Part shown: positions 1 to 64,000 of the stretch, one piece after another
Layout: each line of letters opens with the position of its first letter
How positions within the stretch are numbered: position 1 is the stretch's first letter
Source of the DNA: Natrinema halophilum
Lineage (GTDB): Archaea > Halobacteriota > Halobacteria > Halobacteriales > Natrialbaceae
Direction: 5' to 3'
Assembly: GCF_013402815.2 (NCBI RefSeq)
Contig: NZ_CP058601.1
Coordinates: 868,001 to 932,000 of the forward strand
Length of the DNA stretch: 64,000 nucleotides
Notes under the pieces: model-generated
Seen by the model: only the letters and a program-made list of their open reading frames with translations
What the model was told of the DNA's origin: nothing
The model's database searches: none
Program-made: the position numbers and the translations under genes

Positions 1-38
1 TCGACGCCCTCGAGCGAGACGAGCGGGTCGGAACTCAT
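1..38 (-). CDS. Start of a second oligopeptide-type ABC ATPase (partial)
   Basis: The reverse strand opens an ATG at 36-38 and reads MSSDPLVSLEGV before leaving the window. Its ATG overlaps the TGA of the preceding ATPase gene in an ATGA (35-38), which indicates translational coupling. Family-5 ABC operons normally end with two ATPases (DppD then DppF), and the opening residues resemble an ABC-ATPase N-terminus. The identity as the DppF/OppF-like partner is therefore mainly inferred from position, since only 12 codons are visible. Confidence 0.6.
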   Translation of the reverse strand, partial: MSSDPLVSLEGV

Positions 39-1108
39 CGGCCCTCACCACCGACGACGTTGTCTAACGACTCCTCGTAGACGAGCGGCACCTCGTCGGC
101 CGACTCCTGCCAGTGATAACAGGCCGAGCCGTGGCCCGCTCCGACCTCGTGGTAGTCAGGTACCTCGGTTCGACACTCCTCGGTCGCCAGCGGACACCGC
201 GGGTGGTAGGTGCAGCCGGACGGCATGGTGACCGGAGCGGGGCTCTGCCCCTCGATCGGTCGCATCTCCGACAGCGGCGCGTCGAGATTCGGCGTCGAAT
301 TGAGCAGCGCGCGCGTATACGGGTGACCCGGGTTCTCGACGATGTCACGGGTCTCACCGATCTCCACGAGTCGAAACGCGTACATGATGGCCATTCGGTC
401 GGCCAGGCCGGCGACGAGCGGCAGGTCGTGTGTGATGAACACCATCGTGAGGGTGTACTTCTCCTGCAGGTCGGCCAGCAACAACTGGATCGACCGCTGC
501 ATCAGCAGGTCGAGCGCCGCCGTCGGCTCGTCCATCACCAGCACATCCGGCTCGAGGACGAGGCTGAGCGCGATCAGGGCGCGCTGTTGCATCCCACCGC
601 TCAACTCGTGGGGATAGGAGCCGAGGACGCGCTCCGGCTCGAGATGGAGATCCCGCAGCAGCTCCGCGGCCCGCTCGAGTCCCGCGTCCAGGTCGGCGTC
701 GTGGGCCCGCAGCGTCTCCTCGAAGTGCGTCCGGAGATCCATCGTCGGATTGAACGAGTTCATCGCACCCTGGAACACCATCGAGATGTCCGCCCAGCGA
801 AGCGACCGGAGCTCGTCGTTCCCCAGCCCCAGAACGTCGACCGGATCGTCGTCCTCGGGGTAGTACGTGATCTCACCCGTTAGACGACCTGGGGACGGGA
901 CGGCATCGAGCAACGACGAAGCGAGCATCGACTTCCCGGAACCGCTCTCGCCGACGATACCGAGAATCTCGCCGCGCTCGAGGTCGAGCGAGACGTGATC
1001 GAGGACGTAGGAGTCGCCCTCGTCGTAGGTTACGGCCGCGTCGCGTATCTCGACGATCGGATCGTCGACACTGTACACCTGGTCATCCGGACGTTGATCG
1101 ATTACCAT
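35..1108 (-). CDS. Oligopeptide/oligosaccharide ABC transporter ATP-binding protein (DppD-like)
   Basis: This 357-residue cytoplasmic ATPase powers uptake through the two permeases encoded just upstream. Walker A GESGSGKS lies at residues 53-60, the ABC signature LSGGMQQR at about 169-176 and Walker B VLVMDEP at about 189-195, followed by the D-loop AALD. The C-terminal extension has the oligopeptide-ATPase (oligo_HPY) region with the cysteine cluster CTYHPRCPLATEEC. Its start overlaps the DppC-like stop by one base and its stop overlaps the next ATPase start. The family is named for peptides, but archaeal and Thermotoga members also carry oligosaccharides. The glycosidase neighbours favour beta-mannosides here, which is inference. 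Confidence 0.93.
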   Translation of the reverse strand: MVIDQRPDDQVYSVDDPIVEIRDAAVTYDEGDSYVLDHVSLDLERGEILGIVGESGSGKSMLASSLLDAVPSPGRLTGEITYYPEDDDPVDVLGLGNDELRSLRWADISMVFQGAMNSFNPTMDLRTHFEETLRAHDADLDAGLERAAELLRDLHLEPERVLGSYPHELSGGMQQRALIALSLVLEPDVLVMDEPTAALDLLMQRSIQLLLADLQEKYTLTMVFITHDLPLVAGLADRMAIMYAFRLVEIGETRDIVENPGHPYTRALLNSTPNLDAPLSEMRPIEGQSPAPVTMPSGCTYHPRCPLATEECRTEVPDYHEVGAGHGSACYHWQESADEVPLVYEESLDNVVGGEGR

Positions 1109-2142
1109 CAGGTCATCACCTCAGTGGGCGCAGCAGTGTCGTCGTCCGTCGTCGATTCGGATTCGCCGGCGAGACGAGTCCGAACACGCGGGTTGAACAC
1201 TCGGTCCATCCCCTGCGCGAGCAGGATGAGACCGAGCGCGAGAAACATGATCGCGAGCATGGGGACGACGAGCTGATACATCGTGTCGCCGCCGCTGAGT
1301 GCTCCCTCTTGGCTGTAGGCGTTGTTCAATTGAATCCCCCAGTTATCGACCGATGTCGGGAGGATGCCCAGATAGTAGAGGCCGACTGACGCGAAGACGA
1401 CGTATCGTGCGGCGTTTGCGAAATTCACGAGCACGTACGGCATGATGTTCGGGATGACGTCTTTCAGCAGTATCCTGGGCGTGCTCACTCCCATCGTTCG
1501 CGATGCTTCTACGTAGGCGTGTTCGCGAATGGTCAGCACCTGCGAGCGGATGGATCGAGCGAGCCCCGCCCAGTAGTTGATCGTGATGAGGATACCGATC
1601 ACGACGGCTCGCTCCGGCGAAATGACGACCGCAAGTACCATGATGAGCGGAAGCCCCGGAATAGACATTGTGACGTCTGAGAACGTCGTTAGAACGCGAT
1701 CCGTCGTTCCACCCTTGTATCCCGCAACCGTCCCGATCAGGACGGCGAGACCGGTTGCGAAGATGCCACCGGACAGGATCATCACGAGCATCTCGGGCGT
1801 TGCGTGGATCGCCATGGCAAGGACGTCCTCACCGGAGCGGGTCGTCCCAAGCGGTGCCTCCACGGTTACAAACGGTCGAAGTCCCCGTGCCGACTGATTC
1901 GTACTCGGCGCTCGGTAGAGCCACGCGCCGACAGTGCCAATGAAGACGTACACGGCCAGGATGACCGAACCGATACGCGTTCGGCGATCCTCCCATGCGA
2001 CCAGTCCCGGTTTGTAGATAAACTCCCGATAGAAGTCGCGAAGGCGGTCCGCCGTCGTCACGTCGACGTCGGACTGGGCTGTGCCGAACGAGAACTCCTG
2101 CTCCGAGCCGCTGTCTGCGTCAGTATGCTTCACTGGAATCAC
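1108..2142 (-). CDS. ABC transporter permease, DppC-like
   Basis: This 344-residue integral membrane protein is one of the two channel-forming subunits of the family-5 importer. An acidic N-terminal tail of about 60 residues precedes the first membrane helix (SVILAVYVFIGTVGAWLY), and four to five more hydrophobic segments follow. The cytoplasmic EAA loop that contacts the ATPase is visible as YVEASRTMGVSTPRI. The long N-terminal extension before helix 1 is typical of DppC and distinguishes it from DppB. The start overlaps the end of the DppB-like gene by 23 bases. Confidence 0.92.
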   Translation of the reverse strand: MIPVKHTDADSGSEQEFSFGTAQSDVDVTTADRLRDFYREFIYKPGLVAWEDRRTRIGSVILAVYVFIGTVGAWLYRAPSTNQSARGLRPFVTVEAPLGTTRSGEDVLAMAIHATPEMLVMILSGGIFATGLAVLIGTVAGYKGGTTDRVLTTFSDVTMSIPGLPLIMVLAVVISPERAVVIGILITINYWAGLARSIRSQVLTIREHAYVEASRTMGVSTPRILLKDVIPNIMPYVLVNFANAARYVVFASVGLYYLGILPTSVDNWGIQLNNAYSQEGALSGGDTMYQLVVPMLAIMFLALGLILLAQGMDRVFNPRVRTRLAGESESTTDDDTAAPTEVMT

Positions 2143-3118
2143 CCGATTTGACCCGCGGATCGACCAGCCCGTACGTCAGGTCGGCGATGTACACCGACAG
2201 GACGAGCGCGGTCGTGATGACGAGGAAGATACCCATCATGAGCGGATAGTCACGGTTGATGAGGGCTTCGAACATATAGTAGCCGATCCCGGTGTACGTG
2301 AAAACCTCCTCCAGGATTACCGATCCACCGAGGTTGAACCCGATGAGCGTCAAGAAGCCGGTGTACATCGGCAGAATCGCGTTTTGGCCGACGTACCTGA
2401 CGGCGATCCGGCGGTCGGATAGTCCGCGCAGTCGAGCGACCCTGACGTAGTCCTCGCCGAGAACCTGAATGCTATTGCCCCGCATCGCGAGGGTCTGGAG
2501 GCCGGCCTGCGTGATCACGATCGATGCGATCGGCAGGGCCGCGTGGTACAGGGCGTCCGAGACGAACGCAAGCGATAGTCCGGGGGAGACACCCGGGCTC
2601 GTCCGGTACCGCGCCGGAAAGACGCCCAGCTTGTACGAGAACACGACCACGAACAGCATCCCGAGCACGTAGAAGGGGATCGACGACAGCAGAATCGAAA
2701 GGCTGCTCGAGACCGTGTCGAATCTGGACCCTTCGTTGTATGCCATTAGTGCACCCCAGACGACGGCGATCACGAACAGGATGATCGTCGCTGTCACCAT
2801 GACAAATACCGTCCACGGGAGCGCGTCAGTGATGATGTCGGAAACTGGCTGCCTGTAAAAAAACGATTGTCCTAGATTTCCAGACAGGAGAGATGACACG
2901 TACTCGTAGTACTCGACGTAAATCGGTTGACTCTCCTGCTGTCGAGATTGGATGATGGCGTCGATTCGCGCCGGGTCGACGCCCTGTCGGACCAGTCGGG
3001 CCCTGAGCATCTCCAACGGACCGCCGGGAATCGCCCGAATCAACCCGAAGGTGATCGTCGCAGTGACCCACAGCGTGAACACTGCACGCCCCGTTCGTTT
3101 AATATAGTACGAATTCAT
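2120..3118 (-). CDS. ABC transporter permease, DppB-like
   Basis: This 332-residue membrane permease pairs with the DppC-like protein. The first helix begins almost at the N-terminus (AVFTLWVTATITFGLIRAIP), a large extracytoplasmic loop follows, and the EAA loop reads VRVARLRGLSDRRIAV. The C-terminus ends in the common family form YGLVDPRVK. It lies about 70 bases downstream of the solute-binding protein gene and overlaps the next permease, so the transporter genes look like one leftward operon headed by the binding protein. Confidence 0.92.
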   Translation of the reverse strand: MNSYYIKRTGRAVFTLWVTATITFGLIRAIPGGPLEMLRARLVRQGVDPARIDAIIQSRQQESQPIYVEYYEYVSSLLSGNLGQSFFYRQPVSDIITDALPWTVFVMVTATIILFVIAVVWGALMAYNEGSRFDTVSSSLSILLSSIPFYVLGMLFVVVFSYKLGVFPARYRTSPGVSPGLSLAFVSDALYHAALPIASIVITQAGLQTLAMRGNSIQVLGEDYVRVARLRGLSDRRIAVRYVGQNAILPMYTGFLTLIGFNLGGSVILEEVFTYTGIGYYMFEALINRDYPLMMGIFLVITTALVLSVYIADLTYGLVDPRVKSGDSSEAY

Positions 3119-3186
3119 TGCTATTCATTCATTATGATTTTAGTTGATTTTTCGGTTAGACATCAGCTTGTTTCCTCCTCGGTCTC

Positions 3187-4950
3187 TCAGCCGTCGTACT
3201 GGAGTTCGCCCTGCCGTATAAGCCACGAATTGGCCCACCGGACCTGTGAAACGTCGGCACCCTGTTCGGGAACGGTCCACTCGTCGGTCGCGAGGAATGT
3301 CTGCTCTTGCTTTTCCATGACGGGGATCATGGGCAAATCGACGTTAGTCACCCAGGCCTGTTCGGTGATAATCTCCTGAATCGTTTCGTCCTGTGCCGTC
3401 TCGGATAATTCCGACAGTCGGTCATTCGGATTGACCGTCATCGTCCCTGAACCGGCTCGGGACGGGACAGTGACGTCCCCGTTGCTTCCCCCGCGGTTGG
3501 AATTTGCCGGGATGTAATTGTACGTGAAGTTCCGGTAGTGCTCGAGCAGCATGTGCTGGAGTGAGAAGTAGGGGTATGCAGCACGACCGCCGCCTGGGAG
3601 CCACCCGCCGGCGGAGAGGACGAAGTCCCCGTTTGGCCATGCCGTTCCGTTCAGCGCGCTGAAGTTCCGTGAGTCGACCTGTGATTCGAACCCGAAGCCA
3701 GTCAGTTGATCGACGATTGTCTGCGTTGCGGTGACCCAGTCGCTCCACCCGGACGGGACCGTCACGGGAAGCGTAACCGTCTCTTCGTCACTGTCGACCC
3801 AGATGCCATTTTCCTGAGAGTAGCCGGCATCCCGAAGGATTTGGGTAGCCTCGTCAGTCTGTTGTGCATCCGCACCGTAGTCGTCGAATGAATCGGAGAC
3901 GTCGCCGATCCACCGTTCCTGATCGTCGGACGGAATCCCCATCGGAATCGGTGGAACCTGCTTTAGCGTTTCGCCGACATTTTTGACGATGGTCTCTCGG
4001 TCGAGCACGTGCGCGATGGCTTGACGCACAGCTCTATCTCCCGCGTGTTTGTGGTCGTGTTGCGGAATAAGACCGTAGCCGGTTTTTCCGGGGATGGTCT
4101 CCATCTGGATGTGATCCGGGAAGTTACTTACGACACTCGGAGGAGCGAACACAGAGTAAACCGAATCGAGGTTGTTCGCCCCAATCTCGTTGTGGACCGC
4201 AGTGTTCCCATCGAGGTATCGAAACGCCACCTCGTCGAAGTTACTGTTGTCCGAGTCCGGATGATCGTCTCGCTTTTCTAAGAGGAGTTGCTGATTTCCT
4301 CGTTCTGAGAGCGTAAACGGCCCGCTCGCGATAACGTCCTGATAGGCGAACTCCTGTATCTCTGATTGTGCCGCTTCGGGGTCGTCCTCGAACTGGTCGA
4401 CGTACTTTCCGAATTCGCTCTCCTTTTGCGTCATAAACCGCTGACCCAGAACGTTGAACTCCACGATCTGGGGATTGACGTCGCCGCTGAGATTGAGAAC
4501 GACCGTCTGATCGTCCGGAGCGTCGATGGTGTCCGTGAACTTGTCGATCGCTCCGCCATTCAGCATCGCGAGACGAAGTTGCGTTGCAACGTCACCGGCA
4601 GTAACGTCATCACCGTCCTCCCAGGTGACGCCGTCCCGGAGAATTAATTCGAACGTCCCACCCTCGGACCGCCAGTCCTGAATGAGGTACGGTTCGAACT
4701 CCCCTTTTGCGAAATTGAAATTCGCGAACCGGTCGAAGAGGAGGTAATGCGAAATTTGCGAATAACTGGTCGGATTACTGGGATTGTACTGTATCTTTGT
4801 CGGCACTTGATTCGTATAGCTGATGTGGGTGCTACCGCTTGCGTTCCCACCCATACAGCCACCGAGCGCGGCGGCACCTGAGACACCAGCCGCTCTCAGG
4901 AATACACGTCTGTCGATGTAACTGGTATAGTCATTGCCTTTATCTCTCAT
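3187..4950 (-). CDS. Family-5 extracellular solute-binding lipoprotein
   Basis: This 587-residue exported protein should capture the substrate outside the cell and deliver it to the DppBC-like channel. The N-terminus has a Tat signal (RRVFLRAAGVSG, Arg14-Arg15) and a lipobox ending at Cys32 (AALGGC), so it is probably exported folded and lipid-anchored. The remaining length fits SBP_bac_5, including the oligopeptide-binding style LLFDRF and DGVTWEDGDDVTAGD segments early in the mature domain. It heads the transport operon. The specificity for mannooligosaccharides is inferred from the adjacent GH2 and GH5 genes; family-5 binding proteins for beta-mannosides are known in Thermotoga. Confidence 0.9.
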   Translation of the reverse strand: MRDKGNDYTSYIDRRVFLRAAGVSGAAALGGCMGGNASGSTHISYTNQVPTKIQYNPSNPTSYSQISHYLLFDRFANFNFAKGEFEPYLIQDWRSEGGTFELILRDGVTWEDGDDVTAGDVATQLRLAMLNGGAIDKFTDTIDAPDDQTVVLNLSGDVNPQIVEFNVLGQRFMTQKESEFGKYVDQFEDDPEAAQSEIQEFAYQDVIASGPFTLSERGNQQLLLEKRDDHPDSDNSNFDEVAFRYLDGNTAVHNEIGANNLDSVYSVFAPPSVVSNFPDHIQMETIPGKTGYGLIPQHDHKHAGDRAVRQAIAHVLDRETIVKNVGETLKQVPPIPMGIPSDDQERWIGDVSDSFDDYGADAQQTDEATQILRDAGYSQENGIWVDSDEETVTLPVTVPSGWSDWVTATQTIVDQLTGFGFESQVDSRNFSALNGTAWPNGDFVLSAGGWLPGGGRAAYPYFSLQHMLLEHYRNFTYNYIPANSNRGGSNGDVTVPSRAGSGTMTVNPNDRLSELSETAQDETIQEIITEQAWVTNVDLPMIPVMEKQEQTFLATDEWTVPEQGADVSQVRWANSWLIRQGELQYDG

Positions 4951-4976
4951 TGTCCACCATGATACTTATACTGTAA

Positions 4977-4986
4977 GATAATAAAA
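4977..4986 (-). promoter_or_regulatory. Putative TATA box of the transport operon
   Basis: The reverse strand reads TTTTATTATC about 27-36 bases before the ATG of the binding protein, the spacing expected for an almost leaderless haloarchaeal transcript. A second AT-rich candidate (TATAAGTATC, 4961-4970) lies closer to the start. Confidence 0.4.
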
Positions 4987-5580
4987 CTATGCTATCAAGC
5001 AGGTACATTAGCAATCGTTAGAAATAATCTATACCGATTCGATAGCGAATCATATCGATATACTTCGACATGCCTCCGAAGCACTCGTGCGACGGTACCG
5101 CAGAAAGCCGATCGGAAGAAAGCCGAACGGGTTTTCGAGACGGCACGGTTCATCTATTTCGTTCAGCTACTCGAAAACTGCAGTGCTACTCCGGCACCCA
5201 TCGAACGTACATGTGCGAGGACGAGGGATTTCGACACGCTGTGCGTGCACAACAAAAATCAGTACAATTCGATAGGTCTGCGACGTCATTTGACGATAGC
5301 AAACGGAATGGCTGGTGAACGTCGGCCGAATCCTTTCATCGCATTCTGTCATAAAGCAGTGCAAGCGATTGACGCTGGACTGAACAGCGAACGCGCTTTG
5401 GGGCGTCAGTCTCCAGTAAAACGTATCCGGTCGCGACGGCGAACCCAGTTCGTTTGACCAGGTGAAACAGGTGTGCCGACGATTCGACCGGGCCCTAGTC
5501 GTATTCCAGCGATGTCGGACAGATAGGTAGATATCGAATAGGCCCGGCTTCGACACGTCCTCTCGACAAGAGACACGAAT

Positions 5581-5594
5581 CTTATAAAAATAAA
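5581..5594 (+). promoter_or_regulatory. Putative TATA box of the Gfo/Idh gene
   Basis: CTTATAAAAATAAA lies about 45-58 bases upstream of the ATG at 5639. It matches an archaeal TATA element and implies a leader of about 20-30 bases. Confidence 0.45.
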
Positions 5595-5638
5595 CTACCG
5601 GAAACGATTTATCATTAGCAACCAAGCTCACAATTAAT

Positions 5639-6712
5639 ATGGAGGACACGACGCTCATGGTCGGCATCGTCGGGTTAGGGCCACACGGGACAAACCACGT
5701 GGATATCCTCAGCGAACTCGGCCACGAAGTGTATGGAGTCGACGCAGACACATCGGCGAGACAAGCGTTCCAAGAGCAATACGATGCTACGATATTCGAG
5801 TCTCTCGACGAGTTATACGATCAGGACCTGGACGCGATCATCATCTCAACCCCAAATAAGTTTCACGAGACGGCTGCCATTGACGCACTCGAAACCGGCC
5901 ACGATATCTTGCTCGAGAAACCGCTTGCGCACAACGTAGAGAGTGCAGAGCGCATCGCTGACGTCGCTGACCGGACCGAAAACGTTTGCATGGTCGGATT
6001 CCACCACCGCTTCCGGCGCGTCTGTCAGGTTGCCAAATCCTATATCGAGGAGGGGTATCTCGGCGAAATCACACATATCGATGCCCAGTTCGTGCGACGG
6101 CGCGGGATTCCCGGTCGGGGAACGTGGTATACGTCACAGGACATCGCCGGTGGTGGCGCACTGATCGATATTGGTGCTCACCTACTCGACTTGCTTTTCT
6201 TCTGGACTGACTGGCCGACGCTGGCGCAGACGATGGCAACGTCGCGGTCAGATTTCGGCCAGCACGACGATTACAGCTATCTCCACATGTGGGGGGAAGA
6301 CGACCGGGGCAAATTATACGACGTAGAGGACTCTGTTACAGCGTTTTGTGAGTTCGACTCCGGAACGACTGCGAACATCCAGGTGGCGTGGGCCGCAAAC
6401 GTAGCGTCCTCACACAGTTATCGATTTCGAGGGACGGAAGCGGGTATGTCGGTCGATATCACGAACACGCTCGAGGAAGTCGAACCGGAGGTCGAGCAGC
6501 GGAACGACCTTCGACTCTACGAGACGCGCTCGAGACGATGTGACCACTTCGTCGATAGCGAAGTCATCGTCCCGTCGAACGATCCATACCGTGACGAACT
6601 GGAGACGTTTCTCGAAGCGGTCAGGTCTGGTCAGCGACCGGAGATGACGAACGTCGAGCAGGCACTCGAAGTGCAGCGTGCTATCGACCGAATCTATCAG
6701 GCAAGTCGCTGA
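5639..6712 (+). CDS. Gfo/Idh/MocA-family NAD(P)-dependent oxidoreductase
   Basis: This 357-residue cytoplasmic enzyme has an N-terminal Rossmann fold (VGIVGLGPHGTNH, residues 8-20). The family EKP motif is at 93-95 in LLEKPLAHN. The C-terminal alpha/beta domain contains GGGALIDIGAHLLD, whose Asp and His match the usual catalytic pair. Members oxidise or reduce sugars, inositols and related polyols. Placement between the sugar transporter and the IclR regulator suggests a role in metabolism of the imported saccharide, but the exact substrate cannot be read from the sequence. Confidence 0.88.
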   Translation: MEDTTLMVGIVGLGPHGTNHVDILSELGHEVYGVDADTSARQAFQEQYDATIFESLDELYDQDLDAIIISTPNKFHETAAIDALETGHDILLEKPLAHNVESAERIADVADRTENVCMVGFHHRFRRVCQVAKSYIEEGYLGEITHIDAQFVRRRGIPGRGTWYTSQDIAGGGALIDIGAHLLDLLFFWTDWPTLAQTMATSRSDFGQHDDYSYLHMWGEDDRGKLYDVEDSVTAFCEFDSGTTANIQVAWAANVASSHSYRFRGTEAGMSVDITNTLEEVEPEVEQRNDLRLYETRSRRCDHFVDSEVIVPSNDPYRDELETFLEAVRSGQRPEMTNVEQALEVQRAIDRIYQASR

Positions 6713-6819
6713 TGTACCGTATATCCCCTTCATGGGTGCTGGCGGGTACCTGCCCTCGTTTTTCGACCGCCGTCGAATAGTTGGATATCCTTAACAGTCA
6801 GTGGTTCCTAAAGGAAGAT

Positions 6820-7614
6820 ATGCCAGAAGAATCAACCGGCGGTCGCGGAAAGACGATCCAATCCGTCGAGTCCGCGTTGGAGGTCATCGAGGTCATCCGC
6901 CGAAAGGAGCGGGCTGGTGTGACGGAGATCACGAAGGAACTGGATCGCTCCAAAAGCACTGTTCATCACTACGTGACGACGCTGGTCAAACACGACTATC
7001 TCGACAAAGTAGACGGTGAATATCAGCTCAGTCTTCGGTTTCTTACACTTGGCGGTCAGGTCCGCGAACGCGAACGCCTCTATCATCTCGGAAAGGACGT
7101 CGTCGATGAACTCGCACATGAGACGGGCGAGCAGGCGCGACTCATCGTTGAACGCAACGGGTCCGTTATCACGCTCTATCAAGCGACCGGCGATCGCGTC
7201 GATGAGCCGATCACGCACGTGGGTAGCACCGAAGAACTGCACTGCACTGCAGCCGGCAAAGTATTCCTGGCTGAACTGTCGGATGCTGAAATCGACGCCT
7301 TCCTCGACGAGATATCGTTTCCATCCTACACCGAACGGACGATTACCGATCCCGGCGAGCTCCGGATAGAACTCGAGGAGATCCGTGATCTGGGCGTCGG
7401 ATTTGACGACGAAGAACGATACAAAGGGTACCGGTGCGTCGCTGCCGCTATCAGCACCACGGAGAGCGAACTGTTCGGTGCACTCAGCATTTCTGCGCCG
7501 ACCGACCGGATGGCCGAAGAGCGGTTTCGCACCGACGTGCCGAATCAGCTACAGAACGTCGCTGGCGTCGTCGAGATCAACACCACGTACTCCGAGTGGA
7601 CGGACGTACGCTGA
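6820..7614 (+). CDS. IclR-family transcriptional regulator
   Basis: The protein (264 residues from this start) has an N-terminal winged helix (VTEITKELDRSKSTVHHYVT) and a C-terminal IclR effector-binding domain with the typical TAAGKVFLAEL and GYRCVAAAI segments. I chose the ATG at 6820 because homologues begin just before the KTIQSVESAL helix. A TTG at 6781 would add 13 unlikely residues. It lies about 100 bases after the oxidoreductase and 860 bases before the beta-mannosidase, so it is the obvious candidate regulator of the locus, probably responding to a small carbohydrate-derived ligand (inference). Confidence 0.88.
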   Translation: MPEESTGGRGKTIQSVESALEVIEVIRRKERAGVTEITKELDRSKSTVHHYVTTLVKHDYLDKVDGEYQLSLRFLTLGGQVRERERLYHLGKDVVDELAHETGEQARLIVERNGSVITLYQATGDRVDEPITHVGSTEELHCTAAGKVFLAELSDAEIDAFLDEISFPSYTERTITDPGELRIELEEIRDLGVGFDDEERYKGYRCVAAAISTTESELFGALSISAPTDRMAEERFRTDVPNQLQNVAGVVEINTTYSEWTDVR

Positions 7615-8478
7615 GTAAATCGCGGTCCTCTCGGATGCTACGGGTCTTATTACAATAGTAGGTGTGTAAAGAGAATCTCGCCTCGTGTTCTCGTCTGAGG
7701 ACTGGCGACGGACTCGTCAAATGACTCCGTGCTCGGATCCGTGACGTTTGATCATCGGAAACTGCTCAGGAACTGATCACCACTTTGCGAAAACCTGTGG
7801 TTATTCGTTGTCGGCTCTCACTGGACGGTTTAACGCTGAAGCCTGCTCGCTTCGAATCGAACCTGGTTCTGGTGTCAGCGCCAGAAAACGCCCGACGATG
7901 ATAATTCAATCTCGTTTGCCACTATCAAACGTCAGGAACTGCCGGCGATAGAGTACCGGCGGTGCTTCGGGAAATCAACCCCTTCAAACGACCCTGCAGC
8001 GGAGGCTAGTCATTACTGGAGGTGGCGAGAGGATGCTGGAAAATGCTCGCCAAAGATTTCCCGCTGAATCGATCGGAGACTAGCACTCTTCTTCGTGTGC
8101 GGCCAGAACCGTTTCCTGAGACTGTCGCTTATCTGCCCTGTGAGCGATCCACAACCAGATGCACGCACCGAGACGATTTTCAGGTCGCCGATATGGTCGA
8201 GATGGCAATGTCAGAAATAAGACACGCACTCCCGGAGTTCAGACCAATCCAGCGTAAAAAAACAGGTGACGTCACACGGGTCCTTTCACCGTGTTCTCTC
8301 AGACAGTTTTGATCGCCTCGCTGGACGTTTTGCCGAACAGGCTATCTTCCGTGCAAGCCTCGTCCTGACAGTCCTTGAGAAATATCGGGTCCAGTTGCTG
8401 TTTTCAGCAGAGAGCAAGTCGCGAATTTCGATACGGGTACCGGTAGCATTATTATTCCCTACGGTCGAAGTGAACTAT
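7615..8478. other. Long spacer between regulator and beta-mannosidase
   Basis: These 864 bases contain no gene I can support. The beta-mannosidase reading frame stays open back to 8266, but those 71 codons do not resemble a GH2 N-terminus and read like non-coding DNA. An AT-rich stretch near 8445-8455 is a weak TATA candidate for the GH2 gene. The rest may be decayed sequence. Confidence 0.5.
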
Positions 8479-11016
8479 ATGCGGGTAGAGTCGCTCAACG
8501 GCAGTTGGGAGTTCCGGGAGTCGGATGCTGATCGATGGCTTGAAGCGTCGGTTCCTGGCGGAGTGTACACGGACCTCCGCAACGCAGACGAGATTCCAGA
8601 TCCATACGACGCCGATAACGAACTCGACTTGCAGTGGATCGGTGAATCTGATTGGGTGTATCGACGATCCGTGATTCTCGACGACGCATTTCTCGATGAA
8701 GACTGTATCCGCCTGCAGTGTGCCGGTCTCGATACGGTCGCGACGATTCGCATCAACGGTGAAATCGTCGGCGAAGTCGCTAACATGCACCGTAAGTACG
8801 AGTTCGACGTCAGCGACGCTCTCATGCCCGGGAAAAATCAGGTGGAAATCACATTTCACTCCCCTGTCAAATACAGTACGCGTTACTCGGAGAGCCACGA
8901 TTACCCGGTTCCGACGCTCCGGTACCCGAACGACCAGCCGGGTCGAAACTTCATTCGAAAAGCTCAGTGTCATTACGGGTGGGACTGGGGTCCGTGCCTT
9001 CCAACCGTCGGTATCTGGCGGGATATCGAACTCCTCGCCTATTCCGAGGCGCGGATCGAGTATACGAAGACCAGACAGGACCACCGCAGTGACGGCGTCG
9101 GCCTCGACGTAACTGTTGGCATCGACGCGCCGACGGATGGAAAATTGGTACTCGCAGCAGAAGTCGCCGACGTGACGGTACGCGAAGTTATCAGCGTTGC
9201 GGAGGGAGACAACGAGGTTACGGTGAGACTCGACGTCTTTGATCCCGACCTTTGGTGGCCAAACGGGTACGGCGATCAGCCGCTCTATGACCTCACCGTA
9301 ATCGTCGACACAGAAACCGAGTCGGTGCCGTCCGATACTGACAAAGAAACGGCCAACCGCTCCGTGAAGTCGGCTGACACGCCGGTTCCTCCCGATCCTG
9401 TTCACGAGGTGACTACTCGCATCGGCTTCCGTGATCTCGAACTCGTTCGTGAATCCGACCAAGACGGCACCGGCGAATCGTTTACGTTCGAAGTCAACGG
9501 GACCCCAGTTTTCGCGAAGGGAGCCAACTGGATTCCGGCGGACGCATTGTACGGACGGGTCAACCGCGAGCGGTACGAGTCATTGCTCGACAGCGCTGTA
9601 GACGCCAACATGAACATGATTCGCGTCTGGGGAGGTGGCTACTATGAGCGCGACAGCTTCTACGAGGCATGCGACGAGCGGGGGCTCCTCGTCTGGCAAG
9701 ACTTCATGTTCGCTTGCGCCCTGTACCCCAGCGATGAGAAGTATCTCGATTCCGTCGAAGCGGAGGTCAGGTACCAGGTTCGCCGGCTAGCTGATCACCC
9801 ATCGATCGCGCTTTGGTGTGGTAACAACGAGGTAGAGATGGGTCTCCAAAGCTGGTTCAACGAAGTCGACGAATTGGATCAACTGACGGATGACTTCGAA
9901 ACGTTGTTTTACGACGTGATCGGAAACGCCGTTACCGAGGAGGATGAGACGCGAACGTACTGGCCGGGCTCGCCGTCGAGCGGCTTCGGGATGAAAGATC
10001 CCCACCAGACAAACACGGGCGACCTGCACTACTGGGACGTCTGGCACGACGGTGCGGATTTCGAGGAATACGAGACGGTCGAACCGCGGTTCGTCTCCGA
10101 GTTCGGATATCAGTCGTTTCCGTCGGTCGACGTCCTCTCCTCGGTTCTTCCTGCCGACGAGCTTAATCCGACCGCGCCGTTGATGGAGCATCATCAGCGA
10201 AACGAACGGGGGAACCGGACGATCCTCCAACGGATGGCAGCATCGTTTCGCATCCCGTTTAGCTTCAGCGATTTCGTCTATCTCAGTCAGATACAGCAGG
10301 GGCTGGCGATGAAGATTGCTGTCGAACACTGGCGACGATCGAAACCCTACTGCATGGGGACGCTCTACTGGCAACTGAACGATCTCTGGCCCTGTGCATC
10401 GTGGTCTTCTATCGAGTACGGCGGTGACTGGAAGGCGCTCCAACATATTGCGCGCCGCATCTACGCACCGGTCCTGCTCTCTACTACAGCCACTGATGAC
10501 GGCGACGATGTCGACGTCTGGCTTACGAACGACGAGCCCGAACCACTCGAGGGGATCGTAACCGTCGAAGCGTACACCTTCGACGGTGAACTCGTGTGCG
10601 AAGTCGACGAACAGGTTTCGATCGCAGCGCTCGACAGCGTTTCTGTCGCGACCGTCGACGTCGATCGAATGGGTGGTGACGTCCCAGTGGAAGACCTCTT
10701 TCTTCGCGTCACCTTCGACGGAACCGACGAGACGTATCCTGTATTCGAGTTCTTCGAGGAGTATAAGCATCTCGAACTTCCGGAACCGATCTTGGATATC
10801 GCTGTCGACGGGAACGAGGTGACGGTCAGTACGGACGCTGTCGCACTATTCGTCGAACTAGACGTGTCGGTGGATGGACGGTTTTCGGACAACTACTTCC
10901 ATCTGGCGGCCGACGAGGAACGCACGGTCGCGTTCGACACCGATCGTGACCCCGACGATACCGAACACCGCCTCGCTGAAGAATTGTCGGTAAATCACCT
11001 CCGAGCGACCTATTGA
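8479..11016 (+). CDS. GH2-family beta-mannosidase
   Basis: This 845-residue exo-glycosidase is predicted to release mannose from the non-reducing ends of beta-1,4-mannooligosaccharides. There is no signal peptide, so it should act in the cytoplasm after uptake. The ATG at 8479 begins MRVESLNGSWEFRES, the classic GH2 opening (jelly-roll sugar-binding domain, then Ig-like domain). The TIM barrel has FAKGANWIPADALYGR, the acid/base WCGNNEVE (Glu451) and the nucleophile FVSEFGYQSFPS (Glu541). The SEFG(F/Y)QS form is characteristic of beta-mannosidases rather than beta-galactosidases. Length and motifs are complete. It converges with the exported GH5 gene. Confidence 0.92.
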   Translation: MRVESLNGSWEFRESDADRWLEASVPGGVYTDLRNADEIPDPYDADNELDLQWIGESDWVYRRSVILDDAFLDEDCIRLQCAGLDTVATIRINGEIVGEVANMHRKYEFDVSDALMPGKNQVEITFHSPVKYSTRYSESHDYPVPTLRYPNDQPGRNFIRKAQCHYGWDWGPCLPTVGIWRDIELLAYSEARIEYTKTRQDHRSDGVGLDVTVGIDAPTDGKLVLAAEVADVTVREVISVAEGDNEVTVRLDVFDPDLWWPNGYGDQPLYDLTVIVDTETESVPSDTDKETANRSVKSADTPVPPDPVHEVTTRIGFRDLELVRESDQDGTGESFTFEVNGTPVFAKGANWIPADALYGRVNRERYESLLDSAVDANMNMIRVWGGGYYERDSFYEACDERGLLVWQDFMFACALYPSDEKYLDSVEAEVRYQVRRLADHPSIALWCGNNEVEMGLQSWFNEVDELDQLTDDFETLFYDVIGNAVTEEDETRTYWPGSPSSGFGMKDPHQTNTGDLHYWDVWHDGADFEEYETVEPRFVSEFGYQSFPSVDVLSSVLPADELNPTAPLMEHHQRNERGNRTILQRMAASFRIPFSFSDFVYLSQIQQGLAMKIAVEHWRRSKPYCMGTLYWQLNDLWPCASWSSIEYGGDWKALQHIARRIYAPVLLSTTATDDGDDVDVWLTNDEPEPLEGIVTVEAYTFDGELVCEVDEQVSIAALDSVSVATVDVDRMGGDVPVEDLFLRVTFDGTDETYPVFEFFEEYKHLELPEPILDIAVDGNEVTVSTDAVALFVELDVSVDGRFSDNYFHLAADEERTVAFDTDRDPDDTEHRLAEELSVNHLRATY

Positions 11017-11354
11017 CTGCAGCGGCCCGTCGACTGAACGAGTGCGTGCTGCTCAGAGAGGACAGTGAACTCGAGGGTTCGAAATTTTGATCGTCGCGAC
11101 CTGAAATGCGTACTCGGCTACACACTATCTCGCCGCGATCGAGTTGAATCGTGTTCGCGTCAGTCTGTCAGATAATTGCCGTCGGTCAGATCAAACGGTC
11201 CACCGCTGACGAAATATCGATGTTTCACGAGGGCATCACCACGACCGATACCTTCGACGACCGCTCTGACCGTGTCAACAGTGTGGAATCGGTTGGTGAG
11301 AACGTAACTTTCGTCTACCGGCGAACAAATCCGAGTCGGTTTGAGCCCCGTGTT
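11017..11354. other. Intergenic region between convergent glycosidase genes
   Basis: These 338 bases separate the ends of the GH2 and GH5 genes. I see no supported gene. It should hold both terminators, but no clear hairpin stands out. Confidence 0.5.
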
Positions 11355-12629
11355 TCAATCGATGACGGTAATCGTGACCTCGTCAGTGGTCGATTCGCCG
11401 TCGTTGTCCGTGGCGGTCAACGAGACCGTATAGGAGCCCGAAGAACGGTACCGGTGGTCGATCCACCAGCCGTTCTTTGTCGTGTCGTCTCCCAGATTCC
11501 ACGAGAGACACGTCGGCCAGCGTGACTTCCCTGACGTATCTCGTGCGTTGAACGATATCCGTTCGCCGACGCTGATTTCCGTCGTGCTCGGGTCGATTTC
11601 GGCGATGGGTTTCGCCGGCGTAGTAGGTCCGTCCGGTTCGTCGGGTTCATCCGGATCTTCGGGCGTGTCGGGAGTATTTTCGGATCTGCCGTGCAAGAAA
11701 CCGATGATTTCGTCGAAATAGTCCGACGCGGAGTAGGGACCCGAACAGCTCTCGGACCACGCTGGACTGGCCATATTCATCGGAGGGGTTTCCCCGTCAC
11801 CGTTCCAGGCCCACGCGATTACCGGCCAGTCCAACTCGTTGGCGTGCTGGATCACTGCTGTCGCATCAGTGCTCCCCGGACGCCGGGTACCGAACTCGCC
11901 GATAAGACACGGATATCCCTGATCATCGAGGTGATCAAGGTGTTCGGAACGAAGCGACTCGCCCGCGCCTGCATTGTAGGCGACACCGTAGACGTGCGTC
12001 GAGATGATGATGTTGTCGTCATCGATCTCGTGTACTCCTTCGGCGGCAGCATGGACGTTCTGTCCATAGCCGGGAGCGTCGACGACGATCGGTTTCGTGT
12101 AATCGGTTCCTTTTCGGACGGTGGCAATCGCATCAGTGTACGCTGAGGCCCACTCGCTGGCGCCTACGTCATGACCGCCCCATTCGTTCATCAGGTTGAT
12201 CGTGAACTCGGCATTGCTCGAGAGGGCATCGTACTGTTCGACCCACCAGTCGGCTGCGTTCTGCAGATACTGCGGATCTGACTGGCCGTTGTGTGGGTAG
12301 TGGTGGTAGGTTGCGATGAGCTCGTACCCTTCCTCGTATCCTTCTTCGATCCATCGTCTCTGCTCAGCGACGTCCGCTTGTGACTCACCGCGTTCGGGTG
12401 GCTCGAGTTCAATTCGAAGTGTGTGAATGCTGTCTCGGTGTTGGTTCATCAGGTCCCATCCAAGATCCTGGTTTCCGTTACAGTAATACGATGGCTGGAG
12501 ATTTGTACCGTCGCCGAATCCCAGATCCGTCGCGGACGCTGAAACGGATCCCGATGTGTTGGTCAGTACGGAAGTGCTGATAACAGCACCGGTAGCCGAT
12601 GTTTTGAGGAATCGTCTGCGTGACACCAT
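11355..12629 (-). CDS. Tat-exported GH5 endo-glycanase (probable beta-mannanase/cellulase) with PKD domain
   Basis: This 424-residue secreted enzyme has a Tat signal at the N-terminus (SRRRFLKTSATGA). The GH5 barrel carries the acid/base in INLMNEWGG (Glu149), a conserved HVYG (His212) and the nucleophile in LIGEFGT (Glu245). A Pro/Asp/Glu-rich linker (about 313-338) leads to a C-terminal PKD domain (about 337-424) that may help with surface or polymer contact. GH5 includes cellulases and mannanases. The adjoining beta-mannosidase and oligosaccharide transporter make endo-beta-1,4-mannanase the best guess, but the subfamily needs a phylogeny. Confidence 0.88.
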   Translation of the reverse strand: MVSRRRFLKTSATGAVISTSVLTNTSGSVSASATDLGFGDGTNLQPSYYCNGNQDLGWDLMNQHRDSIHTLRIELEPPERGESQADVAEQRRWIEEGYEEGYELIATYHHYPHNGQSDPQYLQNAADWWVEQYDALSSNAEFTINLMNEWGGHDVGASEWASAYTDAIATVRKGTDYTKPIVVDAPGYGQNVHAAAEGVHEIDDDNIIISTHVYGVAYNAGAGESLRSEHLDHLDDQGYPCLIGEFGTRRPGSTDATAVIQHANELDWPVIAWAWNGDGETPPMNMASPAWSESCSGPYSASDYFDEIIGFLHGRSENTPDTPEDPDEPDEPDGPTTPAKPIAEIDPSTTEISVGERISFNARDTSGKSRWPTCLSWNLGDDTTKNGWWIDHRYRSSGSYTVSLTATDNDGESTTDEVTITVID

Positions 12630-13638
12630 GAATACACATATCTATTCGAGGTTGACATATATAATATTAATTGATCTGTATATCTGGTCTTGATTCTTCA
12701 ATACGGCCGAAAGAACCCTCTCGTTCGACTGATTGGCAATACGAGAGAGGAAATGAAAGGAATACTAAACGAAACACGGAGTACCATACGAATTACCAGA
12801 GTGTTTGGCATCTGTGAATCCGACAGACTACGCCCATTGTAGCGGTCGCTATCGGATTCCACACAACTAATCGTTTGCTTCGGAGTAGACTATCAGTATC
12901 TTACTGGGCTGGGATAGAACGATCACGTTAGGCAATTTACTGTGACGAAATAAGTTCATTCTCGTCATGTCAGATAGGGTTTCTATCGTAGGAGCCTGGT
13001 TACCGTGCGCGCCAAGAATAGGCTATCGCGACGGACGATGACGCGGCCGGGGACAGCCATTGTTGTGGGTGCTGTCACGAGTAACACAATCTTATCTTGT
13101 GAGTTCAATGCAATAATACCAGATGGGTTTTCAGTCGCACTGATCGGATATTCCAGTAATAGGGATCGGTTCCAGCGTCTGTAATACTGTATCGCTCCCT
13201 CATAAATAGAACTATCTATCCTTCGATTTCTCTTTTTCCGTTACGAGTATCAAATCGCTGGTGGCCACTTTGGGGAACGAACTACCTCAAGCGCATCGAG
13301 CGAAACCTAGTCAAAAACCAGATTTGATCCTTCGAAAGTGGCGTGGTCTAATCGCAAACCTGGCCGGGTAGCCGTCCGATGCGTGACGCGTTTTTTCTTG
13401 TCCATCTTATGCATTACTAGAACGTCCCGAAATCATACAGATAAAAATACATACATAATATCTCAGGTCTGCCAAATGCGTCGCACCTCTTGTACAACAC
13501 GTGTCGAACGTAGCGTCTCCCAAGTACATTCCGAGAAGAAAATTGAAACCGGGCATCAGTGTTGGGCAACCGAGGACGTTTGGGTCCACATTGGAGTCAA
13601 CCACAACATTTGTACTATCGGACGCTGACACGGTCAGT
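12630..13638. other. AT-richer intergenic region before rdfA
   Basis: About 1 kb without a supportable gene. It holds the GH5 promoter at its left end and AT-rich tracts near 13440-13460 that may serve the rdfA transcript. Short ORFs here (for example 13338-13628) have no protein-like features that I recognise. Confidence 0.5.
12655..12670 (-). promoter_or_regulatory. Putative TATA box of the GH5 gene
   Basis: The reverse strand reads TTAATATTATATATG about 26-41 bases upstream of the GH5 ATG, a good match in sequence and spacing to a core promoter for a short-leader transcript. Confidence 0.5.
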
Positions 13639-14265
13639 ATGACAGGTGACTCGAGCGACCGTCGACAAACAAAGGTCGAGCGAGTAATAGATAAATACGA
13701 GCTCGATGGATGGGGCGATCGGTTAGAAGCTGAATGGGTCGGCGACGGTGCGGAGCGAACGAGTCTGCGCGACCTCGCGACCCAGTTCAATCAGGCTGTA
13801 CTTCGATCAGCAGTGCGCGAGGCGGAGGCATCCGTCCTCGATTCCGACATCGAAGCCCTCTACCAAACGTTAACGGACGATGACGTGTCGCGGTCAGAAG
13901 CCGTTCGGAGGCGGCGCAATCTCGAACGCTCAGGGGTCGACATCGACGACGTTCAATCGGATTTTCTCACCCATCAGACGATCTATACCTATCTCACGAA
14001 CGTTCGCGACGCCTCTCTGCCCGACGAAGACACCGAAGACCGCGTCGAACGAAAGAAAGAGACCATCCAACGGTTAGCCGGTCGAACACAGGTTGTTACA
14101 GAATCCACGCTCGAGGAGTTGGGTAACGCCGGTGAAATCGCTGCTCGAGATTACAACGTATTCATCGATGTGCGCGCTATCTGTGGCAACTGTGGGGCAG
14201 ATTACTCGGTCAGCGAATTACTCGAACAAGGTGGATGTGACTGTGACGTCGTCGCGGTTCAATGA
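13639..14265 (+). CDS. rdfA: Rod-determining factor RdfA homologue
   Basis: This 208-residue acidic protein matches the haloarchaeal RdfA family, which is needed for rod shape in Haloferax volcanii. Visible family features are the N-terminal KVERVIDKYELDGWGD helix, the SLRDLATQFN segment, the LTDDDVS region and a C-terminal zinc-finger-like CGNCGADY followed by GGCDCD. I place the start at the ATG at 13639; the frame stays open to a GTG at 13501, but those 46 residues are not family-like. It lies 65 bases upstream of an archaea-specific SMC-related gene, the typical rdfA partner arrangement. Its biochemical role is not established. Confidence 0.87.
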   Translation: MTGDSSDRRQTKVERVIDKYELDGWGDRLEAEWVGDGAERTSLRDLATQFNQAVLRSAVREAEASVLDSDIEALYQTLTDDDVSRSEAVRRRRNLERSGVDIDDVQSDFLTHQTIYTYLTNVRDASLPDEDTEDRVERKKETIQRLAGRTQVVTESTLEELGNAGEIAARDYNVFIDVRAICGNCGADYSVSELLEQGGCDCDVVAVQ

Positions 14266-14299
14266 CGACCATGGCAGAAAGACGATCGTAACCAAATAA

Positions 14300-14309
14300 C
14301 ATTTATATT
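14300..14309 (+). promoter_or_regulatory. Putative TATA box of the SMC-related gene
   Basis: CATTTATATT lies 22-31 bases before the ATG at 14331, suggesting that the SMC-related gene has its own near-leaderless promoter in addition to any read-through from rdfA. Confidence 0.5.
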
Positions 14310-14330
14310 GAGCGACGAGAAGAGGACCCC

Positions 14331-16283
14331 ATGTCATCCCCAGAGTCAGTCACCTCGTCGATTTCCGTAGAAGCGGAAAATATTGGAGGTATCGATAGTA
14401 CCGAGGTATCACTCCAGCCCGGCGTAAACGTTCTGACTGGCCGGAACGCGACGAATCGAACCTCGTTTCTCCAGACGATCATGGCAGGTCTCGGCAGCCG
14501 ACGGTCGTCGTTGAAAGGAGACGCGGACGCTGGTCACGTCGAGTTAACGTTCGACGACGAACAATACACGCGATATCTCGAGCGGCGCAACGGAGAGGTC
14601 GTCTTCGAGGGCGACCCCTACCTCGATGATCCGGAACTCGCAGATCTCTTCGCCTTCTTACTCGAGTCCAACGAGGCGCGCCGAGCCGTCAGAAGCGGCG
14701 ACAACCTCCGCGAACTCATCATGCGCCCCATCGATACCGATGAGATCGAGGCCGAGATCAGTATGCTCGAGGCCGAAAAGCGCGACCTCGACGACCGCCT
14801 CGAAGAACTTTCTCGTCTCGGAGGCGAACTACCGGACCTCGAGGAACGACGAGTCACACTCGAAGAAGAAATCGACGAAACGGGCGAACAGATATCCGAT
14901 CTTGAAGTCACACTTGACGAGTTCGATCTAGACGTCGATGCAAGTCGTAACCGAAAAGAAGAGATCGAATCAGCGTTTGCTGACCTCCAGGAAGCCCGGA
15001 CGGATCTCGAATCGATCGAGTACGACCTTGAGACCGAACGGGAAAGCTACGCCGAACTCGAACGAGAACGTGACGATCTCGAGGATGAACTCGAGTCGAT
15101 CGACGAAGACGACGAGTCGCCGGATCGTCTCGAGGGTCGTATCCAGGAACTCCGCGCTCGAAAACGATCGCTCGATACGACCGTGAGCGAACTGCAAAGC
15201 GTAATTCGATTCAACGAAGAACGCCTTGCCAATGACGGGTATGATCTCGAACTCGATGCTTCGAGTCCGTCAGACAGCGACGACGGAGCGATAACAGAAC
15301 AGCTTCTTGAAGACTCTGATGATATCGTCTGTTGGACCTGCGGTTCACAAGTGGACCGCGAGCGGATCGACTCGACGCTCGAACAACTGCGCTCACTCCG
15401 ACAGACGAAATTGGAGGATCGGAACGATTTGCAAGAGCAGATAGACGAGATCTCCGCCCGTCAGAAGGAACTGCGGAAACAAACCCAAAAGCGCAGCCGG
15501 ATCGAAGAGCGGCTTTCGACAGTCGAAGACGAACTGGAACGTCGCGCACAACGAATCGAAGAACTCGAGGCAGATATCGAAGAGCAACAAGACTACGTCG
15601 ACGAACTGGAGGAAAACGCCGAAACGTTCGAAGATACCGCATACAGTGACGTTATCGAGACACATCGTGAACTGAATCGCCTCGAACTCGAACTCGAGAA
15701 CCTCAAAGACGAACGCGACGAGGTAGAAGCCCGTATCGACGAAATCGAAACAAAGGTCGATGAACGGAGCGATCTCGAAAGCGAACGGGAGAGCCTCGAC
15801 GACGAGCTTACTGATCTCAGAACGCGCGTCGATCGGATCGAGGAAAACGCTGTCGATGCGTTCAACGAACACATGAGCTCGATCCTTTCGATCCTCGAAT
15901 ATCAGAACATTGATCGTATCTGGATCCAGCGCCGCGAAGAGACTGTCCGAGAAGGCCGCCGAAATGTGACACGGACCGCATTCGACCTTCATATCGTCCG
16001 CTCGACTGAGGACGGAACGACCTACGAAGATACTGTTGATCATCTCTCCGAGAGCGAACGCGAAGTTACGGGACTGGTCTTTGCGCTCGCTGGATATCTG
16101 GTCCACAACGTTTACGAGGACGTCCCGTTCATGCTCCTCGATTCGCTCGAGTCGATAGACTCTACGCGAATCGCCGAAATCGTCGATTACTTCGAAGAGT
16201 ACGTCGATTGTCTCGTCGTCGCCTTGCTCAGAGAAGATGCCGAAGCCCTCTCGGACTCATATAAGTATGTCCGTGAGATCTGA
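14331..16283 (+). CDS. Archaea-specific SMC-related protein (RdfA partner)
   Basis: This 650-residue protein has Rad50/SMC architecture: an N-terminal half-ATPase, a first coiled coil (about 138-300), a hook-like CWTC (Cys334, Cys337), a second coiled coil (about 350-515) and a C-terminal half-ATPase. The nucleotide motifs are atypical. The Walker A position reads GRNATNRTS (37-45), with Arg instead of Lys. The signature region is LSESEREVTG (572-581). The Walker B line reads FMLLDSLESID (600-610), with Ser at the usual catalytic Glu. This is the pattern I expect of the archaea-specific SMC-related family. It probably acts with RdfA in cell-shape or chromosome organisation; the direct function is unknown. 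Confidence 0.85.
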   Translation: MSSPESVTSSISVEAENIGGIDSTEVSLQPGVNVLTGRNATNRTSFLQTIMAGLGSRRSSLKGDADAGHVELTFDDEQYTRYLERRNGEVVFEGDPYLDDPELADLFAFLLESNEARRAVRSGDNLRELIMRPIDTDEIEAEISMLEAEKRDLDDRLEELSRLGGELPDLEERRVTLEEEIDETGEQISDLEVTLDEFDLDVDASRNRKEEIESAFADLQEARTDLESIEYDLETERESYAELERERDDLEDELESIDEDDESPDRLEGRIQELRARKRSLDTTVSELQSVIRFNEERLANDGYDLELDASSPSDSDDGAITEQLLEDSDDIVCWTCGSQVDRERIDSTLEQLRSLRQTKLEDRNDLQEQIDEISARQKELRKQTQKRSRIEERLSTVEDELERRAQRIEELEADIEEQQDYVDELEENAETFEDTAYSDVIETHRELNRLELELENLKDERDEVEARIDEIETKVDERSDLESERESLDDELTDLRTRVDRIEENAVDAFNEHMSSILSILEYQNIDRIWIQRREETVREGRRNVTRTAFDLHIVRSTEDGTTYEDTVDHLSESEREVTGLVFALAGYLVHNVYEDVPFMLLDSLESIDSTRIAEIVDYFEEYVDCLVVALLREDAEALSDSYKYVREI

Positions 16284-16534
16284 CACGGCTTGCCCGAACC
16301 GTTTCATTCGTCGTTTCTCAATATAGTTATTATTTCATCCATCGAGTCCAAATCCGCAATAGTAGCTGTAGAGAGCGCACAGTTGGCGTCACAAACAACT
16401 AGTAGGTGTCGAAAATAACAGCTCGTCGAAACAGATATATCCCAGCTACCGACCCCACTCCTTCAGTGTCCGTCCGGACGAAGTGGCCAGGGGTTTCTAT
16501 TTATTTTTGTATTGTAATGCTGACTCGTGATTTC

Positions 16535-17605
16535 TCAACACTCCTCGTCAACCCCCCAGATGTCGTTACTTCCCCCGTCGTCGTTCCAAACAGCTCCCCC
16601 GTTTTCAGAACTATTGACGTTTTGCATCTCTGTTTGTATCACGTTTTCGTCGGACCTGGCCGATTCACACATCGAATTAGACGTGTTATTGGGGTCTCGG
16701 TCGCTGGAGACGGTGTCTCCCCAGCTCTCTCGCGTGTCAGAGCCAGTGTCGCTCCCGGTCTCTCGGGTGCTGGAGTCAGTATCGCCACTGGGCTCTGGCG
16801 TGTCGGAGTCGATGTTACTCCCCGATTCTTGCGTATCGGAGTCAGTGGTGTCTCCAGATTCGGCAGCCGAACGGTCGTCTGTGCGTTCCGTATTCGTACT
16901 GGTAGTTTCGACTGCCTCGTCGTTCAATCGTGATTCGATCCACGTGAGTATCGCTTGCGTCCCGTGGTGGGGCGCGGTGGTGTCTCCCGCGAGTTCAAGC
17001 GTTGGCGTGTACGTGACACCGTCCCTTGCAGCTTCGGCACTGACTTGCTCGACCTCGGCATGGTACTTGCCCGAACGGACTCGGTCGGCGATTTCGTTGG
17101 CGTTGGACACGCCTGCGGACTGTGCACGCGACGCGAGCTCGTTGTAATCGACGTACCCGCTGGGCGGGTCATCGAACGTCTCGGCGAAGAATTGCCAGTA
17201 GCTGTTTGGGTCTTCATCCCACGCACCGAGGCCCATGGCCGCACAGCGCGGATCGCTCCCCGATATGAAGTACGACGACGTGGTGCCTGGCTCGTATGCG
17301 AGATTGTAAAATTGAATTTTGAGCCGACCTGTTTTGACGAATTCCTCGATGATAGCGGGGAAATTTCCGGAAACAAATCCTTTCGTGTACGGACATTTGA
17401 AATTCCCGTATACTATTGCTGTCGGAGTCTCGCCGTCGTCGACGCCCATCGTGGGATACGCATATGCGTCCGGCGAGTCCGGAATAGGGGCAGTTGCAAC
17501 TGTCGATGCTGTCTGGGCAGTGGCTACCCCCGTTGCACCGACCAGTGCTGCCGTCCCCGTTGCAGTAAGTACAGTTCGACGCTGAAGGCGTGTCTCTTCC
17601 TTCAT
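16535..17605 (-). CDS. Exported DsbA-like thioredoxin-fold protein with a low-complexity tail
   Basis: From the ATG at 17605 the protein has 356 residues. A Tat-like signal (LQRRTVLTATGTAAL) precedes a DsbA-type thioredoxin domain (about 60-230) with AIVYGNFKCPYTKGF and the cis-proline segment VTYTPTLELAG. The active-site motif is CPYT, so the usual second cysteine is Thr74. Oxidative relay chemistry would need another cysteine; single cysteines occur in DPRCAAMG, in MCESAR and as the last residue. After about residue 245 comes a Ser/Thr/Asp-rich tail with imperfect repeats. A TATA box about 26-36 bases upstream supports this start; frames from 17713 or 17629 are less likely. Confidence 0.75.
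   Translation of the reverse strand: MKEETRLQRRTVLTATGTAALVGATGVATAQTASTVATAPIPDSPDAYAYPTMGVDDGETPTAIVYGNFKCPYTKGFVSGNFPAIIEEFVKTGRLKIQFYNLAYEPGTTSSYFISGSDPRCAAMGLGAWDEDPNSYWQFFAETFDDPPSGYVDYNELASRAQSAGVSNANEIADRVRSGKYHAEVEQVSAEAARDGVTYTPTLELAGDTTAPHHGTQAILTWIESRLNDEAVETTSTNTERTDDRSAAESGDTTDSDTQESGSNIDSDTPEPSGDTDSSTRETGSDTGSDTRESWGDTVSSDRDPNNTSNSMCESARSDENVIQTEMQNVNSSENGGAVWNDDGGSNDIWGVDEEC
16711..16852 (-). repeat. Imperfect repeats encoding the Asp/Ser/Thr tail
   Basis: This part of the DsbA-like gene encodes degenerate units such as GSDTGSDTRES and SGDTDSSTRETG. The DNA shows related blocks of about 33-36 bases. Such tails are usually surface linkers or glycosylation-rich stalks in haloarchaeal exported proteins. 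Confidence 0.55.
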
Positions 17606-17630
17606 TTCTCCTTTTTGTCCACTCACCATA

Positions 17631-17641
17631 TACATAAATAG
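17631..17641 (-). promoter_or_regulatory. Putative TATA box of the DsbA-like gene
   Basis: The reverse strand reads CTATTTATGTA about 26-36 bases upstream of the ATG at 17605, consistent with a leaderless transcript from that codon. Confidence 0.45.
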
Positions 17642-17860
17642 AACGTATCGTTTTGATAGTTTGTACGACTCAATCGCGGTTTGACCGGTTGCAAATCGTG
17701 AACTATCTCGCATTTTCGATCAGGGGAATCGATTCAGATCTCGACAGATCAATACGTGCAACTATCTTTAGGTGGCGATAAGGTCGTTTGATATTGCAAA
17801 CTGACCGAAATTCGACGGGTGTCAGAAGCTTCGATGAGAAAAGGCTTTACTGAGTTCGTT

Positions 17861-18679
17861 ATGGACGGTAGTATGAGGCGTCGGCAGATGTTAATCGCCA
17901 GTGGGACCGTCGTCGCGGCGACCGCTACAGGAGTCATGAGTCAACCATCCGGCGACAACGCGCTTCTAACAGTGGCCCGAGAGCCCGGGAGTGCTACCGA
18001 GTCGTCGACCGCAACTGAGACGATTCTCTCCGGAACCGTCCACGAGACGACGGTCTTCGAACGTGATGCACCGCGAGACGGCCCGACGGCAATGATCTTC
18101 GGTGGTGTCCACGGCGACGAACGGACTGGAATTGAAGTCGCACGCGATACCACCGAATGGTATCCCGATGCAGGAACGCTGGTCGTCGTCCCTGAAACCA
18201 ATCGTATCGCCGTTGATGAGAACACACGAGAAGGCCCCGAAGGCGATCTGAACCGCCACTTTCCGGCCGGAAAAGAGCCCGTGAGTGACCTCGCGCGCGG
18301 TATCTGGGACGCCGTCGAGCGCTACGACCCCGATGTTGTTCTCGACCTCCATCGATCACTCGGCATCGCAGGTGTTCACCAACAGTACGTCGGCCAAGCC
18401 GTCTACCATTCGTCTGATTCGTACGGCGACGAACTCGCATCGTACTTAAACGACGTGGCGGTACCCTGGTACATGCCATTGCACCGCATTTCGGCACGGC
18501 GAACCCATAGTGGGGGGCCATTGCTCTTTCAAAAGGCGATCCGGGACCTCGACGCAACGGGATACCTTTTCGAAACGACGGATTTCATGCTCGATCGAGA
18601 TACGAGAAATGAACACACACGACTGGCGGCAGCGAAGACACTCGCCTTGCACGGCCTCCTCGAGGTGGGTAACAACTGA
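17861..18679 (+). CDS. Tat-signal succinylglutamate desuccinylase/aspartoacylase-like Zn enzyme
   Basis: The protein has about 272 residues. An N-terminal twin-Arg signal (MRRRQMLIASGTVVAATA) is followed by an M14-type zinc hydrolase fold. Metal-ligand motifs are FGGVHGDERTG (His and Glu) and VVLDLHRSLG (His); DLNRHFP also matches the family. Members hydrolyse N-acyl amino acids or amidated peptides. I chose the ATG at 17861; ATG 17834, GTG 17819 and ATG 17873 are in the same frame and also possible. The stop overlaps the next start in an ATGA, so a small membrane protein is co-translated with it. The substrate is unknown. Confidence 0.75.
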   Translation: MDGSMRRRQMLIASGTVVAATATGVMSQPSGDNALLTVAREPGSATESSTATETILSGTVHETTVFERDAPRDGPTAMIFGGVHGDERTGIEVARDTTEWYPDAGTLVVVPETNRIAVDENTREGPEGDLNRHFPAGKEPVSDLARGIWDAVERYDPDVVLDLHRSLGIAGVHQQYVGQAVYHSSDSYGDELASYLNDVAVPWYMPLHRISARRTHSGGPLLFQKAIRDLDATGYLFETTDFMLDRDTRNEHTRLAAAKTLALHGLLEVGNN

Positions 18680-18948
18680 TGAACGAATCAATTCGGCGTG
18701 CGCTTGCGAGTCCCATCACAATCGCTACCTATGGCGTACTGGTCGTTCCACTGGCGATCGGCTGGTTCGAGACAGCACTACTAACACCGCTGGCGCTGCC
18801 TGGATATCTGATCTACGTCCTCGGAACGGCCATCGGTAATGCAATTTCACCAGGACTCAAACTCAAGTTCTATTGGATACCGTTTCTCGTCGGCTGCTAC
18901 GCCATTGCCGTCGTCGTCGGCACGATATACGATGTATTGCGTGGCTAA
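18679..18948 (+). CDS. Small membrane protein of unknown function
   Basis: This 89-residue protein has about three hydrophobic helices (ITIATYGVLVVPLAIGWF, LLTPLALPGYLIYVLGTAIG and PFLVGCYAIAVVVGTIYDVL). Its ATG overlaps the TGA of the aspartoacylase-like gene, implying a coupled pair. I recognise no family. Coupling to an exported hydrolase suggests a membrane-associated partner, but that is speculation. Confidence 0.65.
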   Translation: MNESIRRALASPITIATYGVLVVPLAIGWFETALLTPLALPGYLIYVLGTAIGNAISPGLKLKFYWIPFLVGCYAIAVVVGTIYDVLRG

Positions 18949-19735
18949 GCGCATGTTACCTCAGACGGCAGCAGATCGCCATAGCTCGCACGATCCAGAC
19001 TAACTGGTGGAACGGTGGATTTTACGATATTACTCTCGTAAACCCTTTTTCTCTCGTCGGCTTGGATTCACCGAGAAAGGAGATGCCGAGACGATCATAG
19101 CGCGACGTTTGTGTGGTCGGTTCAGGGTCAGTTTTAATTGCCCCTCCTACCAGCTCCCATAATAGATATTGAATGTGATATGTGTATATCCAGTAGACTT
19201 CACTCGACTGAATTTACAATTGGCATATATGTGAGTATACAATAATAGTATGGTCTGGTTCGAGTTCGTATCCCGTCTCCAGTGTTCGTTTCTGTTCGTG
19301 GAGTACCGTTACCAGTCGGTTTCAACTGTCGCCATGAAGCGGCGGATACTCCCGAGAAACGGTGATAAGAGGTCAAACATCGAATTGTATCCAGGATGTC
19401 ATTTCGCAAATCCCGGATAAATACGACGATTCATACGTCTGCGGTTCCCTCGTTCTAAGGTCACAAGAGTTTCTTTTTCACTTCGATCAATTGTAGCTAC
19501 GGTCGGATCGCCGTGGCTATTGCCAACCCATGAGTTGCATATTTATATTGGTATGAGTTGCAACCTCTCGGTATTCTAGTATTTCATTCACGCAGTTCCA
19601 TTCTCGTCTGCTGAACGAATAGACGTGATTCCATGCTGGGGTGGTAGCTGAACGAATCACTCCTAATCAAAACGACCGCGATTTATTGTAGTCGGAGTCA
19701 TAAAATCCGTACACAACGGGGTGCCACCAGTTGTT
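18949..19735. other. Gene-poor spacer with a direct repeat around an AT-rich core
   Basis: These 787 bases have no supportable gene. At 19530-19562 the decamer ATGAGTTGCA occurs twice, 23 bases apart, on either side of TATTTATATTGG. This looks like a promoter or operator, although no convincing start codon lies directly downstream. AT-rich sequence around 19679-19712 probably contains the promoter of the next gene. Confidence 0.5.
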
Positions 19736-20176
19736 ATGACTCGAGACAATCGATACTCGCAGAGCGGAGATGGCCGATACAAACTGTTCGGTGTCTACGT
19801 CTCGACGGACATCTTCGACGCACTTGGCGAGTTTCTGTACGAGGAGGCAGGCGTCGTCGACTACGGAGAGTACTTCGATCAGTCACAATCGACGGTTCCC
19901 ACAGGCGATCCTGGCGCCGATGCAACCGATGGACTCGTTTCGAATCTCGTCGCTAATTTCGCAGATCTGTACGACGAGGCAGATTTCGATGCCGCTCGGC
20001 GTGTCGAGGCCGATGCATTCGTCCTCGCTCATCTCGCAGCTGCCCCGCAAACGGTAGCGAGTGCCCGCGAACGATTCCAGGCGGCCGCTACGATCCAGGA
20101 TTCGGACCTCCGAACGGTCCACACGGCGATCCTATCGGCAGCCCTTCCCCCGGGAGAGACGTGCGGAGGCTGGTAA
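19736..20176 (+). CDS. Conserved-looking acidic protein of unknown function
   Basis: This 146-residue protein has typical haloarchaeal acidity and codon use, with no signal peptide or membrane helix. The ATG at 19736 (MTRDNRYSQ) is preferred to the GTG at 19721. The N-terminal part reads YKLFGVYVSTDIFDALGEFL and the rest is helical and Ala/Asp-rich. I recognise no domain or motif. It stands alone beside a large palindromic element and an insertion-sequence region. Confidence 0.55.
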   Translation: MTRDNRYSQSGDGRYKLFGVYVSTDIFDALGEFLYEEAGVVDYGEYFDQSQSTVPTGDPGADATDGLVSNLVANFADLYDEADFDAARRVEADAFVLAHLAAAPQTVASARERFQAAATIQDSDLRTVHTAILSAALPPGETCGGW

Positions 20177-20237
20177 CCAAAACGTTGGTATCTGAATCGC
20201 CTGAGGTAATCAGTCCAGTATTGTTAGAAGTATCGGT

Positions 20238-20335
20238 AGTCGTTGAAAGTCACTGTACCCCCCGCTCGCCAGTTCGCGGCCAGCGAGCATTCGCTGGCCG
20301 CAGCAGTGCGAGCGGGGTAAATCGTTTCAACGACT
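20238..20335. repeat. 98-base imperfect palindromic element (MITE/REP-like)
   Basis: The outer arms AGTCGTTGAAA...TACCCC(CC)GCTCG and CGAGCGGGGTA...TTTCAACGACT are imperfect inverted copies of each other. A perfect 11-base inner stem, GCGGCCAGCGA and TCGCTGGCCGC around a GCAT loop, lies at 20276-20301. The whole unit could fold as one long hairpin. It starts about 60 bases after a gene end, so it could also terminate transcription. The nested arms resemble a small non-autonomous mobile element. Confidence 0.7.
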
Positions 20336-21019
20336 CTCTGGGACCGTGATTGATCACAAAGAACTGACCTGTCCATCGATGCCGAACTGCTTTCTCTCTG
20401 CTACCGTCGCGACCCCTTCTCCCCGCTCACTGCTTTCATGGTTCGTTCGTCGAGAGACGCGCTTCCTGCTTCGACAACGCGCATTGTACCACTGGGTAAG
20501 TATCTAGGAGAACCGTACCGGGATCCCGAGCGGTGGGTGTTTCAGGTTCACAGTTCTATCACCTGAGAACTACGCCCTCCTGGTACGGTGAATCCCACAA
20601 TATCGGAATGATGGACTGCTGGCGGTGCCAAACCGCCTTGATCCTATCTTCGACAAGTCTAGATTCGAGGGATCGGCTTTGCCGCCGAGAATTCACCACC
20701 GCGTCAACGGACTCGGGGATATCGTTTCGCATGCGTTGGGCAAACGCCACGTTGGCACTCGCTTCGAGCATCTGGCGGTCACCGCCTGCTCTTTCTGAAA
20801 TTGCCGCGTTGCGTGGGCGGACAGGCCGCCTTCGAAGCACGGTTCGGAACCCGCTCCGTTCCGACCGATTCCTATCGGCGATGACCACAGACTGTCACTT
20901 GAATGGTAGCGTTGGAAACTCGGGAGAGGCGTCCGAAGGGTGGATTGTCTGCCTCAGTAACGGAGCGCACCCACGGCCTGAAGGCCGCAGTATTCCCGCC
21001 TGTTTATAAAGGGCAAGGA
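20336..21019. other. Unexplained region upstream of the IS element
   Basis: About 680 bases with open frames on both strands (20533-21009 plus, 20559-20888 minus), but no recognisable protein, acidic bias or promoter. It may hold remnants of an older insertion. A small inverted repeat, CGGCCTGAAGGCCG, lies near 20973-20986. Confidence 0.4.
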
Positions 21020-21160
21020 GAATACCCCCGCCTTTAGGCGCGGGATGAACCCGACAATATTCTACACAGTCCCCGTACAAACGCACGTCTGGATATTCCA
21101 CACTTTAATCCGAACTTTTACGACAGAACGCTACATAACCAGTTATGGAAGCATTCCACG

Positions 21161-22476
21161 ATGTACATCCACCGAACCTACCGAGCGAAAATCCTTAACC
21201 ACAGCCAAGTGGCTGAGATGCTCGACCAGCACGGATGGAGTGCATCGAAACTCTGGAACGTTGCAAACTACCACTCTCGACGAGAGTGGGATGAAACGGG
21301 CGAGATTCCCGACGATTCGGACTTGAAACACGAGTTGAAGACTCATCCAAAATACAAAGGACTACATTCTCAGTCCAGTCAGCGCGTTCTGGAAGAACTC
21401 GCTGAAGCCTTCAACTCGTGGTACGGCAAACGCACGAACGATTCTCGTGCGAACCCGCCCGGTACCGCAAGAAAAACTACTACGACAACCAAGGCCGTCG
21501 CGTCCACGAAGAACACCCGCGTTCCACCGTGACGTGGAAGCAAAAAGGCATCCGTCACGACACCAAGAACAACCGCGTCCGCCTATCGAAAGGTGCGAAT
21601 CACAAGGAACACCCGAAAGCATGGGAATACCTCCTTGTCGAGTACGAAACGCACCCCGGCGTCACCGTCGAGAACCTGCAACAGGTTCGAGCGGTCTACG
21701 ACAAAGTGAAAGAACGCTGGGAACTGCACTTAGTGTGCAAACACGAAGTGGAGACGCCCACTGCTCCCGGTAACGAGACGGCTGGTGTTGACCTCGGCAT
21801 CTGTAACTTCGCGGCGGTCACATACAGTACCGAGCAAGCCGACTTGTACCCCGGCAACCGCCTGAAACAGGATGGATACTACTTCCCGAAGGAAATCGTC
21901 AAGTGTGACGATTCAGGCGGCCAAGAAGCCACTCGTCTTCACAAGAAGTGGTCGGAGCGCCGAAGACACTTCTTCCACAGCCTCGCGAAACACATCGTTG
22001 AGAAGTGTGTCGAGCGTTGTGTGGGGCGCATCAACATCGGAAAACTCGCTGGTATCCGTGAGGACGAGAACGGCGACTCGAAGAACTGGGGTCGTCACGG
22101 CAACCTCGACTTGCACGGATGGGCGTTTGACAGATTCACCTCGATTCTCACGTACAAAGCGAAAGTCGAAGGAATTGAAGTCGTAGACGTGTCTGAACGC
22201 GACACGAGCAAAACGTGTTGCGTCTGCAGTCGGGAAGACGATAGTCAGCGCGTCGAACGTGGCTTGTACGTCTGTGAGACGTGTGATGCGGCGTTCAACG
22301 CTGATGTGAATGGGGCGGAGAACATCCGTCTCGACTCGAATCAAAGTAACTCCGAATCTTCGGCCAATTTGGACGGGGATAGGAGTACCGGCTGGTTGGC
22401 ACAGCCCGGAGTCTACCTTCACGACTTGTCCAGCGGATTCCAACCGCAGGCACAAGTGGTAGACTGCAAACCCTAA
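21161..22476 (+). pseudogene. tnpB: TnpB (RNA-guided nuclease family), frameshifted
   Basis: The N-terminal part (from ATG 21161, MYIHRTYRAKILNHSQ) and the C-terminal part lie in different frames. They join at about 21461-21462: NPPG in frame 1 continues as YRKKNYYDNQ in the next frame if one G is restored. Otherwise the protein would be about 438 residues and complete. RuvC residues are visible in GVDLGICN and in NADVNGAENI, and the zinc finger is CCVCS...CETC. The middle RuvC acidic position is less obvious near RINIGKLAGIRED. The lesion is one base, so the inactivation is recent or a sequencing artefact. Confidence 0.85.
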
Positions 22477-22539
22477 TATCCCAATCCAGCGGTTCGGTGC
22501 CGTGGGATTCCCGCGTCTTCAGGTGCGGGAGGATGTCAA
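22300..22539 (+). ncRNA. Putative omega RNA / sense-overlapping transcript at the tnpB right end
   Basis: TnpB elements make a guide RNA from the 3' end of tnpB plus the right-end hairpin, with the guide read from the flanking DNA. In Halobacterium, sense-overlapping transcripts of IS1341-type genes are known. Here the hairpin at 22510-22529 and the end near 22539 fit. The first flanking bases (guide) would be the 3' end of the kinase gene. The 5' boundary is a guess. Confidence 0.4.
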
Positions 22540-24701
22540 TCGAACGGGAAGCGAACTGTAACGACGCTGCCGCCGCCGTCTCGTTTCCTATGCTGGAGTG
22601 ATCCGCCGAATTTGTGAACGGACCATTGTGCGAGCAACAACCCGATCCCGCTACCGTGTTGCAGTTGTGACGGTTCGTCTCGAACTTCTTCGTCCACCAT
22701 CAACCACTCATCCTCAGAGATTCCAGACCCGTTATCGGCAATCTCCACACATCCTTCCCCGTTTCGTTCGAACACACGCACCTCTACTCGTGGTGAGGAG
22801 GCGGTGTTGTGCTCGATACCGTTTTCGATGAACTGTTCGAAAACTGTCTCGACCCAGATGTCAGACGTAACGACAACCGTATCTTCTATTGACACGTCGA
22901 CCGACGCCGCTGGATAGCGCTCTTGAAGCTGTTCGGCTACGGACTTTACCACCGCGCCCAGATCGAGATTCGTGTCTCCGGCATGATCGAGAATCACGTC
23001 CACCATTTGCTTTGCCTTTTCGGTGGTCGTTAGCAGGTTTTCTGCAGCGTCATCAACCCGATCAGCATATTCTATCAGTTTCTCGTCCGATAGCGTCTCC
23101 TGAAGCGTGTCGGAGTACCCCCGTATCACGGTCAAATCGTTCCGAATGTTGTGTCGAAGCAATCGATGGAGCACACGCAGGAGGCGTTCGCGATCTTTGA
23201 GCCCTGTTATATCTGTCCCCTCCGCAACCAGCAAGTTGATTTCTCCATCCGCGTCCGTTATCGGTCGAATTGAAAAGTCGATGACCGCTTCCTTGTCTGT
23301 GTCTTGAACCCGAAGTTCATCCTGATAAGAGCCCCCCGCCTTTGCTTTCTCGACCCCCTGACGCACGGATTCACGACCCTCGTCAGTACGGAGATCCAAC
23401 ACTTCCCACAGTTTGGTTCCGATGGCCTCTTGCCGGTCCGCATTGGCGAATGAGAGCCCCGCTTCGTTCGGTTCCATAATTGTCCCGTCTAAATTCAATA
23501 GCCCCGTAAACTGATAGGTGTTGTTGAACACTGCTTCGAACTGGCGTTGTCGCTCTATACGGCCGGAGATGTCACGTCCCACACCGACCAGTTCGGTTAG
23601 CGTTCCCTCTTCGTCCATCATCGGTGCACCGGTAAACTCGTAGGGAATGAGGTCGCCGTTCTTCGTTTTCAGTCGACCTTCGACCGTGGTAGTTTCGTCG
23701 CCTACGAGGACCTTTTCGATGTGTTTTCGAACGCGCCCTCGATCCTGCTCGGCGATGAAATCGAGCGGACCCATCTCCGCTATCTCCTCGTCGGTGTACC
23801 CGGTGGCGCGTCGAAACTGATCATTCCATCGCGTGAACGACCCCTCTTCATCGAACGTGTAGAGGAGATCGGGCAGTGCCTCGAAGATGCTCTTCGTGAA
23901 GGCCTGTTCGTCTCGAAGTGATTGCTCCCGTTTTCGCCGGTCTGTAATGTCTTGGATGGCACCACGGATTCGAACGACCTCCCCATCCTCGAGTCGTGGA
24001 ACGCCCTTCGTGCGGACCCACCGCTGTTCGTCATGTCGAGTAATAATACGAAGCTCGTGTTCGAATGGTTCGCCGTCGTGAATAGCACCATCAACTGCCT
24101 GCCGTATGATCGGCTGATCCTCCGGGTGGTAGAAATCGATAGCATCTTCGATTGACGGGGATTCGTCGATCGGAAGGCCGTGAATTCGATTGACCTGATC
24201 GGTCCATCGCAGATCATCGGTTCGAGGGTCGATTTCCCATCCGCCGACCGCAGCCATCTTCTGGGTATGAGCGAAGAGATCGTTTTGGCGCTTCAACCGC
24301 TGTTCGTATGCCTTCTGTTGTGTGATATCGATGATGATGCCTTCCAAAGCTTTCACCTCTCCGTCGTCAACGACAGGGACGCCTCGCTCGAAGACGTGCT
24401 TCGTATCACCGGAACGCGTTTTGATACGATAAGACACGCTGAATTGACGTTGGGCACCGATGCCCTCCATGACATCCTGTGTAAGGGCTTCACGATCGTC
24501 TTGTTCGACGAGATTGCCGTAGGTGATTTCACCCCGCTCGAAAGCAGCCGATGGGTATCCCGTGAGGGTTTCAACTTGACCTTTAAGAAACATCATCTCC
24601 CAGGGCGGTTCGGGGTCGCATCGGTAGGCAAGTCCGGGAAGAGTATCGACGAATCGGTCTAATATCGACTCCGGTTCGCCGGGAATATCACTGTCGAACA
24701 C
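22536..24701 (-). CDS. Four-PAS-domain sensor histidine kinase
   Basis: From the GTG at 24701 the protein has 721 residues with no membrane helices, so it is probably a cytoplasmic sensor. Four PAS domains lie at about 14-130, 145-255, 265-380 and 390-500. The dimerisation region has the phospho-acceptor in LHRLLRHNIRNDL (His516). The ATPase domain has FIENGIEHN (N box), DNGSGISEDE (G1) and GSGIGLLLAQW (G2). A TATA-like element about 40 bases upstream favours this GTG over the one at 24818. No response regulator is adjacent. The 3' end touches an IS element, and the stop codon itself may come from the IS end. Confidence 0.88.
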   Translation of the reverse strand: MFDSDIPGEPESILDRFVDTLPGLAYRCDPEPPWEMMFLKGQVETLTGYPSAAFERGEITYGNLVEQDDREALTQDVMEGIGAQRQFSVSYRIKTRSGDTKHVFERGVPVVDDGEVKALEGIIIDITQQKAYEQRLKRQNDLFAHTQKMAAVGGWEIDPRTDDLRWTDQVNRIHGLPIDESPSIEDAIDFYHPEDQPIIRQAVDGAIHDGEPFEHELRIITRHDEQRWVRTKGVPRLEDGEVVRIRGAIQDITDRRKREQSLRDEQAFTKSIFEALPDLLYTFDEEGSFTRWNDQFRRATGYTDEEIAEMGPLDFIAEQDRGRVRKHIEKVLVGDETTTVEGRLKTKNGDLIPYEFTGAPMMDEEGTLTELVGVGRDISGRIERQRQFEAVFNNTYQFTGLLNLDGTIMEPNEAGLSFANADRQEAIGTKLWEVLDLRTDEGRESVRQGVEKAKAGGSYQDELRVQDTDKEAVIDFSIRPITDADGEINLLVAEGTDITGLKDRERLLRVLHRLLRHNIRNDLTVIRGYSDTLQETLSDEKLIEYADRVDDAAENLLTTTEKAKQMVDVILDHAGDTNLDLGAVVKSVAEQLQERYPAASVDVSIEDTVVVTSDIWVETVFEQFIENGIEHNTASSPRVEVRVFERNGEGCVEIADNGSGISEDEWLMVDEEVRDEPSQLQHGSGIGLLLAQWSVHKFGGSLQHRKRDGGGSVVTVRFPFD

Positions 24702-25217
24702 GTTCGGGGCTCCTATCCGTAACCAATGGGAATGCTCGCTTTTAATTCTCGTGGCCGACAACCGGGAGAGGGCGGGTGAGCTATCGAATCGGCCCTGACG
24801 CGTATTCGGCCTCCACACGGAGTACGGGACCTCGTTCTGGTAGCGTACCGAACCGAATACTCAAAGGATACCGGGAACCGATTGATGCAGTAGAAACGGC
24901 TCGATGAACCGATGATAGTGGAAACGGTCAGTAGAAATAATCGACCCGCTCACTGATTTGGAACGACGTTATCTACTGTATTCGACGTACAGGGAACGGA
25001 CTGCAGAGACGTGATACGCGGGTCGGTGCTCGCTCGATGGAACGCGGCCAGCCTGCTCTCTGTCGAAGCGAGAAATTCGTCTCGAGTTTGCTATCCTCGA
25101 TACGAGCGCCGTACAATCCAGTCGTCAGTATCGTTCGCCAGCGGTTGCGTCCGTTCGAAATTACCGCTATCTTCAGCCTCCGAAGTAGTTAAGGTCTCTA
25201 GTAACGTATGCGTTCGG
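24702..25217. other. Divergent promoter region of the kinase and a membrane-protein gene
   Basis: About 515 bases. The left part carries the kinase core promoter. The membrane-protein frame stays open back to 25011 but without protein-like sequence before the ATG at 25218. No other gene is supported. Confidence 0.5.
24740..24747 (-). promoter_or_regulatory. Putative TATA box of the histidine kinase gene
   Basis: The reverse strand reads AATTAAAA about 39-46 bases upstream of the GTG at 24701. This supports a short leader and argues against the upstream GTG at 24818. Confidence 0.4.
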
Positions 25218-25718
25218 ATGGAAGGCGGTCTGGGTGCAGCATTTGCGGGGATCGTACTTTTCGCGGTTTTGGTCACGGTTGCGACAATCCTCGTTGTAAT
25301 TACTGTTGTCGCCTTTTACTGGCCGCAGAGACGAGAACAGCCGTCCATCCGTTTCGTCGCGATCACGTTGGTTGGAGTCGCCATTGCCATCGCAGGGGTT
25401 GCCAGCATCGCCTTCGTCGATGAGGCGCCCCTTCTTTCCGTACTATTTGGCACCGTTGTCGGTCTTCCACTGGTCCTGGTCGCCGGACGCACGCGCTCCG
25501 TCGGATCTTCGTGGGCGACTGTGGCCGTCATCTCAGGACTGGCGTGGAGTCCGCCGTTTCTCGTCTGCGTCGGACTATTGTTCGCGTTACAAACCACAAC
25601 CGACGTATCAGCCTCGGTACTGACGGGAGTAGGCGGTGCCGTGACGTGTGGTGGCGCGATACTGATCGGGGAGTACATCCGAAACGTGCTGACTGCTGAG
25701 GAACCAGTACAGGTCTAG
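25218..25718 (+). CDS. Small multi-pass membrane protein of unknown function
   Basis: This 166-residue protein has about five hydrophobic helices (for example IVLFAVLVTVATILVVITVV, TLVGVAIAIAGVASIAF and LFGTVVGLPLVLVAG). It starts MEGGLGAAFAG at 25218. No charged catalytic motif or known family is evident. It is probably transcribed alone. Confidence 0.65.
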   Translation: MEGGLGAAFAGIVLFAVLVTVATILVVITVVAFYWPQRREQPSIRFVAITLVGVAIAIAGVASIAFVDEAPLLSVLFGTVVGLPLVLVAGRTRSVGSSWATVAVISGLAWSPPFLVCVGLLFALQTTTDVSASVLTGVGGAVTCGGAILIGEYIRNVLTAEEPVQV

Positions 25719-25880
25719 GAACTCGTCCATTTCCCTCGGTTCGCAGTGAAAACAAGTTTGGACATCGCTCCACGGTCAGTGGGAGTCCAAGAGTCGATAC
25801 ATGTGGAGCCGATGAACACTCACACAGACCGTCAGCTCGACGTTCGTCGGATTCAAGAACTACCCTGACCAGCACACGAC

Positions 25881-27023
25881 ATGGACAAACGCGAACGTCT
25901 CGAGGACTATATCGAGTCCCACAATCTCGATTCGGTCTGGTTCGCACGACCGAACTCGTTTGCGTGGATGACCGGCGGAAGCAACGTTGTCGATAGAGAA
26001 ACTGATGCCGGCGTTGCGGCGATCGGGTACGACGGACGTGACGTGACTCTGCTCACGAACAACATCGAAGCCGACCGCATCGTGGCCGAGGAACTGCCGG
26101 AGCTGGAACCGAGCGAGGTTTCCGTCGAACAGTTCCCCTGGTACACGACGTCACTGCCCGAAGCCATCGCCGAACGCGTACCGAACGACGGTCGGGTGGC
26201 AGCCGATATTTCGGTTGCCGGCCTCGAGAGAATCGATCCGACACCGTTGCGTCAGCCGCTTACGGAACGCGACAGCGAACGATACCGCGACCTCGGGCGG
26301 GAGACGGCGGCCGCCGTCGAGTCGGTCTGTCGGGAACTGCGACCTGACGACACGGAACACGAGGTGGCGTCAGCCCTTCGCATCGCCCTTTCGGCTCGGG
26401 AGATCGAAGCGCCCGTCGTCCTCGTTGGTGGGGCAGAACGGGCACAGCGGTACCGACACTACACGCCGACGCAGGCTGAACTCGGCGAGTACGCCCTCCT
26501 CTCCGTGACCGCTGAACGAGATGGCCTCCACGCGAGTTGCACTCGAACAGTCGCCTTCGATGGACCGGACTGGCTTACAGACCGGCACACCGCCGCCGCT
26601 CGCGTAGAGACGACTGCACTGGCAGCGACGCGAGACGCTTCAGGTGTCGTGGAGGTTGCGAATGAAACGACTACCAATACCGGCGAGACCGGGTCGGCCG
26701 GTGACGTTTTCGGGTCGATCCAAAACGCCTACGCTGAACTCGGATACGAAGGCGAGTGGACGAACCATCATCAGGGCGGCGCCGCCGGCTTCGCCGGACG
26801 AGAGTGGATCGCCGCGCCCGACCACGAAGCACCGATTGTAGCGCCGATGGCCTATGCGTGGAATCCGACCGTCAAAGGCGCAAAGAGTGAAGACACTGCG
26901 CTCGTCACCGACGACGGGATCGAATTGCTGACGACGACTGACGCCTGGCCGACCACGACCGTCGCGGCAGTCGAGTACGACCTCGAGCTGGACCGTCCCG
27001 ACGTCCTCGAACTCGAGGCATGA
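25881..27023 (+). CDS. M24 (pita-bread) aminopeptidase-like protein with altered metal ligands
   Basis: This 380-residue cytoplasmic protein follows the Xaa-Pro dipeptidase layout: an N-terminal creatinase-like domain (about 1-130, with WFARPNSFAWMTGG) and a C-terminal pita-bread domain. The strand that normally supplies the first metal Asp reads EYALLSVTAERDGLHASCTRTV. The HGxG-type motif has become TNHHQGGAAGF. The PG motif reads AWNPTVKGAKSEDTAL, keeping only the last Glu clearly. Several of the five metal ligands therefore look substituted, so catalysis by the usual dinuclear centre is doubtful. It may be a divergent or non-peptidase member. Confidence 0.72.
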   Translation: MDKRERLEDYIESHNLDSVWFARPNSFAWMTGGSNVVDRETDAGVAAIGYDGRDVTLLTNNIEADRIVAEELPELEPSEVSVEQFPWYTTSLPEAIAERVPNDGRVAADISVAGLERIDPTPLRQPLTERDSERYRDLGRETAAAVESVCRELRPDDTEHEVASALRIALSAREIEAPVVLVGGAERAQRYRHYTPTQAELGEYALLSVTAERDGLHASCTRTVAFDGPDWLTDRHTAAARVETTALAATRDASGVVEVANETTTNTGETGSAGDVFGSIQNAYAELGYEGEWTNHHQGGAAGFAGREWIAAPDHEAPIVAPMAYAWNPTVKGAKSEDTALVTDDGIELLTTTDAWPTTTVAAVEYDLELDRPDVLELEA

Positions 27024-27052
27024 AGACTGACGAGAACGGCGGTCGAGTGGGG

Positions 27053-27706
27053 CTACGGATCAGTTTCGGAGTCACCGCTTTCGTCGTGTTCGGCGGTCTC
27101 CGTGTCGACTGACCCGACCTCCATGTCGTCGCCGAACGCGACGACGTCGGCGTCCGAGTTTGACTCGTCGCTCGGCGTCGTGTCGTCGACGGTGATCGTG
27201 ACCGGTTCGACAGATTCCTCGAGTTCGGCTCCGGATTCCCGAGCGGAATTTCGGTCGAGAACGCGATCGAGTGTGAAAATAGTATTCAGTTCGCGCTGGA
27301 CTTGATCGACGACACCCCCGACTAGATCGCTTGGCTGAATCGCAGTGTATTCGTAGGGGTTGTTCCCGGCACCCTTGCTCGCGCGTTTTTCCCTCGTAAC
27401 GCGATCCTCGTCGTGCAGTTCAGCGAGCGCTTCGCGAACGGTGCTGGGATAGAGGCCGGTTCCCTTGGCAACCTCCTCGGAAGTACTACCGGGGCTTGCC
27501 AGCAGGTAGACGTAGATCTTTGCACGGGTTTCGGTATCGAGGATCCACGAAAGCAGGTCGACGATCCGCTGATCGAGTTCCTCGACGGCCGCGTTTCGCT
27601 CGGGTTCGCCCGCATCGGTCCCAACGAAGTCGGCCGGTTCCTCGAGCGGTTCATCTCCCTCCTCAGCGGCATCGACGGAATGCTCGTCGGTATCATCGGA
27701 ACTCAT
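27053..27706 (-). CDS. Winged-helix transcriptional regulator (TrmB-like HTH)
   Basis: This 217-residue protein has a central winged helix (about 50-125): RAKIYVYLLASPGSTSEEVA, then the recognition region TGLYPSTVREALAELHDEDR, then a wing. The N- and C-terminal thirds are acidic and low in complexity, the tail ending DESGDSETDP. There is no sugar-binding domain, so it is not a full TrmB. It is encoded just downstream of glutamate-cysteine ligase on the same strand (about 55 bases), so the two may be co-transcribed. Confidence 0.75.
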   Translation of the reverse strand: MSSDDTDEHSVDAAEEGDEPLEEPADFVGTDAGEPERNAAVEELDQRIVDLLSWILDTETRAKIYVYLLASPGSTSEEVAKGTGLYPSTVREALAELHDEDRVTREKRASKGAGNNPYEYTAIQPSDLVGGVVDQVQRELNTIFTLDRVLDRNSARESGAELEESVEPVTITVDDTTPSDESNSDADVVAFGDDMEVGSVDTETAEHDESGDSETDP

Positions 27707-27760
27707 GTGTCTACTCGTACAGGACGAAGTCTCGCGCGGAGTTAAACCTTTGTGGCGCGG

Positions 27761-28843
27761 TTATTCTGCGTCCAAAAAGAGCGACTCACACAGCGCGTCA
27801 GGCCCCTCCTTTTCGGACAAGCGCCGCTGTCGGTTTGCCCCGCTCTCCCGCTCGTAAACGCGTTTGATGCCATCGATTCCGAGTCGCTCACACTCCCGGT
27901 CGACCAGATCGCCGAGATCGACGGTGCCGTCGAGATCGCGGTCGATGAACGTTGCGTCTTGTCCGTAGCGGATGGCTCGCCATTTGTTCTCGTCGAGCAG
28001 TTCCCGACGATGGTGGTGGCCGTTTGCGCCGTCCTCGTACTCGTCTGCAAGCTCTTCGACGAGTGCATGGGCGTACTCGACGAATGCCAGGACGACGTCG
28101 GGGTCGGCCTGACTGTCCGGCGTCCGTACCTCGACGGTTCCGTGGGCGGTATGGGGTCGAACGTCGTACCACAGTTCACCGCGGTCGTTGATCGACTCCG
28201 TTTCGAGCATCAATCGTTCGAACCGGTCGAACGCCTCGAAATCCTCGAAATAGGTCGGCATTCCCGTGTTCGGTAGCGCTTCGAAAATCTTCGCTCGCGC
28301 GGACTGGAGTCCGGTGTCGAATCCGTTCCAGTACGGAGAGTTGGCAGAGAGCGCAAGCAAGACCGGCACGTACCATCGCAGTTCGTTCGCGATCCAGACC
28401 GCTTTGTCGGCGTCGTCGACCCCGATATGAACGTGGACTCCGGCGGTCGTGTTTCGGTGCTGCGGATACTGAATCCGGTCGAGTTGGGCCCGATAGCGAG
28501 GCTTGTCGGCGTGCTCGAGTTCCTGCCACTTCGCCAGTGGGTGGAGACCGGCGGCGGCGATTCTGTAGCCGTGCGCTTTTGCATGGTCGAGGAGGGCCTG
28601 CCGGATCGCAAGCAGTGACTCGCGGGCGTCGCCGAGGTCCTCTATCAGTGGCGTCTGGGTCTCGATCACGAACTTGAACAGTTCGTGGTCGAGTCGGTCC
28701 TCGAGTATCTCCGGCGGGTCGTATTCGTAGACGAGTTCGTCAGTCCCGCTGGTCGGACGGCCGTCCTTGTCGACGACGAAACACTCCTCTTCGATCCCCA
28801 GCGTCCCCATGCGCGTAAACGATTCTCGCGACCCGCGTTCCAT
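27761..28843 (-). CDS. gshA: Glutamate-cysteine ligase, GCS2 type
   Basis: This 360-residue cytoplasmic enzyme joins glutamate and cysteine to make gamma-glutamylcysteine, the main low-molecular-weight thiol of haloarchaea. GCS2 features are [13 protein letters not shown] near the N-terminus, the His-rich [13 protein letters not shown] segment, [18 protein letters not shown], and [17 protein letters not shown] use the ATG at 28843; the upstream frame (to 28897) is not conserved-looking. Length agrees with archaeal GshA. Gamma-glutamylcysteine is kept reduced by dedicated reductases elsewhere in these genomes; none is in this window. Confidence 0.92.
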
Positions 28844-28938
28844 CGTAACGTGGTTTTGCCGCCGACAATAAATACGGTTTGGAGTCGGAGCGTTCAACCG
28901 GAACAGTAAGTCGAGCCACCCTGTCCCTGATCGTCGAG

Positions 28939-30534
28939 TCAGGTCGAGATCGATTCGGTTTCGGGCTCGACGTCCGCTTCGTGCGTCCGAAGTTTGAACT
29001 TCTGTACCTTACCGCTTGGATTCTTGGGGAGTTTGTCGACGAAATAGTACGTTCGCGGTCGCTTGAAGTCAGCGAGGTGATCGCTCTCGAGGGCGAATGC
29101 ATCGAGGTCCGACGCAGTGATGCTGTCGTCGGCGACGACGTACGCGACGACCTGCTCGCCCCATTCATCGTCGGGTTCGCCGACGATGGCCGCTTCTTCG
29201 ACGGCGTCGTGTGTAAACAGCACGTCCTCGATTTCGGACGGATAGATGTTCTCGCCGCCGGAAACGATCATGTCGTCTTTCCGGTCGACGACGTAGAGGT
29301 AGCCGTCGTCGTCGCGATAGCCCAGATCGCCGGTGTAGTACCACGTCGTCCCATCGGCTTCGCGCAACGAGTCTGCGGTCGCTTCAGGCCGGTTCCAGTA
29401 CTCGCGCATCGTACACGGACTGGCGATAAGGATTTCGCCGACGGCGCCTTCATCGACGACCTGTTCCGGATCCGCATCCGGTTCGACGATTCGCACGCGG
29501 TGATTGAGCGCGGGCAGGCCGGCCGATCCCTGTTTCGAAAGCTGATCTTCCGGGGCCTGAAAGACGCCCGCGGGTCCGATTTCGGTCATGCCGTAGGCTT
29601 GCAGGTAGTCATCGCAAAGGTGTTGCCTACAGTTTTCGAGAACCTGTTCGGGCATCGGCGCTGCGCCGTACAGGCCGAGTCGGAGCGAGGAGACGTCGAC
29701 GTCCATCTCGGCGGCGGTCAGCGAGAGTGCGTTCCAGGCTGTCGGTGCGGCGAATACGAGCGTAACGGCATGCGTTTCGATCGCCTCGAGGACGGCATTT
29801 GGTTCGAATTCGTGGTGGATCACGTTCGCCGCACCGCGGTGGACTCGCGGGAATAGGTTGCAGTGGAGTTCGGCGCAGTGATACAGCGGCATCATTGACA
29901 GTCCCACGTCGTCTCGAGTGAGATTCGACTCCGCGATACACAGCAGGTTGTGCTCGACCATGTCCCGATGTTCGTGGACGACTCCTTTCGGCTGGCCCGT
30001 CGTCCCGGACGTGTAGATGAAGGCGTACACGTCGTTTTCGTCGACGCGAACGTCGGGTCGGTCGGGCGACCCTGACTCGAGCATCTCGTAGAAACCGTCG
30101 GCATCCGACGGGGTATCCGCCCGGTCGTCGTCGATGAACACGTACTCGTCGACGGTCTCGAGGTTCGGTCGGGCACTCTCGACTGCCTCCCGAGTCGCTG
30201 ATTCGAAGAGGACCATCTCCGCCTCGGCGTCGGTGACGATGTACTCGATCTCGCCTGCTGGCAGGCGGAAGTTAAGCGGGGTAAAAACGGCGCCGATTTT
30301 CGCACACGCAAAGACGGTGAGTGCTATTTCTGACCCGTTGTAGAGCACGGTTGCTACCCGATCTCCTTTCTCGATTCCGGCCTCGAGTAGGGCGTTCGCG
30401 AGCCGATTTACCCGATCGTCGAAGTCGGCGTACGTCCACCGTTGGTCCTTGCGCGGATAGATGATCGCATCGCGATCCGGGTGTCGCTCGACAGTCCCCT
30501 CCAACGTGTCGCCCAAAGTGGGGTGCTCTGACAT
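28939..30534 (-). CDS. AMP-forming acyl-CoA synthetase (fatty-acid-CoA ligase family)
   Basis: This 531-residue ANL-superfamily enzyme activates a carboxylic acid as acyl-AMP and then acyl-CoA. The P-loop [16 protein letters not shown] (about residues 169-184), the A5 element [30 protein letters not shown], the hinge [19 protein letters not shown] and the catalytic Lys in [15 protein letters not shown] are all present. The sequence resembles the medium/long-chain AlkK type. Chain length cannot be read from sequence. It is probably a single-gene unit between gshA and the membrane protein. Confidence 0.92.
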
Positions 30535-30577
30535 ACCACGGAATACTACGTTCCCGCATATATTCTTTAATGAGCCC

Positions 30578-31888
30578 TCACGATGGAATTACGACCTTCT
30601 GTTTCACGTGTCCGTTCGAATCTCGAACCGTGAGCTCGTATTTTTCTTCCATCCAACCAGAGCCCCGTTCGGTAAGAGAAAGTTCGGGAATAGACAGTTC
30701 GTCATTCATACTTTCTCCCCTCTCTCCGTATATCTTTATTTTATCGGATTCAGAAACTTCGCTTTTCGGAGGGAATGTATATTCACTCGTCTGTTCTGCT
30801 GGCAAAGGAGCAACTTCGATACTCCATCCCGTTACATTTAATTTATCCCTGTAGTTATTTCCTAGCTCTATATACGGCTGTGCTGAATCTCCTTCTAATC
30901 GAACCGTCAGTGGTTCTCGGTCTATCCAGTACTGGATCACGTGCGAACCGATGTGGAGCAAGAAACTTAAAACGAGACCGACGATGATCGCGGACGCTAA
31001 CCGCCATCCCGGTGGCATCCCTTCTCTAAAAATGAAGTACACACCAACTGATTCGATTATTAAGACGGTGAAGGGGAGAAGGGAAAAATGAGATATCGGA
31101 TCGTGAAAAACAGATTTCCGTGCTCCCTGGCACCAATCAGTCGAGTCGCCATCTACGAGTCGTTCCGTGATCGAATAAGGGGTGAATTGGACGTGAACCG
31201 GGAAATACGAAATGCAGATAATGAGTAAAAAGAGAACCGTTACTATCCCCTCGTCCACCAGATACCCATGTGTGACCTCACTAGGTATCTCGTAGGAACC
31301 GTTTTGCTCGAGTGTCGACAGCAATTCGAGTACCACAATCGCGAACAAAAATAACGAAATAACGAGGGATATTACGGACGCGAACAGGACGTGAACTTTC
31401 CACGTGATCGACGTTGCATTGTATTCGATGTTTCGGATCACCGTATCCAGTACTTCGCGGTGCCACTGGTCCGTACTGGTTACCTTGTTCAATCTAGCGT
31501 TTGTTAAATCGATCTGATCGACACCTCGTCTGTATCGATACGGCGCAATAGCGAGCAGTGTGAAAAGGACCGAACTGCCGAAAAACACGATCCCCGATAT
31601 GAAGTAGGGCGAATCGGTGATGTAGTTGAGAAGAGAGGCACTTATCATCTCTCCGCCGCCTGATCCGAAAAACGACAACAGGGCAGCGAGGCCAGCGAAG
31701 ATACTCGAGCCGCCGACGAGGGATGCAAAAATCGTATTCGCCGTCGAATTGAGATTTTCTATGCGTTGGGCCTGTAATTCTTCGATTTTCTCTCCAGCCT
31801 CTACTGCAGATGAAAGTGGAGTGGAGGGTTCTGATGGAGTATCCTGACTTTTCTGTAGTCTTTTGAGAGTCCGACGGGAGATCCCCAT
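30578..31888 (-). CDS. Orphan multi-pass membrane protein
   Basis: From the ATG at 31888 the protein has 436 residues (MGISRRTLKRLQKSQDTP). An N-terminal amphipathic helix (VEAGEKIEELQAQRIENLNS) leads into about eight membrane helices, then a hydrophilic C-terminal domain of about 110 residues. The frame extends upstream to 32083, but that part is the antisense of a well-supported gene region. GC content is lower than in flanking housekeeping genes, which suggests later acquisition. I recognise no family. The helix-rich N-terminus plus a soluble C-terminal domain might indicate a sensor or effector, but there is no specific motif. Confidence 0.65.
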   Translation of the reverse strand: MGISRRTLKRLQKSQDTPSEPSTPLSSAVEAGEKIEELQAQRIENLNSTANTIFASLVGGSSIFAGLAALLSFFGSGGGEMISASLLNYITDSPYFISGIVFFGSSVLFTLLAIAPYRYRRGVDQIDLTNARLNKVTSTDQWHREVLDTVIRNIEYNATSITWKVHVLFASVISLVISLFLFAIVVLELLSTLEQNGSYEIPSEVTHGYLVDEGIVTVLFLLIICISYFPVHVQFTPYSITERLVDGDSTDWCQGARKSVFHDPISHFSLLPFTVLIIESVGVYFIFREGMPPGWRLASAIIVGLVLSFLLHIGSHVIQYWIDREPLTVRLEGDSAQPYIELGNNYRDKLNVTGWSIEVAPLPAEQTSEYTFPPKSEVSESDKIKIYGERGESMNDELSIPELSLTERGSGWMEEKYELTVRDSNGHVKQKVVIPS

Positions 31889-31961
31889 ACTAAATAGTTT
31901 TTGGCAATCACCATAAGCCTCACTCGAAACACGGTGTATACTGGTCAGTCGTGGGAGGTAG

Positions 31962-32102
31962 TCAAGTGATCCGTTCTCCGTCGGCGTCGAGCGCAACTTC
32001 ACAGTCGTCACAGAGACACCAGTCGAGCAACGGGTCGCGTTCGTCGATCGCCGCGCGACAGTCCGGGCACTGCAGCGGGGCATCGTCTCGAGGTCCGATC
32101 AT
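31962..32102 (-). CDS. Small zinc-ribbon protein
   Basis: The 46-residue protein starts at the ATG at 32102 and has two metal-binding knuckles, CPDC (12-15) and CLCDDC (34-39), separated by an acidic loop. Its ATG overlaps the TGA of the upstream PadR-like gene in an ATGA, so it is translationally coupled to it. Haloarchaea have many such micro zinc-finger proteins; the function is unknown. Confidence 0.65.
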   Translation of the reverse strand: MIGPRDDAPLQCPDCRAAIDERDPLLDWCLCDDCEVALDADGERIT

Positions 32103-32607
32103 ACGACCTCTTCGTTTACCCTTCGACCGCGCTCCCGCTCCGATCTGCCGCCGAGCGCGGTGGTCGACATCCCACAGGCGTCGGCTATGCGTTCGGCGCG
32201 TTGCAACAGAAGGGCGCAACCTTCGCCAGTCAACCGGTACTCGGTCGCGCGTTCGGCCGGGTGCTCGCGTCTCGAGAAGAGACCGCGACCGACGAGGACA
32301 GTCAGAGTCGGATACAGCCAGGTGCGATCGACCACGGGATAGGCCCGCTCGAGGGTGTGTGCGATTCCACGCTCGTCGCACCGTCTGCAGTCGCGCTCGC
32401 GACGGGCGATGGCCTCGAGGCAATCGCGCTGGAAGGCGGTGAGGGCGGTCCAGACGATTTTGCCGTCGGATCAGGGTCGGTTACGGGGTGGTACGTCTGC
32501 TCGAGCGGGGCGTTCAAGGCCCCGCGAACGTCGTCAATCATGGCTTCCAGGGTCGATTTGGGAGCTATCTGCGGTCTCGGTGTCTCCAGCACCGGGCCGT
32601 TTTCCAC
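32099..32607 (-). pseudogene. PadR-like winged-helix regulator, frameshifted
   Basis: The GTG-started frame at 32607 (MENGPVLETPRPQIAPKSTL) reads into VTDPDPTAK. At the TTTT run at 32458-32461 (AAAA on the coding strand) the PadR-like continuation lies one frame over: IVWTALTAFQRDCLEAIARR, then TLERAYPVVDRTWLYPTLTV, RGLFSRREHPAERATEYRLT. Adding one A restores a single 169-residue protein. The downstream frame has no in-frame start before the GTG at 32335. This is a genuine one-base lesion, a sequencing error in a homopolymer, or (less likely) programmed slippage. Confidence 0.7.
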
Positions 32608-32757
32608 GTTACTCTGACAATCGGGTTTGTTGAGAGCTCCTGGAGAAACTATAGTTTCTCAAAGTTTGTATAATTATCGATAGCGTCTGAACAATCTATC
32701 TAATATTTGTAGCTGCTTTCCGACGACGATTAGATACCGTGAGGGTATTCGAGTAAT

Positions 32758-33018
32758 ATGCGGATTTCTGCTGACTGGATGGTTCTCGCTGACGACAGGA
32801 TTCTCGAGTTTTTGGAAGAGAACGGACCACGATCGCCATCAAAGATCAAAAGTGAGGGTCCGATCCCGTTCTCCCGCCAACATATAAATAATCGCTGTAT
32901 GAAGTTGGAAAAGTATGGTCTGACCCAAAATATCGGAAATGGAGTATATACGATTACTGATACTGGCGAAAAGTATCTTCAAGGCGATTTAGACGGGAGA
33001 AAATTGGATAGAGGTTGA
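32758..33018 (+). CDS. PhiH1-repressor-like winged-helix protein
   Basis: This 86-residue DNA-binding protein contains ADDRILEFLEENGPRSPSKI, a recognition helix around FSRQHINNRCMKLEKYGL and a wing ending in YTITDTGEKYL. This layout matches the small haloarchaeal repressor-like winged helices related to the phiH1 virus repressor. Surrounding DNA is AT-rich. It stands alone and could regulate a neighbouring accessory gene or itself. Confidence 0.72.
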   Translation: MRISADWMVLADDRILEFLEENGPRSPSKIKSEGPIPFSRQHINNRCMKLEKYGLTQNIGNGVYTITDTGEKYLQGDLDGRKLDRG

Positions 33019-33546
33019 ATATGATAGTTGTGCCCGACCGTTAGTTCTCCATCGGTTGGACGATTCGCAAGCGGATCACCATCGAACATACCGCGGTGCA
33101 TGGATGACGATAGTGGTATTTCGGTGGAATGAACCAGTCGTGACGTCAGAGACGATATTACTCTGCTCAAGGTGGGAAACGTCCCCCTTTTCCCGGATTC
33201 GAGATCAAATAACTATTTTAACTTCATTATCAGAGATATCTGTAATCGACAAACTCGTTCTAATGGTGTCGGTTGAAAATGACCGACGATCATTTCGATC
33301 GTCGGAATGGAATGCTTTCGATAGACGTTCGACCGCACCACATTTTACTATTTAATAATTTAATCTATAAAATTATACCATTGAAAAAATAAAATTCTAT
33401 ATACACTGACGTATATGTGGCAACTGGCGAGAGTGTGAGAAACGGTATCAATCGAATCCACACGTATCGTGTTACGCTCAACCCGTGAACGTGCGACTCG
33501 AACGGGTTGGTGGCAGTCGAAACCATTCCCCTAACGAATAACACCG
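33019..33546. other. AT-rich spacer
   Basis: These 528 bases are markedly AT-rich, especially at 33340-33420, and contain no supportable gene. Together with the lower GC of flanking genes this marks a probable island or integration region. Confidence 0.5.
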
Positions 33547-34110
33547 ATGGATCAAGACATCACGCGGCGAAAGGCCATTCAAACCCTCTCGGTGGGTGGG
33601 ATTACGGTCGCACTCAGTGGTTGTCAGGGCATGTTAAGCGAGATGATAGATATGAACACAAATACACAAGACCGTCACGGACCGATGCGTACTGGACGAT
33701 TCACGGTTCAAATAAACGACACCGAAATTGCAGGGTTTCAACACGTAAAGATTCCAGGTAGTTCGACCGAACGTGATGAATATCGTGACGGCTCTGACCC
33801 CGACTACGAAAAGAAACTCTGGGGAAAAACGACCTACGACGAACTGGAACTGGTACGAGGATTCGTTCCCGGTGATCCTGTACTTCGGGAGTGGAAAGAT
33901 GACGTCATCGCGGGTAAGGTAGACTCAGGCCGAAAAAAAGTCACGGTCAGCCTGATGAACGAAGACGGTGAAGCAGTGATCGAATGGCAGTTTTCCAACT
34001 CGTGGATTACGGAGTATGAGCCGCCAGAACTGGATGCAAATGCTGAAGAAAACGTTGGTACGGAAGCAGTCACAGTCGCGTTCGACAAAATGGTACGCAC
34101 TGAGGTGTAA
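33547..34110 (+). CDS. Tat-signal lipoprotein with a phage tail-tube (gp19-like) fold
   Basis: The 187-residue protein begins with a Tat-type signal (DITRRKAIQTLSVGG) and a lipobox ending at Cys26 (VALSGC). From about residue 46 to the end it matches the conserved phage tail region/gp19 family: TGRFTVQINDTEIAGFQHV, YRDGSDPDYEKKLWGKT, ELELVRGFVPGD, WKDDVIAGKVD and VIEWQFSNSWITEYEPPEL. That family forms tube subunits of contractile tails and injection systems, normally assembled in the cytoplasm. A membrane-anchored extracellular version without sheath, baseplate or spike genes nearby is unusual. Its role is unknown. Confidence 0.8.
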   Translation: MDQDITRRKAIQTLSVGGITVALSGCQGMLSEMIDMNTNTQDRHGPMRTGRFTVQINDTEIAGFQHVKIPGSSTERDEYRDGSDPDYEKKLWGKTTYDELELVRGFVPGDPVLREWKDDVIAGKVDSGRKKVTVSLMNEDGEAVIEWQFSNSWITEYEPPELDANAEENVGTEAVTVAFDKMVRTEV

Positions 34111-34371
34111 GGAGACTCAGCGATGTACTTATCCGCAGGGGTTCCGCTATTTGAGAGCGTCGTTTCGACTTCGGAGGTCGGAACACAATCGCTATCTGAA
34201 ACTAGTAAGTGACTGAATCGCACCTCCAAAATTATATCATACTGGTTATAATAGTCCATTCGCTTTTGTGTATATGCGTTGTTTGATTGTGGTTACCTCA
34301 GCAATTCCGGGTTTTTCGGCATAGTGAATCAGAAAGACAGCAGGAATTACGACAGCAACCCCATCTCTGAC

Positions 34372-35007
34372 TTAGAGAGGCTGTGCCACAATTCCGAGGT
34401 GATCCGTATGGTACTCCTCGAGCCCCCTCGTCTCAACAAACTCATAGCCCTCCGAAAGCTCCTCCCGAACGTCATCGTACACAGCTGACGGCTCCCGAGT
34501 CACGTCCTCGCTCCGCGCCTTCACGGCCAACAGGAGCCGCCCGTCGTCGGCCAGAAAGCGCCGGTTCTCGAGCGCCACACGCGCCTGCCCCCGCGTCGCA
34601 ACGTCCTGGACGATCACGTCCACGTCCGATTCGACGACGTGGGCGTAGGTCTCCGGCTTCCGCGCGTCCTTGAGCAACGGAAAGAGCCGATCGCGAGATT
34701 TCGCGGCCTCGAGCAGATCGCGCGCCGGTCGCGCGGCGAACTCGACGGCGTAGGTGGGTCCCGCGAAATCGGCGACGTGACTCACGGTCGTCCCGCTCGC
34801 GGCACCCAGGTAGAGGACGGTCTCGCCTCCCTCGAGACCAGTGTCCATCCCCAGCTCGAGCATCGCACCGAGTTTCGACCGGTTCGGATTCCAGGCGCGC
34901 CACTCGCCGTCCGTCGGTTCGCCGTACACCGGCTCGCCGTGGGTCGCGAGTCGCTCATCTCCGTCGAACGAGCGGCGCTCGACCCCCGCCGGACGGTTGT
35001 CACTCAT
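34372..35007 (-). CDS. flpA: Fibrillarin-like rRNA/tRNA 2'-O-methyltransferase
   Basis: This 211-residue protein is the catalytic subunit of archaeal box C/D RNPs, methylating ribose 2'-OH on rRNA and tRNA using S-adenosylmethionine. Visible are the fibrillarin opening AWNPNRSKLGAMLE, the SAM-binding VLYLGAASGTTVSHVAD, YAVEFAARPARDL and VDVIVQDVATRGQA. The ATG at 35007 overlaps the nop5 stop by 8 bases; an upstream frame to 35034 is less likely. The nop5-flpA operon order is conserved in archaea. Confidence 0.95.
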   Translation of the reverse strand: MSDNRPAGVERRSFDGDERLATHGEPVYGEPTDGEWRAWNPNRSKLGAMLELGMDTGLEGGETVLYLGAASGTTVSHVADFAGPTYAVEFAARPARDLLEAAKSRDRLFPLLKDARKPETYAHVVESDVDVIVQDVATRGQARVALENRRFLADDGRLLLAVKARSEDVTREPSAVYDDVREELSEGYEFVETRGLEEYHTDHLGIVAQPL

Positions 35008-35887
35008 GGTCGACACCCCCGTCAGGTGCGGCATCGTCGTCTGACTCCTTCTCCGCAGTCCGGGCTTGAATCGTCTCGATCCGCTCAGCTAGTTCCGCTT
35101 CGAGTTCGGGCTTCGATTCGCCCGAGTAGTAATCGACGCGGGCCGCGATAGCGAGCTTGCCAGCGACTGCGCGGGCGGCTGACCCCCGGTCGTCGGGGTG
35201 CGTGCCGCGGACCGCGTCGTGCGTGTAGATAATTCCGTGTTTGGGTGACGGTGCGTGCCCCCGAAGGTGGGCGAATAGAGCGTCCTCCGCACCCAGGACC
35301 TGAATCGTTCCGCTCGGTTTCTTCGCCAGTTCCTCGAGGCCACCGGCGAGGGATATCAGTCGCGCTGCGAGGACCGGATCGCCGAGTGCACAGAGGTTTG
35401 GCGCAATGGCCGGCGTCCGCCGCTCGACGAATGCGCGCAGATCGTCGGCCTCGTCGGCCAAGTCGGCGATCCGTTCGGCGAGCGAACGAATCGCGGGCTC
35501 TGTCAGCGCGTCGCCGGATTCACCGCTTGCCACCGCTCTGGCGTACTCGACGCCGGTTCCCGCCTCGGGGTCTACAGTCCCGGCCCACTCGGCTAGCCGC
35601 TCTGCCAGTTCGTTGGCAGTTCGGTTACAGTCGTCCATCGCTCGGACCGCGTGGACGAGTTGACGGTCGTCGGCCTGCTCGCGTTCGGCCACCGCGGTCC
35701 GCGTCGCTGCGGTCGTCGCTTCGCGCAGAGCGTCGTAGTAGTCGTCCTCGTCGCTGGCGAATCCCGCCTCGAGCGCGAGAGCGGGCCAGTTCCGCGGTTC
35801 GTCGGAATTCCCCTCGCGAATCCCGGCTGCCATCGCGTCGGAATCGTCGCGTTCCGCGTCCGCGAACCACCCGTCCGTGTCGGTCAT
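35000..35887 (-). CDS. nop5: Nop5/Nop56-58 family C/D RNP core protein
   Basis: This 295-residue scaffold protein bridges fibrillarin and the L7Ae-bound box C/D guide RNA. The Nop domain is clear: IAPNLCALGDPVLAARLISLAGG, then LAKKPSGTIQVLGAEDALF, HGIIYTHDAV and a basic/acidic C-terminal tail. The N-terminal fibrillarin-binding domain and a central coiled coil (about 95-160) precede it. It is translated immediately before flpA. Confidence 0.94.
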   Translation of the reverse strand: MTDTDGWFADAERDDSDAMAAGIREGNSDEPRNWPALALEAGFASDEDDYYDALREATTAATRTAVAEREQADDRQLVHAVRAMDDCNRTANELAERLAEWAGTVDPEAGTGVEYARAVASGESGDALTEPAIRSLAERIADLADEADDLRAFVERRTPAIAPNLCALGDPVLAARLISLAGGLEELAKKPSGTIQVLGAEDALFAHLRGHAPSPKHGIIYTHDAVRGTHPDDRGSAARAVAGKLAIAARVDYYSGESKPELEAELAERIETIQARTAEKESDDDAAPDGGVDHE

Positions 35888-35966
35888 AGTCGCTCGTTCC
35901 CGCCCGGGGCGATTAAAGCCCCCGTTCGCGATCGGTCACCGGTTGGGAACCCGGGAAAATGGCGAT

Positions 35967-37094
35967 TCAGACGCCGAACGTCGCCCGCAACATGTCGCGA
36001 GTGCCGGGTCCGAGGCCGACGGCGACGACGGTAATCATGAGCAAGATCGCATAGCGAGGGTTCTCTTCGAACACGGTATCGTCGAAGATCCAGATGATGA
36101 AGATGGCGGCGGCGACTTTCACCAACAGGAACGGCCAGGCGGAGCCGATCGTCGAAACGATGTCGGCGGGCAAAACGTCCGCCGTCGTATTGGCGATCGC
36201 TCGGTTAATCGGGTGCTTCGGAACGAGATTAGCGGGCAATCCGAGCGAGGTCGCCCAGTCGAGGCCGACGACGTTTGCGACCCCGTCGACCGCGTGGGCC
36301 CAGATGACGATAATCCCCATGTTCCGCGTCCCGCGGTTCAGTTCCGGAGCATACCGTTCGATCCCGACCCAGGTGATCATGGTAGTGAGGGTGGCACCCA
36401 CGAGGATGACGAGGGGAATCAGGGGGTGGAATTCCGCGTACGGCTCCGTTGCGGCGATGTACGCGAGGTAGACGATTGCGATCGTCAGCAGCGCCGTTCC
36501 GATTCCGGCCAGTGGGTACTCATAGCCAGTGACGTAGTCGTTGCGCTCGAGCCAGACCGAGCTCACCACCGCGATGAGGGCGATGAAGAAGACGGTGAAG
36601 TAGATGAGCGGACTGATGATGAAGCCGGACCACGGGAGCTGGATGGCCATTTCGCCGGTCGCTTCGAACGAGGCCGCGTTCGCATCTTCGACGACTCGTA
36701 GCGCGCCGCCGAAGAGCATGAACGGGAACAGGGCGAAAAAGCCAGCCCGGTAACGGTCGATCTCGAGGCGACGAATGAGGAAGACGACCCCGACCAACAG
36801 TAAGACCAGTGTCGGGATGTAGCCGCTATAGGAGACGAACGTGTAACCGGGTTCAGCGGTTGGACCGGGATCAGCGGGTGCCTGGCCGCAAGGAACCTGT
36901 TGGCCGTCGGCCCAGGTGACGCAGTTCCAGCTGTGAGCATCGGCCACGACCGGACCCCAGAAATACTGCCAGATGATGTCGACGTACACCCGCTGCGGGA
37001 ACAGGACAGCGCCGAGAACCACGACGGCAACGAGACTCGCGACGGTCGCGGCCCAGACGCGTTCGGGCCCGATCCGATCGATGAAGTCGTCCAT
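35967..37094 (-). CDS. DUF63-family membrane protein
   Basis: This 375-residue archaeal membrane protein has about nine hydrophobic helices. It matches DUF63 with motifs such as [18 protein letters not shown] near the N-terminus, [11 protein letters not shown], and [16 protein letters not shown]63 proteins are widespread in archaea and have no established function. Two Cys in the first loop ([14 protein letters not shown]) could form an extracytoplasmic disulfide. It is encoded next to the C/D RNP pair but separated by 80 bases. Confidence 0.88.
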
Positions 37095-37194
37095 ACCCGA
37101 ATGCCCTACCGGGAGCGCTTACCGTTTCCGATTTTCACCGCGCGTGACTGTTCGATCGCCGAGCACTGACCAATCACGGAGGTCAAAGCACGGC

Positions 37195-37998
37195 TCATCG
37201 CTCTATTTCGCGAGTAGCCGCGAGCAACTCGTCGTGAATCGCACCGTTCGAGGCAACCAGACCGGCGCTGTCGTGTCGCCAGCGGTCTCCCTCGAGGTCG
37301 GTGACGACGCCGCCCGCCTCGCGGATCAACTGAACGCCGGCAACGGTGTCCCAGGGGTTCGTCCGCAGGTTAGTCATAATCCCTTCGAGCGCGCCCGATG
37401 CGACCATAGCCAACTCGAGTTGGGCGCAACCGAACCGACGCATGTCGCCGAACCGCTGGACGAGTTCGCGAGTCGCGGCGGCGTACTGATCGCGTTGATC
37501 GAAGTCCCACCAGAAGGTCGGGCAGACGGTCGCAGCCTCCGGATCGTCGCAGTCGCTGACCGATAGCGGCTCGTCGTTGCGAAACGCGCCTTCGGGTCCG
37601 ACGCGGTACGTATCGGAAAGGGCCGGGCAGACCGTCGCGGCACTGACGGGTTCGCCGTCGACAACTACTGCGACGGCGGTCCCGAACGCGCGATTGCCGC
37701 CGACGTAATTGTTCGTTCCGTCGATGGGATCGACGATCCACGCCGGGCCCGATGCCGGGACCTTCTTGCAGGCACCGTCCTCCTCTCCGACGATCGGGTC
37801 GTCCGGGTATGCCCCTCGAATCGTCTCGATAACGGTTTTCTGGGCATCCCGGTCGACTTGCGTCACGACGTCCGTCTTGGTTCCTTTGTTCTCGACGGCC
37901 AGGTCCGTCCGGAACGAGTCGGCCGCGACAGCTGCACCTTCGTTCGCTGCGCGAACGGCGACGGCCGCGCGACCGGAATCGGAGTCGACTTCACTCAT
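37195..37998 (-). CDS. Inositol monophosphatase family phosphatase
   Basis: This 267-residue cytoplasmic enzyme has the full Li+-sensitive Mg2+-phosphatase signature: PIVGEEDG (metal Glu pair), WIVDPIDGTNNYVGG (Asp-x-Asp-Gly-Thr) and WDTVAGVQLIREAGG (C-terminal Asp). Substrates in archaea include inositol-1-phosphate and fructose-1,6-bisphosphate, and sequence alone does not decide. Start at 37998 (MSEVDSDSG); the ATG-like frame at 38025 is an extension. It is probably monocistronic. Confidence 0.9.
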   Translation of the reverse strand: MSEVDSDSGRAAVAVRAANEGAAVAADSFRTDLAVENKGTKTDVVTQVDRDAQKTVIETIRGAYPDDPIVGEEDGACKKVPASGPAWIVDPIDGTNNYVGGNRAFGTAVAVVVDGEPVSAATVCPALSDTYRVGPEGAFRNDEPLSVSDCDDPEAATVCPTFWWDFDQRDQYAAATRELVQRFGDMRRFGCAQLELAMVASGALEGIMTNLRTNPWDTVAGVQLIREAGGVVTDLEGDRWRHDSAGLVASNGAIHDELLAATREIER

Positions 37999-38095
37999 GA
38001 GCCATCTTCGGCGACCGGGAGTCAAAAGTGGTCGTACTATCGTTTCTCGGTCCCCCTCAACTCGACGCGACCGAGACCGGTGAACGCGGTGACCG

Positions 38096-38686
38096 TTACC
38101 AGTTTTCCTCCGGCACGTACGGGTAGCTCCAGAGGGTTACCTGCAACACGATCGACTTGAACCAGGCGTGGTACATCTCGTCAACCTCCTCGTCGGTGTG
38201 GTCACCCGCCGTGAGAAAGTCGCGAATCGTCGCCGTAATCGGATAGATGAAGGCGACGAGATATCGCATGTCGATGTGATCGACCGCGTCCGCATCGTCG
38301 ACCTGATTTTTCTTCTCGCGAGTGTGGCGACGACCGATTTCGAACTGATAGTTCAGCCACTCCTCGTCGTACGGCGCGTCACAGGTATCGAGGATCCACT
38401 GGCCGAACCGCTCGCGGACCCGCTCGAGATACTCCTCGTCGGGGTTTCCCTCGCCGTCTGTAAAGTAGTACAGCAGGAAGTCGTGGTCACCGACGAAGCC
38501 GTACCACAGTTCGAGAACGTCGTCGATCTGTTCCTCGAGGACGTCGCCGGCTCGCCGAAGTGCCTCCTCGTCTTCCTCGTCGAACAGCACCGTCTGCTTC
38601 AACCGATCGAACTCGTCCATACTGATCGGTGCATCGGGGATATCGTCCGTTCCGTACGTATACCCCGGTATCTGATCACTGGCCAT
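38096..38686 (-). CDS. Protoglobin-like haem protein
   Basis: This 196-residue single-domain protein matches archaeal protoglobin (characterised in Methanosarcina acetivorans). It has an N-terminal pre-helix GYTYGTDDI, helices with LELWYGFVGDHDFLLYYF and the E-F region WLNYQFEIGRRHTREKKN, whose His121 sits at the proximal position. C-terminal helices include MRYLVAFIYPITATIRDFL. Protoglobins bind O2, CO and NO; physiological roles (gas sensing, detoxification) are unproven. No signalling domain is fused, so it is not a globin-coupled sensor. Confidence 0.87.
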   Translation of the reverse strand: MASDQIPGYTYGTDDIPDAPISMDEFDRLKQTVLFDEEDEEALRRAGDVLEEQIDDVLELWYGFVGDHDFLLYYFTDGEGNPDEEYLERVRERFGQWILDTCDAPYDEEWLNYQFEIGRRHTREKKNQVDDADAVDHIDMRYLVAFIYPITATIRDFLTAGDHTDEEVDEMYHAWFKSIVLQVTLWSYPYVPEENW

Positions 38687-38905
38687 AGAGTGGGGCGACC
38701 TCCCACCGTCGAGAGCATAAACCTGGGTGGGAAATCGGACGAAATCGACCGGTCCGAATCGATGACGGTTCGCATCGCTGGGTTTGGTGCGGTGTCAGTC
38801 CGTCAGTCGACCAACGAATCCATCGGTTACGCGTCGCTCAGCGGCTATCAGCAGCAGATATTTGCGAGGGAAGATCGCTCCGTCGGGATCTTCCGCATCT
38901 TGCGA

Positions 38906-38988
38906 TGCGAGGGGAGGGAATTGAACCCACGAACTCCTACGAGAGCGGATCTTGAGTCCGCCGCCGTTGACCGCTTGGCTACCCTCGC
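38906..38988 (-). tRNA. tRNA-Leu (anticodon CAA)
   Basis: The reverse strand folds as a class II tRNA. Acceptor GCGAGGG pairs with CCCTCGC, with discriminator A and no encoded CCA. The anticodon stem GCGGA/TCCGC carries the loop CTCAAGA, giving anticodon CAA. There is a long variable arm and a TTCAATT T-loop. No intron is apparent. Confidence 0.93.
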
Positions 38989-39189
38989 ACGCATCTGAGC
39001 CTGAGGCCCTCCCAGAGGATAAATCGTCCGATCCGCGTTCGGTGACGTGTCGGCTAGAAAGACGGAATTACGTGTGACGACTACCGTCGGTTATCGGTAT
39101 GGTGGGCCTAGACCTCACTCGAGGAGCGACAAATAACCGTGACAGGGCAACGCATTCTGTCGGTTAGGCTGTCGAGTCGATCGAGTCAC

Positions 39190-39303
39190 TCAGTGTTCGA
39201 GCTTCGCGTATCGCTCGTTGCAGTTCAGACACTGATAGCCTCCCTCGATGTGGGAGTAGAGGCGCTCACCGCAGTGCTGACACCGGCCGTATGGCTGGGT
39301 CAT
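39190..39303 (-). CDS. Zinc-finger microprotein
   Basis: The 37-residue protein has two knuckles, CQHC (9-12) and CLNC, in a compact zinc ribbon, starting MTQPYGRCQHCGERL. The ATG at 39303 is the natural start; the frame upstream is not protein-like. A DNA- or RNA-related role is possible but undemonstrated. Confidence 0.7.
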   Translation of the reverse strand: MTQPYGRCQHCGERLYSHIEGGYQCLNCNERYAKLEH

Positions 39304-39637
39304 TTCAATCAATGTAGCGTGACGTAACCGAATAAAGGCGGTGCTTACACACTCAACTCCATGGCTACGGGGTCGCAGAATTGACCAGACAGTCCTCCAA
39401 CTGCTCTTGTCCAGTTTCGGCTCCCTCACCGTCGACGAGCCAACTACACGGGCTCCGATAGAGCAGCCTGTGACCTCGGTCGACAGCTACTCGTCGTGTC
39501 TCGTGTCGCCACCGTCCATCGTGACGGCCCGTCAACGACGAGGCGTGCTATGGTCCTCCGATTGCCTCGAGGCCGTCTACTCGAGGTCGACGATTCGTGG
39601 ATAAAAGATACGGCCCTAACCGACGTAGTGAGAACTG
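39304..39637. other. Intergenic region
   Basis: These 334 bases hold no supportable gene. GATAAAAGA near 39600 is a candidate TATA element for the DUF309 gene, about 30 bases upstream of its ATG. Confidence 0.5.
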
Positions 39638-40132
39638 ATGCGTGACCATACTCGGGACGATACCGTTGGGCCACCTATTTCGGGGAATCCGGCCGGATGG
39701 AACGAGGGGCGGGCGGCGTCGAACGGGTGGGAACACGGGACGCTTCGACGAGCCGTAATCCACGGGATATCTCTCTACAACGTCGGTGAATTTCACGATG
39801 CACACGATTGTTTCGAAGCGGAATGGTACAATTACGGAAGAGGGTCCACAGAGAGCACGTTTTTACACGGGATGGTCCAAGTCGCGGCGGGAGCCTACAA
39901 GCACTTCGATTTCGAGGACGACGGGGGCATGTCGAGCTTGTTTCAGACGGCGTTGCAGTACCTAGAGAACGTGCCGAGCGATTTCTATGGCGTCGATATT
40001 CCTGACGTGAAATCGACGCTCGAAGACGCGCTGGACGACCCATCTGTACTGCACGACTGGCAGATTAAACTCGACGGGACACACCCGGAGGCGTCGGAAA
40101 TCGATCTCGAATACGCGAGGGAACTCGAGTAG
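39638..40132 (+). CDS. DUF309-family protein
   Basis: This 164-residue helical protein matches DUF309 through [21 protein letters not shown] and [15 protein letters not shown]. The conserved His/Glu residues (FHDAHDCFE and W) suggest a metal or ligand site, but no activity is established. Typical members are encoded alone, as here. Confidence 0.82.
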
Positions 40133-40636
40133 AGACGTATCGCGGGTCGGTCGCCGCCAGGATCGGATGCCACGTACCAGAGGTGCTGCCTTGACGACGT
40201 TTCTGTAACGTCATTCCGGGGAAAAGGATCGCGGATTGCAGTTCGTGACGACTTCCGCTTTCGGACGCAGAGACACTGGAAATTCTACCAGGTTGGACGG
40301 CAGGAAGCGACATAGGACGGAATCGATTTCCGAGACCAGCGACCTGTGGTGTCACGATTCCGGCACGTAAAGGCCAACCGAATGCCGGCTGTCTCGATAC
40401 GATAACCGCGTTGGATCCGCACGTCCACTCATCGACGGTTCGATGTGAATATATTATTGTTGATAGCAAGTATTATGGATGAAAGATGGTAACATTTACC
40501 AAGAAGATAATCAAGTACATTATCTTCGAAGCGCACAGGGACCGCGATACCGGCGCATCCATCAATACCCAAAAACTGGAGGTTACATGCAAGTCGAGGA
40601 TGGCAGTTCGAAAGGGGGACAGAGTGGAACAGCAAC
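40133..40636. other. Intergenic region before a decayed gene
   Basis: About 500 bases without a supported gene. An AT-rich tract at 40447-40475 could be the old promoter of the pseudogene that follows. Reading frames here are too short or in the wrong composition. Confidence 0.45.
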
Positions 40637-41793
40637 GTCGTAGATCGGCGAACGTTTTTGCGATGTACGGCTTCCGGGATCGTCCTCGGGGCAGGTGCCA
40701 CGCACTCAGCGAGCGCAGCGAGCGAGGAATGGACGATCGTTGCACTTTCGGACACGCAGTACTACGCTGAATCGGACAGCCGAATCGGATACGCCCACGA
40801 CCAGACACGATGGGTTGCAAACAACGTCGATAGCGAGAACATCGCCTTCGTCTCTCACGAGGGCGACGTCGTCAACGCCGGTTGGGAACGAGGTTACATG
40901 ACGGACGAGCGAAGCGAGTTCCACTTCGATCTGGATTTTGGCGCCAGGTTTGCACGGAAGGGAAGCAGTGGTGGCGGTGGCAACAGTGACGACGAGAGTA
41001 CTGACACGCGATCTCCCTATGGTGGCTCGCCCCACGAAATACCGGGCCGGATCGAGGCCGAGAATTACGACACTGTGGGAGAAGGCGTGGCGTATCATGA
41101 ACGGACCTCCGGAAACGAGGGTGGCGCCTATCGTTCTGACGACGTCGACATCGAATCCGCGTCCGAAGGCGGCTACAACGTCGGCTGGATCGAAACCGAT
41201 GAATGGTGGGAGTACACCGTCGAGGGCTCATCCGGTGGGACGTACGATCTGACAGCGAAAGTTGCTTCGGAGTATACAGGAGGCGATTTCACCGTCGCCG
41301 TCGACGGATCGACGGTCGCGGCCAGTTCCTTCGGCGAACCGGCGGCTGGCGAAACTGGACGACGGTCGACCTTGGCAACGCGTCGCTGTCAGCCGGCGAA
41401 CACGTCGTTCGCGTCACTGCTAACGCGGCCGAGTGGAATTTCAACTGGCTCGAAATCACGGCTACCGACGGTACGGACGGCGGCAACGACACCGATGAGA
41501 GAAACGGTACTGACACCGGCAACGACACCGATGAGAGAAACGGTACTGACACCGGCAACGACACCGTCGGAGCTGAAACCATCGAAATCGGCAAGTACGA
41601 AATCCGTGATACTACCGGCGACGGCCTGTACAATGACTTCACTGGTGATGGCGAGACTACCCACGAAGACGTCGAGGCGTTCCTCGAACACCTGCGGTCC
41701 GACGGTGTCCAGAACAACCCCGAGAAATTCGACTTCAGCGGGAACGGCCAGGTCGACGGCACGGATGTCCTCGAGCTACTTCGACAGGTCTGA
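40637..41793 (+). pseudogene. Decayed Tat-exported protein: metallophosphoesterase fragment, CBM6 and dockerin-like domain
   Basis: A Tat signal (RRTFLRCTASGIVLGAGA, from 40646) has no good start codon. It is followed by the beginning of a calcineurin-like phosphoesterase domain (EWTIVALSDTQYYAES, IAFVSHEGDVVNAGWERG). That domain stops abruptly after about 60 residues and jumps to a CBM6 (PGRIEAENYDTVGEGVAYHE). A frameshift near 41338-41343 splits the CBM6; the next frame continues GGWRNWTTVDLGNASLSAGE. The remainder is a Thr/Asp/Asn linker and a dockerin-like Ca2+ module (TTGDGLYNDFTGDG; DFSGNGQVDGTD). Internal deletion plus frameshift indicate a pseudogene of a secreted carbohydrate- or phosphoester-active protein. 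Confidence 0.78.
41482..41567 (+). repeat. 36-base tandem repeat in the linker
   Basis: The unit begins GGCAACGACACCGATGAG and runs 36 bases. It occurs at 41482-41517, identically at 41518-41553, and as a partial third copy. It encodes GNDTDERNGTDT linker repeats between the CBM6 and dockerin-like parts. Identity of the copies points to recent slippage. Confidence 0.85.
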
Positions 41794-42168
41794 CTCGAGC
41801 AGCGAACCGCTCGGAACCGTCAAACTGGGAACTCCCATCCGCCGTCCTGGATTCGGAATCGATTCGCGTCCGACAGTACATTTACCAGCGGTCGTCTCCA
41901 AGCGATTGTGAACCGTGAATTCTCGTTTCCGATCGATCGTACCGTCGACAGCGAATATCCGTTCTCATCCGAGAACCAGTGGGGTTCGAACAGGTATTGA
42001 GATCGGCACGACGTGGGGCGCCGATCGCGAGCTGTCGGTCAGACTACCACTACGGATTCCGCCCGCCATGACAACGGGCGTGAAAACTGCTGCTAGCTGG
42101 GAGCTACTGACTGATCTGGACCGCAATAGATCGAACCGCCTTTGCCGTCTCAGTCCAAGTAACTGATA
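41794..42168. other. Intergenic region
   Basis: These 375 bases lie between the pseudogene and the aspartoacylase-like gene. I see no supported gene, only composition typical of the chromosome. Confidence 0.45.
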
Positions 42169-42966
42169 ATGAGAGTTGCACAGCTTGGGACGGGAGAGCC
42201 AGAAATTGCAGTCGTTGCGGGTATCCATGGGGACGAACCATGCGGCGTCCGGGCTGTCGAGCGACTCCTCGATGACCGCCCATCCGTCAACCGCCCAATC
42301 AAACTCATCGTCGTCAACGAGGCGGCTCTGGAGCGACGGATTCGGTTCGTCGATGAAGATCTCAACCGCGCGTTCCCGGGTGACCCGGCAGCGACGACCC
42401 ACGAGGGTAAACTCGCACACGATCTCGTCTCCGAACTCGAGGGCTGTCTGGCGTTCTCGATGCATTCGACGCAAAGCCATGCCGAACCGTTCGCCATCGT
42501 CAACGGTGTCACCGAGACGGCGAGAGACATCGTTCCACAACTTCCCGTCACGGCAATGGTCGAGACGAGCAACTTCGCGGAGGGCCGACTGTTCTCTGCT
42601 ATCGATACCATCGAAGTCGAGTGTGGGCTTCAGGGATCGGAGACGGCTGCCGAAAATGCCGATCGACTGACACGGGCCTTTCTAACCGCTGTGGACGCGT
42701 TACCCGGAGATACGGTTCGCCGGGACCTCCCCGTTTACCGGCTCACTGACGTCATCCGGAAGGATCAGGCCGACACCTACGAAGTCTTCGTCGACAACTT
42801 CACCGAAGTCGAGCCAGGTGCACCGTTCGCCGCGGCTGACGGTGAAAAGCAGATCGCCGAAGAATCGTTCTACCCGGTCCTCATGTCGTCGAACGGATAT
42901 CAAGACGTCTTCGGCTACTCTGCCGAAAAAATAGACGTCCTCGAGACGCAGGCTGTGGCGGACTAA
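42169..42966 (+). CDS. Succinylglutamate desuccinylase/aspartoacylase-family protein
   Basis: This 265-residue cytoplasmic M14-like zinc hydrolase carries VVAGIHGDEPCG (His and Glu ligands), EDLNRAFPGD and LAFSMHSTQSHAE (third ligand His). A C-terminal beta domain includes EVEPGAPFA. It deacylates an N-acyl amino acid or a related amide; the physiological substrate is unknown. It is a cytoplasmic paralogue of the Tat-exported family member at 17861-18679, with the same metal motifs but no signal. Confidence 0.84.
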   Translation: MRVAQLGTGEPEIAVVAGIHGDEPCGVRAVERLLDDRPSVNRPIKLIVVNEAALERRIRFVDEDLNRAFPGDPAATTHEGKLAHDLVSELEGCLAFSMHSTQSHAEPFAIVNGVTETARDIVPQLPVTAMVETSNFAEGRLFSAIDTIEVECGLQGSETAAENADRLTRAFLTAVDALPGDTVRRDLPVYRLTDVIRKDQADTYEVFVDNFTEVEPGAPFAAADGEKQIAEESFYPVLMSSNGYQDVFGYSAEKIDVLETQAVAD

Positions 42967-43272
42967 CTGCTCTCGAAAGCACCTATTCAGTCGCCAACGA
43001 TTCAATCTCGACGGGGACGGGCGTCCCAGGCGGTTCGAATGCGACGGATTCGTCGACTCCGTTCGGTGCAGTAGCCGTGCCGATTCATCGCGGCGGTACT
43101 GCATCTATTTCTGCCATTTCCGTCGATCCGTGCTCGATCGCGACGTGGTCGCGTCGGGATGCTATGAGGCGAGCGGTTGCTCGTCGGAACGAAGCGAGTG
43201 CCAGCCCGGGTCGAGGGCTGTGGCCGAAACTCGGCTCCCGCGGGAACGGGGGGCGACGGTTCGGCGAACCGC
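42967..43272. other. Intergenic region between convergent genes
   Basis: About 306 bases between the ends of two convergent genes. No supported gene. It should contain terminators, but no strong hairpin stands out. Confidence 0.4.
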
Positions 43273-44349
43273 TCAGTCGTCGGCCGGGGTTGGCGTACCG
43301 CGTTCGATATCGATGTTGCCCGCGTCGAGGTCCGCTTCGACGTTCCGAGCAGCCTGTACCATGTTCTTCATCTTGCCGAAGGCGACCTCGCGTGGCAGTA
43401 GCTTTACGCCGCAGTCGGGGGAGACGACGAGTTGTTCCGGCGGGACGACCTCGAGACCCTTCTTGATGTTGTCCTCGATCTCATCGACAGATTCGACGTC
43501 AGCGACGTGGACGTCACAGACGCCGAGGGCAAGGTCCTTCGTGAATTCGGGATCTTTGAACACGTCGAGTTGGTCGTAATCACCGTTGGCGAGTTCGAGG
43601 TCGAACTCGTCGACCGGGAATTCAAGGATCTCGGGATAGATACGGGAGTAATCGCCGTAACAGACGTGGAGGCCGATGCGGACTTCCTCGGGGATGTCGT
43701 CGACGATGCGCTCGAGTGCTTCGCCGACGATGGCGTGGTCGTCGGGCGTGGTTGCGAGCGCGGGTTCGTCGATCTGGATGTAGCGTGCGCCGGCGTCGAC
43801 TAGCTTTTCGATCTCCTCGTTGACGAGATCGGCGAGGTCGTAGGCGAGTTCCTCCTCGTCGTCGTAGGCTTCGTTGAACGACCAGTTAGCGAGGGTGTAG
43901 GGCCCCGTAATGGGGACCTTGACCGGTCGATCGGTCGCTGCCGCGGTGAACTCGTACTCGTCGACGAGCCAGCTCTCGTCGTACTCGACTTCGCTGACGA
44001 CGCTTGGCTTGTCGAAGTAGTTGTGACCCCAGACCTTGACCGGGCCGTTGAACTCGTAGCCCTCGATACGATGGGCGAAGAATTCGACCATCTCGGTGCG
44101 GCGCATCTCGCCGTCCACGACGACGTCGAGACCGGCGCGTTCGTGTTCGTCCGTGATGAGCCGGGCAGCGTCGTCTTTGGCTTCTTGCCAGTTCGCTTCG
44201 TCGAAGTCGGCGTCGTCGTCCTCGTAGAGTTCCTTCGCGCGGTTGAGCCATTTGGGCTTGGGGTAGGAGCCGACGACGGTCGTCAGCAGGAAGGTGTCGT
44301 TCTCGTGATTCTCGGGTCGGAACTGATCTTTGGTTTCCTGTGGGCTCAT
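43273..44349 (-). CDS. Methionine synthase catalytic subunit, MetE C-terminal type
   Basis: This 358-residue protein corresponds to the catalytic barrel of cobalamin-independent methionine synthase and methylates homocysteine. It has TVVGSYPKPKWLN at the N-terminus, VPITGPYTLANW, and the zinc-site region with IGLHVCYGDYS (His, Cys) and VVSPDCGVK (Cys). Its ATG overlaps the upstream gene stop in an ATGA, so the two are coupled. Archaeal stand-alone versions lack the full folate-binding N-terminal domain, and the methyl donor may be a corrinoid or another folate-independent source. Confidence 0.88.
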   Translation of the reverse strand: MSPQETKDQFRPENHENDTFLLTTVVGSYPKPKWLNRAKELYEDDDADFDEANWQEAKDDAARLITDEHERAGLDVVVDGEMRRTEMVEFFAHRIEGYEFNGPVKVWGHNYFDKPSVVSEVEYDESWLVDEYEFTAAATDRPVKVPITGPYTLANWSFNEAYDDEEELAYDLADLVNEEIEKLVDAGARYIQIDEPALATTPDDHAIVGEALERIVDDIPEEVRIGLHVCYGDYSRIYPEILEFPVDEFDLELANGDYDQLDVFKDPEFTKDLALGVCDVHVADVESVDEIEDNIKKGLEVVPPEQLVVSPDCGVKLLPREVAFGKMKNMVQAARNVEADLDAGNIDIERGTPTPADD

Positions 44350-45344
44350 GCGGCGGTCACCTCCGCGAGGTCTGCGGCTTCCGCAAGGACGTCGAGTTTC
44401 TCCACGTACTTGCCGTAGGGCAGATAGAACGTTTCCGTATTGGTCGTCAGATAGACCGTTTCGAACTCGGTCACCTGCAGTTGGTCGTCGACCCAGTCGA
44501 CTCGGTCCCGGATCGCCTCCGGGTCCTCAACGAGAGTGTTCTGGCCGTCGGCGAGACCGAGTGAAATGTCATCGGTCACCCCGTACTCCTGTACGTTGTA
44601 GAGATTGTCGTCCTGGTTGGCGACGAAATCGAAACCGACCGCGTCGATGTCGGCATCGAGCAGGTGCGCGTATACTTTTTCCTCGAGTGCGCCCCAGTAC
44701 GGCTGGACGACGACGTCTGCGTCGGTTGCGTTTGCGACCTGATCGATCGCATCGCTGGCACGTTCGTCTTCGCCGTCCGTCGGTGCGTTCTCGACCAATG
44801 ACGGCTCGAGCAGGAACAGGGTCTCGTGGTCGGGGAAGGCCTCAACCTCGCCGGCGAGGAAGTCCCCGATCGCACCGATAAATTCCGCCTCGTTGCCGTA
44901 GTGTTCGTCGGTCGCGAGATCCGCGAGCGAGTACGGACCGGGGAGGACGGCCTGCAGATCGTCGGTCAGTTCGGCCGCCGACTCGAGTTCCGAGGCGACG
45001 TCACCGGAGAACTCGAGATCACCGTCGACGACGGGTTCGCGGTAAAAGTTGTTGTTGTCGTAGTAGCGGACGATCCCGCGCGTTTCAACGGCGTCGTGGA
45101 CTGCGAGCGGGTGTGCGAGCATGTCGTCCCAGCGGAGTTGGCCCTCGACGACGCGGTCGAGTCCCGCCTCGATCTGTCCCTCGATCACTTCCTCGCGGGC
45201 CGCATCGTAGGCCGCGGTGATCTCTTCGCCCTCGTCACCGCTGACGAGATCGTGTTTCTGGTGGCCTTTGAGGTCCGAGAGGTCGTCTTTCGCCCAATCC
45301 GGGAGCGGATACAGTCCCGGCGTGGTCGAAACGTACTCAGTCAT
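44346..45344 (-). CDS. MetE-like partner protein lacking zinc ligands
   Basis: This 332-residue protein has the MetE-type barrel (TTPGLYPLPDWAKDDL, VLPGPYSLADLATDEHYG, ADIDAVGFDFVA). The zinc-ligand segments are replaced: QPYWGA at the HVCYG place and TTNTETF at the SPDCG place. It is therefore unlikely to be the catalytic subunit and probably serves as the partner, perhaps for methyl-donor binding, of the coupled catalytic gene. I start it at the ATG at 45344 (MTEYVSTTPGLYP); the frame upstream to 45659 is antisense-like noise. Confidence 0.85.
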   Translation of the reverse strand: MTEYVSTTPGLYPLPDWAKDDLSDLKGHQKHDLVSGDEGEEITAAYDAAREEVIEGQIEAGLDRVVEGQLRWDDMLAHPLAVHDAVETRGIVRYYDNNNFYREPVVDGDLEFSGDVASELESAAELTDDLQAVLPGPYSLADLATDEHYGNEAEFIGAIGDFLAGEVEAFPDHETLFLLEPSLVENAPTDGEDERASDAIDQVANATDADVVVQPYWGALEEKVYAHLLDADIDAVGFDFVANQDDNLYNVQEYGVTDDISLGLADGQNTLVEDPEAIRDRVDWVDDQLQVTEFETVYLTTNTETFYLPYGKYVEKLDVLAEAADLAEVTAA

Positions 45345-45690
45345 CGTAGACCTGGCTAGGCTATACCGACGCTTAATATTTTCCATCCATCGTAATACTT
45401 CACAGTAATCATTGCGGCATCCGATAGCCGAATCGGGACGGCCTGGGAGTTCGAAATCCGTCTCCGACGGCCGCGTTCGTATTCGCCGGTATTCCGCTCG
45501 CCGTCCGAAGCCTCTCCGTGCGACAAAAACATCAGTTCCGCCGACAGAACCGTCGGCGTGATCCGAATTAGCCCGGTGAGCCGCGTTGTCGCGTATCATC
45601 GGGCGCATTGTTGCTGTATCGCCGCACGAGAACCGCAAACGAGTATTCGGCGCGCTCACCCCCTCGTCGTTCGCGGACCGTCGGCACCGC
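45345..45690. other. Intergenic region with methionine-operon promoter
   Basis: About 346 bases. The reverse strand has AAATATTAAGC at 45376-45385, about 32-41 bases upstream of the methionine-synthase pair, a plausible TATA box. No gene is supported, and no riboswitch-like folding is evident by eye. Confidence 0.5.
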
Positions 45691-46263
45691 TTACCGAAGC
45701 AATTCGAGGACTGTTAGCGTCTCGAAGGGGAACGATTCATCGGCGATGGCGACGGCACTGAACCCTTCCTCGCCGGCGCGTCCGACGACATCGTCGACGC
45801 CAGTGAGGCTACTGACAAGCAGATAGACGACGCCGTCGGGAGCGAGAACGCGGTCGACCGTCTCGAGAAACGGATCGATGACCGCGCGGCCGTCTTCACC
45901 GCCGGACAGCGCACGTTCCATCCAGTCGTCCCACTCGTTTTCGGGATCGGTCGGGAGATACGGCGGGTTGAACACCACGGCGTCGAACGTTCCGTCGCGA
46001 AACGGCGCGACGAGGTCGGCCCGCACAGTCTCGACATCGGTGCGGCGGGCTTGTCGTACTGCCCACGGGTTTACGTCCGATGCGATAACCCGGGCGTCCG
46101 TTTCGTCGGCGATCCGTCCGGCCACGAAGCCCGAACCGGTGCCTACTTCGAGAACCAGCTCGTTTTCGCCCACCCGATCACAGGCCGCTCGAGCCAAGAG
46201 CGCGGAGTCTTCGGCGGGCTGGTAGACGTCCGGCTCCCGGTCGCGTCTATCGTCGAGCCCCAT
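45691..46263 (-). CDS. HemK2/PrmC-type class I methyltransferase
   Basis: This 190-residue SAM-dependent enzyme has motif I VLEVGTGSGFVAGR and the Asn-Pro-Pro-Tyr tetrad NPPYLPTDP that defines glutamine/adenine N-methyltransferases. The short length without a PrmC N-terminal domain matches archaeal/eukaryal HemK2 (MTQ2), which methylates the release-factor GGQ glutamine. The start ATG overlaps the mscS stop by one base (TGATG), a translational coupling. Position next to mscS and rsmA is common in haloarchaea. Confidence 0.85.
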   Translation of the reverse strand: MGLDDRRDREPDVYQPAEDSALLARAACDRVGENELVLEVGTGSGFVAGRIADETDARVIASDVNPWAVRQARRTDVETVRADLVAPFRDGTFDAVVFNPPYLPTDPENEWDDWMERALSGGEDGRAVIDPFLETVDRVLAPDGVVYLLVSSLTGVDDVVGRAGEEGFSAVAIADESFPFETLTVLELLR

Positions 46264-47441
46264 CAGTTCTCCTCCGGAGTGGTCATCCGGTGTTCCTGTC
46301 TGGCTTCGTCACTGCCGTTCTCGCCCGTCTGGCTCCCCACACTCCGCTCCTGTTCGTCGGCGATCCGGAACCCGCCGGTTTCGGCTCGTCCTGAGAGTTC
46401 CCGCTGTGGGAACGGGATCGTAATGTCTTCGGCTTCGTACGCTCGTTTGATAGCGCCAATCGCTTCAGTCCGCGCCCGCCAGTATCGCCTTGCACTCGGT
46501 TTATCGATCCAGAACCGAGCTGAAAGAACGACGGCTGAATCGCCGAAGGACTTGGTAACGACCTGGGGTGCCGGCGCGGAAAGCGCCTGTTCGATGTCGT
46601 CGATTGCGTCTTCGGCGAGGGTGATCGCCCGATCGACGTCGGTTGCATAGTCAACGCCGACTTCGATCTCGAGGCGCAGGCGGCCTCGCTTCGAACGATT
46701 GGTTACCATGCTCGAGGCGATGACGTCGTTGGGGATCATGATGTACTCGCCGTCGAACGACCGAAGTTGCGTGTTAACGATCGAAATGTCGGTGACGACT
46801 CCCTCGTTGTCCTCGACTTCGATCCAGTCGCCGATCTCGAACGGCCGCGCGAACATCAGCACGAAGCCCGAGAGCATCGTTCCCAGGGTCTGGCGAGCGG
46901 CCATGCCGACGATGATACCGAGGAAGCCGGCACCCACGAGGAGGCTCCCGAGATCCTCGATCCAGACGCCCAGCACGACGACGAGCGAGACGGACCAGAT
47001 GATCACCTGCGAGAGGCGATGAGTGACTTTCCGCTGGTGGGCCGTCACGGCGGACGATGAACCGAATACTTCCTCGATCAATCGGCGGACGAATCGGGTG
47101 ATGATCACCGTCACGACGATGAGAAGGAACGAAAAGATCGCACGCGGAATGACGTTACTGTTCAGATCGAGTTCCGAGTACAGCTGCTGAACTTCTTCCA
47201 TGCGCCCCCAGACACCCGTCACGACGCCGAGGCACACGAAACAGATGCCGATGAGCAAGGTCATCGAGATGACGTCGGCGTAAAGCGGCTTCGTCCGTTG
47301 GCAAACCCACGCGTGGAATCGTCGATAGGAGAGAAGAACCGAGACTACGATCGCAACCGCAACGAGAGAGACTGCGAGTTTGAGGGTGGCCGACGGAATC
47401 GCTTCCGACAGCCAGTCGAGTCCCGTCAGTAATCCGGACAT
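46263..47441 (-). CDS. MscS-family mechanosensitive ion channel
   Basis: This 392-residue channel has four to five membrane helices in the first 200 residues and the TM3 pore region GFLGIIVGMAARQTLGTMLSG. Next comes the MscS beta domain (FEIGDWIEVEDNEGVVTDISIV, DGEYIMIPNDVIASS) and a C-terminal alpha/beta domain ending in IPFPQRELSG. These proteins release osmolytes under hypo-osmotic shock. The gene immediately precedes the HemK2-like gene, with a one-base overlap. Confidence 0.9.
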   Translation of the reverse strand: MSGLLTGLDWLSEAIPSATLKLAVSLVAVAIVVSVLLSYRRFHAWVCQRTKPLYADVISMTLLIGICFVCLGVVTGVWGRMEEVQQLYSELDLNSNVIPRAIFSFLLIVVTVIITRFVRRLIEEVFGSSSAVTAHQRKVTHRLSQVIIWSVSLVVVLGVWIEDLGSLLVGAGFLGIIVGMAARQTLGTMLSGFVLMFARPFEIGDWIEVEDNEGVVTDISIVNTQLRSFDGEYIMIPNDVIASSMVTNRSKRGRLRLEIEVGVDYATDVDRAITLAEDAIDDIEQALSAPAPQVVTKSFGDSAVVLSARFWIDKPSARRYWRARTEAIGAIKRAYEAEDITIPFPQRELSGRAETGGFRIADEQERSVGSQTGENGSDEARQEHRMTTPEEN

Positions 47442-47530
47442 ATGATCGTCCCTACAACCAATCGTTCGCGCAGCTTTGAGTATTCGTTGGTCAGCAGGCA
47501 GGGTCCGTTCGTCCGGCCCGAGACTCCGGT

Positions 47531-47660
47531 GCGATCCGCTCGAACCGACTCGTGGAGCCCGCCGGAACCGTCTCGTGCGACCCGCTCGAACCGACTCGTG
47601 CGATCCGCTCGAACCGACTCGTGGAGCCCGCCGGAACCGTCTCGTGCGACCCGCTCGAGT
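47531..47660. repeat. 23-base tandem repeat array between mscS and rsmA
   Basis: Units of about 23 bases such as CGATCCGCTCGAACCGACTC(GTG) recur about 5.5 times. They alternate with a variant beginning GAGCCCGCCGGAACCG; two copies of the three-unit set (69 bases) are identical or almost so. It is a GC-rich minisatellite, not a CRISPR: there are no unique spacers. It lies between the mscS start and the rsmA end. Confidence 0.8.
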
Positions 47661-47672
47661 CGCTACCAGAGG

Positions 47673-48512
47673 TTACACGGCATCGGGATTGCCGACGTCC
47701 CGCGCAAGTCGGGCCAACGCGGCGAACTCGGAGGGCGCCATCGCGCCGGCCCGTTTCTGTAGAACGGCATCGTCGGCCGCGTCGACGACGGCCTCGGGGT
47801 TTCCCAGCCTGGAAATATGCGCCGTGTTCCGGATCGCGTTGCGGATCGTCTTCCGGCGCTGGGTGAACAACGCCTTGACGAATCGCAGGAAAAATTCATC
47901 GTCGTCGACTTCGTACCCGGGCTCGCGCGGAACCGCTCGTACCACCGCGCTCCGGACCGCCGGCGGCGGGGAGAACGCTTCGTTCGGGATCGATTCGACC
48001 AGTTCGACGTCAGCGTAGTGCTGACTCGAGACCGAGAGCCGGCCGTATTCGCTCGTGCCGGGCTCGGCGACCATCCGCTCGGCGAATTCCTGTTGGAACA
48101 TTAACACCAGCGGCTGCTTTCGGGGAAAAAGTCGAAACGCGATTTCGCTCGAGACGCCGTACGGCAGGTTCGACACCGACGCCGAAAAGTCCGGAAGGTC
48201 GACGTTCAGAGCATCACCTTCGATCACCGTAAGGGTGCCAGCGTCTATCTCCCCTGCGAACTCCTCGCGAAGAAAATCAGCGAGAACGGGATCGCGCTCC
48301 ACGACGGTCACCTCGTCGGCGACCGCGAGCAGTCGGTCCGTCAGCGCCCCCGTGCCGCCACCGATCTCGAGCAGGTGACGCGTATCGGCGTCGATATCAT
48401 CGAGATAGGTCGGCAACCGGTCCAGAACACGATCGTCGACGAGAAAGTGCTGGTCGCGGTCCGGATCGCCACGGACGCCGGCACGCGCGATCAACCCGTC
48501 TGGATCTCTCAT
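47673..48512 (-). CDS. rsmA: 16S rRNA dimethyladenosine methyltransferase RsmA/KsgA
   Basis: This 279-residue enzyme dimethylates two adjacent adenines in the 3' helix of 16S rRNA late in ribosome assembly. It shows QHFLVDDRVLDRL, the SAM motif LLEIGGGTGALTDRL, VVERDPVLADFL, VIEGDALNVDLP and the catalytic NLPYGVSSEI. The C-terminal helical domain has AFSPPPAVRSAVVR and LFTQRRKTIRNAI. Family length is normal. Confidence 0.94.
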   Translation of the reverse strand: MRDPDGLIARAGVRGDPDRDQHFLVDDRVLDRLPTYLDDIDADTRHLLEIGGGTGALTDRLLAVADEVTVVERDPVLADFLREEFAGEIDAGTLTVIEGDALNVDLPDFSASVSNLPYGVSSEIAFRLFPRKQPLVLMFQQEFAERMVAEPGTSEYGRLSVSSQHYADVELVESIPNEAFSPPPAVRSAVVRAVPREPGYEVDDDEFFLRFVKALFTQRRKTIRNAIRNTAHISRLGNPEAVVDAADDAVLQKRAGAMAPSEFAALARLARDVGNPDAV

Positions 48513-48942
48513 TGCCGCTGCTAGGTTCGGGGCGAATGTAAACGCACCGTCTCGTCGTTCGGGGCACGGCCCACTGCTTCCGAACTGCAGGTTCGACTCG
48601 CGGCCGCACCTGGACGTCTAGTTCGGCGTACGTCCTCCGGCAGGGATTCCGTCTCCCCACCCACGTTCGCCCAGCCGATGCACTCGGAGAGTGCACAAGA
48701 GGCGACCTCGTTTCGCTCGAGGGAACGATGCTCGTTCCGACCGAAACCGACATCGGACCCGACTGGGGAACCGCCAGCGCGTGCCGCGATGCACCCGACT
48801 CGAGGCCGGCTTCATCGGTGTCGCGGTCGCAGTCCGGTTTACTGACCCTGATCCCCGTCTTGCAGCGACGGATCAGCGACGAGAGGCCGGTCGGAACGCC
48901 GATAGGTTCGCGGCAGATGGACGAAAAATGGAACGCGTTCTT
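48513..48942. other. Intergenic region
   Basis: These 430 bases hold no supported gene. Some long frames in this area are GC-driven and lack acidic protein composition. Confidence 0.45.
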
Positions 48943-49524
48943 TCACGCTGCAGCAGTCGATTCCTCTCCGACGACGCGCCGCTCGGCCGACCCGACCGAC
49001 AGCAACGCGACGCCGCTTACGAGCACGTTGATTCCGAAAAGCGTTCCAATCGCCCACAGTGCGGTCGACGGCCACCCGGCCCATAGCAAGCCCGCCAGAA
49101 AGATTCCGATCACGCCGCTGACGGCGATCCATAGCCCGTTCGCCTCACGAGGCATGCTCAGCCCTGCACCTATTTCGACGATTCCGCCGACGAACAGGTA
49201 TGCGATTACGAGCAGCGTCAGCGTCGTCAACCCCAGTACCGGGTTCGCCAGTAAGCCGATTCCGGCGACAACGTAGACTACCGCGAGGAGTAACTGTATC
49301 GCACTTCCCGTCCATCCGGGTACCGAAAACGCGTGGGCCACGTGGGCGAATCCGCCGACAACGAGTAACGCACCGAGGATCACCGACAGCGACACGCCGG
49401 TGACAAACGGGAACAGGATCGCCAACAGGCCGAGGACGACCAGCAAGAATCCGCCGCCCGCCGGGATTCGCCAGTCTTGATCGGGATCGATACCGGTCCT
49501 CTGATTCACTGAAGCGTCTACCAT
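48943..49524 (-). CDS. HdeD-like (DUF308) six-helix membrane protein
   Basis: The protein has 193 residues from the ATG at 49524 (MVDASVNQRTGID). It has six hydrophobic helices, each about 20 residues long, including LLVVLGLLAILFPFVTGVSL and LAVVYVVAGIGLLANPVLG, matching the HdeD/DUF308 repeat fold linked to acid or general stress in bacteria. The TATTTTAT at about 49541-49548 supports this start with a short leader. Its archaeal role is unknown. Confidence 0.78.
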   Translation of the reverse strand: MVDASVNQRTGIDPDQDWRIPAGGGFLLVVLGLLAILFPFVTGVSLSVILGALLVVGGFAHVAHAFSVPGWTGSAIQLLLAVVYVVAGIGLLANPVLGLTTLTLLVIAYLFVGGIVEIGAGLSMPREANGLWIAVSGVIGIFLAGLLWAGWPSTALWAIGTLFGINVLVSGVALLSVGSAERRVVGEESTAAA

Positions 49525-49797
49525 TTCGTTCCACCCCATATAAAATACGATGCTCAGATCCGTAAATACCACTTCACGCCGGACAACAGTTCTCCAACCG
49601 CGACCTGTCGGCGAAAAATGCTCCGCTCCAGACGGGTCGGTTCGCCATCGCGGATGCGAGCGTCCGAATTACCACGGTCGCCTGTCGACTGCGGTCGGTA
49701 CTCGAGGCGGTGTACTCGACCATGGCGCACTCGATCGCGCCGGTATCGGCTTCGATCTCCCCCTCTCACTAAGGTCGTCGAACTCGATATCCACACC

Positions 49798-50091
49798 ATG
49801 GCACCCCCGATACGGCGGCTCATTCTCGATGTGATGAAGCCACACGAACCCGACATCATCGAATTTGCGGAAGTCGTTGCCGGCTGCACGGGCGTCTCCG
49901 GGGTCAACGTCGCACTCGTCGAGACCGATCGTGTCGTCCAGAATCTCAAGCTGACGATCGAAGGCGACGCCATCGATGCCGCGACTATCGAGGGGGCCAT
50001 CACCGATCTCGGCGGAACGGTTCACTCGATCGACGGGGTCGCATGCGGTGAGCGACTGGTCGACGAGCGAGACACGCCCCAGGACAACTGA
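49798..50091 (+). CDS. DUF211-family small protein
   Basis: The 97-residue protein starts at the ATG at 49798 (MAPPIRRLILDVMKPHEPDI). It matches archaeal DUF211: an alpha/beta ferredoxin-like domain with TGVSGVNVALVETD and GDAIDAATIEGAITDLGGTV. No function is established. It is followed after 12 bases by the VIT-family gene, so the two may be an operon. That suggests a metal-homeostasis context (inference). Confidence 0.82.
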   Translation: MAPPIRRLILDVMKPHEPDIIEFAEVVAGCTGVSGVNVALVETDRVVQNLKLTIEGDAIDAATIEGAITDLGGTVHSIDGVACGERLVDERDTPQDN

Positions 50092-50103
50092 TACGGTGAG
50101 ACA

Positions 50104-50673
50104 GTGGCCTCCCTTCGCACACTCCTCGCTGACGAGGACGTCAGGTCGATCTCGCGTCGGTATTTCATTTCAAACGGATTCGACGGGACGTTGACGAGCA
50201 TCGGGGTCGTCGTCGGCGCGTACCTATCGGGGGTCACCGACGGATTCACCGTGTTCACCATCGGTCTGGGGGCGGCCGTCGGTCTTGGGACGTCCGGCGT
50301 CTGGAGCGTCTGGGAGATCGAACGAGCAGAGAAACAGGCCGAGCTGATGCGAATCGAGCGCGCTATGCTAACCGACCTGCAAGACACGACACTCCGCGAT
50401 CGTCGTGAAGGCGCGCGAAAGATCAACGCCGTCGCGAGCGGAATCGGTCCGCTCATCGGAATCATACTCCCGCTGTTGCCGTTTCTCGCTCGAGGCGTCC
50501 TCTTCTCGCCGCTCGAGGCCACGATCGTGGCAGTCGGAATCGGTGTGGTTGTCCTCTTTACGTTCGGGGCGTATCTCGGCTCGATTTCGAAACAGAACTG
50601 GATCGTCGCCGGGGTCCGTATGGGGCTGGCGGGAATCGTCGTTGCGGTTCTCAACCTGTTCTTACCCGGGTGA
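50104..50673 (+). CDS. VIT/CCC1-like membrane transporter
   Basis: The 189-residue protein starts at a GTG (MASLRTLLADEDVR). It shows RRYFISNGFDGTLTSIGVVVGAYLSG, related to the VIT1/CCC1 and TIGR00267 families, which move iron or manganese out of the cytosol. About five membrane helices surround a soluble helical hairpin (WEIERAEKQAELMRIERAM) that in the family binds metal through acidic residues. It is encoded 12 bases after the DUF211 gene. Confidence 0.8.
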   Translation: MASLRTLLADEDVRSISRRYFISNGFDGTLTSIGVVVGAYLSGVTDGFTVFTIGLGAAVGLGTSGVWSVWEIERAEKQAELMRIERAMLTDLQDTTLRDRREGARKINAVASGIGPLIGIILPLLPFLARGVLFSPLEATIVAVGIGVVVLFTFGAYLGSISKQNWIVAGVRMGLAGIVVAVLNLFLPG

Positions 50674-50895
50674 TGGCTGATCGCGAAGGTCGCAATGATA
50701 GCTCGAGAAATCATGTTCGAGATTGAACTGTCCGCTGAAGGCGGACGCTCGAGTTCGCTCTATGGTCGAACCGTACTTTGCCTCGGCAGTTCAGTTATCG
50801 GGTCAGTATCGAACAGATGAATGACGTTTCAGTCGGAGTGTCATGGCGATGTCGGCTACTCATTATGGTGCTCGTTGTGGGATGGAGGCATACAG

Positions 50896-51318
50896 ATGCC
50901 AGTCGAAAACCTCGCTCGAAGCAACGTGGTTACGGCCGCGACCGACGTTTCGATTGACGACCTTGCATCGATCATGATTGACGAGGCTGTCGGCAGCGTC
51001 GTCATTACGGACGACGGGAAACCCACCGGTATCGTCACCGATCGCGATTTAGTAGCGAACGTCCTCGCGGAGAAAACCGATCCGGACGCGGTGGTGGCAG
51101 AAGACGTGATGTCGGAAGATCCGTGCACGATCGAACACGGCGCTGGCTTCTACCAGGCGACCGAACTGATGAGCGAACACGGCATCCGACGACTCCCTGT
51201 TACGGATTCCGACGGGGAACTATCGGGAATCCTCACAATCGACGACCTGAACGAACTGCTCGCCGACGAACACCAGGAACTTGCGGGGGTCATCCGGAAA
51301 CAGCGACCGCCGTACTGA
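50896..51318 (+). CDS. Two-CBS-domain protein
   Basis: This 140-residue protein (MPVENLARSNVVTAATDVSI) is a tandem pair of CBS domains with VGSVVITDDGKPTGIVTDRD and GIRRLPVTDSDGELSGILT. Such stand-alone pairs bind adenine nucleotides and act as energy or redox sensors. The ATG at 50896 is preferred over the upstream frame at 50821. No partner domain is fused. Confidence 0.88.
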   Translation: MPVENLARSNVVTAATDVSIDDLASIMIDEAVGSVVITDDGKPTGIVTDRDLVANVLAEKTDPDAVVAEDVMSEDPCTIEHGAGFYQATELMSEHGIRRLPVTDSDGELSGILTIDDLNELLADEHQELAGVIRKQRPPY

Positions 51319-51789
51319 GTTTCCGCCGTCGGTCCCGGATCGGCCTGTCGCCTCACTTCTGAAGACCCTCGCGACCGAGTAGTCCGATTCGCGACGGAAA
51401 CCGGCGGAGATCGACGACTCGGACGGGAACAGCGGTGCGACGTCGGTCGTCGCTCGTGTCCGTCTCGCCCGATCCGACTCGACGGGTTTGTAGAGTGCAG
51501 TAACGGGGTTGCCGATCCGACACCCGAAGTGGCACGCCAAACTGGCGCTGACGGCGATCACGACCGGCTTTCGTGTCCCTCCGATCGTCAGAAGAGGCGG
51601 AGTTCACGCCAGCAGACAGTATTGAATACATTGGACAATATGGGGAGAGGAGCCAGGCGTTCCACCGAGGAAGAAGGCCAATTTCGGCCCCGATCATGGA
51701 CCAAATCGTTCTCAGTCGATCCCGGTGCGATACGATATTGCATGGAATACACAAAACCTTTAAATCATTCCAATTCGTACAGGGGAGTG
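51319..51789. other. Intergenic region ahead of trxA
   Basis: These 471 bases contain no supported gene. The right end carries the trxA promoter. Confidence 0.5.
51757..51766 (+). promoter_or_regulatory. Putative TATA box of the thioredoxin operon
   Basis: CCTTTAAATC lies 24-33 bases upstream of the trxA ATG, matching the haloarchaeal spacing for a leaderless mRNA. Confidence 0.55.
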
Positions 51790-52152
51790 ATGGCAACTGA
51801 TGCATACGACGGCGAAGCCGGACAGTCGATCGACGAACCGCTCCATATCGAGAGCGGAAGCCACCTCGATGATGTCGCAGACGAGCACGACGTCGTTCTC
51901 GTCGACTTCTACGCTGACTGGTGTGGTCCCTGCAAGATGCTCGAGCCAGTCCTCGAGAGACTGGCCGGCGAGACCGACGCCGTAATCGCGAAGGTCGACG
52001 TCGACCAGCACCAGCAGCTCGCGGGTGCGTACGGCGTCAGGGGCGTCCCGACGCTCGTCCTCTTCGCGGACGGCGAACAGGTCGAACAACATACCGGCGC
52101 ACTGCCCGCTGACCGACTTCGCAGTCTGATCGAGGGATATACCAACGAATGA
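51790..52152 (+). CDS. Thioredoxin
   Basis: This 120-residue cytoplasmic dithiol-disulfide protein has the standard WCGPCKM active site (Cys45, Cys48) and VRGVPTLVLFADG with the cis-proline. An acidic N-terminal extension of about 20 residues is typical of halophiles. Its TGA overlaps the ATG of the reductase gene, so it is co-translated with its partner. Confidence 0.94.
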   Translation: MATDAYDGEAGQSIDEPLHIESGSHLDDVADEHDVVLVDFYADWCGPCKMLEPVLERLAGETDAVIAKVDVDQHQQLAGAYGVRGVPTLVLFADGEQVEQHTGALPADRLRSLIEGYTNE

Positions 52153-53195
52153 ACGAGCATGCGACAGAATCCGAGACTATCCACGACGTGATCGTCGTCG
52201 GCTCCGGCGTCGCCGGGCTCTCGGCTGCGGTGTACGCCGCACGAGCCGATCTCGAGCCGCTGGTCCTCGAGGGCCCGGAGCCAGGCGGTCAGCTAACGCT
52301 TACGACCGACGTAGAGAACTACCTCGGCTTCCCCGAGGGAGTCGGCGGCATGGAGTTGATCCAGCGTGGAAAAGACCAGGCTCACCGCTTCGGCGCCGAG
52401 TTCCGCCACGGCAGCATCGAGAGCGCGACGTTCGACGAGCGGCCGTTCGAACTCGACCTCGCGACCGGTGACACGCTTCGAACCCGTGCGCTGATCGTCG
52501 CGACCGGTGCGAGCGCCCGCTGGGTTGGAGCCGAGAACGAAGACGAACTGATGGGCTACGGACTCTCGACGTGTGCGACCTGCGACGGTGCGTTCCACCG
52601 CGGCGACGATGTCCTCGTGATCGGTGGTGGCGACAGCGCGATGGAAGAAGCGCTCTTCCTGGCGAAATTCGCCGACAGCGTAACGATCGTTCACCGCCGT
52701 GACGAGCTGCGCGCATCGGACATCATGGCCCGCAGAGCCCGCGACCACGAGAAGATCTCGTTTCGCTGGAACACCGAATTGCTCGAGATTCACGGCACAC
52801 AAGACGGCGGCGTCACGGGGGCAACTCTCGTCCGGCACCCGGACGGCCGACCGAAGAAGAAACTCGAAGCGGGCGCGAATGTCGAGTACGACGAGGTCGA
52901 CGTCGGCGGCATCTTCTATGGCGTCGGCCACGTTCCGAACACGGATTTCCTCGCGAACACCGCCGTCACACTCGACGACTCCGGACACCTGCGGACGCTC
53001 GACGGGCGGACGACCGAAACTTCGGTCGACGGCGTCTTCGGTGCCGGCGACGTGATGGACCCCGAATACCGACAGGCAATCACTGCCGCCGGAACCGGAA
53101 GCATGGCCGCTCTCGACGCAGAGGCATGGCTCGAGGAACGAGCGATAGCGGGGACACAGTCCGACGCCGTTACCGAGGTGCCGGCTGACGATTAG
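52149..53195 (+). CDS. trxB: Thioredoxin reductase-like FAD/NAD(P)H disulfide reductase
   Basis: This 348-residue flavoprotein reduces thioredoxin. The FAD-binding VIVVGSGVAGLSAAVYA (about 14-30), the redox disulfide STCATCDGAF (Cys142, Cys145), the NAD(P)H site VLVIGGGDSAMEEALFLA and the C-terminal GVFGAGDVMD are all present. The ATG overlaps the trxA stop (ATGA). Cofactor preference (NADPH versus NADH) is not decided here. Confidence 0.93.
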   Translation: MNEHATESETIHDVIVVGSGVAGLSAAVYAARADLEPLVLEGPEPGGQLTLTTDVENYLGFPEGVGGMELIQRGKDQAHRFGAEFRHGSIESATFDERPFELDLATGDTLRTRALIVATGASARWVGAENEDELMGYGLSTCATCDGAFHRGDDVLVIGGGDSAMEEALFLAKFADSVTIVHRRDELRASDIMARRARDHEKISFRWNTELLEIHGTQDGGVTGATLVRHPDGRPKKKLEAGANVEYDEVDVGGIFYGVGHVPNTDFLANTAVTLDDSGHLRTLDGRTTETSVDGVFGAGDVMDPEYRQAITAAGTGSMAALDAEAWLEERAIAGTQSDAVTEVPADD

Positions 53196-53303
53196 CGAAA
53201 CTCCGAGAGAATCGACCCAGTGGCTCCCTGTCTCTGAAATCCGTCGCTGAAAGGACAGCACCGTACGTGGTGAGTGACTGCTGGCAATTCCAGGCAGACC
53301 TGT

Positions 53304-53313
53304 AACTTATATG
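53304..53313 (+). promoter_or_regulatory. Putative TATA box of a universal stress gene
   Basis: AACTTATATG lies about 29-38 bases before the ATG at 53342, matching expected core-promoter spacing. Confidence 0.45.
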
Positions 53314-53341
53314 TCTCGGCCGGTGGTGGATGGCCCCGCCC

Positions 53342-53746
53342 ATGTACGATACCATCCTCGTCGCGACGGACGGGAGTGACCCCGCAACTCGAGCTGCCGA
53401 CCACGCAATCGATCTCGCGTCGTCGTTCGACGCCGATCTCTATTCGCTTTACGTCGTCGATACGCGGCGATACGGAAGCTCGATGATGTCGAACGCAGAT
53501 TCTGTCGCCGAAGATTTGAAAGAGCGGGGACAGGAGATTCTGACTGATATCGCGTCTCGGGCAGACGTCGATGTAACGACTGAGGTGCGAAGCGGACAAC
53601 CCTCTCAACAGATCGGTGAGTACGCAGACGAAATCGACGCTGATCTGCTCATTATTGGTAACCGCGGTCTCACTTCCGGTGGTGAAATCGGAAGCACCGC
53701 AGAACGAGTCGTTAGATACGTCGACCGACCGGTGATCACGGCCTGA
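53342..53746 (+). CDS. Universal stress protein (UspA family)
   Basis: The 134-residue single-domain protein begins MYDTILVATDGSDPATRAAD and ends with the nucleotide-binding stretch IGNRGLTSGGEIGSTAERVV. The glycine loop (GNRG...GS) is shorter than the usual G-2x-G-9x-G, which may weaken ATP binding. It lies at the head of a Usp-rich region. I start at 53342 rather than the upstream 53330. Confidence 0.88.
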   Translation: MYDTILVATDGSDPATRAADHAIDLASSFDADLYSLYVVDTRRYGSSMMSNADSVAEDLKERGQEILTDIASRADVDVTTEVRSGQPSQQIGEYADEIDADLLIIGNRGLTSGGEIGSTAERVVRYVDRPVITA

Positions 53747-53821
53747 GGGTGGACACATGCGCGCCAGATTCGTCCGAGACCGACCCTCGAAGTTAATGAT
53801 AGAGAGCGAGAACCGGCACCT

Positions 53822-54319
53822 ATGACGTTCGTCGTTCCATTTGATGGATCACCGCTCGCAGAAGCCGCCCTCGTCAGAGCCGCCGAATACGGGGACGCAC
53901 TCGAGGAGTTCGTGACGGCCGTCTCCGTGGTCCCCGAACGAAAGCGGTACGCGAGAGAGAAAGGGTGGATCGGTGACGATGAGACGTACGACGTCGACTC
54001 CGTCGTGGAGCAACTTCGTGAACAGGTTCGATCGATCGCCCCCGATGCGACGTTTGAACACGAACGAATCCGCGAGTTCCCGCCGGAATCCCAGTTAGCC
54101 GATCACATCGAGCGGCTGGTTCTCGACCACGATCCGAGCGTCGTGTTTCTCGGCAGCGACAACGTCGGCCGCGTCGTGACGCCGCTGACGAGCGTGGGGG
54201 TTCACGTGGCCGCCGAGGAAGCGTACGACGTTTTCATCGTCCGACATCAACATCCGCCCAGACTCGACGCGATCGAACCACACGCGGACTTCTACGACGA
54301 CGAGAACACCTCGTCGTAG
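53822..54319 (+). CDS. Divergent UspA-like protein
   Basis: This 165-residue protein begins MTFVVPFDGSPLAEAALVRA, the UspA start pattern, with VVFLGSDNVGRVVTPLTSVG and YDVFIVRH at the C-terminal side of the fold. The G-2x-G-9x-G loop is not clear, so it may not bind ATP. It follows the preceding stress gene on the same strand with a 75-base gap. Confidence 0.75.
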   Translation: MTFVVPFDGSPLAEAALVRAAEYGDALEEFVTAVSVVPERKRYAREKGWIGDDETYDVDSVVEQLREQVRSIAPDATFEHERIREFPPESQLADHIERLVLDHDPSVVFLGSDNVGRVVTPLTSVGVHVAAEEAYDVFIVRHQHPPRLDAIEPHADFYDDENTSS

Positions 54320-54355
54320 GCCTTCGATGGCGCTTCCAACTCGGTCGCCGCCGGG

Positions 54356-54697
54356 TCATGCCGTCGTTCGTTCGATTGCGGCGAGGACGTTCGGGATGAG
54401 TTCACAATCGTAATATCGTATCGTCTCGCTACAGGCGTCGTAGTCGATGAGACCGCTATCCTCGAGGGAGGGGAAGTGATTGTGCTCGAGTTCCAGGGCC
54501 CATTCGTCGGCGGTCATCGCCCCGGACGTCGGGAGCGACTCGATGAGCGATTCGCGAGCTAATGGGTTTTTAGACGTCGATTCCATAACCGTGATCACCG
54601 TTCGGCGACGGGAATATGCGAGCAGCGACAGGATATCGTCGACATTACACGTACATCTGACGGCTCCGTCAGAGCGGTAGATATGACACTCACACAT
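54356..54697 (-). CDS. DUF7344-like winged-helix regulator with Cys-rich N-terminus
   Basis: From the ATG at 54697 the protein has 113 residues. It begins MCECHIYRSDGAVRCTCNVD, placing four cysteines (CEC, CTC) and a His near the N-terminus. An ArsR/DUF7344-like winged helix follows: DILSLLAYSRRRTVITVMES, then ELEHNHFPSLEDSGLIDYD. The Cys/His cluster might bind metal or sense redox; that is speculation. It is divergent from the DUF389 gene across an unusual inverted repeat. Confidence 0.7.
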   Translation of the reverse strand: MCECHIYRSDGAVRCTCNVDDILSLLAYSRRRTVITVMESTSKNPLARESLIESLPTSGAMTADEWALELEHNHFPSLEDSGLIDYDACSETIRYYDCELIPNVLAAIERTTA

Positions 54698-54816
54698 GAT
54701 TTTCGGCACTTCAGTTATCGAGGTCATCGGATAAAGGCCCTCAGCGTGTTCCCACGGGATGAAAGCATCTGACAGAACGGACTGTTCGTCGAGTCTGATC
54801 GACCCGGTCAGCAGAT

Positions 54817-54866
54817 CGGTTGTGGACGAGGGACACTATTATCGGTCCGATCGTCGTCCACAACCG
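54817..54866. promoter_or_regulatory. Perfect 13-base inverted repeat flanking a TATA-like element
   Basis: CGGTTGTGGACGA (54817-54829) and TCGTCCACAACCG (54854-54866) are exact reverse complements separated by 24 bases. The TATA-like ACTATTATC (54834-54842) sits inside, and the GTG of the DUF389 gene starts 2 bases after the right arm. It is either an operator for a dimeric regulator or an RNA hairpin covering the start. Confidence 0.6.
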
Positions 54867-54867
54867 C

Positions 54868-56316
54868 GTGCGCTATCTCGAGATCACGGTTCCGAACGGG
54901 CGGCGACGGGCCGTCATCGATATCCTCGAAGCGGAAGGTATCGATTACGTCGTCAGCGACGAGACGAGCGACAGGGGGTATACAGCTGTCATTCGCTTCC
55001 CGCTTCCGACGCGAGCCGTCGAACCGGTACTCGATCGGCTCGCGGAGGCCGGGATCGACGAGGCTCGTGTCGTCGTCATCGACGCAGAAGCCGTCATCTC
55101 TCGCGATTTCGACGATCTGCTGGATCGCTACAGCCACGGTGGGACGGGTGAACGAACCTCCAGACAGGTCCTACGGACGAAGGCCGATGAGCTCACACCC
55201 GCGTTTTCTACGTACGTCGCGATGTTAATTATCAGCGCGATCGTCGCCACGGCGGGCTTGCTATCGAACTCGCCCGCGGTCGTCGTCGGTTCGATGGTCA
55301 TCGCACCGCTGGTCGGTCCCGCGCTGGCTGCCAACGTCGGTATCGTCACCGCCGACGACGACCTTCGGACGACGGGGTTTCGCTATCAACTCGTCGGCAT
55401 CGTCATCGTCATCGGGGCCTCGACCGTCCTCGCGCTTCTCGCTCGACTCGCCGGCCTCGAGCCAGCGGGAATCGACATCGTGGTCGTCACCGAACTGGAA
55501 GAACGAGTTTCGCCAAACCTCCTCTCGCTTGCCGTCGCGCTGGGTGCCGGCGTCGCCGGTATCATCAGCCTCACGAGGGGGTTCTCGGAGGCGATCGTGG
55601 GGGTGATGATCGCTGCTGCACTCATTCCGCCGGCGGCCGCCACCGGCATCACCGCCGCCTGGGGAATGAACGGCGCGGCGATCGGCGCGTTCGTCCTCGT
55701 CGTCGTCAACGTCCTGTCGATCAACGCCGCTGCACTGGTCACGCTCTGGGTCGCCGGATATCGGCCGCAGGGATTGTTCGAGGTGTCGCCCTCGCGCAAG
55801 CCAACAGTCGCGTACGCGGCGGTTTTCGGAATCGCACTGCTGGTGCTGACCGCACCCCTCGCAGCCATCACGCTGATGGAAATACAGACGACACAACTGA
55901 AATCGACCGCCGAGGAAGAGGTTGCGGAAGTCGTCGATGGTTCACAGTACACTGCCGAGGAGGATTCGGTCGAGGTAATCCTGAACGACGACTACCCGAT
56001 CCAGTCGATCGACCGCGTCGTCGTCACGGTCTCCGGGCGCGAACCCGGACCGGCTCCGCCGCTTGGCGACCGGATTTACGAGAATATTTCGGCCCACGTC
56101 TCGGGCCAGCTCGTCGTCGAGGTGCAGTACGTCGTCTCCGAACGGTACGAGAACGGTTCCGGGGAGCGAATGGTCGTCAACAGCACCGGCGACAGGTCGC
56201 ACCGATCGCTCTCGGGTCGCCAAGCGGCGGCCGTCGGCGGGCTGTTCGTCGACGAAAGGGTCCGTTTCGCCCGGCAAACCTCCCCGCGCATCCACAGACC
56301 GATATCGGGGGGTTAG
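54868..56316 (+). CDS. DUF389/TIGR00341-family membrane protein
   Basis: This 482-residue protein has an N-terminal soluble domain (VRYLEITVPNGRRRAVIDIL to about residue 110) and about six membrane helices (for example STYVAMLIISAIVATAGLLS). The conserved SPAVVVGSMVIAPLVGPAL and FSEAIVGVMIAAALIPPAA segments are present. A second soluble domain of about 130 residues ends the protein. I start at the GTG at 54868 because family proteins begin M(R/K)(L/Y)(V/L)EV. The function is unknown, and transport is a guess. The 3' end overlaps the convergent next gene by 4 bases. Confidence 0.82.
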   Translation: MRYLEITVPNGRRRAVIDILEAEGIDYVVSDETSDRGYTAVIRFPLPTRAVEPVLDRLAEAGIDEARVVVIDAEAVISRDFDDLLDRYSHGGTGERTSRQVLRTKADELTPAFSTYVAMLIISAIVATAGLLSNSPAVVVGSMVIAPLVGPALAANVGIVTADDDLRTTGFRYQLVGIVIVIGASTVLALLARLAGLEPAGIDIVVVTELEERVSPNLLSLAVALGAGVAGIISLTRGFSEAIVGVMIAAALIPPAAATGITAAWGMNGAAIGAFVLVVVNVLSINAAALVTLWVAGYRPQGLFEVSPSRKPTVAYAAVFGIALLVLTAPLAAITLMEIQTTQLKSTAEEEVAEVVDGSQYTAEEDSVEVILNDDYPIQSIDRVVVTVSGREPGPAPPLGDRIYENISAHVSGQLVVEVQYVVSERYENGSGERMVVNSTGDRSHRSLSGRQAAAVGGLFVDERVRFARQTSPRIHRPISGG

Positions 56317-56744
56317 TCCATCGTCTCTCGACCTGCGACAGCCACCGGCTCGAGTTCGTAGAGTTCGAATTCGACGTCTTCGATCGCTTCGTCGAACAGG
56401 CGAAACGGCGGGAACCACTCGTTGAGCGTCTCCTCGTCGACGTCGCGGTTCGACCGGGTAACGGGGCCGCGGATGTGAACGCTCCACGATTCGTCTGTCG
56501 ATCCCCCGTAGCGGACGAACGTGGCGGTATCGGTGGTCTCCAGGTAGCGACGCTTCTCCGCGTCGTTGTCGTGGTAGCTCACGCGAAGCAGGATGCGCTC
56601 CCCGTCGTATCGATAGCTCAACGGGACCGCGTACGCGTCGTCGCCGTCCGCAAGGGCGAGGACGCCGTGATCGCCGGTTCGCAAGCGCTCCGTGAGGTCT
56701 GATTCTTTCATCCCCTTCGTGTAAACGTAGTCGGCGTGTTCCAT
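56313..56744 (-). CDS. Pyridoxamine 5'-phosphate oxidase-family (flavin split-barrel) protein
   Basis: The 143-residue protein starts at the ATG at 56744 (MEHADYVYTKGM). It has the split-barrel strands GVLALADGDDAYAVPLSYRY and ILLRVSYHDNDAEKRRYLE. Such proteins bind FMN or related cofactors and often reduce small molecules; the substrate is unknown. The 3' end overlaps the DUF389 gene. Confidence 0.82.
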   Translation of the reverse strand: MEHADYVYTKGMKESDLTERLRTGDHGVLALADGDDAYAVPLSYRYDGERILLRVSYHDNDAEKRRYLETTDTATFVRYGGSTDESWSVHIRGPVTRSNRDVDEETLNEWFPPFRLFDEAIEDVEFELYELEPVAVAGRETMD

Positions 56745-56805
56745 ACCGTCCGAACGAGGCGGAGAGATAAGTACGCTCACCTGCCACGCTCGCGCTCGGA
56801 GTCGA

Positions 56806-57513
56806 TCACCGCTTGCGACCGACGTGAACGATCAGCGCCATGAGCAGTGAGCCAGGCAGAATCACCGCGATGCTCCACGTTAACAGCCGTCTCGTCGCGT
56901 TCGGATATTCCGCGGCGAGGGGAACGAAGAGACGAAGGTCGAGGACGACGACCAGAAGCGTTCCGACCATGTCGAAGACGAGGTCTAACGCGGTGTCGCG
57001 CCAGCCGTAGTGAACGAGAACCGGTTCGACGTCGTATCGTTCCCCGACGTCGCGGGCGACGAGTTCGATCAGTTCCCAGAAGACGCCGACGGCCACCATG
57101 ATCAGGATCGTCAGCACCACGACACCGCCTGACGATCGACCGACAGCAGCAGTGTTTCGAGCAACGACGATGAGACCAGCGTAGACCAATGCGGCGACGA
57201 GCATCGCCGAGACCGTATGCGTAAGCGAATCCCACCATCGGATGGAATCGTACGGTCCTAACATGCCGATCGAGTGCAGAAATCCTGCGACGGCGATCCA
57301 CAGCGGGAGTTCCGGACCGACGCTGACAGTGGCCGAAGTCGCCTCTCGAGCGACAACCTCGACGAGCAACGGCAGGAAAACGGCCGCAAACGACACGACC
57401 GCGTTGACGGCTGCGGCGATATCTCGTCGTCGAATCGCCTCGAGCAAGATCACGAGAATACCGCCCTGCAAAATCGTTACTCCGAGCGATGCGAAACCGG
57501 AAATGAAGACCAT
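56806..57513 (-). CDS. DUF2238-like membrane protein
   Basis: This 235-residue protein has about seven membrane helices. It contains the family-like segment GPYDSIRWWDSLTHTVSAM, with conserved Asp, Trp and His, and GVFWELIELVARDVG. Members (YjdF/DUF2238) have no settled function. The acidic/His residues inside helices might bind a ligand or metal. Confidence 0.75.
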   Translation of the reverse strand: MVFISGFASLGVTILQGGILVILLEAIRRRDIAAAVNAVVSFAAVFLPLLVEVVAREATSATVSVGPELPLWIAVAGFLHSIGMLGPYDSIRWWDSLTHTVSAMLVAALVYAGLIVVARNTAAVGRSSGGVVVLTILIMVAVGVFWELIELVARDVGERYDVEPVLVHYGWRDTALDLVFDMVGTLLVVVLDLRLFVPLAAEYPNATRRLLTWSIAVILPGSLLMALIVHVGRKR

Positions 57514-57650
57514 TCGTTAGCACGAATCACTGTCCCGAAGCTACTATAGTATTTTTGAGCCGATCGACGAGATCAAATTCGAGCGACCGCGGGTTCGACC
57601 CCTTACTCGATACGTTCACCGGCAACCTATTTTAGCGGGCGGATGGCCGG

Positions 57651-58271
57651 TTACTCGTCCAGATACCGCGCTGGGACGTACGCGAGAACGGGGGACGGCA
57701 GGCTCGAGATGAGTCCCCTGCCGAAGAGAACTTCGGCGATTGCGGGGAGGATACGTCGGACGGCGGTATACACGATGGCAACGCCCAACGACGCGACGAC
57801 GATCCATCGGAGGGTGCCTTCAAGGGTGATCAAAAGCGGGGCGGCAAGCGTTACCGAGAGCATGAGATCCTCGGGCGCTCCGTCGTATCGAACCCACCGG
57901 TAGGGTGCGATCCAGCGACCGCGGTAATGGTCGTAGACGGCGCGGTCCGAGGTCGCTTCCCACGGGCGTAACTCGAGACCGCCCCCGAAGATGTCGGTGA
58001 CGCTGTGAACGGCCGCACCGAGCAGGAAAAACGCCGCCGCAACCGTCAGTAGCGACGGGGTGAGCAGCGCAATCGGCGCGACTGCGACTCCGAGAACCGA
58101 GAAGTAAACCGGGTAGTGAAGCGTCTTTCGATGGCCGACGTACATATCCAGGTCGGGGAATACGCCACCAAGAAAGCCGGCAACGAGTGCAGCGCTGCCG
58201 AACTCCGGTATCGCAAGTGCGTACGGAAGCGCGAGCAGCAACCCGGTAAACGCGTGAGTCGGAAGCATCAT
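57651..58271 (-). CDS. YdjM/DUF457-family metal-dependent membrane hydrolase-like protein
   Basis: This 206-residue membrane protein has PTHAFTGLLLALPYALA, the FPDLDMYVGHRKTLHYP stretch and AAVHSVTDIFGGGLELRPW. The His/Asp pattern (H near the start, D-x-D, H-R-x-x-x-H, H-x-x-x-D) matches DUF457/LexA-regulated inner-membrane hydrolase-like proteins. The catalytic role remains unproven. It lies beside the double Usp gene. Confidence 0.8.
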   Translation of the reverse strand: MMLPTHAFTGLLLALPYALAIPEFGSAALVAGFLGGVFPDLDMYVGHRKTLHYPVYFSVLGVAVAPIALLTPSLLTVAAAFFLLGAAVHSVTDIFGGGLELRPWEATSDRAVYDHYRGRWIAPYRWVRYDGAPEDLMLSVTLAAPLLITLEGTLRWIVVASLGVAIVYTAVRRILPAIAEVLFGRGLISSLPSPVLAYVPARYLDE

Positions 58272-58325
58272 AGTGTCGTATTACAGGGGACGGAATCATT
58301 TGAACGCATCGGTCACTCGAATGAC

Positions 58326-59222
58326 TTACGCCGATCGGGATACGACCAGTATCGGAACGTCGACCGTCCGCAACAGGGCTGAGGTCACGCTGCCGAGCAC
58401 GTGGCGCCCGAGATTAGATCTGCCGTGAGATCCCATGATGATGAGATCGACGTCGCGATCCGCGACGTACTCGCTGATTCCGGCGGCCACACCGTCGAGC
58501 GAGCTCGTCCGAACGACATCGGTGGTGACGGCAACTTCGGGCGCCGTCTCACCGATCTCGCCTGCAACCTCGTCGACGGCTTCGCTCCCCACCGCTTCGA
58601 GTCGCTCGATGAACTCCGTCTCGAGGCCGCCAGCGCTGAACATCCCACCAGCGTTCTGGATGTCGACGACGTTTAGTACGTCGATAGTCGCACCACAGTG
58701 CCGTGCGATCGTCACGGCGGGTTGGGTGGCGGCGTCGGCGTTCTCGCTGCCGTCCGTCGGGATGAGGATTCGAGAGTAGTCGGTTACCGGCGTCGTCGCT
58801 CCGTCGCCGTGTGGAACGACCAGAACGGGGATCTCGCTTCGGCTGAGTACCTGCTCCGTGACACCGCCGAGCAGCCGCTTCCCGAGTCCGGTTACCCCCT
58901 GTCTGCCGATCACGATCACCGTCGCGTCGCGTTCCGCGGCGAACTCGCGAATCTGTACGCTGGGTTTCCCTTCGGTCAGTTCCGTCGTAATCGGTCGGCC
59001 GATGTCAGCCGCGATGGCCTCGATCTCCTCGAGGATCGATTCCCCTCGTTCCCGGAGTCGGGTCTGTTCGTCGGCCGATTTCGCGAGTCTGAGCGACTTC
59101 TGTTCGACGACGTGGAGGACATCGACGGTTGCGTCGACGACACTCGCTAGCTCGAGGCCCCGCGTTGCGGCCCGCTTAGATTCCTCGCTTCCATCGACGG
59201 GGATCACGATATGGTCGACCAT
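58326..59222 (-). CDS. Tandem universal stress protein (two UspA domains)
   Basis: The 298-residue protein starts at the ATG at 59222 (MVDHIVIPVDGSEESKRAA). Domain 1 covers about 1-145, and domain 2 begins YSRILIPTDGSENADAATQ. Domain 2 keeps the full ATP loop MGSHGRSNLGRHVLGSVT. Domain 1 has GRQGVTGLGKRLLGGVT, with Gly rather than Ser/Thr after the last glycine. Tandem Usps are common in haloarchaea. The domain difference suggests only one side binds ATP normally. Confidence 0.9.
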   Translation of the reverse strand: MVDHIVIPVDGSEESKRAATRGLELASVVDATVDVLHVVEQKSLRLAKSADEQTRLRERGESILEEIEAIAADIGRPITTELTEGKPSVQIREFAAERDATVIVIGRQGVTGLGKRLLGGVTEQVLSRSEIPVLVVPHGDGATTPVTDYSRILIPTDGSENADAATQPAVTIARHCGATIDVLNVVDIQNAGGMFSAGGLETEFIERLEAVGSEAVDEVAGEIGETAPEVAVTTDVVRTSSLDGVAAGISEYVADRDVDLIIMGSHGRSNLGRHVLGSVTSALLRTVDVPILVVSRSA

Positions 59223-59399
59223 TCGTAAGGCCGATTCGGACCCCGACCTCTTGACTATTTGCGGAGACCCCGGACTACCGGATAGTGTCGCGTGGGTCGA
59301 GAGCGTGCAGACGGACGATCGGTTTGGCAACGTCGGCCTGAGATCGACCAAGGGCGATTGATACCGATTCGTTCGATGGAAGAATCCCGCTCGTCGGGG

Positions 59400-59801
59400 T
59401 CACTCGACGACGAGAACCTGGGCCGTCGCCTCGTCAGCGACCTGTTTCGAGACGCTCCCGCGGACGAGGTGGTCTAACTCCCTGTGTCTACCCATCACGA
59501 TGAGATCGACGTCGTGCTCGGCTGCATATCTCAGAATCGTTTCGCCACGAAGGCCGTGGGTCACGCACTGCTCGATGCGGTCGATCCCGGCCTCTGCCGC
59601 GTGTTTACGCACGTACTCGACAGCCTGTTGGCCGATCGTCTCGAGATCCTCGAAGGTTATCCCCGGGGCAATCGCAGCGGAGTTGATCACGTAGATCGTA
59701 TGCAGGGTCGCGTCTTGCTCGGCCGCGAGATCGATGGCTTCGTCGATCGCTTGCTCGGTGTTCTCGCGCCCGTCGGTCGGAATGAGAATGTCGTGATACA
59801 T
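59400..59801 (-). CDS. Universal stress protein (UspA family)
   Basis: This 133-residue single-domain protein begins MYHDILIPTDGRENTEQAID. The glycine loop region reads VMGRHRELDHLVRGSVSKQV, with the second Gly of G-2x-G changed to Arg, so nucleotide binding may be altered. It belongs to a cluster of Usp genes on the same strand. Confidence 0.88.
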   Translation of the reverse strand: MYHDILIPTDGRENTEQAIDEAIDLAAEQDATLHTIYVINSAAIAPGITFEDLETIGQQAVEYVRKHAAEAGIDRIEQCVTHGLRGETILRYAAEHDVDLIVMGRHRELDHLVRGSVSKQVADEATAQVLVVE

Positions 59802-59961
59802 ACGAACCTGTTCACCGAGGATTCTGATAAGCCCCTGTGTCGAACGGGGACGCAGATCAGATCAGTTCAAGGCTGACGATCGCGATACACGATGATCTAC
59901 CGCCAGATAATGGAGTGATGACCGATAGACGGGGAGCCGACGGAGCGCGGTTCAGGGCGAT

Positions 59962-60381
59962 TCAGGCGGTCAACACCGGTCGATTCGCCGAGCGAACGAC
60001 CCGTTCGGCGGTGCTGCCTATCTTCCGGTCGCGGCTGTGACTCTGGCCCTGATATCCGATCACGATGAGGTCCGCGTCGACTTCGTCCGCTCGAGCGAGG
60101 ATTTCCTCCCAGGGGCGACCGTGACAGAGACACGTCGACGCCTCGGTCCCGTAATTGTCGGCGGTCTCGGCGAGGTCCGTCAGTAGATCCTGGCCGCGAT
60201 CCTCGAGATCGTCGAGAACGATTTCCGTGCTGCTCAGTGCCGGTTCGCCGTAGCGAAACGTTTCGACGCAATACAGGAGATCGAGTTGCGCGCCGTACCG
60301 GTCGGCAAGCGCCAGCGCGTGTTCGACGGCACGGTTCGCTGGGTCGCTTCCATCCGTGGGAACGAGGATCGTCTCGTACAT
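59962..60381 (-). CDS. Universal stress protein (UspA family)
   Basis: The 139-residue protein starts at the ATG at 60381 (MYETILVPTDGSDPANRAVE); the adjacent ATG at 60384 is equally good. The ATP loop IGYQGQSHSRDRKIGSTAER fits G-2x-G-9x-G-S. It is the most canonical of the single-domain Usp proteins in the window and closely resembles the one at 53342. Confidence 0.9.
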   Translation of the reverse strand: MYETILVPTDGSDPANRAVEHALALADRYGAQLDLLYCVETFRYGEPALSSTEIVLDDLEDRGQDLLTDLAETADNYGTEASTCLCHGRPWEEILARADEVDADLIVIGYQGQSHSRDRKIGSTAERVVRSANRPVLTA

Positions 60382-60511
60382 CATCGGAACAACAACTACC
60401 ACGCGAAAACAGCGCAAATAGCTTTCACCACGCCGACTGATACGTCCGCATGGAAGGTCGATAGACGAGGCTGCGATGGCACTCTATCGGCAGACCGCCT
60501 GCCAGAACTGC

Positions 60512-60964
60512 TTACGCATCGTTCGGGTTTCGGAGCGCGATCATACCGAGCCCGATCCAGGAGATCACGACGTCGTCGTTGTGCGTGACTCCCTCGAGTC
60601 GAGAGTCGACGTACCCCCGCCGGGGATCGCTTTCCGAGACACGCTTGTCTAGAATCTCCGTGCGGATCGAGAGTATATCGCCGGGTTTCACGGGCTGTTT
60701 CCAGCGAAGTTCGTCGACACCGCGAGCGCCCATACTGGCTCGTTCCTCTATCGGGCCGTCCACGAGCATCCGCATGCACATCGCCGCGGTATGCCAGCCC
60801 GATGCGACCAGTTCACCGAACGCTGACTCTTCAGCAGCGTCCTCGTCGACGTGAAACGGCTGTGGGTCGTACTGTTCGGCAAATTCGATAATCTCTTCTT
60901 TCGTGACGTGATACTCACCGTATTCATTGGTTTCTCCGATTTCGATGTCCTCGTAGTAACGCAT
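60512..60964 (-). CDS. MaoC-like (R)-hydratase domain protein
   Basis: This 150-residue hot-dog-fold protein has the hydratase motif YDPQPFHVDEDAAEES (Asp and His of the catalytic pair) and ASGWHTAAMCMRMLVDG. Such proteins hydrate enoyl-CoA or process related thioesters in fatty-acid or polyhydroxyalkanoate metabolism. The neighbouring genes do not indicate a substrate. Confidence 0.9.
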   Translation of the reverse strand: MRYYEDIEIGETNEYGEYHVTKEEIIEFAEQYDPQPFHVDEDAAEESAFGELVASGWHTAAMCMRMLVDGPIEERASMGARGVDELRWKQPVKPGDILSIRTEILDKRVSESDPRRGYVDSRLEGVTHNDDVVISWIGLGMIALRNPNDA

Positions 60965-61667
60965 TGACGAATGATGAACGACGTATCGGCAAGAACCTGT
61001 GGACTCAGGCAGGATGGATTGGCGGCGAAGCGATTCGGCTCGACCTCGAGGCGTTCCATCGCCTCGTAGATTCGGCAGATTCTTACATCAGTGATCATGA
61101 AGGGAATTTTGGGCCGAAAGCCCGTTAGAGGATGGATTCGATCAGATTAGCGCAGACTGCGGCGACCAATTCGGTAATAGCGGCGGGCGAACGCGACTAG
61201 ATACCTGAACCCGGTATAGAAGGGGGTGCCGTCAACGGTCTCGCCTATCCGGTATCCGTCGAATGCTACCTCAATAACGACTGGGAAGACGGCGGCCCGA
61301 CCACCATATATTGGTAAGAATACTGACAATACATCGATTGAGCCGTCGGGGTGGCGTTTCTCGAGCAGGGAAAGCCGAGAAAAATGCTGCCGCGAAGGAT
61401 CTGTGAGAAGAGTGAAATCGAACCGGCGCGCAAAGGGGTACGATCCCGAAGACGACGTAGACGCCCAGCTCGGGCCGAAGCCGATAGTCGAGAGTACGAT
61501 GCGGGAAGTTCGCTCCCCCGAACGGTTCGACACGCAGCCAAACAGCGTCGGCTCAACCAAGCCGCCGCAGTACGGAAAGCGTCGGCCCATCGCATATCGC
61601 AGTTTTCACTCGCCGCCCGTGCTCGTTCCTTCAAAACACCTATACACCGTCGAATTGGGTTTCAGAT
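60965..61667. other. Unassigned 700-base region
   Basis: A minus-strand frame at 61147-61590 (147 codons) is open but basic and lacks family features, and the overlapping plus-strand frames are no better. I treat the stretch as non-coding or decayed. The galE-like promoter probably lies just upstream of 61668. Confidence 0.4.
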
Positions 61668-62597
61668 ATGGACCTCGAGCGACGTTCCGTGCTCGTTACC
61701 GGTGGAGCGGGATTTATCGGATCAAACCTGGCGAATCACCTGTCGGAAGCCAACGACGTAACCGTCGTCGACGACTGCTATCTCGGGACGCCCGAGAACC
61801 TGGTCGACGACGTCGAGTTCGTCGACGCGAGCGTTTTGGACGACGAGTTACCGACAGATGTCGACGTCGTCTTCCACCTGGCGGCGTTGTCCTCGTACGC
61901 GATGCACGAGGACGACCCGACGACAGGCGCCCGCGTGAACGTCGAGGGCTTCGTCAACGTGGTCGAACAGGCTCGTCGTGACGGTTGCGAGACCGTCGTC
62001 TACGCCTCGACGTCGTCGATATACGGCAGTCGCACCGAGCCGTCACCGGAGGAAATGGACGTCAGCGTCAATACTGGGTACGAGGCGTCGAAACTCGCTC
62101 GGGAACGATACGGCGAATACTTCTCGAACCACTACGACATTACGGCGGCCGGAATGCGGTTTTTCTCCGTCTATCAGGGCTACGGCGGTGCCGAAGAACA
62201 CAAGGGCGAGTACGCAAACGTGATCGCGCAGTTCGCCGACGACATCGCAGCCGGGGAATCACCCGTACTGTACGGCGACGGCACCCAGACGCGGGACTTC
62301 ACCCACGTTTCCGATATCGTCCGCGGACTCGAGTTGGCTGCAGCTTTCGAACTCGACGGCATCTACAACCTGGGAACCGGCGAAGCCTTCGACTTCAACA
62401 CTGTCGTGGCGATGATCAACGACGAACTCGGAACCGATGTGGAGCCGGAATATGTCGATAACCCGATCCCAGAGTCAGTGTACGTCCACGACACCTGCGC
62501 AGATGCTTCGAAGATTCGGGACGAAGCCGGCTGGGAACCTCAGATCGACTTCGAAGAGGGCATCCAGCGTGTCTGTGCGCAGTACACCGACGGGTAA
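61668..62597 (+). CDS. NAD-dependent epimerase/dehydratase (GalE-like)
   Basis: This 309-residue extended short-chain dehydrogenase has the Rossmann motif VTGGAGFIGSNLANHL near residue 10, VFHLAALSSYAMHEDDP, the catalytic STSSIYG serine and the YEASK tetrad (Tyr and Lys). C-terminal GEAFDFNTVVAMI and PESVYVHDTCADASKI fit nucleotide-sugar epimerases. A role in cell-surface polysaccharide or glycoprotein sugar supply is typical; the exact substrate is undetermined. Confidence 0.9.
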   Translation: MDLERRSVLVTGGAGFIGSNLANHLSEANDVTVVDDCYLGTPENLVDDVEFVDASVLDDELPTDVDVVFHLAALSSYAMHEDDPTTGARVNVEGFVNVVEQARRDGCETVVYASTSSIYGSRTEPSPEEMDVSVNTGYEASKLARERYGEYFSNHYDITAAGMRFFSVYQGYGGAEEHKGEYANVIAQFADDIAAGESPVLYGDGTQTRDFTHVSDIVRGLELAAAFELDGIYNLGTGEAFDFNTVVAMINDELGTDVEPEYVDNPIPESVYVHDTCADASKIRDEAGWEPQIDFEEGIQRVCAQYTDG

Positions 62598-63169
62598 CGA
62601 CTCGCAGTAACAACTCGAATTACGGGTCGAAGTCCCCACCAAAATTGGACCTGTGGGGTCTCACACTCGGACAGACGAGCCCAGGCTTTCCGTTGTACGT
62701 GCTCCGTTCGAGTGTCCCACTCTGACAGTATCGCCACGCTTTACCCGCTAATCGCGCCACGAGAATTTGGTGGCCCTGCTGGTCTGAACAGCTTCAGGAA
62801 CCCGTCTCATCTAACGAATACGTACATCATCCACCACTCAGTTACTTAATTAGGTGGTAGTCTTCCTGTATATACGCAATCGGTCTCTCGAGTACTACTC
62901 GCGGGTCGAGTCTGTTGGTGACCGCATCGCGGGACGGCACGCGGTACGCCACGTATGTGCTGTACGTACGACTGTGATGAGACTACGGGCCAAACAGCCG
63001 AATTGTGGGATCTGCGACGAGACGAATTTCACCGTTCGAAACTATTATGGCCGGCTAAACAGCCAGTTCCGTCGTATGATACTAAAATAATATTATCATG
63101 AAAAACGATGGATGAACTGCCGAGTGTGGTTGCAAGGAGTTTTTAGTGTGGCACACTCATTCACGCGAT
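62598..63169. other. Intergenic region before phosphoenolpyruvate carboxylase
   Basis: These 572 bases carry no supported gene. AT-rich tracts occur at 62840-62870 and 63080-63105. The ppc core promoter lies at the right end. Confidence 0.5.
63139..63157 (+). promoter_or_regulatory. ppc core promoter with adjacent palindrome
   Basis: GTTTTTAG (63139-63146) is a TATA candidate 24-31 bases before the ATG. Overlapping it, AGTGTG-G-CACACT at 63145-63157 is a perfect palindrome placed where a bound regulator would block transcription. This makes it a good operator candidate. Confidence 0.45.
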
Positions 63170-64000
63170 ATGCGACTCCACAACAGAGACGTCCGCCAGG
63201 ACGTTCGCGAACTCGGCGCGTTGCTCGGGGATGTCCTCGAGGAACAGACTTCCCGTCGGGCATTCGAGACGGTCGAGTCGTGTCGCCGGACTGCGATCGA
63301 CTACCGGTCCGGTGAACTCGAATCTCGGACCCCCCTCATCACGGAACTCGAAGGATTATCTCCCCATCAACAACGGATCGTCGCCCGCGCGTTTACGACA
63401 TATTTCGAGTTGATCAACCTCGCAGAGGAACGCGAACGGGTCCGGACGATTCGGACGGAATCCCACGAGAAGACACTGGACGATAGTCTCGAGACCGCGG
63501 CAGAGGAACTCGCTGAGACCGACGTCGAAACCGTCGAACAGGTACTGGACGACGTTCTGATCGAGCCGACGTTCACCGCCCATCCGACCGAAGCCAGGCG
63601 CAAGACGGTCAAATCGAAACTCCGAACGATATCGACGGACATCGAGACGCTCGACGAACGCTTGCTGACCGACAAAGAGGAAAGTCAGGTCTGGCGAGAC
63701 ATCGACGCAGAGGTGACGAGCCTGTGGCAGACGCCACAGGTGCGTAATCGCCAGCCGGAACCCGAAGACGAGGCGCGAAACGTCCAATGGTACCTCGAGA
63801 ACACGCTGTTCGAGGTCGTCGGCGAAGTGTACGACGAACTCGACGATGCGATCGATGCGGAAATCCCCGGCAACCTCGATATCCCGAAGCTCTTCGAGTT
63901 CCGCTCGTGGGCGGGGAGCGACCGCGACGGCAACCCCTACGTAACTCCCGATGTGACCGCAAACACCCTCGAGCGCCAGCGGTCGGTCATCCTCGAACGG
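63170..64000 (+). CDS. ppc: Phosphoenolpyruvate carboxylase, N-terminal part (runs off the window)
   Basis: The reading frame from the ATG at 63170 runs to the last base, giving 277 codons of a protein normally about 900 residues long. The enzyme carboxylates phosphoenolpyruvate to oxaloacetate to refill the citric-acid cycle. The catalytic His motif FTAHPTEA (His138) and WAGSDRDGNPYVT (about 247-259) are clear. The N-terminus (MRLHNRDVRQDVRELGALLG) is typical. The frame continues beyond the window. Confidence 0.93.
   Translation, partial: MRLHNRDVRQDVRELGALLGDVLEEQTSRRAFETVESCRRTAIDYRSGELESRTPLITELEGLSPHQQRIVARAFTTYFELINLAEERERVRTIRTESHEKTLDDSLETAAEELAETDVETVEQVLDDVLIEPTFTAHPTEARRKTVKSKLRTISTDIETLDERLLTDKEESQVWRDIDAEVTSLWQTPQVRNRQPEPEDEARNVQWYLENTLFEVVGEVYDELDDAIDAEIPGNLDIPKLFEFRSWAGSDRDGNPYVTPDVTANTLERQRSVILER

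Follow-up and report, generated by a model that had tools for sequence, protein, structure and literature searches.

Haloarchaeal RdfA–ASRP/Sph gene pairs in which the SMC-like partner carries conserved replacements of ATPase residues

The rdfA and ASRP/Sph genes of Natrinema halophilum

The window, a stretch of 64,000 nucleotides of the Natrinema halophilum genome (contig NZ_CP058601.1), contains two genes placed on the forward strand and separated by 65 bases. The upstream gene, rdfA (13639..14265), encodes Rod-determining factor A, a protein of 208 residues that belongs to the Pfam family PF21811 (251 bits against a gathering cut-off of 27, E 1.1e-74), and whose AlphaFold2 model has a mean pLDDT of 89.7. 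RdfA shows a C-terminal Cys cluster of the form Cx2C...CxC (residues 182–202; 14182..14244, forward strand), recognised by the conservation of its cysteines: C182, C185, C200 and C202 are kept in at least 90% of 47 RdfA sequences, and the RdfA partners of the GK-type clade described below, as well as most of the non-haloarchaeal ones, retain three of these four Cys columns. A Foldseek comparison of the RdfA model with the PDB gave nothing at E <0.1 (best 0.39), and the top VIA-align result, with a Z of 4.5 over 46 residues, shows nothing; the missing PDB match is not evidence for a new fold. A match to PF21811 in another genome (G239) was by eye an unrelated SurA-like chaperone and was excluded from the RdfA counts.

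The downstream gene (14331..16283, forward strand) encodes an SMC-superfamily protein of 650 residues (mean pLDDT 86.2), which matches the ASRP/Sph profile NF045487 with 690 bits against a curated cut-off of 300, whereas no Rad50 profile scores above 71 bits, where the cut-offs are 700 or higher. Since it is the profile that decides, and not the general resemblance to Rad50, the protein belongs to the ASRP/Sph family; its earlier description as Rad50-like holds for the fold and the hook, and not for the family. The best fold matches of its model in the PDB were Rad50, Smc5/6, MukB, SMC and the Lamassu protein LmuB (Foldseek; to Rad50, E down to 2.6e-15), that is, the predicted structure has the canonical SMC/Rad50 head. 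PADLOC matches mostly reflect coiled-coil likeness to LmuB and JetC.

The residues of the ATPase site can be followed along the gene, all on the forward strand. The P-loop, GRNATNRTS (residues 37–45; 14439..14465), has Asn42 in the place of Gly and Arg43 in the place of Lys, and retains Ser45. The zinc-hook CWTC (residues 334–337; 15330..15341) lies midway along the coiled coil, between predicted helices, and the ABC signature LSESE (residues 572–576; 16044..16058) keeps Ser573. The Walker B and D-loop, PFMLLDSLESID (residues 599–610; 16125..16160), include the LLDS sequence (residues 602–605; 16134–16145), in which Asp604 is kept and is followed by Ser605 instead of the catalytic Glu; a new Glu is found at position 607, and the D-loop Asp610 is kept. 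The AlphaFold2 model has the P-loop flanked by a strand (31–35) and a helix (40–54), and in it Walker B closes the strand 600–603, ending in Asp604. By position, which is not to say by chemistry, the predicted Walker A and B sites thus occupy the usual N- and C-terminal places. A reading of the sequence alone (hereafter, the sequence-only reading) had already pointed out that the P-loop Lys and the catalytic Glu are missing and that the hook and coiled coils remain; these observations were borne out, with the head and coil intact in the predicted structure.

When the protein was scanned whole, no GxxxxGK[ST], GK[ST] or hhhDE was detected, which disposes of the objection that canonical residues might be present in a shifted position; the shifted Glu607 is treated below as a rival explanation. 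As a positive control, the Rad50 of the same genome has canonical GVNGSGKST, LSGGE and LDEPTVFLD motifs, and its SMC has a canonical LDEVDAFLD. GRNATNRTS together with LLDS occurs in three of the four ASRPs of this genome and in the majority of homologues from haloarchaea, and a CxxC zinc-hook in all of 100 haloarchaeal ASRPs found by profile. A sequencing error, chance or a pseudogene could be ruled out, because paralogues and many species share these motifs and encode them with different codons. No relative was found in one scan of viral_contigs nor among phage records, which were searched for a viral origin.

Extent and history of the replacements

The replacements were followed in an alignment of 202 different ASRPs, 191 of them haloarchaeal and 11 from other families of the same phylum. 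Among the haloarchaeal proteins, 115 came from a motif-free profile search of whole genomes, as a spread among the matches listed; the other 76 were obtained through a scan pattern that contains the P-loop (80 loci found) and, being biased, were counted apart, since P-loop counts in loci found with such a pattern are circular. Three matches below the cut-off (G186 twice, and G154) have LSGGE and LDEPT and look Rad50-like; they were removed by a length and coverage filter, so that they stand outside the 11 non-haloarchaeal ASRPs, and are included in the denominator of RdfA adjacency. One further match (G286) and those at about 106–119 bits were left out, as they are SMC- or Rad50-like by frame length.

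The catalytic Glu is absent from every haloarchaeal ASRP, 115/115 found by profile and 76/76 found by pattern (191/191). At position 43 the 115 profile-found proteins have Arg in 93 cases and Lys in 22, and at position 605 they have Ser (94), Gly (12), Ala (6) or Arg (3). The substitutions are therefore clade-wide in haloarchaea. Within the main clade (n=92) Arg43 and Ser605 are each present in 88 proteins; all six Arg codons are in use at position 43, and TCG, TCC, TCA and TCT at position 605. This constancy in spite of varying codons argues against simple decay. Asp604, Ser573 and an Arg or Lys at position 43 are invariant in the 191 haloarchaeal ASRPs, and Ser45 is present in all 202 rows, whatever the taxon. 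In this superfamily, P-loop, Walker B and signature residues of this kind hold Mg-ATP and the opposing head. The conservation of Arg/Lys43, Ser45, Asp604 and Ser573 suggests that nucleotide binding was retained.

The 22 haloarchaeal proteins with Lys43 are of two sorts. Sixteen form one clade, referred to as GK-type, whose P-loops are of the [WF]xGKSS type and whose signature is SEGE, followed by an LLVDG-like Walker B; the other six have NK together with Ala605. One paralogue of the genome studied here (L004) falls in the GK-type clade. Proteins of this clade keep the Lys and have Glu at neither of the two positions, and the D-loop Asp is gone in 13 of the 16. Outside it, all 175 haloarchaeal ASRPs have Glu607, three positions ahead of the D-loop Asp; this Glu occurs in none of the eight non-haloarchaeal ASRPs that retain Glu at the +1 position, and the two non-haloarchaeal ASRPs of DN type have a Glu at the same distance before the D-loop Asp. 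Glu607 may be a catalytic base that has moved, or it may belong to the interface.

The 11 ASRPs from other families indicate when these residues were lost. All have GK, and eight have DE (the rest are two DN and one DD), so the loss in haloarchaea is a derived one. The absence of Glu is nevertheless not unique to them, since three of these 11 also lack it (two with Asn, one with Asp). In a tree built without the motifs, a branch with support 97/93 puts every haloarchaeal row on one side. This tree comprises 73 of the 202 rows, namely 25 main-clade rows of the ordinary kind, chosen at random, and all the special ones; the non-haloarchaeal rows serve as outgroup on long branches whose order it does not settle, resolution within the haloarchaea is poor, and it likewise does not settle whether the haloarchaea have the RdfA-linked family as their sister. 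The simplest history that can be read from these sequences is that Glu was lost before the haloarchaeal clade diversified, Gly and Lys were lost in its main part, and Arg and Lys were later exchanged in a nested group. The signatures of relatives that keep both GK and DE are LSTSE, LSKSE or LSRSE; because they share the LSxSE type, the LSESE of the window protein lies outside the decay. The claim that all the ATPase motifs are altered was accordingly too broad: it stands for the P-loop Gly and Lys and for the Walker B Glu, and fails for Ser45, Ser573, Asp604 and Asp610, which are kept, and for the signature. The clade-wide replacements, the lack of a canonical motif elsewhere in the protein, a head and coil predicted to be intact and a faithful RdfA partner make it plausible that a functional complex no longer turns over ATP in the normal way.

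The partnership with RdfA

The pairing of the two genes, which the sequence-only reading had noted together with the Cys cluster of RdfA, recurs well beyond this locus. In the phylum sample, an RdfA gene lies within 1.5 kb of 42 of 45 haloarchaeal ASRP genes, in all four relative orders, and one of the three exceptions is near a contig end. An earlier survey of 24 haloarchaeal genomes had found 42 of 54 RdfA and 42 of 50 SMC-like proteins to be directly adjacent (PMC10869688). Among 145 haloarchaeal genomes, 123 have both proteins, 20 have neither, two have only RdfA and none has only an ASRP; two genomes were assigned by elimination and the rest are among the matches listed. Sequence distances of RdfA and ASRP across 122 adjacent pairs are correlated with r 0.93, a value inflated by shared species ancestry (1000 shuffles gave at most 0.19). 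The nearest RdfA sequence is accompanied by the same ASRP type in 118/118 haloarchaeal pairs, so that the two paralogue types never swap partners.

Outside the haloarchaea, four genomes of a single family (f12) have an RdfA-like gene located directly downstream of an ASRP whose GK and DE are intact (L234, L236, L246 and L248). The RdfA-like protein of L234 scores 35.7 bits against PF21811, over the gathering cut-off, and that of L236 26.4, just under 27. With a profile made only from haloarchaeal RdfA, three of the four gave E values of 5e-13, 5e-8 and 4e-5; the fourth gave 0.03, and is identified by its place in the locus and by a profile built with relatives included. No RdfA was seen beside a fifth ASRP of this family (a second copy, in G164) or beside six ASRPs of other families, some of which lie on short contigs. 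In the four loci RdfA is followed by a winged-helix-like gene that overlaps or abuts it. Two of these winged-helix proteins match HTH_45 just over the cut-off and the Sso10a chromatin protein far below it, and the haloarchaeal flanks that were examined contain no significant match to this gene.

As RdfA adjoins four ASRPs of this family with intact motifs, the partnership predates the loss, and RdfA is no consequence of it. On this evidence, it is the ASRP–RdfA pair, and not the altered Sph, that is older or wider than the haloarchaea.

A possible nucleotide-holding clamp, its rivals and related systems

The reading that we favour, which we regard as being as probable as all others together, is that the window holds an RdfA–Sph pair of the haloarchaeal rod-shape type, in which the heads of a dimeric, hook-and-coil Sph bind nucleotide and are deficient in its hydrolysis, so that the protein works as a clamp and not as a motor. 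It is favoured by the loss of the motifs, the conservation of what remains, the partnership in the gene neighbourhood and the predicted fold; binding, head engagement, lack of hydrolysis, contact with RdfA and cross-linking are inferred. ATP would be bound through Arg43, Ser45 and Asp604 and the opposing Ser573, after which the heads would engage and stay engaged. With the distal ends linked through the hook, the complex would persist as a clamp or cross-link and would not cycle as a motor does; RdfA, a helical protein with its Cys cluster, and protein level, and not hydrolysis, would govern when it opens and closes. The partner that is cross-linked could be DNA, membrane-linked shape proteins, or both. 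A change of the P-loop Lys to Arg often impairs nucleotide binding as well, and this binding may also have been lost in Sph. The GK-type haloarchaeal clade has taken a different route from that of the main clade, an observation that counts against this reading.

Alternatively, Sph could still be an ATPase, with Arg43 replacing the Lys and Glu607, two residues further on, providing the catalytic carboxylate in cis or across the dimer. The distribution of Glu607 described above, including its recurrence in the DN-type pair, agrees with this, as does the retention of the Walker B Asp, the signature Ser and the P-loop Ser. However, the pattern amounts in essence to two independent origins and is statistically weak, and in the geometry of ABC proteins a side chain at D-loop −3 would need to reach across the interface. 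In addition, a relocated Glu leaves the double change in the P-loop (Gly to Asn and Lys to Arg) unexplained, and the GK-type clade has no Glu at 607; we therefore consider a surviving ATPase of this kind rather improbable. A coiled-coil scaffold independent of nucleotide, or a polymer similar to intermediate filaments, which is close to what the sequence-only reading had put forward, would account for the altered P-loop and Walker B and for the long predicted coiled coils, and a cytoskeletal-like role of Sph3 has been discussed (PMC10869688). Such a scaffold would nevertheless have no need of the positive charge at position 43 and of the other expected nucleotide contacts, which, apart from Lys and Glu, are invariant, and we judge it unlikely.

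It could also be that the chemistry is supplied in trans, if the Sph heads pair with the intact head of Rad50 or SMC, or if RdfA donates a catalytic residue. The same genome holds an intact SMC and an intact Rad50, and RdfA looks like an obligate companion; however, RdfA already adjoined ASRPs that had their own Lys and Glu, its model has no convincing fold match in the PDB, and in a gene-conversion assay scored by survival the loss of SMC was without effect whereas all four Sph proteins mattered (PMC11276520), all of which makes complementation in trans very improbable. Returning to the clamp, a wider proposal, to be taken as tentative, is that in haloarchaea an ATPase of the SMC superfamily became a clamp that is nucleotide-locked by nature, a lineage-wide counterpart of the trapped Walker B mutants made in the laboratory. 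The ancestor would have been an ASRP–RdfA unit, accompanied in present-day non-haloarchaeal relatives by the winged-helix protein, and the locked form would have been recruited for cell shape and DNA exchange. SMC-superfamily proteins are understood as ATP-driven machines; if the proposal is true, a whole archaeal class has members that are constitutively deficient in turnover, and archaeal rod formation becomes testable by single-residue changes in Haloferax volcanii. The haloarchaeal ASRPs and their motif-intact relatives with the same partner would then also represent the states before and after the change, a comparison supplied by nature through which the purpose of the ATP cycle can be addressed.

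Published mutants implicate Sph in both DNA exchange and cell shape. In H. volcanii, the absence of rdfA or sph3 abolishes motility and leaves only disk-shaped cells (PMC10869688), and the shapes of sph2 and sph3 mutants are opposite to each other (PMC11276520); the Sph3 phenotype is worded the opposite way in PMC13286277, and the primary report, PMC10869688, is followed here. The RdfA–Sph3 genes of this species (HVO_2174–HVO_2175) are likewise adjacent. The rdfA–sph locus of Haloferax prahovense (L130) carries the replacements too, with GRNATNRTS and LLDSVEAID, and the SAMP-like gene downstream of it, which we take to resemble HVO_2177, makes it a probable Sph3 orthologue. Since this Haloferax relative of Sph3, whose motifs are known here from H. 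prahovense, is altered, it is probably a protein with altered motifs that performs the rod-shape and DNA roles. In the accessible portions of the 2024 RdfA–Sph3 paper Walker motifs are not mentioned, and ATPase appears twice, in unrelated contexts.

Among the closest known systems are other members of the ASRP family, namely the coalescin ClsN, Sph1 and Sph2, with which the window protein shares the match to NF045487, the zinc hook, the bipartite head and the coiled coils (PMC9389158). That study states that Walker A and B are present in ASRPs and that there are no consensus flanking genes, and its accessible text does not mention a replacement of catalytic residues in haloarchaea; in contrast, RdfA was found here beside most haloarchaeal ASRPs and four others. 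No report of the replaced residues, or of RdfA neighbours outside the haloarchaea, was found in the open-licence text of PubMed Central.

With the Rad50 and SMC ATPases the window protein shares the head fold and coils, and with Rad50 also the CxxC hook; it differs from them in the missing Lys (Arg43) and catalytic Glu (Ser605), in its profile family and in its length (650 residues versus frames of 896 to 1209 here). Lacking two residues that define the SMC/Rad50 ATPases, it should not be classed among them, and members of the ASRP/Sph family should not be named ATPases untested. The degenerate nucleotide-binding site of CFTR offers a parallel, as it has Ser for the catalytic Glu (LLDS) and holds ATP without hydrolysis; CFTR is, however, a membrane transporter, and it keeps the P-loop Lys, unlike the window protein. 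Arcadin-4 is another SMC-like protein linked to a cytoskeleton (PMC9389158, PMC10869688), although it was grouped with Rad50 and not with the ASRPs (PMC9389158). As regards the kleisin-like and tandem winged-helix partners of SMC–kleisin–KITE complexes, RdfA has no convincing fold match in the PDB and a winged-helix follower occurs only in the four non-haloarchaeal loci. Taken together, the sequences compared here place the replacements as a clade-wide, derived and conserved change within the known ASRP/Sph family, whose RdfA partner is older than the change.

The ASRP-RdfA pair and its remnant

The archaea-specific SMC-related protein (ASRP) is missing from 22 of the 145 haloarchaeal genomes surveyed, and 20 of these 22 genomes also lack the rod-determining factor RdfA; therefore, the ASRP-RdfA pair is dispensable in haloarchaea. 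The genome of N. halophilum itself also carries a remnant of such a pair (C2:258075-258722; loci L009 and L026). This remnant consists of a partial ASRP profile match, which covers 50 profile positions of the N-terminus and includes GRHATNRTS, and of an adjoining RdfA fragment that has two stops.

A second haloarchaeal ASRP type

An ASRP of a second haloarchaeal type is present in the same genome at C2:317130-318818 (locus L004). Its P-loop, GSNWQGKSS, retains the Lys residue; this type has lost the catalytic Glu and mostly also the D-loop Asp, and 16 of its sequences group in one clade of the tree.

The surroundings of sph in the window

Within window 14266-14330, a TATA-like TTTATATT was read by eye approx. 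20 bases 5' of the ASRP start; because of this element sph may be transcribed from a promoter of its own, as a leaderless mRNA, although rdfA adjoins it. Also by eye, two genes upstream of rdfA read as encoding a large beta-mannosidase-like glycoside hydrolase (8266-11016, +) and a cellulase-like secreted protein whose tail is PKD-like (11355-12629, -). An ORF of 352 aa at 21418-22476 resembles the IS200/IS605 TnpB type, with CxxC pairs at its C-terminal end, and similar genes lie near ASRP at the non-haloarchaeal loci L234 and L236 (all read by eye).

A winged-helix-like gene at the non-haloarchaeal loci

RdfA is followed by a winged-helix-like gene in all four non-haloarchaeal ASRP-RdfA loci, i.e., L234 (5656-6141, +), L236 (1919-2416, -), L246 (1762-2295, -) and L248 (1620-2147, -). 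Of the four products of this gene, the two that were compared show weak similarity to the Sso10a chromatin proteins.

Follow-up and report, generated by a model that had tools for sequence, protein, structure and literature searches.

A predicted surface lipoprotein with a tail-tube domain in Natrinema halophilum, a genome in which neither sheath nor gp25 genes were found

In a stretch of 64,000 nucleotides from Natrinema halophilum (contig NZ_CP058601.1, positions 868,001 to 932,000 of the forward strand; the window in what follows), one gene encodes a tail-tube protein, P0001, with a predicted lipoprotein signal, and we favour, at somewhat better than even confidence, the view that P0001 is an inner-tube subunit of a contractile injection system (CIS) domesticated as a cell-surface lipoprotein and not a driven tube. 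P0001 would be synthesised and folded in the cytoplasm and then exported by the Tat pathway, cleavage before Cys26 would leave it tethered by lipid to the cytoplasmic membrane (outer leaflet), beneath the S-layer, and a linker of roughly 20 residues would keep the tube-fold domain outside. There it would function in the absence of sheath and baseplate; most likely it would be a single domain or a small ring, with a surface partner that it binds or displays. Tat export and lipid anchoring at Cys26 are predictions that the sequence strongly indicates and that we regard as highly probable. The particular role, as a scaffold or in partner display, is suggested by the relatives of P0001 and is offered as a tentative and rather doubtful assignment.

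The gp19 gene is intact, comprises 187 codons (187 aa) and occupies positions 33547..34110 on the plus strand of the window. Since just four codons lie between its ATG and the in-frame stop upstream, no further upstream start is available. The N-terminus of the protein, MDQDITRRKAIQTLSVGGITVALSGC, shows twin arginines at residues 7-8 (TRRKAI) and the lipobox LSGC with Cys26, and a Tat signal peptide is therefore predicted for residues 1-26 (33547..33624, plus strand). All eight residues preceding Cys26 are uncharged and the spacing between R8 and Cys26 amounts to 17 residues, which lies within the published haloarchaeal range of 12-21 residues from twin arginine to lipobox, and LSGC is among the lipoboxes that have been studied in Haloferax (PMC2945643). 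P0001 conforms to the resulting motif rule for haloarchaeal Tat lipoproteins (twin arginine, uncharged h-region, lipobox, spacing of 12-21), as did none of 200,000 shuffles of its first 45 residues. The short TAT model of NCBI gave 13.9 bits, slightly below its cut-off of 16.7, so that the motif rule and conservation carry the case for the signal.

A homologue from another haloarchaeal family (genome G148, locus L066:8153-8713) carries the Tat-lipobox signal MEPEVTRRDALQTLTVAGSTVALSGC. From the threonine preceding the arginines through the cysteine, the two signals are identical at 16 of 21 positions, compared with 7 of 21 for unrelated signals with the spacing of P0001 (the other two in 1.4 Mb of loci). 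Identity amounts to 17/26 over the signal and to about 45% over the aligned domain, and dN/dS in the signal is 0.15 at a dS of 1.7, where synonymous sites are near saturation. The copies from Halorubrum salipaludis and H. saccharovorum (L064, L065) possess a Tat signal without a lipobox, and when these two were compared with each other, dN/dS values of 0.15 in the signal, 0.30 in the domain and 0.35 overall were obtained. Across the loci examined, which contain 155 distinct gp19 domains, 4 of these domains have a Tat-type signal in frame, all four in one clade. Because the same Tat-lipobox occurs in G148, a member of another family, the predicted signal of P0001 is inherited together with its domain and is not a product of chance. 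A Tat signal with a lipobox at Cys26 had been proposed when the DNA was read on its own (the sequence-only reading), and both the motif with its spacing of 17 and the conservation in G148 bear this out. An alternative start that would remove the signal, which that reading had named as one way in which it could fail, did not materialise, the signal being conserved as protein.

The signal is followed by a linker, residues 27-45 (33625..33681, plus strand), which is predicted to be unstructured (pLDDT about 43-63) and is identical to that of G148 at 8 of 19 positions. Residues 46-187 (33682..34107, plus strand) form the tail-tube domain, with a Pfam match at residues 50-182 and an alignment to tube structures over residues 36-187. 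P0001 scores 104.7 bits against PF06841 (cut-off 28.2; 4.4e-30) and 97.7 bits against TIGR02241 (cut-off 62.4; 4.9e-28), and 113.5 bits (9e-33) against the CIS1 inner-tube equivalog model NF053769, which is below the equivalog cut-off of 220. By sequence, its relatives of solved structure are the tubes found in extracellular contractile injection systems, and the conserved residues of the family are mostly retained. The AlphaFold model has a mean pLDDT of 80, with most of the domain above 90, and is closest to the tubes PlPVC1, Pvc1 and Afp1 (Z about 15, ~145 residues aligned), followed by T4 gp19 and Hcp, and Foldseek returned TM values of up to 0.85 of the target. The modelled domain is thus a gp19/CIS1 tail-tube fold, in agreement with the gp19-like assignment made from the letters of the DNA, and the structure prediction that had been recommended to check that assignment yielded a model resembling tail-tube proteins.

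P0001 is the only gp19 protein encoded in the N. halophilum genome. Genome-wide searches of this genome (G000) for the sheath (PF04984) and for gp25 of the baseplate (PF04965) found neither, and both families were found in the congeners G051 and G060, which served as positive controls. Likewise, neither family was found in the other genomes with exported copies (G148, G272, G198) or in the Natronosalvus genomes G110 and G113. Absence of a sheath in the genomes named here is taken from genome-wide searches, a locus-level flag (one seed, short loci) being no proof of absence. Matches to gp19 were obtained in 81 of 391 haloarchaeal genomes, and 14 relatives within the genus have at least two, as expected for a full CIS; the tubes of these congeners are placed elsewhere in the tube tree than P0001. 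The earlier observation that no contractile tail genes lie nearby hence holds genome-wide for both families searched, and the suggestion that P0001 might anchor an injection tube is not supported, as neither sheath nor gp25 was found. The surface ring and the receptor that had been suggested alongside it are possible uses.

Two other origins were considered and set aside. A degenerate copy of the CIS of the congeners does not fit a protein that groups with a sheath-less clade and QH_2_65_14, in a genome without detected sheath or gp25. A prophage remnant seems unlikely for lack of a relative among the phage records and viral contigs searched: tblastn against 50,697 phage records and scans of IMG/VR gave no match. 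More distant PHROG tail-tube families do match the protein. A contig scan with the single P0001 protein gave nothing, and one with the alignment gave six loci.

In the tree of tube domains, P0001 falls into a clade of mostly sheath-less gp19s (UFboot 90 / SH-aLRT 80), within which the exact placement of P0001 and L066 is unsure, since both sit on long branches. Except for QH_2_65_14 (L102) and genome G482, no sheath was found for members of this clade, which contains all four exported gp19s. QH_2_65_14 is the single CIS-linked member, with a complete CIS locus in which the sheath gene, the tube gene and other CIS genes line up in order, and provides the CIS tube nearest to P0001, about 60% identical over the domain. 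The simplest history would be that a CIS tube gene escaped from its locus and took up another use. The gp19 of G148 is flanked by two DDE transposases. In Natronosalvus amylolyticus and N. hydrolyticus (L062:8278-9953, L063:6966-8641), a gp19 without a signal is followed by a tail-fibre gene with an S74 chaperone and then by a small Tat-signal protein, and these three-gene sets sit among large surface-type proteins in genomes in which no sheath or gp25 was found. By eye, the small Tat-signal protein ends in a dockerin-like tail. In a Halovenus sp. and in archaeon J07HX64 (L107:6918-8429, L171:1320-2510), the gp19 domain forms the C-terminal end of proteins in which CARDB-like, adhesion-type domains precede it in one frame, and an S74-fibre gene adjoins; no sheath was found in the Halovenus genome, which is 77% complete, and that of J07HX64 (G482) lies far from its gp19. 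Genome G493 encodes a gp19 and a gp19-DUF6517 fusion, and no sheath was found there. In the neighbouring sister group G462-G464, a gene for a 93-aa Tat lipoprotein abuts gp19 directly upstream (pairs at L168:8159-8888, L169:7265-7994 and L170:7734-8463) and a gp19-DUF6517 fusion of ~560 aa comes after it, with no sheath gene in the three genomes. As the gp19s of Natronosalvus and of G462-G464 lack a signal of their own, the lineage need not be extracellular as a whole. P0001 itself has none of these partners (fibre, CARDB, DUF6517) next to it, and a search of the N. halophilum genome for the Natronosalvus fibre gene returned no homologue.

Several members of this lineage have also changed the segment by which rings stack. 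In Hcp1, the loop D40-R56 touches the next ring and its mutation blocks stacking (PMC4650826), and the matching loop of R-type tubes and T4 gp19 is a hairpin that reaches the lower disk and has a near-constant length of 25-28 residues (PMC6088184). Mapped onto solved tubes by sequence alignment, not by superposition, the loop corresponds to residues 70-93 of P0001 (33754..33825, plus strand) and is of full length (23 residue steps). Among 101 distinct gp19 sequences, the loop spans 23-26 residue steps in 95 and 8-21 in six, namely those of G148, G493 (two), Halovenus, J07HX64 and one G463 copy. All six belong to the largely sheath-less lineage, in which the shortening occurred in at least three separate lines, compared with 0 of the 95 other distinct sequences. 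The G148 copy has 15 residues fewer in the loop and its model retains the barrel with high confidence. Because P0001 and the Halorubrum copies keep a full-length loop, loss of stacking appears to be a tendency of the lineage and is not extended to P0001, which may form a tube or stack. That the fold has been put to a new use, as had been surmised from P0001 by itself, gains support from a mostly sheath-less clade in which several members lack the stacking loop or carry surface-type domains. The search for homologues with the same signal and for their gene neighbourhoods, also proposed at that stage, led to the Tat-lipobox of G148 and to clade members most of which are without a sheath.

The gp19 gene sits in a lineage-specific insert (33019..34371, unstranded) between a small HTH gene (32758-33018) and the fibrillarin gene (34372-35034). 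Among 29 congeners it occurs between the HTH and fibrillarin-nop5 genes in N. halophilum alone; the gap is ~24 bp in congener G073, and G070 and G054 have other DNA there. The GC content of the bin at 33-34 kb is 46%, compared with ~59% around it, and the third-position GC of the gp19 gene is 0.51, compared with 0.75-0.81 for two housekeeping genes examined next to it. This distribution, the variable content of the gap and the low GC values indicate that the gene is accessory and was probably acquired horizontally. What had been described as an AT-rich island does have the lower GC, but the effect is mild. Repeats around the gene are limited to short, weak families and element ends were not found, and DNA folding upstream of the gene was unremarkable (z -1.8). 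A defence gene by family was also considered and dropped, given that PADLOC returned no defence-family match at or near gp19.

The wider surroundings deserve brief mention. The interval from an AMP-ligase gene to the fibrillarin gene (window 30535-34371) resembles a gene-exchange spot, ranging from <100 bp to several kb across congeners, with a cargo that varies between them and a transposase-like fragment in G054. A multi-pass membrane protein with a weak C-terminal match to a lamin-tail domain is encoded at 30578-32083, in the same low-GC stretch as gp19. At 13501-16283, 17 kb from gp19, lies a gene pair that by eye resembles a haloarchaeal SMC-related protein and rod-determining factor, and a similar pair, again by eye, is found at L168:1-2370, 6 kb from the gp19 of G462. 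Such pairs are common in haloarchaea and their nearness to gp19 may be chance.

Other explanations of P0001 have to be weighed. As a decoy or immunity protein, a surface-anchored tube subunit would cap or misdirect a part of the contact-dependent CIS of a neighbour, be it tube, adaptor or spike, and protect a cell that has no CIS. Haloarchaeal CISs do kill CIS-less neighbours on contact (PMC11566945), all four exported copies reside in genomes without detected sheath or gp25, and an accessory gene with a patchy distribution in a variable spot would suit such a function. Yet most haloarchaeal genomes are without gp19 anyway, which makes the absence of an own CIS uninformative, and no defence family was matched nearby. 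To our knowledge, no tube-mimic immunity protein has been described and known immunity proteins pair with toxins, and we consider a decoy rather unlikely. The occurrence in a single congener is likewise compatible with a gene of minor or transient use. As a passing relic, P0001 would be a tube gene joined by chance to a Tat signal and spread by mobile elements without doing anything important, and the gene-exchange spot, the transposases on both sides of the G148 copy and the long branches of the clade agree with this. However, the ORF of P0001 is intact, the Halorubrum copies have evolved under purifying selection, P0001 and G148 yield a similarly low dN/dS, though near saturation of dS, and the signal is conserved across families; a passing relic is therefore an unlikely account.

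Lipoprotein hexamer rings might instead be stacked outside the membrane as a short passive tube or pore. The complete barrel and full-length loop of P0001 and the Halorubrum copies, the retained family residues and the ability of proteins of the tube fold to make rings without a baseplate (PMC6088184) speak for such a channel, but the loop is short in six relatives, among them the sole other lipobox copy (G148), a lipid anchor on each subunit would restrict stacking past one ring, and no gp25 gene was found; we think a channel of this kind quite improbable. Finally, translation from one of the codons M29-M47 would produce a cytoplasmic tube subunit. Several ATGs do lie downstream, most relatives begin just ahead of the domain, and by eye no clear TATA or ribosome site is seen immediately 5' of the ATG. 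A mis-called start is nevertheless very hard to reconcile with a signal conserved at the protein level in another family despite near-saturated synonymous change, and with a genome that offers a cytoplasmic tube no detected sheath or gp25 to work with.

Returning to the domesticated surface lipoprotein, a scaffold or adhesin-like use is favoured because in the relatives the tube gene is accompanied by fibre, CARDB and Tat-lipoprotein genes. In a broader reading, which we find plausible at somewhat less than even probability as a whole, a separate haloarchaeal lineage of sheath-less tube proteins left the injection machine to serve as modules of the cell surface (lipoproteins, secreted proteins, fusions with CARDB or DUF6517, S74-type fibre partners), several of them without the stacking loop, and P0001 would represent one branch, the lipid-anchored one, of a surface system that is made from tube parts and does not contract.

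Tail-tube proteins are familiar as needles put together within the cell. If the present interpretation is true, a lineage that departed from the machine, acquired a Tat-lipobox export signal and in some members lost the loop required for ring stacking would clearly exemplify how a component of phage tails can become a cell-surface protein in archaea, and an annotation as 'phage tail protein' or gp19 need not mean an injection system or a prophage. In the limited open-access literature searched, we found no Tat lipoprotein whose passenger is a phage-tail or tube domain, and searches for an earlier orphan or domesticated tube protein brought up nothing of relevance. Each of the three elements (tube domain, type of signal, solitary tube gene) is known by itself; no paper in that literature was found to combine them. 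CIS1-type tubes (Pvc1, Afp1, PlPVC1 and those of Algoriphagus and Anabaena) share domain and fold with P0001 over residues 36-187 (Z 13.5-15, 25-29% identity) but are encoded together with sheath and baseplate, whereas P0001 has a Tat-lipobox and a genome without detected sheath or gp25. We know of no signal peptide in CIS1-type tubes of extracellular CISs. An orphan Hcp generally leaves the cell through a T6SS whose genes lie elsewhere in its genome, and it is not known to carry a signal peptide. In the orphan hcp islands of bacterial T6SS (PMC13098142), the tube gene lies apart from the machine, as with P0001, which differs in having its own export signal and in a genome where no sheath or gp25 was found. 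With haloarchaeal Tat lipoproteins (PMC2945643), P0001 shares the twin-arginine signal, the lipobox, their spacing and the composition. The haloarchaeal CIS/T6SS of Halogeometricum borinquense (PMC11566945) has a tube of the family to which P0001 belongs, within the same archaeal class; in contrast to such membrane-bound contractile machines, which are built inside the cell, P0001 is a lone subunit that is predicted to be exported.
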